Shown here: positions 1 to 22,511 of the stretch, in pieces
How the letters are laid out: the number at the start of each line of letters is the position of its first letter
How positions within the stretch are numbered: position 1 is the stretch's first letter
IMG/VR virus record: IMGVR_UViG_3300032173_000577
Span: 1-22,511 of that record
From: a virus
Reading direction: 5' to 3' (one strand)
DNA length: 22,511 nucleotides
Program-made: the position numbers and the translations under genes
The notes under the pieces: model-generated
The model's database searches: none
What the model was told of the DNA's origin: nothing
What the model saw: only the letters and a program-made list of their open reading frames with translations

Positions 1-257
1 CTTTTCCCAATGACCGCCCCTTCTCCAATGTCCGCCCCTTCTTCGATAACAGCCCACTCTCCAATAGTAGCCCCTACTTCAATGATAGCCCACTCTCTAA
101 TGACAGCCTCTTCTCCAATGACAGCCTCTTCTCCAATGAGCGCCCCGTTTCCAATGGTAGCCCGTTTCCCAATGGTAGCCCCTTCTTCAATGACCGCCCC
201 TTCTCCAATGACCGCCCCTTCTTCAATGACAGCCCCTTCTCCAATGACAGCGCCATC
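1..257. repeat. Degenerate 18-bp tandem repeat encoding the hexapeptides
   Basis: On the + strand units resembling CCAATGACCGCCCCTTCT follow each other without spacers from the left edge to about 257. The 18-bp period equals six codons of the minus-strand gene, and most differences between units are single bases. The repeat continues past the window edge. Confidence 0.8.
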
Positions 258-302
258 GGGTATTAGTATTTTCTTGCCATCATAATTGATATATACTTTC
301 AT
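1..302 (-). CDS. Hexapeptide-repeat (left-handed beta-helix) protein, 3' end outside window
   Basis: At least 100 residues are visible and the frame is still open at the left edge. After an N-terminal strand (MKVYINYDGKKILIPDG) the protein is an unbroken run of about 14 six-residue units of the form A-[VTIL]-I-[GE]-x-x, for example AVIGEG, AVIEEG, ATIGKR, ALIGEE. This is the hexapeptide pattern of left-handed beta-helix proteins; three units make one coil, so four to five coils are visible. The family includes acyltransferases, but no catalytic His loop is seen in this part, so enzyme activity is not supported; a structural or fibre role is equally possible. The ATG at 302 has only a weak purine-rich stretch (AAGAAGATGAAG) upstream; a GTG directly before it is an alternative start. 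It is the last gene of the leftward series, 15 bp after a 46-residue gene. The units are unusually alike at the DNA level, which suggests recent expansion. Confidence 0.75.
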   Translation of the reverse strand, partial: MKVYINYDGKKILIPDGAVIGEGAVIEEGAVIGEGAVIEEGATIGKRATIGNGALIGEEAVIGEEAVIREWAIIEVGATIGEWAVIEEGADIGEGAVIGK

Positions 303-317
303 CACTTCATCTTCTTT

Positions 318-458
318 CTAGTTCTTCATCCATTTGCTTTCTCCTTTTTTTAGTCTAGCTATTTCGCCGATGGTTAGTTCTGCTGCCTGACTTGCCATCT
401 TAGTCAAGCATGCGAAAACATCCTTTGCTTTACCTGTGATTTTGATTATTTGTAGCAT
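318..458 (-). CDS. Small hypothetical protein, 46 aa
   Basis: A 46-residue protein (begins MLQIIKITGKAKDVFACLTK) with an excellent ribosome binding site, AAGGAGGTGAATA directly before the ATG at 458. It is basic at the C-terminus, has one Cys and a predicted amphipathic helical middle, and no membrane segment. I do not recognise a family. The GGAGG of this gene follows the stop codon of a tiny upstream frame (473-559) and its own stop lies 15 bp before the hexapeptide-repeat start, so it is probably co-transcribed with both. The strong ribosome binding site is the main evidence that it is real. Confidence 0.6.
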   Translation of the reverse strand: MLQIIKITGKAKDVFACLTKMASQAAELTIGEIARLKKGESKWMKN

Positions 459-472
459 TATTCACCTCCTTT

Positions 473-559
473 TTACCTACGGTCATGCGACCACGTTCCC
501 GGCCTGGCCGCACGTTCTCTCCACTCCCGGACTGCGCCACAACGAGCGCACCGCTGCAT
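473..559 (-). CDS. Possible 28-aa CxxC protein
   Basis: A 28-residue frame (MQRCARCGAVREWRERAARP and eight more residues) with one CxxC and many Arg, reminiscent of half a zinc finger. The frame is open further upstream (about 13 more codons) but offers no ATG, GTG or TTG there, and no clear Shine-Dalgarno precedes the ATG at 559. The DNA here is much richer in G+C than its neighbours. Its stop codon is immediately followed by the ribosome binding site of the next gene. Existence as a gene is uncertain. Confidence 0.3.
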   Translation of the reverse strand: MQRCARCGAVREWRERAARPGTWSHDRR

Positions 560-596
560 GTATATGCCAGTACGCGCTTGCTTGTGTGTACCGTAT

Positions 597-686
597 CTAT
601 TTATAAAAAAGAATAATCAAAAGTGGTATTAGAATAATATAAGCAATAGTTAGTCGTAATATAAGATCAATCACAATATCTAACAT
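597..686 (-). CDS. 29-aa single-pass membrane peptide
   Basis: The peptide is almost entirely one hydrophobic segment: after MLDIVIDLILR comes a run LTIAYIILIPLLIILF ending YK. A GGAGG sits 7 bases before the ATG at 686, a good initiation site. Such peptides occur near phage lysis genes and in small toxin families, but length and hydrophobicity alone do not assign a function. It lies 160 bp after the 116-residue gene and just downstream of a strong inverted repeat. Confidence 0.55.
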   Translation of the reverse strand: MLDIVIDLILRLTIAYIILIPLLIILFYK

Positions 687-751
687 TTTTTAGCCTCCGT
701 TTATTCAGAAAGTCTAGAACTTCCATCTGCGCTCCTGTTCAGCTCAGGCTT

Positions 752-830
752 CCCTGCCAGCCTTTATCCAATTGTGAATAATCCATTCTCGCTACTGAGA
801 GATTATTGCCCTTTCAAGTGGCTGGCAGGG
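752..830 (-). ncRNA. Candidate structured RNA: nested stems in intergenic region
   Basis: Between the small membrane peptide and the 116-residue gene lies a nested set of perfect complements: outer stem 752-762 with 820-830 (CCCTGCCAGCC/GGCTGGCAGGG, 11 bp), inner stem 777-783 with 801-807 (AATAATC/GATTATT) and an apical stem 787-790 with 797-800 (TCTC/GAGA). No U-tract follows on either strand, so a simple terminator is unlikely. I do not recognise a known RNA family. The rest of 687-846 contains only two very short frames (15 and 19 codons). Confidence 0.4.
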
Positions 831-846
831 CTTGCTGGCTCGGGGC

Positions 847-1197
847 CTACGAGGCGGGATAAGCGACAAAGTATTTAATGTCATTGAAGTCACCGCCAGT
901 CCAGAACTGCACTATTGCGCAGTCTGAGACTGGTTTCACATTGAGGTCAATGTCACATATCGCTTTATCGCCATACACATAATGCCCACCAAGATTCAAC
1001 TTGATGAGCTTAACATCGCTATCCCAGTAGCGGGATAGCGCGCTTAGCGTGTTATCGCGCCAGCGCCTAGCTAAACCAGCCCCTCCAGGGGCTGGTTTAG
1101 GATTGCAATCAGCTATAAATGGCTTTAGCTCTTTGACGCTGTCTGCATACGACAGCGCCTTGTGTATTTTTAGATTTGTAAAATTTAACACTTTCAT
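847..1197 (-). CDS. Hypothetical phage protein, 116 aa
   Basis: A 116-residue protein beginning MKVLNFTNLKIHKAL, with AGGAGG seven bases before its ATG, so expression is likely. No signal peptide, membrane segment or recognisable domain. The central part (NPKPAPGGAGLARRWRD) is Pro/Gly/Ala/Arg rich and is encoded by DNA containing two perfect hairpins (1017-1040 and 1071-1100), while the flanks look like an ordinary mixed alpha/beta protein. It follows the 61-residue gene by 23 bp and probably shares the promoter at 1434-1463. The function is unknown. Confidence 0.6.
   Translation of the reverse strand: MKVLNFTNLKIHKALSYADSVKELKPFIADCNPKPAPGGAGLARRWRDNTLSALSRYWDSDVKLIKLNLGGHYVYGDKAICDIDLNVKPVSDCAIVQFWTGGDFNDIKYFVAYPAS
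1017..1040. repeat. Perfect 9-bp inverted repeat inside a CDS
   Basis: CGCTATCCC (1017-1025), six-base loop, GGGATAGCG (1032-1040). It lies within the 116-residue coding sequence. Confidence 0.7.
1071..1100. repeat. Perfect 13-bp inverted repeat inside a CDS
   Basis: CTAAACCAGCCCC (1071-1083), loop TCCA, GGGGCTGGTTTAG (1088-1100). A very stable stem-loop within coding DNA; no U-tract follows on either strand. Confidence 0.8.
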
Positions 1198-1220
1198 TTT
1201 TGTTCCTCCTTTTTACTGAT

Positions 1221-1406
1221 TTACTGAAGCCGGGCGGGGCTTTCTTCATAATACTCGTGTACGCCCCACGCCTCTTGCTCTTTTACCAGGGTGCAGCTGA
1301 CTCTGCACCCACAGGGTAACGTTACTGTAACGTTACCCTTTACAGGCTCAGGAAATTCTACTTCGGCGGTTGCTTTGTGATTTGTGCAGAAAATGTTTTG
1401 CTTCAT
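1221..1406 (-). CDS. Small Cys-rich protein, 61 aa
   Basis: The start is taken at the ATG at 1406 because AAGGAGGAG lies six bases upstream; a longer frame to 1463 would begin inside the promoter described below. The 61-residue product has C7, H10, C32, C34 and C38 (CTNHK and LPCGCRVSC), a possible small metal site, and an acidic C-terminus. No family recognised. It is the first gene after a consensus promoter, with the 116-residue gene 23 bp downstream. Its coding DNA contains two perfect palindromes (1289-1310 and 1314-1338), so part of the sequence may be constrained as DNA or RNA as well as protein. Confidence 0.55.
   Translation of the reverse strand: MKQNIFCTNHKATAEVEFPEPVKGNVTVTLPCGCRVSCTLVKEQEAWGVHEYYEESPARLQ
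1289..1310. repeat. Perfect 8-bp inverted repeat
   Basis: GGGTGCAG (1289-1296), six-base loop, CTGCACCC (1303-1310), inside the 61-residue gene and 3 bp from the next palindrome. Confidence 0.7.
1314..1338. repeat. 25-bp perfect palindrome: two GTAACGTTAC units
   Basis: GGGTAACGTTAC (1314-1325), a central T, then its exact complement GTAACGTTACCC (1327-1338). It is also a tandem pair of the self-palindromic decamer GTAACGTTAC (1316-1325 and 1327-1336). This doubly symmetric form resembles a protein binding site rather than a terminator, but no binding protein is identified here. Confidence 0.75.
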
Positions 1407-1433
1407 TTCTCTCCTCCTTTTCTTTCTACTTAA

Positions 1434-1463
1434 ACTATACCACCCATTGCCTATGCTTGTCAA
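1434..1463 (-). promoter_or_regulatory. Sigma-70-type promoter for the left-end small genes
   Basis: On the minus strand TTGACA (1458-1463), 18-bp spacer, TATAGT (1434-1439). The expected transcription start near 1427 is about 20 bases before the start codon at 1406 and leaves the AAGGAGG in the leader. It would drive the 61- and 116-residue genes and perhaps the tiny genes beyond. Confidence 0.75.
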
Positions 1464-1531
1464 TACCCAAAAAATCCATTGGCGGGCAATGGGGGTAAGT
1501 TATCAGCTATAAGAGCTCTTTTTTAAGGGTG

Positions 1532-1600
1532 TTACACGGATATATCTCTTGTTTTCTCGTGTTTTCTCGTGTTTTCGCTATGTTATCCGTTTCCGTGTAA
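1532..1600. repeat. Inverted repeat enclosing short tandem repeats, non-coding
   Basis: TTACACGGA (1532-1540) and TCCGTGTAA (1592-1600) are perfect complements around a 51-base interior. A second arm TATCCGT (1584-1590) can pair with ACGGATA (1536-1542), giving an alternative fold. The interior holds a 10-bp tandem repeat GTTTTCTCGT at 1551-1560 and 1561-1570 and a partial third copy. The 1464-1634 interval has no gene; it separates the tail/holin series from the promoter at 1434-1463, so it could be an operator region, terminator-like element or recombination/replication site. Confidence 0.6.
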
Positions 1601-1634
1601 ATTTTTAGGCTATGCTGGGGAGTAGTCAATAAAT

Positions 1635-1880
1635 TTATCTAGCTAACAGGTTCCAGAGACCTGCGCCTAATACGCCTGAACCAGCCAATATCCCTATTAG
1701 TATCCACACTGTTTTAGATAGCCTTCCCACGCGATGATTAAGCTCGTAGTAATTTTTCTTTATATCTTTTATCTCGCCAATCAAGCCTTTATCATCGCTG
1801 TTGGGCGCTCCCAGGAGTACTGTTTTGATGATGGTAACTTCATTATGTATCTCTCGGATGAGTTCCTCTTGTGTTTGCAT
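1635..1880 (-). CDS. Holin-like / XhlA-like membrane protein, 81 aa
   Basis: The 81-residue product has an N-terminal charged helix likely to be a coiled coil (residues 1-52, with heptad-like Ile/Leu spacing) followed by one hydrophobic segment (about residues 58-76, TVWILIGILAGSGVLGAG) and a short basic end. This layout matches small phage proteins of the XhlA/haemolysin type placed after the tail genes and often next to holin and lysin genes. No lysin is visible in the window, so the lysis role is inferred from layout and position only. The ribosome binding site before the ATG at 1880 is weak (GAGAGTCGGAAA), and the gene follows the baseplate-type gene by 31 bp. Confidence 0.55.
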   Translation of the reverse strand: MQTQEELIREIHNEVTIIKTVLLGAPNSDDKGLIGEIKDIKKNYYELNHRVGRLSKTVWILIGILAGSGVLGAGLWNLLAR

Positions 1881-1911
1881 TTTCCGACTCTCTTATTTTA
1901 TCAATCCTTGC

Positions 1912-3036
1912 TTATTGCCCCCTCCGCTCTAATTTATCTATCGCTACTAGTAATGTTACCAGATCACGAGAGTAATCGCCAACCTCAATATCTACTTCTT
2001 CCTGCAATCCGCCCAGCATCCGGAGCGTTAAAGAGCGGATTAAATAATAACCATCTAGGTGCCTCATTCTATCGGTGATTTTTACCTTCTGCCCTACGAC
2101 TAATCCTTCTTGCCACAATTTCAAATTACCCTTTATATTTTCAAAAGCCGATTCTGCAAGAATGGCATCCCCAACCAGGTTAGCCCACGCCACTGTATTG
2201 ATAGTGCCATCGCTGTACAGAAAGTCGTGCCACTCATTATACTTTGTATAAGAATCATTATCAGAACGGGTAACTTTGATTGGCACACTGGTATCCCCAA
2301 CCACGGTAACCCTGTTCTTCAGCCGGGCGGCATCCTCCACCCACCCTGTCATTTGATAAGCCTGCAGAGTGGTCAGTGATGGCTGGTCGCTTAACTGAAA
2401 TGGAGCTTCATCAGTCTGAGGGGTAAAGTAGTGAAGTTTCTTGTCATAATCAATATAGAATGCCTTGCTGTACATATCTGCCAACATCTGTAAGGCTTCC
2501 ATCAAATAAATGTCGGGGAACTCTATGGAGGCAACATTGGTTGTACCGACCACATAGGTTGTAGTATCAATCTCATTCCAGTAAGTCGCAAATAAATCAG
2601 CTATGATTTGGGCTTCGGTCTGATTTGTATAAGTTTTGTTGACTAAAATAGAATTAAGGCGACTGTTATAATCCTGACATTGACAGTTGTAAATCTTCCT
2701 CAGTCCGTCAGTCTTCTGCTCTATTATAGCCACATAGCCGGCAAAGAATTTATCTAAATAAGTTGAGTTACCCCCCATACATGGGGAGAGAATAATAGCA
2801 GCATTTTCGTATGGAGTTGCCCCTCTATTTATCTCTATCAGGTCCCTGGCCATTACTCTGGTATAACCACCATATGCAGGGTTTAAAGTTATAGCATAAG
2901 AAGCATCCTCTTCCCATTCCTCCCCTTCTATATCTACAGTTGCCGTAGATACTTTCTGGGACATCTGGGACTGGAGGCTCAAGCTATCCTCATATAGCTG
3001 GACTGGTGAGCCGTTTATTTTAACTTCAGGTCTCAT
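1912..3036 (-). CDS. Tail tip / baseplate hub-type protein
   Basis: A 374-residue protein without membrane segments. Its layout fits a phage tail hub protein: N-terminal beta strands defining an axis (KINGSPVQLYEDSLSLQSQM), a middle with repeated YxxxF/aromatic strands and a helix pair resembling the GpD/gp27-like fold (DYNSRLNSILVNKTYTNQT onwards), and a C-terminal module with LxLxxGQKVKI (EGLVVGQKVKITDRM), a phrase common in tail hub and late-control D type proteins. It would sit at the distal end of the tail tube and hold the fibre proteins. Its ATG overlaps the stop codon of the preceding gene (ATGA at 3033-3036), indicating translational coupling. Exact family not certain. Confidence 0.6.
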   Translation of the reverse strand: MRPEVKINGSPVQLYEDSLSLQSQMSQKVSTATVDIEGEEWEEDASYAITLNPAYGGYTRVMARDLIEINRGATPYENAAIILSPCMGGNSTYLDKFFAGYVAIIEQKTDGLRKIYNCQCQDYNSRLNSILVNKTYTNQTEAQIIADLFATYWNEIDTTTYVVGTTNVASIEFPDIYLMEALQMLADMYSKAFYIDYDKKLHYFTPQTDEAPFQLSDQPSLTTLQAYQMTGWVEDAARLKNRVTVVGDTSVPIKVTRSDNDSYTKYNEWHDFLYSDGTINTVAWANLVGDAILAESAFENIKGNLKLWQEGLVVGQKVKITDRMRHLDGYYLIRSLTLRMLGGLQEEVDIEVGDYSRDLVTLLVAIDKLERRGQ

Positions 3037-3278
3037 AGACTTTCCAGCCTCTTTATTCTAGCCTCTAGAGTATCTATCTCGGCTAATAAATCCCTCACAG
3101 GCTCAGGAACAATAGTCTCTGGCTTAATAAACTTTGTTCCATCCCAGGTATCACCAGGAGAACCGTCTTTAGCATCAGCTAATTGGCAATCATCGGGTGG
3201 TTTCCAGTTAGCTTTTGCCTCAATTTCTATAACATTTACAACACGTCCGTCAGATTGTCTTATTATTGCTTTTCTCAT
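3033..3278 (-). CDS. Small tail-associated protein with C-terminal coiled coil, 81 aa
   Basis: The 81-residue protein starts MRKAIIRQSDGRVVNVIEI, a beta hairpin form often seen in small phage proteins beside fibre genes; GSPGDTWDGTKFIKP follows and a short helix at residues 63-81 (RDLLAEIDTLEARIKRLESL) has heptad leucines. AGGAG lies upstream of the ATG at 3278. It sits between the glycine-rich adhesin gene and the hub-type gene and overlaps the latter by four bases. A role as fibre connector or assembly helper is possible but not shown. Confidence 0.6.
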   Translation of the reverse strand: MRKAIIRQSDGRVVNVIEIEAKANWKPPDDCQLADAKDGSPGDTWDGTKFIKPETIVPEPVRDLLAEIDTLEARIKRLESL

Positions 3279-3317
3279 ATTGCTTTTCTCCTACGCAAAG
3301 GCTGGACACACATTTAA

Positions 3318-4634
3318 TTACCAAGAATACACTCTTACTTCACCACTTCCTCCTACTCCTCCATTACCACCTGTTGTAGTGCCTCCAGCTCCACCTCCTC
3401 CTCCACCTCCTGGTGCTCCACCGTTTCCTCCTGCTCCACCAGTTCCACTATCCTGACCCCCACCTCCTCCACCGCCTTTTCCACAGAATTCATAATTACT
3501 GGCACCACCAGCACCTCCTGCTCCGCCTGTTCCACCATTTACAGCACCAGCAGTTCCACCACCTCCCACTGTATAAGAATTAACATTTCCTCCAGCCGCA
3601 CCAGCGGTTTCAACATTATCAGTGCCTACTCCACCAGCACCTCCTCCAGCGCCACCGCCGTATAATGAACTACCGCCTTTTGAACCAGCTCCTCCGTTTG
3701 TTTCACCACCTCCCCCACCCGCACCACCATATTCAGATGAGTAACCACTTGCACCAGCGGCGCCACCTGTTGCACCACCGCCAGCTAATTCATTACCAGT
3801 AGTTGTTCCACAACTAGGTAGCCCTCCTGCTCCGCCTACTCCACCAGCACCTGCAGTTCCACCACCACCACCTCCGGTAGTGGTAATAGCTGTTCCTCCC
3901 CCACCACCATAAGCTATAAGAAGTGAACCAAAGGAGGTATTTCCACCCACCCCACCGTTTGACCCGGATGTAGCACTACCTCCAGCCCCCCCTGTTCCTC
4001 CAGCACCAATCGTTACGGTTTCTGTATCACCACACGTTGAAGCTGGCACCACTTTTATTGCGTAAGCACCTCCGCCTCCTCCAGCTCCACCTCTTCTGGC
4101 TGTGCCAGCATTACCACCAGTACCTCCCCCTCCACCTCCGCCAGCTCCAACACATACAATTAAAACATGAGTCATTCCAGCGGGTTTAGTCCAGGTGCCC
4201 GAAGTGGTAAAACGCTGGAAGTTGGGGGAAGCACCAGGCGCAGCCGCCCATTCGGGGTCATCAGCTCCCTGCTTCAAGTAATGGCCTGCTGTGCCTTTGG
4301 GCAATCTCATAAGAACTGAAGCTCCCCGATACAGCATATCCCCTCTTGTAGTCGCTATCTCTTCTATCGACGGCGCAACATACATCCAGCTCCTATGATT
4401 ATCATAATAACAAGATACATAGTATTCCCCAGCGGGCACGCCAGTCCACCTGAAAGCTCCATCGCCACCGTAATTGGTTCCTGTCGTTATTGTAGAGCCT
4501 TGCTGTCCGCTTCCGGGTTCATCCTGGTCAAATACTGGCGGTGTACCACTAAATACTGATTTCTGCCAGAGTTTGCATGTGGCACCGTTCTGCGGTTTAC
4601 CATTATAAATAAAAGTTCCATTTATTTCTCCCAC
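3318..4634 (-). CDS. Glycine-rich tail fibre / receptor-binding adhesin
   Basis: A 438-residue protein. Residues 1-90 look like a beta-sandwich attachment domain; residues about 98-130 carry LYRGASVLMRLPKGTAGHYL, a phrase common in tail fibre proteins; residues about 140-160 (FTTSGTWTKPAGMTHVLIV) form the usual lead-in to a glycine-rich tip. From about 160 to 430 the chain is mostly Gly with Ala, Thr and Ser, including blocks of up to seven Gly separated by short aromatic or charged loops, as in the polyglycine-II adhesins (phage S16 gp38 type). It should bind the host surface. Start is GTG at 4634, four bases after the tape measure stop, with a G-rich stretch (AGGGGGT) upstream. The Gly loops make this a likely site of rapid host-range change. 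Confidence 0.8.
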   Translation of the reverse strand: MGEINGTFIYNGKPQNGATCKLWQKSVFSGTPPVFDQDEPGSGQQGSTITTGTNYGGDGAFRWTGVPAGEYYVSCYYDNHRSWMYVAPSIEEIATTRGDMLYRGASVLMRLPKGTAGHYLKQGADDPEWAAAPGASPNFQRFTTSGTWTKPAGMTHVLIVCVGAGGGGGGGTGGNAGTARRGGAGGGGGAYAIKVVPASTCGDTETVTIGAGGTGGAGGSATSGSNGGVGGNTSFGSLLIAYGGGGGTAITTTGGGGGGTAGAGGVGGAGGLPSCGTTTGNELAGGGATGGAAGASGYSSEYGGAGGGGGETNGGAGSKGGSSLYGGGAGGGAGGVGTDNVETAGAAGGNVNSYTVGGGGTAGAVNGGTGGAGGAGGASNYEFCGKGGGGGGGQDSGTGGAGGNGGAPGGGGGGGAGGTTTGGNGGVGGSGEVRVYSW

Positions 4635-4635
4635 T

Positions 4636-6117
4636 TTATGCTACCCCCTGTAATCGTATTCTATTCATCATTCTTCTTTCAACCCGTGTTGTAATCAATT
4701 CCCCATCTAAATAAACTGGTATTGTTATATTAGCATTGGTTGGTATAACTGTCTCACCTCTATGTAGATATGCTAAACCTGTCTCCCTGACTATGCCCCC
4801 CTTCTGATATGACTGAAGTCTGGTCGACAGTTGTGCTGCTTGTTGAGCGGCAAATCCAGCCTCTTCCACTCTACCTGCGGCTGCCGCTTCTTCTGCACGA
4901 CGCTCCCACTCTTCCGCTTCTTTCACAGCGGCAGCACGGTGGGCGGCATCATAGAATGGCGCACTCACTGCTGGTTGTTCTGAGGCGCTTCTGGCAGCGG
5001 CAAATGCTGCTTCCATTGCTCGTGTTAATTCTTTAGTTGCTTCAGTCTGCGCCTCAATTTGCTCTGTAGTTCCAGCAACACTTGTCATTAATGCCTCTTG
5101 ATCCTTGGCCGAGTCTTTTGTAGTAGCAATTTGCTCCGTTTCTCTTGATGCCAGCTGTTGTATACCAAAAGCGAGCATACCTATAGCGGCCGCAGAAGCT
5201 ATAGCAATCGGTATCCCATATCCAGTAGCTGCAACCGCGGCAATAGTAGCCGTTACCTGTGCCCATAGGGCTGTTACTATTGCTATCAGGCTGGGAAGTA
5301 GTGTTAACATAAAAGCCTTTGCCAGAAGCGTGATTCCACCAATCAAAGCTATTATCCCGGTAGCGCCTACCAGTACTGTAATTGCCCGCATCAAAGCTGG
5401 ATGTGCATCTGTCCAGGCCTTGATTCCCTGGACAACATCATTTAGATTCTTAATCAGTGGAGTAAAGATTGGCAGCAATACGGCACCAATTGCTTCCTTA
5501 AGGTCATCGATGTTATTCTGTAATAGCTCAAATTGCCCTTTCATACTTTTACCATATGCATCAGCCTGCCCTGCCGATAGTCTTTGAATTTCGGCTAGAG
5601 CTTCAGTAGCCGTTGCCCCTTCTTTTAACACAATGCCATATCGGGATAGTGTCCCCATATTGCCAGCGTAAACTCTGGCCAGGATATCGGTGGCAGTCCC
5701 TAAGTCAATATCTTTCCAGCGAGCTAAATCCATAGCGATGGTAAGTAGATTCTGTGCCTGCGTGAGGTTGCCCGTTACTGTGATAAGGGATGATAGCGAT
5801 TCCCTCTGCTGGCCGTCAGCAAAAGCAGTTTTTTGTTGCTGTGTGTTAATCCACTTTTCCAGACTTCCCCTTACTCCATCATAGCTGATACCCATATTCC
5901 CCATTGCTGTTGATAGCTTTACAATGCCTGCCTCTTCTTCAGCAGCAGCTTTAGCTGTCAGAGCTAACGCCCCAGTAATGGCAGTTCCTGCAGCAACCAT
6001 TATGCCGCCAGCAATAGCCATCTGTTTAGTCGTCAATCCAACCTGTTTTTCCACATCCTGGAGGGTTTTACTGGCTTCGTCTTTAGCTCTGACAATTATT
6101 TCTAAAACATTTGCCAT
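4636..6117 (-). CDS. Tail tape measure protein
   Basis: A 493-residue protein that sets tail length and is carried inside the tube. The N-terminus (EIIVRAKDEASKTLQDVEKQ) is the usual coiled start; a hydrophobic region at about residues 240-325 (IIALIGGITLLAKAF and following) contains several possible membrane helices; an Ala/Glu-rich coiled coil spans about 345-440; the end carries YQKGGIVRETGLAYLHRGET, a standard tape measure C-terminal phrase. At about 0.15 nm per residue the tail would be roughly 75 nm, short for a siphovirus. The ATG shares a base with the stop of the frameshifted chaperone (TAATG at 6115-6119). Confidence 0.9.
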   Translation of the reverse strand: MANVLEIIVRAKDEASKTLQDVEKQVGLTTKQMAIAGGIMVAAGTAITGALALTAKAAAEEEAGIVKLSTAMGNMGISYDGVRGSLEKWINTQQQKTAFADGQQRESLSSLITVTGNLTQAQNLLTIAMDLARWKDIDLGTATDILARVYAGNMGTLSRYGIVLKEGATATEALAEIQRLSAGQADAYGKSMKGQFELLQNNIDDLKEAIGAVLLPIFTPLIKNLNDVVQGIKAWTDAHPALMRAITVLVGATGIIALIGGITLLAKAFMLTLLPSLIAIVTALWAQVTATIAAVAATGYGIPIAIASAAAIGMLAFGIQQLASRETEQIATTKDSAKDQEALMTSVAGTTEQIEAQTEATKELTRAMEAAFAAARSASEQPAVSAPFYDAAHRAAAVKEAEEWERRAEEAAAAGRVEEAGFAAQQAAQLSTRLQSYQKGGIVRETGLAYLHRGETVIPTNANITIPVYLDGELITTRVERRMMNRIRLQGVA

Positions 6118-6655
6118 TAGCTTCCCTTAGACCTCGTTTTATAAAATTTGCCCTCCGTATTCATAAATCGAATGATATTATTCACCATTTCCAGAGGGCA
6201 ATCCATCAGCTCTTGATATGTCCAGCCCATTTCCTTCATAACTTGATACTCCAAATATTCTCTTGATACTTGTCCCTCCCCTCTATCCAGCAACACCCAT
6301 AATTGCGGGTCAAAATCTAAACTTTTGGGGGTGGGTTCTGCTCATTTATGGCGTTAATAATTTTAGTAGCTACTGCTGGGTCAAGCATCCTGATCGTCTG
6401 CTCATTGATGGGAGCTACTTTGCCAGATTTATCTTTTAAGCTCCATTCTCTGATATTGAGTAGTAGAAGAGTAATGTTCCCCGTCTCCACATCCATATCA
6501 AAATCAGGGAGAGTCTTAAATTGGCTTTGTAGCCTCATATAGCTGGCAACGAGTTTCTGCTGCATTCCATAAGACATTCTGGATGCAATCTTTACCCATT
6601 CCCCATCTTCAAGGTCAATCTGGATTGAATCATCTTCGTAAATAAAATATCCCAT
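6117..6655 (-). CDS. Tail assembly chaperone gpGT-type frameshift product
   Basis: The -1 frameshift product joins 111 residues of the upstream frame (6655-6323) to 68 residues (re-reading base 6323, on to the TAA at 6119-6117), 179 residues in all. The slip site is C CCA AAA in the upstream frame, after which the -1 frame reads SLDFDPQLWVLLDRGEG and on through GWTYQELMDCPLEMVNN without interruption. The extension has no start codon or ribosome binding site of its own near its beginning, and its stop overlaps the tape measure start. This is the G/GT arrangement of lambda-like tails, in which the longer form recruits tape measure and tube subunits. Confidence 0.85.
6317..6655 (-). CDS. Tail assembly chaperone gpG-type, unshifted product
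   Basis: A 112-residue acidic, helical protein between the tail tube and tape measure genes, the usual position of the tail assembly chaperone. It ends with NEQNPPPKV and a TAG six bases beyond the slippery heptamer. AGAAGGG lies upstream of its ATG at 6655. The C-terminal Pro/Lys codons form the slip site, so the last residues are constrained by RNA function. Confidence 0.85.
   Translation of the reverse strand: MGYFIYEDDSIQIDLEDGEWVKIASRMSYGMQQKLVASYMRLQSQFKTLPDFDMDVETGNITLLLLNIREWSLKDKSGKVAPINEQTIRMLDPAVATKIINAINEQNPPPKV
6323..6329 (-). promoter_or_regulatory. -1 ribosomal frameshift slippery site CCCAAAA
   Basis: On the minus strand C CCA AAA fits the X XXY YYZ rule in the chaperone frame (CCA and AAA are in-frame codons). 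It precedes the zero-frame stop by one codon. No stimulatory structure was modelled. Confidence 0.85.
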
Positions 6656-6683
6656 AAGCCCTTCTTCTTATATTCCTATATTT

Positions 6684-6809
6684 CTATATTCCTAAACTGG
6701 CCCAGAATTTAAAAAGATTATTAAGCCACAGGAAATAACACCCCAATGCTATCAGGGTTACTCCCACCCAGGCCAAAATAGCAATCAATGCAATTCGTTT
6801 CCAGCTCAT
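6684..6809 (-). CDS. 41-aa single-pass membrane protein in the tail operon
   Basis: The 41-residue product starts MSWKRIALIAILAWVGVTLI and continues into ALGCYFLWL, one clear membrane segment after a short basic end, then NNLFKFWASLGI. AGGAGGT lies seven bases before the ATG at 6809, as strong as the site of any capsid or tail gene here. It follows the tail tube gene by 15 bp and precedes the chaperone gene by 28 bp. I know no standard siphovirus gene in this slot. The role is unknown; a small membrane-acting or assembly-site protein is possible. Confidence 0.65.
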   Translation of the reverse strand: MSWKRIALIAILAWVGVTLIALGCYFLWLNNLFKFWASLGI

Positions 6810-6824
6810 CTGTCTTACCTCCTT

Positions 6825-7808
6825 TTATGGTAATGTGGTAACTGCATTCTGAACAGCAACCTCAAAGAGTTTGGTGTAAGTTGAGCCCCTTTGAGCTGAC
6901 ATTGTAACCTCTACTATGTCCTCTCCACCCCGCTCACTCAAAGTTGCCCAATCGGTGTAGATGCCACAGAAATCCAGAGTTAGAGTTTTTAGTGCCGATA
7001 CTGCCCCAACTTTACTACCTGTTGCCTGTATTCTTATTAGCCGCTTGGTCTCACCATCAAACAGCAACCGTTCCACTTCGGCATTAGCATTGAAAGCGAA
7101 GGTCATTTTCAAGTCAACGCCCTTAAAGGTCTCATTGTAGTTCGAGAAGTCAAGTGAGCCATCGGCATATCGCTTTGGTGCCAACCCCGTCTTGATGGTA
7201 TAGGTGAAGGCAATCAACTGGCTCGCCTTTTCAGTAGCACCTATTGTCCCTGTCTCAGCATCAATATAAAGTTTGGCCTTCTGAGAAAGAATGTCTTCAA
7301 CTGTTGGCGGCGTTAATGCCCCGGTAAAATCACAAGCCGTCATCTTCCTGCCGAATATATCGCCCTTCATCTTCACTGGTTCATTCATAGCCCCTGAAAT
7401 CTCTATTTCACGTGCCATGCAGAACTCAGATTCCCACTGCTCCACATCGTCCCCATACTCAATTGTGAAGCTATTAAAGACGCCTGACGCAGTCATTGCT
7501 GGGGTGAATGTCCACAATCTAGCACTAGTATCTACTGTTGTTGGAGTAACATTTCCTAACACTCCCATATGTAGTAGATACAGGATTTGCTCAAACGTGG
7601 CTGAACCGGTATAGACAAGCTCGGCTAGATTAGCCACCTTAACACTGCGACTAAACTCTGCCAGTTGCCCTCTATGCTCTGGGGCTCGGTAGATTGTCGG
7701 CGAGCTTTTCATTTCAAGCTCACCCAATAATACCGCCGTAGCCGGAACGGCTGTGCCCTTAGTTGCCTCCTTCCCTATTTGTAATTGCCTGAGCGCGCGT
7801 ATTCCCAT
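6825..7808 (-). CDS. Major tail tube protein
   Basis: A 327-residue, mostly beta protein beginning MGIRALRQLQIGKEATKGTA, a typical phage tail tube opening (Q..K...GTA). It carries the usual fold features: strand-rich halves, GDIFGRK, a phrase near the middle, and a large acidic/aromatic content. GGAGGTAAAACA precedes the ATG at 7808. It lies between the tail terminator and the chaperone genes, as expected for the tube subunit that polymerises around the tape measure protein. A possible extended -10 promoter lies just upstream. Confidence 0.8.
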   Translation of the reverse strand: MGIRALRQLQIGKEATKGTAVPATAVLLGELEMKSSPTIYRAPEHRGQLAEFSRSVKVANLAELVYTGSATFEQILYLLHMGVLGNVTPTTVDTSARLWTFTPAMTASGVFNSFTIEYGDDVEQWESEFCMAREIEISGAMNEPVKMKGDIFGRKMTACDFTGALTPPTVEDILSQKAKLYIDAETGTIGATEKASQLIAFTYTIKTGLAPKRYADGSLDFSNYNETFKGVDLKMTFAFNANAEVERLLFDGETKRLIRIQATGSKVGAVSALKTLTLDFCGIYTDWATLSERGGEDIVEVTMSAQRGSTYTKLFEVAVQNAVTTLP

Positions 7809-7828
7809 TGTTTTACCTCCTGATGTTT

Positions 7829-7837
7829 ATTATATCA
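7829..7837 (-). promoter_or_regulatory. Candidate extended -10 promoter TGATATAAT
   Basis: TGATATAAT (T7837 to T7829, minus strand) fits the TGnTATAAT form and lies just before the ribosome binding site of the tail tube gene. No -35 element is evident. It would give the highly needed tube subunit its own transcript. Confidence 0.45.
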
Positions 7838-8245
7838 CGTGGCGAAGTTTCTAGAATTAAGCTCCACAGCCAATAAGTCAAAGCTAATACCTAAATATTC
7901 ATGTCCCCCATAAGTCAGTACTCCTGGGTCGTAGTGGGTTATCTCGCTATAAGCACAGGTCGCATTCAGTTGAATGTTTTGGTCAAACTTATCAAGTGTC
8001 TTGTCAACAAATTCTCTCAAAACCTTATCCCCTTCCGGAGTAACCTGCTTGGAGACATACAACTGCATTTTGATTACATGTCTCGTCTCTCTCCTTGATG
8101 GCATATAATTTATATCAGAGGGCGCTATAAAATTGACAAAGCAGGGGAAGGCATTCAACGATGAAGGCGGATTTGCGTGCGCCTGCTTAATTCCTGCTAT
8201 CGTTGCCTGCAGGACTGCAACTTGTGCTATAATAGTTTCTATCAT
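7835..8245 (-). CDS. Tail terminator / tail completion-type protein
   Basis: A 136-residue protein starting MIETIIAQVAVLQATIAGIK, an N-terminal helix followed by beta strands (HVIKMQLYVSKQ, YLGISFDLLAVEL). Size, fold pattern and position between the gp10-like gene and the tail tube gene fit the tail terminator (gpU-like) that caps the tube at the head end. Sequence identity to a named family is not evident. The ribosome binding site of the ATG at 8245 is weak. Confidence 0.6.
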   Translation of the reverse strand: MIETIIAQVAVLQATIAGIKQAHANPPSSLNAFPCFVNFIAPSDINYMPSRRETRHVIKMQLYVSKQVTPEGDKVLREFVDKTLDKFDQNIQLNATCAYSEITHYDPGVLTYGGHEYLGISFDLLAVELNSRNFAT

Positions 8246-8295
8246 TTCGCAACTCTAACTCGCCCAGATTTTGATTACAGCGCGTCTCATGAAGG

Positions 8296-8697
8296 CTAGA
8301 GCTTCCATTGTGCTGTGATTTTCTCCCCGATTTCTTTTAGATGCTCTGGCAACTTATCTTTTAACTGCTCTAGAGCATACTGGAATGGTCCCTTGCCTAA
8401 TATTCGTGTTGAACTGCCTTCAGTTACATGCCGGGCTTCCATATACCTTGTCCCGTGTTCCACCATGAAAGAATACTCAACTATTGTTCCTACTTTTCCG
8501 TATAAGGGCTGAACCTCAGATGTTATGCTTGAGCGCAATCTGCCTGTATCTACCGGGGTGGACATCATAACTAATCTTTCCAGCCATAGCGTGATTTTCT
8601 TGATGCCTTCGCTCAACGGCGTGGTGATGGTCTTCTTGTCCAGCTTCTTTAGCAGAGCATCAACACCCTTTAGCTGTATTCCCATTCCAAATTTCAT
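8296..8697 (-). CDS. HK97 gp10-like head-tail joining protein
   Basis: The 133-residue protein contains MSTPVDTGRLRSSI (about residues 45-58), the hallmark of the HK97 gp10 / tail-component family, followed by VEHGTRYMEARH, the second conserved phrase (G...EARpf). These proteins link the connector to the tail. The ATG overlaps the stop codon of the connector gene (ATGA at 8694-8697), so the two are translationally coupled. The C-terminal half is a helix ending KITAQWKL. Confidence 0.85.
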   Translation of the reverse strand: MKFGMGIQLKGVDALLKKLDKKTITTPLSEGIKKITLWLERLVMMSTPVDTGRLRSSITSEVQPLYGKVGTIVEYSFMVEHGTRYMEARHVTEGSSTRILGKGPFQYALEQLKDKLPEHLKEIGEKITAQWKL

Positions 8698-9524
8698 AAA
8701 TATCTTAGCTTCCTGTATTGCTTAATAGTCTCAGCAACATCCGGGTCAATTCCCTTAGACATTACAATCTGACCTGTTTCTGGAGAACCGATTATGTCAG
8801 CATAGGCACTATCTTTGCGTTTAAATGCTCTCATAGCATTTATGAGACATGCCTGGGCTATCGGCATCGGATATTCATAGATAGAAGCTGCCTTTATGGC
8901 GTGAGCTGCCCCTTCAGTCCCGTTAACCGCTCTCTTCACCGTTATCTTCTTGGTTCCATCTGAGGTGGCTGATACTATAAAAATCTGCTCACTTTCAACT
9001 AAAATAGTATGTCCAGCTGCTAGTGTGCCTTCAGCACTTACATCCAATGTAGTCTCGGTCTCATTATCAGCCACAATTGTAATACCACTAGCGGAATATG
9101 GGAGTGCCGATATACCATCCCCATACCCGAATGAACCAACTATTTTAACCCCCTTCTGAACTCCATTAGCAAATGAACCGTAGTTCCCGTTAGGGTTTAT
9201 CTCTATCCTGGTTTTGGGATAATCATTGAGAGGATAGAGAAAATAATCAGTAACAGCGAAGCTATTTTCATAAGTGCCATCCCCATCCTCATCTGTTTCC
9301 AGGGTGGTAATAGAAAGTAGGTCATCTGGAAGAAACAACTTTAATCCCATTCCGTCATAATATCTGGTCTCATTACGGACAAAGAAGAACCTCCCACACC
9401 ATTTGTCTATAAGTCTGCTTGCCTGAATTAAAAGATTAAGCAATGGCGTATCGTAATCTGTTACTGTAGCTATATTGAGGTAAGAAGCACTTTTAAGTGT
9501 GACCAGGTCGGAATAGCTATTCAC
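8694..9524 (-). CDS. Head-tail connector (gp6-like) protein with inserted beta domain
   Basis: The 276-residue protein opens MNSYSDLVTLKSASYLNIAT with DTPLLNLLIQASRLIDKWCGR, typical of the helical connector family (HK97 gp6 / SPP1 gp15 type) that forms a ring under the portal. It ends with a helical part (ACLINAMRAFKRKDSAYADI). Between them is an extra beta-rich stretch (about 140-220, including TVKRAVNGTEGAAHAI), so it is longer than the common connector of about 100-200 residues. Start is GTG at 9524 with GAAGGAGGG upstream, overlapping the zinc-ribbon gene by eight bases. Confidence 0.75.
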   Translation of the reverse strand: MNSYSDLVTLKSASYLNIATVTDYDTPLLNLLIQASRLIDKWCGRFFFVRNETRYYDGMGLKLFLPDDLLSITTLETDEDGDGTYENSFAVTDYFLYPLNDYPKTRIEINPNGNYGSFANGVQKGVKIVGSFGYGDGISALPYSASGITIVADNETETTLDVSAEGTLAAGHTILVESEQIFIVSATSDGTKKITVKRAVNGTEGAAHAIKAASIYEYPMPIAQACLINAMRAFKRKDSAYADIIGSPETGQIVMSKGIDPDVAETIKQYRKLRYL

Positions 9525-9687
9525 TGCCTATCCCTCCTTCTAAAATATACCCGCAAAATGGACAGTGCTTTCTGCCATCAGGGTGTTTCTCCAGTGGCCA
9601 CTCACAATTCGGGCAGGTAGTCCTTTCAACAGCCTTTGCCTCTTCACTTGCCGTTTTCATTGCCAGGATGTCAGAACCAGTAGCCAT
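9517..9687 (-). CDS. Zinc-ribbon mini protein, 56 aa
   Basis: A 56-residue protein (begins MATGSDILAMKTASEEAK) with two CxxC knuckles, CPNC at about residues 29-32 and CPFC at 45-48, separated by a short basic loop, so a four-Cys zinc ribbon. AGGAG lies six bases before the ATG at 9687. The end of the gene contains the ribosome binding site of the connector gene and overlaps its GTG by eight bases. Zinc ribbons like this bind nucleic acid or proteins; what this one binds is unknown. Confidence 0.65.
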   Translation of the reverse strand: MATGSDILAMKTASEEAKAVERTTCPNCEWPLEKHPDGRKHCPFCGYILEGGIGSE

Positions 9688-9718
9688 TTATGCTCCTACT
9701 TTCTTCTTTGTATCTCAA

Positions 9719-10642
9719 CTATGCAACTTTCCGATACCTTAATACCGACCCTGCTTTGATAGTAATTGTGCCTGTAGTTTCAGCAGCAAAGCGTAACTGC
9801 CAGGTGCCAGAGCTAGTTCCAGTCTTTAATATAGCATCCAATTTACCCATACATGCTGTTGGGAACGGAGAGGCAGAAGTACTTACCACAACATCACTGC
9901 CATTAAAAGACGAGCTGTCAGGTGTGCCATTAGCAGCATCAGCAATGAAATGACCTGCCATTACGTCGGGGGTCCCCGAAGCAAAAGCACTTACCTTGAT
10001 ACCTACTGTGGTAGCCGAACTATCCCATAATATAAATACCTCAATGATATAGATACTATTAGCCATGGCATTAAAGGTTAATCCTGTGGCATCAGCTAGT
10101 GTGGTCGTAGCATTTGCAGTATCCTGTGTAGCTACAACAGAAACTTCACCATCACCACCACCCCCAGCGTGTGTGTGACTGGCAATCTCCCCAGTAAGCT
10201 TAGCTTCAATCTCAGCTTTTGTAATATCGGAGTTCTTCTGGGCATTGCTGGGAGCATGATTAGAGGTAACATGAGCTTGGATGTTAGCATTGGCAGGTTC
10301 TTTTCCGGCAATAGCAGAGTCTTGTATAGCTCCGTCATGGTCAAATGTGTTGCTATGCTTCTTACTTACCGCATCGGCAAGATCTATTTCAGTTTGAGTA
10401 TAAGTATCAAGAATTGCCTTATTGGCATGGCTATGGTCAAGCGAATTAGAGTGTTTCTTAGCAAGCGAATCAGCAATATCCGTATCTGCCTTAACTGCTG
10501 CTAGTGTCGTTTTACCAGCCAAATCATCAACTAGACCAGTAACATCCGCCTCATCAATCGGGAGTACAGGAACACTATCAGGCAAGTCCCCTTCTGGAAT
10601 TTTGTTTGTTCCATCTAGCACTACAACCTTCTGCACCGCCAT
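9719..10642 (-). CDS. Fibre-like structural protein with KKHSN repeats
   Basis: A 307-residue protein. Residues about 25-130 are a chain of polar helical repeats with two clear copies of a KKHSNxxDH unit (KKHSNSLDHSHANKA and KKHSNTFDHDGAIQ), as in trimeric phage fibre shafts. A Gly-His linker (ASHTHAGGGGDGE) leads to a C-terminal beta domain of about 130 residues (LTFNAMANSIYIIEVFILWD and ending SVLRYRKVA) that resembles the head domain found at the end of many phage fibres. It lies in the head module, just before connector genes, so a head fibre is as likely as a tail fibre. Confidence 0.6.
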   Translation of the reverse strand: MAVQKVVVLDGTNKIPEGDLPDSVPVLPIDEADVTGLVDDLAGKTTLAAVKADTDIADSLAKKHSNSLDHSHANKAILDTYTQTEIDLADAVSKKHSNTFDHDGAIQDSAIAGKEPANANIQAHVTSNHAPSNAQKNSDITKAEIEAKLTGEIASHTHAGGGGDGEVSVVATQDTANATTTLADATGLTFNAMANSIYIIEVFILWDSSATTVGIKVSAFASGTPDVMAGHFIADAANGTPDSSSFNGSDVVVSTSASPFPTACMGKLDAILKTGTSSGTWQLRFAAETTGTITIKAGSVLRYRKVA

Positions 10643-10644
10643 AC

Positions 10645-10857
10645 CTATACCCCATCTTCTATTTTGAGCAGGTTATCAATAGTTCTGATTTCACCCGCCA
10701 GCATATCCTCTGTGCCAGCTCTTAAGGTAAAACTCGCAACCTCCATAAGGCTAACCAATTTGTCTCTCCGTGCCGGTGTCAGCAAGCGAATGTTAATTTC
10801 AGAGCACCAAACATCATCTCTGTTGGCTATCGGCTTATCAGTCCGCAAGATAATCAT
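10645..10857 (-). CDS. Small hypothetical phage protein, 70 aa
   Basis: The start is set at ATG 10857 because AGAGGAAG precedes it and it overlaps the upstream stop as TAATG; a longer frame from 10878 would run into the neighbour without need. The 70-residue product (begins MIILRTDKPIANRDDVWCSE) is mixed alpha/beta and acidic. No family recognised. It is tightly coupled to the 67-residue gene upstream and precedes the fibre-like gene by two bases. Confidence 0.55.
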   Translation of the reverse strand: MIILRTDKPIANRDDVWCSEINIRLLTPARRDKLVSLMEVASFTLRAGTEDMLAGEIRTIDNLLKIEDGV

Positions 10858-11060
10858 TACACTTCCTCTGCTTGGCAAGGAGTATTACTTCTGTCCTCGT
10901 GGTAGCAATAATGTTTAGTGAACTTACATGACACGCCAGTCATAAAATCCTTCAGACTTGTCAGAATAGCATCTTGCTCACCAGCAGTTTTGCCTGTTAC
11001 ATCTAGCCTGACAAATTCACCGCCTTCTCCATCTTCTCGTGCCTCAATATAGACTCGCAT
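10857..11060 (-). CDS. Small hypothetical phage protein, 67 aa
   Basis: A 67-residue protein starting MRVYIEAREDGEGGEFVRLD, a beta hairpin with an acidic turn, then a helix (GEQDAILTSLKDFM) and a Cys/His-containing tail (CKFTKHYCYHED...C), which could hold a metal. The ribosome binding site is modest. It starts three bases after the LamG-type gene and its stop overlaps the next start (TAATG). Function unknown. Confidence 0.55.
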   Translation of the reverse strand: MRVYIEAREDGEGGEFVRLDVTGKTAGEQDAILTSLKDFMTGVSCKFTKHYCYHEDRSNTPCQAEEV

Positions 11061-11063
11061 ATC

Positions 11064-11762
11064 TCACAATCCAAATAGGTGTTTTACCTGTTCAAACGCA
11101 TTTAGAACATCAAGCGCACTCAATGCCCGATTGTAAAGGCGGACTTTGTCGATAATGGCAATTCTTCCTTGATTATAACCAGATTCTATTATAACGTTAT
11201 TAGTGTTAGTATTTATCTTATAGGTTGTTAACCCACTAAGGACTGTGGAACTCCTTAAAATTCCATCTACGTAAAGCCTTAAAGTTCTATCTGCTTCGCT
11301 ATATGTCCCTGCAATGAAATGAAACTCATTATCATAAGGCATATAATCAGGCGTACTTCGATACGCCCCATCTATATACAAATCGAAAAGATAACAAGCC
11401 AAACCAAAGCCATGTCTAATCTGATATGCGCTACTTTTGGCAATAGGATAAGTGTTTACATTCATAGTTGGAGATAGAACTTTTGTCCAAACCTCAAGGG
11501 TAATGGCGCTGTCGATGTTCAGAGAGCTAGAATGTGGCACTTGCACATAATCATCCGTGCCGTCAAAGCTCAGCACCCATAGTCCACTTGGTAGCTTTGC
11601 CCAAGTAGCACCAATGATTGTACCGTGATTACCATAAAAGCTCCTATCCTGCAGTCTGCTACCACCACCAGGATAGCCTGTGAGGTTCAGCACCATAGAC
11701 TCTAGCCTGCCCCTGGCAGTTTCAACATCTCTGGCTAACAGTCTTTCTCTTACTGCTATCAT
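11064..11762 (-). CDS. LamG/concanavalin-like domain protein, probable virion adhesin
   Basis: A 232-residue protein. After a helix (residues 1-25) comes LVLNLTGYPGGGSRLQDRS-type sequence and then a LamG jelly-roll fold: LSFDGTDDYVQVPHSSSL, ITLEVWTKV, DNEFHFIAGTYSEADRTLRL, YVDGILRSS and a final IDKVRLYNRALSALDV, the standard order of LamG-3-type domains that bind glycans. AGAGGTAGAAA precedes the ATG at 11762. It sits among the head genes rather than tail fibre genes, so it may decorate the capsid and bind sugars on the host or mucus. Confidence 0.75.
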   Translation of the reverse strand: MIAVRERLLARDVETARGRLESMVLNLTGYPGGGSRLQDRSFYGNHGTIIGATWAKLPSGLWVLSFDGTDDYVQVPHSSSLNIDSAITLEVWTKVLSPTMNVNTYPIAKSSAYQIRHGFGLACYLFDLYIDGAYRSTPDYMPYDNEFHFIAGTYSEADRTLRLYVDGILRSSTVLSGLTTYKINTNTNNVIIESGYNQGRIAIIDKVRLYNRALSALDVLNAFEQVKHLFGL

Positions 11763-11778
11763 TTTCTACCTCTAATTA

Positions 11779-12426
11779 CTAAGAAGGTTTATACACAATC
11801 ACGCATTTGCTACTATTTTTCACTTGGCTAATGATAGTTGCCAAAGCAGTTGAAGCGTGTGGGGTGCAAAACAGCCCTATCTCAAACGGCACCGCATCGA
11901 AGTTGGTCACTGCGTAGAAATTGCCAGACATAGTTTTCTCCACATAGCTGGTAGTCAGGTTCTCAGAGACTGCACCATGGAGATCTACCCAGGTGCCACC
12001 TTTATTTCTAGCCTTCCACTGCCACGTCTTGGCTACTGTCGCCTCGCCTGATTTTAGGTGGCATACTAGACCTACTTCCACCGCTATCAGTTTTCCGACC
12101 TTTGGTGGCTCAATGATTGCTCCGAATACCTGCGTTTCAGACTGGCCAACCGCTAAGGTTTTCTCATCACTCCACTGGATACCATCACTTGTTAAAGCTT
12201 GTGTGGCAATCCAAGTAGATGAAGTCCACTCAAAGAGTTTAGCTTCTACCGATACAAAGTCATCCCCAGCCACTATCTTGGGAGTCCAGAGCGTACCATC
12301 ATAAGTAACATACAATGTCCCAGTATCATACTCAAGGAATGTAGAACTTATGCGCACCCCTGTCGGCTTGGTATCGGTGCTAAGCCCGATATATCTTTCT
12401 ATGGTAGCTTCTTTTTTAACTGCCAT
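11779..12426 (-). CDS. Beta-rich structural protein, unknown family
   Basis: The 215-residue protein begins MAVKKEATIERYIGLSTDTK and continues GTLYVTYDGTLWTPKI, a short hairpin seen at the start of several virion proteins, followed by a long beta-sandwich-like region rich in Trp, Val and Thr. No signal peptide or membrane segment. The ribosome binding site is strong (AGGAGGTGAATT before ATG 12426). It follows a stem-loop at 12462-12508 and precedes the LamG gene by 16 bp. I infer a head decoration or fibre-base role from position only. Confidence 0.5.
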   Translation of the reverse strand: MAVKKEATIERYIGLSTDTKPTGVRISSTFLEYDTGTLYVTYDGTLWTPKIVAGDDFVSVEAKLFEWTSSTWIATQALTSDGIQWSDEKTLAVGQSETQVFGAIIEPPKVGKLIAVEVGLVCHLKSGEATVAKTWQWKARNKGGTWVDLHGAVSENLTTSYVEKTMSGNFYAVTNFDAVPFEIGLFCTPHASTALATIISQVKNSSKCVIVYKPS

Positions 12427-12461
12427 AATTCACCTCCTATATTTTCTAGGTTAGGGGGTAG

Positions 12462-12508
12462 GGAGATTAGCCACAGCGCAAAAGGAGGAACGCTTGTGAC
12501 TAACCTCC
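12462..12508 (-). other. Intergenic stem-loop, 17 bp with wobble pairs
   Basis: Minus-strand RNA from 12508 pairs GGAGGUUAGUCACA-A-GCG with CGCUGUGGCUAAUCUCC ending at 12462, 17 pairs with one bulged A and two G-U pairs. No U-tract follows. It lies between the 153- and 215-residue genes. Confidence 0.6.
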
Positions 12509-12529
12509 CCCCACCTGCTGCTAGCAGAC

Positions 12530-12991
12530 TCAGGCCGCCTCAACGTAGGCGCCGTCATCTATTGGTATATAGAAAACTGTCCACTTGACTGAACCAGTAT
12601 TTGACGCAGCACAGTTCAAGTCTATCGAGCCGACAGGAACTACTACTGGATTTTTCGGTATAACCGTCGCTCCAGCATTAGCCCCTACCATAGCATCAGA
12701 GAATAGACCAGTAATGCCGAACAGACATCCTACCTCTTTAGCCGAGATGCTCAGAACCGCACACAGGTCAACATCTGTGCCTGTGGTTGGATTGGCTACA
12801 AGTTTGGTATTATTAGCCTGTGTCTGAATGACAACCGTTACTTCACCAATAATAGCGGTAACTGCCACTCGCCCTGTCTTAACATTGAACAGGGCTGCCT
12901 GTGCCGTCTGCGGTAAGGTTGCCGTTGCCCGTTCAACCTTTACTCCTAAATTTAGTTTCCTTAATGCTTTCCCTGCGATATAATCGCTCAT
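12530..12991 (-). CDS. Small beta-rich virion protein, 153 aa
   Basis: A 153-residue protein (MSDYIAGKALRKLNLGVKVE at the start) composed mainly of alternating hydrophobic strands (VAVTAIIGEVTVVIQTQAN, VPVGSIDLNCA, VKWTVFYIPIDDG) with few charged residues. TGGAGGTGGAAA precedes the ATG at 12991. It stands second after the capsid gene; such small beta proteins are commonly head decoration or stabilising proteins. No specific family recognised. Three stem-loops lie just upstream. Confidence 0.5.
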   Translation of the reverse strand: MSDYIAGKALRKLNLGVKVERATATLPQTAQAALFNVKTGRVAVTAIIGEVTVVIQTQANNTKLVANPTTGTDVDLCAVLSISAKEVGCLFGITGLFSDAMVGANAGATVIPKNPVVVPVGSIDLNCAASNTGSVKWTVFYIPIDDGAYVEAA

Positions 12992-13021
12992 TTTCCACCT
13001 CCAGGTATTTATTTACCATGT

Positions 13022-13107
13022 ACACGAAGGGTCTTATATTCCCTTCGTGTTAGGTGCCGACCTCAACATTTTATCCTTCTGAGGTCGGGGAAGGGATTTC
13101 CCCTTCC
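13022..13107 (-). other. Three consecutive intergenic stem-loops
   Basis: Perfect stems at 13022-13031/13041-13050 (ACACGAAGGG/CCCTTCGTGT), 13057-13065/13080-13088 (CCGACCTCA/TGAGGTCGG) and 13089-13095/13101-13107 (GGAAGGG/CCCTTCC). They fill the 147-bp gap between the 156- and 153-residue genes. No U-tract follows any of them in the direction of transcription. Confidence 0.75.
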
Positions 13108-13138
13108 TCTTTTTCTTCTCTTTCACTACTATTTACCT

Positions 13139-13609
13139 TTAGTCAACTGCGCTTGCTGGTACCTCTTGTGGATACCTCTTCCTCAAAATAGCAATTGCTG
13201 CTATTTCACAAGCACTCATTGACCCACCAGGGGTGACAACAACTCTAGCATAGCGATAACCACTGTCGAAGCTTGCTGGGTTAACAAAACATCTCAAGAT
13301 TTTGTCATCATCTGTAGCTGACATAGTTACTCCACTGGTAGTAGCTGCCGTTACCTCTCCCATTGTGTCAGTCCCTAATGCTGCTCCCTTCTGGTAGCTA
13401 AATGCGATAGCCGTGGAATTTGTTGGGGTAGTATCATCGCACTCACGCACTGTCACAACAACCGTATCACCTGTGATAGTGCCAAGAAGCACCAGAAATT
13501 CAAGCTCATGTGCCTCAGCACAGTCTACAACATCACCACTGGCAGCAACTGCAGCTGTATCTACCGGCGAAATGCAGTGAATAATGTGCAGATCTCCTAA
13601 TTTATTCAT
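13139..13609 (-). CDS. Capsid-associated beta protein, possible decoration protein, 156 aa
   Basis: The start is set at ATG 13609 because GGAGG lies nine bases upstream; a frame from 13624 would begin upstream of that site. The product (MNKLGDLHIIHCISPVDTAA) is a beta protein with repeated Thr/Val strands (VVVTVRECDDTTPTNSTAIA), a phrase SGYRYARVVV typical of small head proteins, and a short basic end (AILRKRYPQEVPAS). It is directly downstream of the major capsid gene, where many HK97-like phages carry a decoration or head-stabilising protein. Confidence in the role is moderate. Confidence 0.55.
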   Translation of the reverse strand: MNKLGDLHIIHCISPVDTAAVAASGDVVDCAEAHELEFLVLLGTITGDTVVVTVRECDDTTPTNSTAIAFSYQKGAALGTDTMGEVTAATTSGVTMSATDDDKILRCFVNPASFDSGYRYARVVVTPGGSMSACEIAAIAILRKRYPQEVPASAVD

Positions 13610-13634
13610 TTCTCTAACCTCCATATTTATTTTA

Positions 13635-13663
13635 GAGGGGAGAGGCTAAAATCCTCTCCCCTC
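13635..13663 (-). other. Perfect 11-bp stem-loop after the capsid gene
   Basis: GAGGGGAGAGG (13635-13645), seven-base loop, CCTCTCCCCTC (13653-13663). It lies seven bases after the capsid stop codon; the bases following in the minus direction are TAAAATAAATATGG, not a U-tract, so partial termination or 3'-end protection is more likely than full termination. Confidence 0.75.
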
Positions 13664-13669
13664 ACTTAC

Positions 13670-14884
13670 TTAACTTCTAGTCGCTAACACGACGAACGGA
13701 CTCTGAGTATTAGATCCCTTGTACGGCGTGAGAGCCGAGTTCCACCATGGCTGACCATCTATCCGCATCACAAACCTGAATGCAGTCTCATCATATACAA
13801 ACTTAACATGGATCGATGAAGCTGCATTTATTCCACCCTGCTCAGCCAATAGATACTGACTGAGGTCAGCGAATATAATGTCTCCCACAGTTCCTAAAGT
13901 CTGACATTGCCAGACGGGCAGGACAGGCTTGCCGTATAGAGTCCCGTAAGCGTTCTCGGAAAGTCCACCAGCAGGCATATAGACTGGTACTCCTCCTGTG
14001 CCCACTGCCAGGCTCATGGTATGGAGCTGAGGTTCTATGTCCTGATTTATCAGCCACACAGCATTATTACTTGAACCACCCCACAGCCGAGCATGCATCT
14101 TTATGATATTCTCAGCCTGGATGGTAGCCGCTGCTTGCCCACTTTCCTTTGCTACGGTTACCAGACAAGGAGAGTTCATTATGCCTAGCGGTTGCCCAGC
14201 ACCAGACCCGTTGATAATGGCGTCATCCAGCTTGAAACCAAATTCCATCGGGAAGGCTTTCATCAGCCATGCCTCAAGCGCAACAGCATCCTGGAGAAGC
14301 TCATCAGTCGCGTAGCACAACCCGATTAACTTCTTGAGTTCCAGTGATACCTGACGGAATTGCGGCATTGAAGCTGTTTTAGTTCCTGCCTCAGCCGCCC
14401 AATATGATACGATACCGCCAAATCGGCTGGATGCTAAACTGGTCTCACTAACTGCCGGCATTTTGACTCCGTTATATCCCGCACCAACAGGAATTCGCGT
14501 GCAACGAGAAGCCAGAACACCATATTGGTAAGTTCGCTCCAGTATCTGGGGGATGAATTGTGGCTCAATCAGGAATCCACCATCAGCAGGTACCCCCTCC
14601 GAAAGCCCTGTCGCTTTAAGAGATACGCCCTGGTCATTGACCGCCATGCGGTAAAGTCTCTTGTCTATTGCTCCATTCTGGTAGGCGTTTTTGACAGCGA
14701 TAAGATGTTCACCAATAGACTTGAATTGCTTATCCCCCTCGTCTTTAGTAACACTAATTGTAGGGTTGCCGTCATCACCTCCTGGGATAAACTTCCTCTC
14801 TGGTTTCTGCAATGTTTTTATTGCCTCAATAGCAGACTTAGCCGCCAGGTCAGCAATTTGTTCTGCGGTTAATTGTTCACTCAC
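13670..14884 (-). CDS. HK97-type major capsid protein
   Basis: A 404-residue protein with the HK97 capsid layout: an N-terminal helical scaffold-like delta domain (about 1-95), GVPADGGFLIEPQFIPQIL (start of the mature shell domain), FRQVSLELKKLIGLCYATDELLQ (spine helix region), DDAIINGSGAGQPLGIM, a highly conserved capsid phrase, and the A-domain/P-domain end with LAEQGGINAASSIHVKFV and FRFVMRIDGQPWW. It forms the icosahedral shell; the delta domain should be removed by the protease encoded just upstream. Start is GTG at 14884, eight bases after GGAGGT. Confidence 0.95.
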   Translation of the reverse strand: MSEQLTAEQIADLAAKSAIEAIKTLQKPERKFIPGGDDGNPTISVTKDEGDKQFKSIGEHLIAVKNAYQNGAIDKRLYRMAVNDQGVSLKATGLSEGVPADGGFLIEPQFIPQILERTYQYGVLASRCTRIPVGAGYNGVKMPAVSETSLASSRFGGIVSYWAAEAGTKTASMPQFRQVSLELKKLIGLCYATDELLQDAVALEAWLMKAFPMEFGFKLDDAIINGSGAGQPLGIMNSPCLVTVAKESGQAAATIQAENIIKMHARLWGGSSNNAVWLINQDIEPQLHTMSLAVGTGGVPVYMPAGGLSENAYGTLYGKPVLPVWQCQTLGTVGDIIFADLSQYLLAEQGGINAASSIHVKFVYDETAFRFVMRIDGQPWWNSALTPYKGSNTQSPFVVLATRS

Positions 14885-14897
14885 TCTATTTTACCTC

Positions 14898-16400
14898 CTA
14901 ACTATTTATTTTACCCTGAGCCCTGCGTATAACACTTGTGATTGTGCTATGTATTATCCCTTCAATTTGCTCTGGGGATAACCCGGGCTCAACTATTTTC
15001 TCTGGTTCGCGTTCAGCCGAATCTAACACCTCCTGGGCTAGAAGCCTGATTTGCTCTAACCTGTCTCGGTTCTTTTGATTCAGCACAGCCCCGATTTTGG
15101 CTTTTATATCATCAGGCATGTCGCCGCCTGTTAAGCGCATAATTTCCCTAACCATGTTCCACGCTTCCCCAGTAACTTCTTCATTCATTTTCTCTTTGAC
15201 TATTAGTGATTTGGCATATTCAAGCTCATCCTTGATTGCAGATTGACTAACACCCTTCTTCCATTCTCCGATGATGTTTTCGTAAAGTTTCTCATCCTCC
15301 GTTTCCCATGGCGCTGTGTGAGAGAAGTCTGCATAATGTTTTCCAATATGCGTTTTTGCCCCAGCAATTGATGCTGGGGGAGCATCCACTCCCCCCCTGG
15401 CTCCCATCAGAACAGCAGCACAATTGGCTACTGCTCTCCAGACGCAGGCGTGTTCACCGCTTGCTTTGTGGTGGGGGAGCTTATAGGAAGTTTTATTATC
15501 AGGGTCGCCCTCCACAATGGCACACATGATTTTCAGGTCTTCTACTTCAGCTTCCCTAACTTCCCTGCCGGCATCCCATTCAGTCCCTTCGTCAGCTAAT
15601 GGAGTGCGCTTGTAGGGAATAGCAACCTTCTCTTCAATCTTTACTTCTATCCCCACTTCATCAATGTCTTTACTCGAATCGTGTTCCTTAACCCAAGCCT
15701 TTGCACGCTCCATAGTCCAGTTATAAGGATTTCTCTTATCAAACATATAAGTGCGAACTTTCTTCTCCTTACCGCAGTAAAGAGCCTTTATTCCTTCTTT
15801 TTTAGATATATCTATTGTGGCGGTTACGTCACATTCCCTGACTGGAATTCTAATCCAGTCATCCGTCTCCTCTGGTTTTGTGATAGTGTTAAATTCCTTT
15901 GTCGTTATCACACCGTTATCAATCGCAGTTCTAAGAGCATCTGGATTCGATGGCACCGGCACAAGGGCAATCTCTAATAATTCCTGCTTTAGAAATGTTC
16001 GCCTGGGAGCTTTCTCCCCATCACCATCTTCCCACTTTTTAGGAATAAATCCGACCGACTCAGTCTTGAGGTAACCAGCTTCAACCAACCTCTCCACAAT
16101 ATCGGCGAACTCATAAGTGCCTTTTGGCGGGAATTCAACTGTATTTTTAAGCTCCCCATTTGATACCCATACTCTGGGAGCTCTGCCTACAGGTAAAGCT
16201 CTGTAATCGTGTGCCCAGGTGATGACTGGGTTTTTCTTGAAGTTCTTTAAATCCCAGCCACTGGCCTCAATGACTTCCCCGTCCCGGTCTTGCACTGAGG
16301 TTGAAGCGGTAAACTCATATTCCCGCTCCCCTAACTTTTTAACATCACAATCCAGGATTTTATGCAGGATTTTAGCTTCCTCTTTTAATTCAACTGCCAT
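14898..16400 (-). CDS. HK97-family (S78) prohead protease with long C-terminal extension
   Basis: A 500-residue protein, about twice the usual length. Residues 25-160 are the serine protease domain: TASTSVQDRDGEVI, H64 in WAHDYRALPVGRAP, S115 in KTESVGFIP and E143 in LLEIALVPVPSNPDAL fit the catalytic set. Two further modules follow: about 205-270 (KEEGIKALYCGKE-like, YNWTMERAKAWVKEHD) and about 305-375 (SYKLPHHKASGE, WRAVANCAAVLMGARGG, AKTHIGKHYADF), a domain often fused to phage proteases and head proteins. The C-terminal 100 residues are helical and may act as scaffold. GGAGGTAAATC precedes the ATG at 16400. Confidence 0.85.
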   Translation of the reverse strand: MAVELKEEAKILHKILDCDVKKLGEREYEFTASTSVQDRDGEVIEASGWDLKNFKKNPVITWAHDYRALPVGRAPRVWVSNGELKNTVEFPPKGTYEFADIVERLVEAGYLKTESVGFIPKKWEDGDGEKAPRRTFLKQELLEIALVPVPSNPDALRTAIDNGVITTKEFNTITKPEETDDWIRIPVRECDVTATIDISKKEGIKALYCGKEKKVRTYMFDKRNPYNWTMERAKAWVKEHDSSKDIDEVGIEVKIEEKVAIPYKRTPLADEGTEWDAGREVREAEVEDLKIMCAIVEGDPDNKTSYKLPHHKASGEHACVWRAVANCAAVLMGARGGVDAPPASIAGAKTHIGKHYADFSHTAPWETEDEKLYENIIGEWKKGVSQSAIKDELEYAKSLIVKEKMNEEVTGEAWNMVREIMRLTGGDMPDDIKAKIGAVLNQKNRDRLEQIRLLAQEVLDSAEREPEKIVEPGLSPEQIEGIIHSTITSVIRRAQGKINS

Positions 16401-16417
16401 GATTTACCTCCATGACT

Positions 16418-16426
16418 ATTATACCA
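16418..16426 (-). promoter_or_regulatory. Candidate extended -10 promoter TGGTATAAT
   Basis: TGGTATAAT (minus strand, T16426 to T16418) lies between the portal-MuF stop and the ribosome binding site of the protease gene. No good -35 is seen. It could supply extra transcript for protease and capsid proteins. Confidence 0.5.
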
Positions 16427-16429
16427 CGA

Positions 16430-19162
16430 CTACTCAATCACACTTAGAATTACACAACGGCAATTCTTGACAACTATACCATTGGCGATGTATAATTGGT
16501 CTAAAGATTGGAGGTCATATACATGCCCGCTAAAATTAAATTTCCTAACTTGGAGAATTTGCTTTGGCGCTATCAGGCTGGCGAATCGGAACTGAAATTG
16601 GCTAGAGAGTTCGGTATAGACAGGGGAGTTATCCGTAGACGCCTTTTGGAAGCTGGTATCAAACCTAGAACGGGGAGCGAGGCTAACATTATTAGGATGT
16701 CTCGTTTGTCCATTGAAGAGCGAAGGGAACTGACTGCTGCTTCCCACATAGCAACTAGAGGGCGTATTCATTCTATTGCTGAACGAGAAGCGAGGGCTAA
16801 AACTCGTGAGATTAAGAGGCTTGGCATTTCTACAATTGAGAATATTTTCGTTACCATGCTTAAAGACAATGGCATCGCTGACATTATTCAACAAAAAGCT
16901 ATTGGGATATATAATGTCGACATCGCCATCAAAGCACCCCGCATCGCCATAGAAATCTTCGGAGGACACTGGCATAGTAGCCCTAAACACATCTTGCTTC
17001 ATCATAAGCGAATTCCATATATCCTCAATAGGGGCTGGACAACTGTTATTATCTGGATTGATGCTAGACGATATCCTTTGACCATCAAGGCTTGTGATTA
17101 CATAGTCTCCCTCGTGAAGATACTTGGCTCTCATAAATCCAGACGGGGTCAATATCATGTGATTAGGGGTAATGGTGAGTCTGTTCCCATCCTCAGTAGT
17201 GAGTTCAATTGCTTGCCCGTTGTAAAAAGCCCTACTTCCCGAGACAACATTGGATGCTTCCACTCTAACATCAGGTAAAACACAATTTGGATGCAATGCT
17301 GGTCTCGGTCCCTCATCTATTAGATAGATGTTATCGTGCAATGCCATACACTCATCACAAGTTCTCTCATCCAGTGCCGTATACCACTGAACCTTCTTAA
17401 CCCCCAATTCCCGGTATCCTTCCTCAGCCCCTTTAGCCGAAGCAGTGATAACCTCAGTTCGTGCTACCATTTGAGCCCTGATTTTGTAGGCATGTGTATA
17501 ATACTCCTCTATCCTCTTTGTTATCTTGGGAATAGATTCACCAGCCTCAAAACCAGCCGCCAACACCCCCCTTAATTGCTCAATAGTCGTGCCGTTTAAC
17601 AGCTTGGCTAATGTCAATGATCGGGTAGCAATCCACTCCAAAGCATGTGGGTTAAGGAATTCTTGCTTTATTATAGCGCGATGCGTTGGCTTCGGCTCTT
17701 CCCCCTCCATAACATCCCGTCCAGCTGATTCATATACGTAAGCAATTAAAGGTTTGAAAGCATCCTTAAATCTCTCATTAGCTTCAGTCTCATTAAACAA
17801 AGACCCTTCTGCTGTCTGCGACCTCTTTAGGTTTTCAATGACCTCAGATTGTTGCTCGTCAAATAGGGTCCTGATCATCTTGAGAAATGGCTTCTCTTGT
17901 CCTTCAGTCCTGGCTTTGTAACCTAGCCAGTAGAGCTCCTTCTGCTCCTCACTCCAACGGTGAGAAGTCAAATTTTTTTGTGTAAGACTTTTGGCTGTCT
18001 CAGGTAACATAGTTAACGGCAGTAAATAAGTCCCGCCCTTCATATCTTCTGAACTGTGCCCTAATAATTTCTGGGCAAACTCGCGGGTATAGACACCTGC
18101 CCGAACCATCTTGTCGCATTCATCAACTAATAATGATCTATCCTCAGTAACAGGACTGACAAAATCCAGCTCCAAATTCTCGTCAAACAGAGGGCATAAC
18201 TGCTCATTAAGTGCTTCCTTAATCCGCGTCAGTGCTGGCTTGATAGTGTATTTAGCAAAGATGTATTCATCTGCCTCTGCCCTCGCCCGGCTACCAACCT
18301 CACTTGCTCCTATCAAACTGTCAGGTATGTGGTAAGCCCCCAGAATCAGTTTCTTATTAGCATTCCTTAGCCGCTCAAACTCCATATCTTTCGGTGCTAA
18401 TGCAATAGTGTTAGCTTTAGCTCCCCCCCAGAGAAATGCAGGCTTGCGGGCATTCCGCCAACCCTGATGAACCTCTAAAAATTCCTCCCTCAATTGTTTT
18501 CTCACTTCTGCTGGGGGTAAATCGGGAAATTCCAAAATCAGTCCTGGTGTAGCATCATTAAAGAATAACCTCTGCTGATACCGGGAGGCATAATACTCGG
18601 CATCTATATCCATACTCGTTGCCCTCGCTGCCCCGGTCCCCCGATACGGATTAGCGGGGTTTGGGTCCATAATATGGATTACCTCAGGGATTTCGAGCCG
18701 AACTATATTAGTTCCTCTCCTGTATTCATAATGAGAAATATATTGTGTCTTGGAGGGAACAACATACATAAACCCTGGCGGAGCCAGCCACATCTCACCA
18801 GGGACCTTCAGCCTATTAAAGTTTAAAGTAATAAAAGCCTCGCCCACTAAACCGATATATGTTTGAAGCATTAGAAGAAACTGGTATCGAGTTTGGAAGG
18901 GATTAACATAATTAAGCAAATCTAAAATAGGATGGTCATCTATCTCCTCATATTCCTTGCGATTCTTCTTATGATAGAATTTCCACCTGCTATCAGCTAC
19001 AGAATTAGCAATAAGAGATACAGCCCCAAATAGCCAGCCCACCTCTCCATAAATTTCGAGGTATCTCTGATACGACCACCCAGGCGGTATGGCAAATTCG
19101 CTAATGTAACTGCCACCCAGACGGAATCCCAACAGCCTTTGAATTCTGGATTTAATAGTCAA
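16430..19162 (-). CDS. Portal-MuF fusion protein interrupted by an intein
   Basis: The 910-residue precursor should splice to 636 residues. Residues 1-400 are an HK97-family portal (GEVGWLFGAVSLIANSVADS, VNPFQTRYQFLLMLQTYIG, GAYHIPDSLIGASEVG), the ring through which DNA enters. A helical linker (400-510) leads to a MuF head morphogenesis domain (about 510-626 plus 901-910: ARTEVITASAKGAEEGYREL, DERTCDECMALHDN, ALHPN). The conserved HPNCRC end of MuF is split: HPN at 624-626, then intein residues 627-900, then CRCVILSVIE. Start is TTG at 19162 with GGGAGGT six bases upstream, overlapping the HNH stop by 11 bases. Portal and MuF are usually separate neighbouring genes, so the fusion is itself notable. 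Confidence 0.9.
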   Translation of the reverse strand: MTIKSRIQRLLGFRLGGSYISEFAIPPGWSYQRYLEIYGEVGWLFGAVSLIANSVADSRWKFYHKKNRKEYEEIDDHPILDLLNYVNPFQTRYQFLLMLQTYIGLVGEAFITLNFNRLKVPGEMWLAPPGFMYVVPSKTQYISHYEYRRGTNIVRLEIPEVIHIMDPNPANPYRGTGAARATSMDIDAEYYASRYQQRLFFNDATPGLILEFPDLPPAEVRKQLREEFLEVHQGWRNARKPAFLWGGAKANTIALAPKDMEFERLRNANKKLILGAYHIPDSLIGASEVGSRARAEADEYIFAKYTIKPALTRIKEALNEQLCPLFDENLELDFVSPVTEDRSLLVDECDKMVRAGVYTREFAQKLLGHSSEDMKGGTYLLPLTMLPETAKSLTQKNLTSHRWSEEQKELYWLGYKARTEGQEKPFLKMIRTLFDEQQSEVIENLKRSQTAEGSLFNETEANERFKDAFKPLIAYVYESAGRDVMEGEEPKPTHRAIIKQEFLNPHALEWIATRSLTLAKLLNGTTIEQLRGVLAAGFEAGESIPKITKRIEEYYTHAYKIRAQMVARTEVITASAKGAEEGYRELGVKKVQWYTALDERTCDECMALHDNIYLIDEGPRPALHPNCVLPDVRVEASNVVSGSRAFYNGQAIELTTEDGNRLTITPNHMILTPSGFMRAKYLHEGDYVITSLDGQRISSSINPDNNSCPAPIEDIWNSLMMKQDVFRATMPVSSEDFYGDAGCFDGDVDIIYPNSFLLNNVSDAIVFKHGNENILNCRNAKPLNLTSFSPRFSFSNRMNTPSSCYVGSSSQFPSLFNGQTRHPNNVSLAPRSRFDTSFQKASTDNSPVYTELSSQFQFRFASLIAPKQILQVRKFNFSGHVYDLQSLDQLYIANGIVVKNCRCVILSVIE
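16467..16496 (+). promoter_or_regulatory. Consensus promoter for the antisense homing endonuclease
   Basis: TTGACA at 16467-16472, 18-bp spacer, TATAAT at 16491-16496, both elements matching the sigma-70 consensus in all six bases. The expected start near 16503 gives a leader of about 20 bases containing GGAGG (16510-16514). On the other strand these bases encode the intein end QLYIANGIVVKN, so the -35 box begins four bases inside the splice junction. Confidence 0.85.
16523..17278 (+). CDS. Vsr-like (EDxHD-type) homing endonuclease nested antisense in the intein
   Basis: A 251-residue protein on the + strand, the only convincing + gene of the window. GGAGG (16510-16514) lies eight bases before the ATG at 16523; an in-frame TTG at 16508 overlaps that site and is rejected. 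Residues 9-50 form a helix-turn-helix (LWRYQAGESELKLAREFGID, GVIRRRLLEAGIKPR). Residues 100-200 fit the Vsr/very-short-patch-repair nuclease fold used by the I-Bth0305I group: E106 in STIENIF, IGIYNVDIAIKAPR with D133, IAIEIFGGHWHSS with E144, H149 and H151, then GWTTVIIWIDARRYPL. It should cut the intein-free MuF allele and promote copying of the intein. The tail from about residue 203 (SRRGQYHVIRGNGE) is the reverse complement of intein block B. About 37 Leu and Ser codons contain no TTA, CTA or TCA, as needed to keep the intein strand open. Confidence 0.88.
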   Translation: MPAKIKFPNLENLLWRYQAGESELKLAREFGIDRGVIRRRLLEAGIKPRTGSEANIIRMSRLSIEERRELTAASHIATRGRIHSIAEREARAKTREIKRLGISTIENIFVTMLKDNGIADIIQQKAIGIYNVDIAIKAPRIAIEIFGGHWHSSPKHILLHHKRIPYILNRGWTTVIIWIDARRYPLTIKACDYIVSLVKILGSHKSRRGQYHVIRGNGESVPILSSEFNCLPVVKSPTSRDNIGCFHSNIR

Positions 19163-19418
19163 CTTTTAACCTCCCTTGCAATTGCTGGGTTAGTTCCTTA
19201 ATTTGCCAGCGCATTAACCTGATTTCTTTCCGCAAATCGCAGTTGGCACAAATGGAATGAAGATTATGCTTCCCTATATCAGGCAATAATTCAAGGTTCT
19301 CAAGGCGGTTATCATCTTTAATTCCATTGCGATGATGGACTATTTCTGCCCCTGTCTTAATTTCACCAAGCCGCTTGACAATATCTTTAACTGCCATCTC
19401 AGAATTATTATAGCACAT
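19152..19418 (-). CDS. HNH endonuclease-like protein
   Basis: An 88-residue protein with GAEIVHHRNGIKDDNRLENL and ELLPDIGKHNLHS, the HH...DN...NL...H pattern of phage HNH nucleases; a C-terminal CxxC (CANC) and a basic helix (KEIRLMRWQIKELTQQLQGR) follow. Such proteins act near terminase and portal genes in many HK97-like phages and can help packaging, or act as free-standing homing enzymes. The start is uncertain: neither the ATG at 19418 nor that at 19397 has a clear ribosome binding site, and a TGCTATAAT motif covers the first codons, so the shorter form may begin almost at the RNA 5' end. The stop overlaps the portal start by 11 bases. Confidence 0.75.
   Translation of the reverse strand: MCYNNSEMAVKDIVKRLGEIKTGAEIVHHRNGIKDDNRLENLELLPDIGKHNLHSICANCDLRKEIRLMRWQIKELTQQLQGRLKVDY
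19407..19415 (-). promoter_or_regulatory. Candidate extended -10 promoter TGCTATAAT
   Basis: TGCTATAAT (T19415 to T19407, minus strand) lies just upstream of the ATG at 19397. A transcript starting near 19400 would be leaderless or nearly so for that start. No clear -35 box. Confidence 0.45.
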
Positions 19419-19439
19419 CGGAGTGGCAGTTTCTTATCT

Positions 19440-19682
19440 CTAGTCTACTACCTTTAGTTTTCCTTCTTTTATTTTCGTTAAGATGTTATGAACTTCAAGG
19501 TCCCTCATATAAATATCTAATGCTGTCTGGAAAACTAATTTCTCACTCTTAGATGTTATGCCCGTCTTCTCTAAAATACAATATTGAAGCGGGCATATAC
19601 GGCAAATAAACTGCCCATACTTTTCCTCCAATGGACAAACTTTATGTTTTCGCATACCCTCCCCGGTCAAGGAGGCAATCAC
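19440..19682 (-). CDS. Small Cys-cluster protein, 80 aa
   Basis: An 80-residue protein with four cysteines in a compact stretch (C16, C27, C30, C35: CPLEEKYGQFICRICPLQYC), which could bind zinc or an iron-sulfur cluster, followed by a helical region ending KIKEGKLKVVD. The GTG at 19682 overlaps the methyltransferase stop (GTGTGA), suggesting coupling; an internal ATG at 19655 with GGGGAGGG too close in front is the alternative. It belongs to the accessory cassette with the methyltransferase and radical SAM genes. Function unknown. Confidence 0.5.
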   Translation of the reverse strand: MIASLTGEGMRKHKVCPLEEKYGQFICRICPLQYCILEKTGITSKSEKLVFQTALDIYMRDLEVHNILTKIKEGKLKVVD

Positions 19683-20581
19683 ACTTTTAACAAAATGGGA
19701 GACAGCAATGCTTGTTGCGCAGGTTTGACGTTCAAGTATGATTCTATTTGTTTTGAAGCTGTCTCCAAATATTGCCTATCAATATCAAAACCAACAAAAG
19801 AAATCCCAAGCTGAAGACACGCTAACGCTGTAGAGCCTATACCCACAAATGGGTCAGCGACAAGTTTGCTCTGCCTAACGCCATGAAACTTTATGCACAT
19901 TTCAGGCAAAGCCACAGGGAAACTAGACGGGTGCGGTCTTTGGCTTTGTTTATCCCGAATAGTCTTGTAAGGAATAAACCAAGTGTTGCCCCGACACCTT
20001 ATATCCTGTTTAGCGGAGTGCCAGCGTCCGATATTGGATTTGTCTTGGTATGGAACACCAATAGCCAACCTATCAACTGCAACTTTGCCTGACTTCGTAA
20101 AATGGAAGATATATTCGTGGCAATCGTGCAAGAACCTTCGCCCCGCTATAGGCTTATAATGCCCCACTGCTATGTCCTTCAACATGTTCGGATACTTTCC
20201 TACATCATCCTTGGATATAGCGACTGATTTTATCCAATGAATTACATTCTGAAGGACGAACTGACGCCTTAACTCTTGGGCAACTTCAAACGGAATCCAA
20301 GGGTCTGAAGGTTTGCTCCCAATATTCAGGAAAAACGAGCCTGTATCACTCAATACACGCTTCAATTCTTCTCCTACATCTCCCATCCAACGGAGATAGG
20401 ATGCCTTTGGCATTTGGTCATGGTAGCTGTTATAGCGAACCCCGATATTATATGGAGGTGAAGTGACTACCACATCAACCGAACGAGGCTGAAGCGTTGC
20501 CCTCATGCCTTCAATGCAGTCCTGAAAATAAAGAGAAATAAGTTCACCATTTCTACCTTTGGTTTCATAAAATGCTGTCAT
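19679..20581 (-). CDS. DNA methyltransferase (beta-type, SPPY motif)
   Basis: A 300-residue amino-methyltransferase of the beta order: the catalytic TSPPYNIG (residues 40-47) comes first and the S-adenosylmethionine site VADPFVGIGSTALACLQLG (residues 241-259) with FVGFDID comes last; RPHPSSFPVALPEM (215-228) is the usual phrase before motif I. It transfers a methyl group to exocyclic N of adenine (N6) or cytosine (N4); SPPY does not decide between them. No restriction enzyme partner is adjacent, so self-protection of phage DNA is the likely role. It lies between the radical SAM gene and the Cys-cluster gene, with which it overlaps. Confidence 0.9.
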   Translation of the reverse strand: MTAFYETKGRNGELISLYFQDCIEGMRATLQPRSVDVVVTSPPYNIGVRYNSYHDQMPKASYLRWMGDVGEELKRVLSDTGSFFLNIGSKPSDPWIPFEVAQELRRQFVLQNVIHWIKSVAISKDDVGKYPNMLKDIAVGHYKPIAGRRFLHDCHEYIFHFTKSGKVAVDRLAIGVPYQDKSNIGRWHSAKQDIRCRGNTWFIPYKTIRDKQSQRPHPSSFPVALPEMCIKFHGVRQSKLVADPFVGIGSTALACLQLGISFVGFDIDRQYLETASKQIESYLNVKPAQQALLSPILLKV

Positions 20582-20594
20582 GGAAACACCTGTA

Positions 20595-21329
20595 CTAATT
20601 ATACCGCCTCAAGTCCCTTTTTATGTAATACTGGCAGCCGTATTGCTTCAGTGTGGCTATGCATTCCCGCAGGAATTTACGCCAGTCTATCTCATCGGCT
20701 CTGGGGTGATAGTTTAATTTGCCTACCTTGAACAAATCCACAAAAGTATGAGTCTGCTTGATTATTTCGAGTGATTCGGCAGGCTCTATTACCGGCTCAA
20801 GGCTAACCCAGGTTTTAACACCGAGTTTGTAGGCTTTTCTCAGTGTCTCCATTCTCTCTCCTGGGATTGCTGCCCAAGGCTCCCACTGTAAGGACTTCTG
20901 CTCATCCAGGAATGTTAGCGTAGTAGCGAACTCGTCACCGGGCCGAAGTAGGTCAAAGTCTCTCTCCGCTCTCTTACCACCCTTGGTCAATATGATGACA
21001 TTAAAGAGATTTTCGTGAAGTATCTCTATAGCCTGGCGTGTTAGCTGATAGGTTATGTCTATGGGCTGGTAAGGGTCTGTTACAAAGCAAAGCAAGACAT
21101 TCCCCTTGTAGCTATCTAATGCAGCCTGGGGTGCGTCCTTTGCCAGCTTTTTAATTATGTCCTGGCGGGGGAGGGCTTTTATGAATTTCTGTCTATCTAC
21201 AAACGTGGCTTCCGGGGCATAGCAGTATATACAGCCGTGCCCGCATCCCTTATATAAATTGACAGCTAAGGGAGCATATTCCCCGGCTCTTCCTCTAGGC
21301 TCGTATATAACCAATCCTTTCTTTAGCAT
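20595..21329 (-). CDS. Radical SAM protein, spore photoproduct lyase-like family
   Basis: The start is set at the ATG at 21329 because GGGTGGTGG lies just upstream and the frame beyond it contains a promoter. The 244-residue product has NLYKGCGHGCIYCYAP with the CxxxCxxC cluster that binds [4Fe-4S] and S-adenosylmethionine, VLLCFVTDPYQPID and VIILTKGGKRAERD beta-strand motifs of the barrel, and GVKTWVSLEPVIEP near the end. It belongs to the SPL-like/DUF5131-type radical SAM proteins found in phages; the substrate is unknown and DNA repair is a possibility, not a demonstrated activity. It is placed between terminase and the DNA methyltransferase, suggesting a nucleic-acid role. Own promoter upstream. 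Confidence 0.85.
   Translation of the reverse strand: MLKKGLVIYEPRGRAGEYAPLAVNLYKGCGHGCIYCYAPEATFVDRQKFIKALPRQDIIKKLAKDAPQAALDSYKGNVLLCFVTDPYQPIDITYQLTRQAIEILHENLFNVIILTKGGKRAERDFDLLRPGDEFATTLTFLDEQKSLQWEPWAAIPGERMETLRKAYKLGVKTWVSLEPVIEPAESLEIIKQTHTFVDLFKVGKLNYHPRADEIDWRKFLRECIATLKQYGCQYYIKRDLRRYN
20598..20603 (-). promoter_or_regulatory. Possible -10 box TATAAT before the methyltransferase gene
   Basis: TATAAT on the minus strand (20603 to 20598), overlapping the end of the radical SAM gene, 17 bases before the ATG at 20581. No convincing -35 box, so support is weak. Confidence 0.35.
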
Positions 21330-21353
21330 AGCGCCACCACCCTTTTTAGTATT

Positions 21354-21383
21354 ATTATGTAACACTTCGTAAACATTTGTCAA
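21354..21383 (-). promoter_or_regulatory. Sigma-70-type promoter for the accessory cassette
   Basis: Minus strand TTGACA (21378-21383), 18-bp spacer, CATAAT (21354-21359). It lies between the terminase stop and the chosen radical SAM start at 21329, giving a leader of about 18 bases. It may let the radical SAM and methyltransferase genes be expressed apart from the structural genes, for example early or in a lysogen. Confidence 0.65.
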
Positions 21384-21409
21384 GTCTTTTAGGCTCAATT
21401 TACGCTTAT

Positions 21410-22511
21410 TTATACCTCAAATGCATATCCTCTGCCAATTGACATTAGTTCCGTTAATGCCCAGACCAGGGCGTCTAGCCTGTCTGGACTCTTATTACCC
21501 GGTACCCATTCACAGAGCTGGTCTTCAAGCTCAGGAAAGAAGCCTACATGGTGAACTCTACCTTGCTCGTACAATGCTGATATTGGTTCTGCTCTAGTAT
21601 ATTTACCCCGACTGGCATGGACTTTTTTAAAAGCTACATTGCGGTCTACAGTCCTTATAGTGTGCTCAACCATGTCCCCGCCGTTATTGACTTCGCCCAC
21701 TATCAAGTCGGCGTTATAGTTGTAATAGCCGGTGACTCCGGCAGTCGCCCATTTTTCAGGAGTACCTTTTACGGTAAGGTCAGCCAGAATATAGCCATGC
21801 GATTGCCCGCCAACATGGGCTGTGCCAGCTACTACAATGCCCGTTTCGGCTGATTCGGGGCTATCTGTTCCTTGTGGGTCTATCGCTACTACGACTCTGG
21901 TCAGGTCTGGGTGCTGTTTTACCCTTGACTCATCTATTTTATCTCGCTGCCATAGTGCTTCTGGGTTATCGTCCAGTATCTCTCCAGCTAGCTCTTGCCG
22001 ACCTAGCCTTGTGCCTTCATATCGACTAAGGATATAGTTCAAGAAGTCTGGCGCCAGATTTTCCCTATTCTCAAGCGTGTGACCCCTGGTAACCGCCGTC
22101 CTAGAATCTTTCACCAGTGCCTTGATAATCGGAATCGGGCGGGGTGTGGTGGTAACTACAGCCTGGGGATTTTCACCCATCCGCAAGCCAAACATCAGGT
22201 TATCCCATGTCTCCTGCGGGTACTTGAACTTGCTCAGTTCATCCACCCACGCTTTGGAGTGCTGCGGACCTCTTAACTGGTCTGGCTCATCCCCCGAGTA
22301 GATTATGGCCAGCACTCCATTAGGGAATGTCAACCGCCTCTTGGAAGGTTCATATTCTGGTCTGAACCAGGGAGGACAGATATTGAGAATAGCCGACTCC
22401 CCGACTTCCACCATCGTGTCCCTGACATCAGCTTTGGTCTGCCCTACCAGTGCTATCGGACTGTACTTTTCCTTTGCCCACTTGATAGTTAACTCGGCAC
22501 CGGTGCGAGTC
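21410..22511 (-). CDS. Terminase large subunit, 5' end outside window
   Basis: The frame runs off the right edge; 366 residues are visible. The first visible residues (TRTGAELTIKWAKEKYSPIA) directly follow where the Walker A GKT should be. LVGQTKADVRDTMVE, the Walker B strand AWVDE, VVTTTPRPIPIIKALV (motif III/coupling region), RVVVAIDPQGT and DLIVGEVNNGGD (RNase H-like nuclease with catalytic Asp/Glu) and the closing PDRLDALVWALTEL are the ordered signatures of the terminase family close to T4 gp17/HK97-type enzymes. It pumps DNA into the head through the portal and cuts the concatemer. The small subunit is not in the window. Confidence 0.93.
   Translation of the reverse strand, partial: TRTGAELTIKWAKEKYSPIALVGQTKADVRDTMVEVGESAILNICPPWFRPEYEPSKRRLTFPNGVLAIIYSGDEPDQLRGPQHSKAWVDELSKFKYPQETWDNLMFGLRMGENPQAVVTTTPRPIPIIKALVKDSRTAVTRGHTLENRENLAPDFLNYILSRYEGTRLGRQELAGEILDDNPEALWQRDKIDESRVKQHPDLTRVVVAIDPQGTDSPESAETGIVVAGTAHVGGQSHGYILADLTVKGTPEKWATAGVTGYYNYNADLIVGEVNNGGDMVEHTIRTVDRNVAFKKVHASRGKYTRAEPISALYEQGRVHHVGFFPELEDQLCEWVPGNKSPDRLDALVWALTELMSIGRGYAFEV

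Follow-up and report, generated by a model that had tools for sequence, protein, structure and literature searches.

Organization of the locus

The window analysed here is the whole 22,511-nt stretch of the viral record IMGVR_UViG_3300032173_000577. On its minus strand, positions 16430–19162 hold a gene in which portal and MuF are fused into a single open reading frame (ORF) of 910 codons, interrupted by an intein; Pfam searches match this ORF to the portal (PF04860, E = 5e-51), Phage_Mu_F (PF04233, E = 7e-13) and Intein_splicing (PF14890, E = 1.2e-7) models, and the intein also scores above the cut-off for TIGR01443. The intein is 274 aa long (C1 to N274, followed by C+1) and occupies positions 16463–17284, its junctions reading PALHPN|CVLPDV and GIVVKN|CRCV, which places the insertion at HPN|CRC of the portal-MuF protein. 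An alignment of 46 related inteins supports these limits, which had been proposed in a preliminary description of this DNA and hold to the base. A gene for a radical SAM protein is found elsewhere in the window (20595–21398), between those for the large terminase and a DNA methylase.

The plus strand of the intein carries a second gene (16523–17278), which encodes a 251-aa protein with an N-terminal helix-turn-helix (HTH) and a Vsr/EDxHD-like catalytic domain, the two frames facing each other codon on codon. The preliminary description had held that this gene is complete, with promoter, ribosome binding site, start and stop all inside the intein, and each of these could be located: a perfect sigma-70 promoter, TTGACA-18-TATAAT, at 16467–16496, opposite intein blocks F and G; a Shine-Dalgarno sequence, GGAGG, at 16510–16514, opposite the DLQ of block F; an ATG at 16523; and a TAA stop at 17276–17278, opposite intein residue Leu3. 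The mechanically called ORF begins at TTG 16508; ATG 16523 was taken as the start because the ribosome binding site points to it.

Identity of the two products

The residues required for splicing are present in the window, namely C1, the block B motif TPNH (TxxH), the terminal N274 and C+1, and all four are nearly invariant across relatives. The penultimate His of block G is absent and replaced by Lys, as part of a wider pattern in which this residue is Ser or Lys in 59 of 93 members and His in the remaining 34; a penultimate His is common in inteins, not universal, and is no strict requirement. In the AlphaFold model the two ends of the intein are confidently predicted and match the solved inteins Mtu RecA and Ssp DnaB at a probability of 1.00, and the linker is predicted to be disordered. 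A Pfam search of this in-frame linker, between blocks B and F, returned no nuclease match; the element therefore lacks a canonical in-frame endonuclease domain at this place, the nuclease being antisense instead. From its motifs and predicted fold, we infer that the minus-strand intein splices.

The plus-strand protein matches the Pfam model REase_MTES_1575 (PF18741) with an E-value of 6.4e-6, below the curated cut-off, and members of its family also match HTH, DUF559 and Vsr models. A profile of the family (hmmsearch) matches 3hrl, I-Bth0305I (3r3p, E = 0.0021) and, weakly, Vsr (1cw0). The AlphaFold model has a mean pLDDT of 83, and its top Foldseek matches are Vsr (1cw0, 1vsr) and I-Bth0305I (3r3p), with a probability of 1.00 each and E-values of only 4e-3 to 1e-2. 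Profile search and predicted structure thus both bear out the Vsr-like identity initially suggested for this protein. Its putative catalytic region (16838–16975) includes E106 (16838), D133 (16919), E144 (16952) and GGHWH at residues 147–151 (16961–16975). Neither E106 nor D133 varies across about 110 sequences, in which E144 reaches 98% conservation; His 149 and His 151 are variable, and a residue-by-residue equivalence of E106, D133 and E144 to the E, D, x, H, D active site is not established. The GGHWH part is missing in some relatives (it reads GGGWA in Guernseyvirinae and is also absent from L049, L053, L056 and L057), and nuclease activity may therefore vary. We regard the protein as a putative HTH-containing nuclease of the Vsr/EDxHD type, for which site-specific cleavage is inferred.

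The antisense arrangement recurs in phages and prophages

No DNA-level relatives of the window were found in named phages, and protein searches were therefore used. For scanning, alignment A4 was chosen, alignment A2 being too diverse. When the searches started from the nuclease, all 57 viral loci recovered (28–50% identity) and all 26 prophage loci lay opposite an intein-bearing open frame, in antisense and always in the same register. To avoid circularity, a second scan relied on intein block B alone; of its 64 loci, 60 have the nuclease opposite the intein. Among the four exceptions, two (L146 and L147) end at contig edges and two (L151 and L152) represent one unrelated mini-intein in another gene, which was rejected as a member of the family. 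Altogether, 153 of 155 distinct nuclease loci lie antisense to an intein, in the same codon register, within a phage gene, mostly MuF. Phage_min_cap2 and a gene with a phage metallopeptidase match also harbour similar elements. The check proposed beforehand, a search of other MuF inteins for an antisense Vsr-like gene, consequently came out in favour of recurrence: nearly all related MuF inteins carry the nuclease.

A profile-based rescan of the viral collection yielded 491 relatives, a large natural data set for sense-antisense coding, and tblastn against named phages returned 129 records. Most of the records inspected label the gene as head morphogenesis or the like and nothing more; the record of Escherichia phage Snoke mentions the intein only, as does PMC8425127. 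The layout thus extends to far more than a hundred distinct phages and prophages, usually with just one of the two genes annotated. By implication, unannotated nucleases lie hidden in many genes labelled 'head morphogenesis' in common phages of Salmonella, Escherichia, Pseudomonas and Gordonia.

The two exceptions among the 155 loci correspond to one free-standing gene, found in Acinetobacter phage P1068 (L166, positions 1794–2687) and in a 97% relative (L169), where the nuclease homologue is convergent with, and touches, an intact intein-free MuF gene; its antisense frame has stops. In the tree the P1068 nuclease is nested, with modest support, among antisense members and may therefore be a derived escape. 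A free-standing origin of the nuclease was considered on account of this gene, which is a possible ancestor or escapee.

Selection acts on both strands as a mosaic

We asked how often the plus frame would stay open by chance if the intein protein is held fixed and its codons are redrawn synonymously. For the window this probability is 1.3e-6, and over 153 loci the mean log10 P is -4.8 per locus.

Conservation across 111 sequences divides the element into distinct segments. Between about 16571 and 17104 conservation resides in the nuclease frame, whose third codon positions are near random, whereas the intein frame dominates at 17105–17300 and 16454–16526. The latter regions correspond to the N-terminal splicing (Hint) segment with blocks A and B (17099–17284) and the C-terminal one with blocks F and G (GHVYDLQ...VVKN; 16463–16564).

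Substitutions point the same way. On a tree of twelve Guernseyvirinae elements, with events inferred as single-base changes, the linker has undergone 175 changes that are synonymous in the plus frame and nonsynonymous in the minus frame against 45 of the opposite kind, where 72:71 are expected. The ratio is reversed at both ends, with 4 against 19 in the C-Hint and 14 against 28 in the N-Hint, the latter also showing an 8.7-fold over-representation of changes silent in both frames. Thirteen pairs pooled (one of which, Snoke/sam, overlaps the twelve-element set) gave 355 plus-synonymous, minus-nonsynonymous changes and 103 of the reverse in the core, and the exteins of the same pairs displayed an ordinary one-frame pattern. 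Purifying selection therefore acts on both frames as a mosaic, on the nuclease over the linker and on the intein over both splicing ends. The check for such selection in both frames, proposed initially, comes out positive overall, and strongly so for the plus frame across homologues, with the refinement that it is not uniform along the element. The intein linker opposite the nuclease core is mostly free, apart from an HGD motif (16940–16951, minus strand), where both frames seem locked; the plus-frame third positions there are unusually conserved because this motif is kept.

Nuclease expression signals are written into intein codons

The promoter has a fixed position in the family, and its distance from the ribosome binding site is near-fixed. 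All 12 of its 12 consensus bases are present in 21.5% of 93 loci and in none of 1,860 synonymous shuffles; at least 11 of 12 are found in 40% of the loci, compared with 0.9% of the shuffles and none of 450 control windows. The block F Leu (VYDL) whose codon forms the ribosome binding site is encoded by CTC in 79% of cases, as opposed to 23% elsewhere. Similarly, in relatives with Leu at intein residue 2, the codon is TTA or CTA, which gives the nuclease its stop, in 53 of 59, whereas these two codons account for 15% of the other Leu codons in these ORFs. The promoter, Shine-Dalgarno sequence and stop of the nuclease are written into synonymous intein codons, and the same bases must hence encode both a splicing protein and a nuclease and also act as promoter and ribosome binding site.

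The promoter may also bear on the missing penultimate His. In each of the 37 loci whose promoter is near-perfect, this position is Ser or Lys, whereas His is found in 34 of the 56 others. The -35 box covers the first base or bases of the penultimate codon, which must then begin with A, and a His codon is therefore excluded. However, the two traits change 8 and 16 times on the tree, so that their association does not amount to 93 independent events; it is a lead from sequence comparison, not proof.

Evidence for mobility

Relatives in the Guernseyvirinae display several signatures of homing: an exact empty site, a disjunct distribution, elements more alike than their hosts and a short flank of perfect match. 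When the flanks of the Snoke element are joined, they align with intein-free phages, K1ind2 among them, across 600 of 600 bases, which makes the empty site exact. The Snoke intein is 95–98% identical to most Salmonella phage copies, whereas the segments of the host genes, taken beyond the nearest 60 nt, share mostly 70–80% identity. The inteins of W5 and TS6 are 99.3% identical; identity is 100% in the 60 nt of the N-flank closest to the intein, 81% over the following 300 nt and 75% in the other flank. No near-identical empty allele of the window itself was found, and the evidence for mobility comes from relatives only. Horizontal movement of the element as a whole is supported by these comparisons, and homing by the nuclease is inferred. 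The earlier proposal that the whole 822-bp element moves as one unit agrees with the exact empty alleles and with inteins far more similar than their hosts; it needs qualification for 11 of 141 relatives in which the nuclease stop lies just outside the intein (it lies inside in the other 130).

Proposed mechanism and alternative explanations

We consider it very probable that the element is a mobile intein with its homing endonuclease encoded antisense to it. Of the refuting conditions named beforehand, those open to computation were applied, and none is fulfilled. The layout, its recurrence, selection on both frames and the expression signals are observed, as are, in relatives, the empty sites and the transfer of whole elements; splicing, cleavage and its target are inferred. 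According to this model, translation of the minus strand would yield a single portal-intein-MuF precursor, and the intein, to judge by its motifs and fold, would excise itself from it. The plus strand would express the 251-aa nuclease from its own promoter, ribosome binding site and start opposite blocks F and G, and this enzyme would cleave MuF alleles that lack the intein, close to the HPN/CRC codons. Repair off the intein-bearing copy would then transfer intein and nuclease gene jointly, since the gene is contained entirely within the intein.

Antisense frames in the same register are often open, especially in GC-rich DNA, and most annotators do not call the gene; the plus ORF could accordingly be a mere shadow of the intein frame, kept open by the register. 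We give this almost no credence, as the low chance of an open frame given the intein protein, the nuclease profile and fold matches, the preference for promoter, Shine-Dalgarno sequence and stop at synonymous intein positions and the free-standing homologue in P1068 all speak against it, and a substitution pattern in which amino acids are retained in the plus frame but altered in the intein frame contradicts it. Conversely, only the nuclease might matter, the minus frame being held open in an insertion that does not splice, as in the ShiLan element of phage methylases. Out-of-frame, non-splicing endonuclease insertions have indeed been described (PMC11855218), and the linker frame is nearly free. 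Yet the near-invariance of C1, TxxH, terminal N and C+1, the intein-frame selection on both ends and their predicted Hint fold make such an explanation highly unlikely, and an unspliced 274-aa insert at a Cys motif should, by inference, harm the portal-MuF head protein.

There is likewise little to recommend a genuine nuclease with a role other than intein homing, such as cutting the DNA of competing phages, even if Vsr-fold nucleases have several roles and the cleavage target is only inferred here. The disjunct distribution, precise empty sites, short matching flank and greater likeness of inteins than of hosts weigh against such a role, as does the absence of any match to PADLOC defence families. 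Laboratory phages among the members would allow direct tests of splicing and homing.

Relation to known systems

Like canonical mobile inteins, whose endonuclease is an in-frame domain of the LAGLIDADG or HNH type (PI-PfuI and TliVMA are examples), the present element has Hint ends, sits at a conserved Cys motif and carries an endonuclease within it; here, however, the endonuclease is a separate opposite-strand gene with its own promoter and not a domain placed between blocks B and F. Some group I introns of nuclear rDNA contain antisense homing endonuclease genes, which are likewise opposite to the host-gene strand, but the other strand there is a ribozyme and not a translated intein. I-Bth0305I resembles the plus-strand protein in combining a Vsr-type catalytic domain (profile and fold matches to 3r3p) with an attached DNA-binding module; it is intron-encoded, whereas our gene is antisense and overlaps an unsplit intein end to end. 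Dassa and colleagues are said to have described, in 2009, free-standing Vsr-like/EDxHD nuclease genes beside split inteins, unlike the antisense gene in an unsplit intein seen here. The antisense layout would be a third way to join splicing and mobility, beside the in-frame endonuclease domain and the neighbouring gene. The ShiLan domain (PMC11855218), an out-of-frame HNH endonuclease hidden in a phage methylase insertion, also overlaps the host frame in a homing insertion and has its stop at the insertion's very end, but it lies on the same strand in a shifted frame, belongs to the HNH family and has neither a splicing domain nor a detectable ribosome binding site.

The literature searched does not describe any intein with an endonuclease in antisense, the nearest case being ShiLan. 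Outside this search remained a preprint of 2025 by Gosselin, Arsenault and Gogarten (bioRxiv 10.1101/2025.01.02.630785) on inteins of 'non-canonical architecture' in actinophages, cited in PMC11855218; it may cover the Gordonia phage members (Vivi2, Fosterous, Angelicage), and priority is therefore uncertain. Both halves of the element are of a known kind, and the antisense layout appears new for a mobile intein, subject to that uncertainty. We lean, with some reserve, towards an undescribed and widespread class of elements, in which splicing and homing are placed codon facing codon on two strands, the promoter, ribosome binding site, start and stop of the nuclease lie in the splicing blocks, and the -35 box has displaced the penultimate His in many members.

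Variation among related elements

Several related loci depart from the common form. In L074 (2204–3628) the element interrupts a match to PhageMetallopep (PF18894) rather than MuF, and Escherichia phage BEU35 (L168) carries a related intein with antisense nuclease at a second MuF site (STTC-CRARD region), where phage KMB36 probably has one too. The nucleases of L098, L103, L110, L122 and others contain two or three tandem HTH copies, the intein being longer by about 46 codons or more. A frameshift in L145 breaks both intein and nuclease and is either an assembly error or a real loss; this locus was left out of the interpretation. In L081 (3297–4706) a deletion has taken part of the nuclease, including the E106 region; the intein frame is still open, and the element looks to be decaying.

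Follow-up and report, generated by a model that had tools for sequence, protein, structure and literature searches.

The viral DNA analysed here (the window; 22,511 nucleotides, positions 1 to 22,511 of IMG/VR record IMGVR_UViG_3300032173_000577) very probably carries a mobile intein that contains, on its opposite strand, the gene for its own homing endonuclease, with the codons of the two proteins exactly opposite each other. On the strand of the structural gene, the splicing domain (blocks A, B, F and G) would surround a poorly structured linker, and the other strand would encode an N-terminal helix-turn-helix (HTH) joined to a Vsr-like nuclease of the EDxHD type. This nuclease would be expressed from its own promoter, located opposite block G; block F would face its ribosome site and start, and blocks A and B its tail. 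The features concerned are the following:

16430-19162, minus strand: portal-MuF fusion protein of 910 aa, the intein host (Pfam Phage_portal 5e-51, Phage_Mu_F 7e-13, Intein_splicing 1e-7)
16463-17284, minus strand: intein of 274 aa, C1 to N274, flanked by the MuF N-extein LHPN and the C-extein CRCVIL (C+1)
17246-17284, minus strand: intein block A (CVLPDVRVEASNV), from alignments of family inteins
17150-17176, minus strand: intein block B, TITPNHMIL, read as nuclease QYHVIRGNG on the plus strand
16508-16525, minus strand: intein block F (HVYDLQ), with the nuclease Shine-Dalgarno and ATG on the opposite strand
16463-16495, minus strand: intein block G region (LYIANGIVVKN), with the putative nuclease promoter on the opposite strand
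16523-17278, plus strand: antisense Vsr-like/EDxHD endonuclease gene, 251 aa (ATG at 16523, TAA at 17276-17278)
16550-16651, plus strand: N-terminal HTH of the nuclease, residues 10-43 (weak Pfam HTH_58; AlphaFold helices)
16832-17131, plus strand: nuclease catalytic domain with E106, D133, E144 and GGHWH (family alignment, profile and fold)
17144-17176, plus strand: conserved tail RGQYHVIRGNG, of which residues 211-215 are modelled confidently as a beta strand
16467-16496, plus strand: predicted sigma-70-type promoter, TTGACA (16467-16472), 18 nt, TATAAT (16491-16496), 12/12 consensus
16510-16514, plus strand: Shine-Dalgarno GGAGG, 8 nt before the ATG and opposite block F

The key residues C1, T39/H42, N274 and C+1 are all present in the window's intein; C1, H42 and N274 are invariant among 34 aligned inteins, and Cys+1 was conserved in the loci inspected. 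The portal-MuF protein scored above the cut-off of TIGR01443 (intein C-term), and its Pfam Intein_splicing score of 32.1 bits lies under the curated cut-off. A penultimate His in block G is common in inteins, but not universal. The window has Lys at this position (VVKN/C, the slash marking the splice junction), and the inteins of its relatives end in HN, SSN or KN, the penultimate residue often being something other than His. When the intein was modelled alone with AlphaFold, the splicing halves mostly reached pLDDT 87-98 and the middle (residues 131-216) fell below 50; inteins topped the list of Foldseek matches to this model. Within the same portal-MuF protein, residues 512-769 are matched by PHROG 15127 (head protein), a profile which therefore seems to include the sense reading of the intein and of the antisense nuclease. 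The window also holds a small HNH_3-type ORF (19152-19418; 88 aa) immediately upstream of the portal-MuF gene and, at its edge, an ORF of repetitive short motifs (10-285; MTAPSPM-type repeats).

The antisense protein resembles known nucleases both in profile and in fold. Searched against the PDB, the family profile matched 3hrl (5e-7), I-Bth0305I (3r3p, 1e-5) and, weakly, Vsr; Pfam MTES_1575 (PF18741) gave 26.6 bits on the window's nuclease, below the gathering cut-off of 38.2. The AlphaFold model, built from an alignment of 54 relatives, has a mean pLDDT of 88.8 and consists of the N-terminal HTH, linking helices and an alpha/beta nuclease core. Rows from annotated phage records were left out of the alignments used for modelling. 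The catalytic domain adopts a Vsr-type fold: Vsr (1cw0) matches the model with Z 11.2 and rmsd 2.3 over 116 residues, and I-Bth0305I (3r3p) with Z 9.2 over 96 residues; Foldseek paired model and Vsr with a probability of 1.00, though at an E value of 0.0086. The tail segment YHVIR is modelled as a strand (residues 211-215), which assigns the tail to the nuclease, and confidence is low after about residue 220. In the family, D133 is invariant, E106 and E144 are conserved in at least 90% and GGHWH is found in most members; certain lineages (phages of Salmonella, Gordonia and Pseudomonas) have lost GGHWH, so some nuclease copies may be inactive or altered. Some relatives are about 50 aa longer, apparently by a second HTH unit. 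Across the family, intein lengths cluster at about 272, about 320 and 364-393 aa (e.g. L148, L194 and L131), apparently because the nuclease has one, two or three such units.

The original prediction had described the endonuclease tail as mirroring intein blocks A and B codon by codon, and this proved correct. The plus-strand ORF (16523-17278) and the minus-strand ORF (19162-16430) share codon boundaries, so that CAA TAT CAT GTG ATT AGG GGT AAT GGT at 17150-17176 reads QYHVIRGNG on the plus strand and TITPNHMIL on the minus strand. The overlap far exceeds the 17120-17278 reported there: the entire nuclease gene lies antisense within the intein, its stop codon opposite intein residue 3. The suggestion that the tail is only a shadow of block B was discarded, as it is predicted as a confident strand and a similar tail occurs in the one relative found outside an intein (L205, see below).

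We scanned viral contigs, bacterial genomes, phage records and annotated regions for relatives; because the full family profile was too diverse, pattern scans used subsets of the alignment. This yielded 256 loci, 176 of them non-redundant at 90%. The codon-aligned opposite frame was open across the whole nuclease in 175 of the 176 non-redundant loci, compared with 18.3 expected by chance from GC-matched windows of neighbouring genes. Low-GC loci (< 45%) had an open opposite frame in 15/15 cases, against 0/77 null windows in the GC bins 0.3-0.4. High GC as the cause of the open frame is excluded by the GC-matched null and by these low-GC loci. The sense frame is unbroken through the window's intein, as it is across the nuclease in 175/176 relatives. 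A simple pattern search recovered block B in 170 and block F in 171 of the 176, and the His codon of block B faces V or M of the nuclease tail in 165/170. The loci inspected carry the intein at the same MuF position (HPN/CRC or its counterpart). Phage hosts according to GenBank include Salmonella, E. coli, Klebsiella, Cronobacter, Pantoea, Pseudomonas, Vibrio, Haemophilus, Idiomarinaceae and Gordonia, and the matches in bacterial genomes include assemblies of Actinobacteria, Chloroflexi, Cyanobacteria, Bacteroidota and Planctomycetota.

The substitution pattern indicates which strand is under selection in each part of the intein. Among 13 Guernseyvirinae, exteins follow the usual pattern, in which the third position is fastest (N-extein rates at sense codon positions 1/2/3 of.196/.122/.482), whereas the nuclease core shows the reverse pattern (.226/.034/.052). 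Sense position 1 is the wobble position of the antisense frame and is the fastest in the core, so selection in this central part of the intein acts on the nuclease; position 1 also exceeded position 3 in the core in 49 of 53 disjoint pairs (phages, all sources). Over blocks A/B, which the nuclease tail overlaps, the rates in the 13 Guernseyvirinae are.103/.044/.126, and as positions 1 and 3 are both slow, both proteins are constrained there. Block F-G, upstream of the antisense start, shows the intein pattern only (.014/0/.139).

Expression signals lie opposite the splicing motifs throughout the family. A promoter score of at least 8 was reached by 53.5% of the family's upstream regions compared with 3.6% of extein windows, with two preferred places for the -10 element; about half of the loci gave no clear promoter match by the scoring used. 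In order to separate these signals from protein constraint, synonymous codons were re-drawn 200 times per locus. The promoter score then fell within the top 5% (p<=0.05) at 70/134 loci versus 4/158 extein control segments, and 84 Shine-Dalgarno motifs were observed against 26.1 +/- 4.2 expected. The Leu codon of block F was CTC, which is GAG on the opposite strand, in 93/138 cases versus 23% in exteins; since the loci share descent, these counts are not fully independent. Judged from sequence, the putative promoter and ribosome-site signals are stronger than the intein protein sequence alone would give. Blocks G, F, B and A are predicted to double as the promoter, the translation start and the C-terminal strand of the nuclease. 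With a promoter of its own, the nuclease could be produced whether or not the oppositely directed structural operon is transcribed.

Mobility is suggested by the distribution of alleles. Among Salmonella phages (Guernseyvirinae), head genes measure 1860 or 1044 nt, and the gap is exactly the 816-nt intein of 272 codons; exact intein-free alleles of this in-frame insertion thus exist within the Guernseyvirinae. Of 392 nuclease pairs that are at least 50% identical, 275 have N-exteins less than 35% identical; the window and L128, for instance, are 66% identical in the nuclease and 27% in the N-extein. Fast MuF evolution may account for part of this pattern. From this allele distribution and the spread across MuF hosts we infer homing: the nuclease would cut the intein-free MuF gene near HPN/CRC, and repair would copy the intein in. 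Locus L143 (4084-4513), with an intein of about 194 aa, intact splicing blocks and a partly deleted antisense nuclease, would represent the decay stage expected from a homing life cycle.

Other readings of these data have to be weighed. Were only the intein coding, its conservation could make the mirror frame look conserved, the more so as codon-aligned antisense frames are often open at high GC (0.16-0.34 of 220-codon windows at 60-70% GC). This reading has next to no probability: it is refuted by the codon-position flip in the core, and further contradicted by the 15/15 open frames at low GC, by promoter and Shine-Dalgarno signals beyond the synonymous expectation, and by a confident nuclease fold matching Vsr and I-Bth0305I while the sense middle is disordered. 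Conversely, the nuclease gene could be real and the sense reading a mere open frame without a working intein, for which the disordered linker, the frequent lack of a penultimate His and the weak Pfam score could be cited. We consider this most unlikely, given that C1, the block B His and the terminal Asn are conserved, as is Cys+1 in the loci inspected, that block F-G is under sense-type constraint, that both halves fold like an intein, and that the insert lies within an essential head gene, at one and the same position in the hosts inspected. A further alternative accepts the dual coding and supposes that the nuclease no longer homes and serves another role, such as the exclusion of competing phages. 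The catalytic histidines do differ between lineages, yet the frame stays selected, as this would predict; it is made unlikely by the scattered occurrence of the element at a single precise site, by its spread over divergent MuF hosts and by the fact that one of the closest relatives of known structure, I-Bth0305I, is a homing endonuclease.

The original prediction had gone further, proposing that many annotated free-standing Vsr-like endonucleases actually sit antisense in unrecognised inteins and that a VIRGxG tail would find them. The tail that it named, YRVIRGDG, agrees with the family consensus, [Y/E][R/H][V/M][I/V][R/W]G[D/A/N]G. As a fingerprint, VIRGxG is a true mark of the family, present in degenerate form in most members; its exact form occurs in only 46/176, which makes it a partial one. 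All 46 non-redundant relatives with the exact motif have an open intein frame opposite; these, along with Salmonella phage PK1, whose record annotates both genes, favour the wider proposal. Nevertheless, we regard it as very unlikely. Antisense placement in an intein applies to this family (175/176), whereas the more distant Vsr-like nucleases of L265 and of the mycobacteriophages Seagreen and Camster have no intein opposite them, and one member of the family itself, L205, lies outside any intein. Moreover, the supposed annotation bias runs the other way round: GenBank phages mostly annotate the sense MuF or head gene and miss the nuclease, which among the family-bearing phage records opened was annotated in one, that of PK1. 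In the Salmonella phages L161 and L166, the intein-bearing MuF gene is labelled NAD+--asparagine ADP-ribosyltransferase, apparently a misannotation.

L205 (3809-4675) is the only one of the 176 non-redundant relatives found outside an intein. Its nuclease gene lies antisense to the 3' end of MuF and ends within about 15 bases of an intact MuF site, HPGCRC (4688-4705), and the tail is still similar (REYHLVWNSGK). The locus could have kept an ancestral, free-standing arrangement or have lost the intein, and it shows that the open opposite frame is no by-product of the nuclease sequence. A second intein, elsewhere in the same MuF protein (DALC...HN/CDYC), was found in L006 (5009-5878) and also in L061 and L264; on its antisense strand it carries a Vsr-like nuclease of the zinc-ribbon type, with codons aligned as in the main family. 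Among the other relatives of this zinc-ribbon nuclease that were opened, some stand free and others divide a methylase gene that shows no intein motifs, so the L006 arrangement looks independent in origin; a second large antisense-in-intein family was sought among them, and none was found beyond L006. In two mycobacteriophages (L270, 1465-2262; L271, 917-1705), a DNA methylase gene is split in its middle by an antisense Vsr-type endonuclease, and no intein motifs were seen around either. With an autonomous antisense gene laid over splicing motifs, the inteins described here probably form a distinct class of mobile intein, one that has arisen more than once, as L006 suggests.

Several known systems resemble parts of this arrangement. 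Inteins with in-frame homing endonucleases (LAGLIDADG; HNH is also known) likewise have blocks A, B, F and G, interrupt an essential gene, contain the nuclease gene and have empty alleles. However, their nuclease is a same-strand domain of the intein, and in the window it is a separate opposite-strand protein with its own putative promoter and start. Fractured genes, reportedly described by Dassa et al. in 2009, are said to have split inteins whose halves are separated by a free-standing gene for a Vsr-like endonuclease. They share with the window a Vsr-related nuclease, phage hosts and a gene within the intein boundaries, but their intein is split; that of the window is unsplit, its sense frame continuous rather than divided into two frames, and its codons face those of the overlapping nuclease one for one. 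I-Bth0305I (EDxHD, 3r3p) shares the catalytic domain (E 1e-5, Z 9.2) and the extension by a DNA-binding module; unlike the window's nuclease, it comes from a group I intron and has no opposite-strand coding overlap. Nuclear group I introns of Didymium do carry homing endonuclease genes antisense to the host splicing element (PMC9548176), but there the element is a ribozyme, the gene sits in a peripheral loop and encodes a His-Cys nuclease, and no two proteins overlap. E. coli phage Snoke has an intein in its capsid morphogenesis gene that is lacking in the related phage K1ind2 (PMC6776784); it belongs to the same family and site as the window's intein, and the report makes no mention of an endonuclease. 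Our search of the literature accessible without subscription found no published antisense endonuclease gene in an intein. Sense-strand nuclease inteins, fractured genes and antisense group I intron nucleases each provide one half of the window's system, which would work like a mobile intein and has a new gene architecture.

Where two real proteins overlap on opposite strands, the overlap is usually dismissed, and annotation pipelines drop it. Here is a widespread case, present in hundreds of phage contigs, in which sequence alone can support both proteins, and it accounts for these phage MuF inteins seeming free of endonucleases. E. coli phage Snoke and the Salmonella Jerseyviruses offer tractable examples for experiment. 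The overlap also makes dual-coding constraint directly measurable, as the splicing motifs would have to serve at the same time as promoter, ribosome site and beta strand, and it suggests a route by which the nuclease may be made independently of transcription of the head gene.
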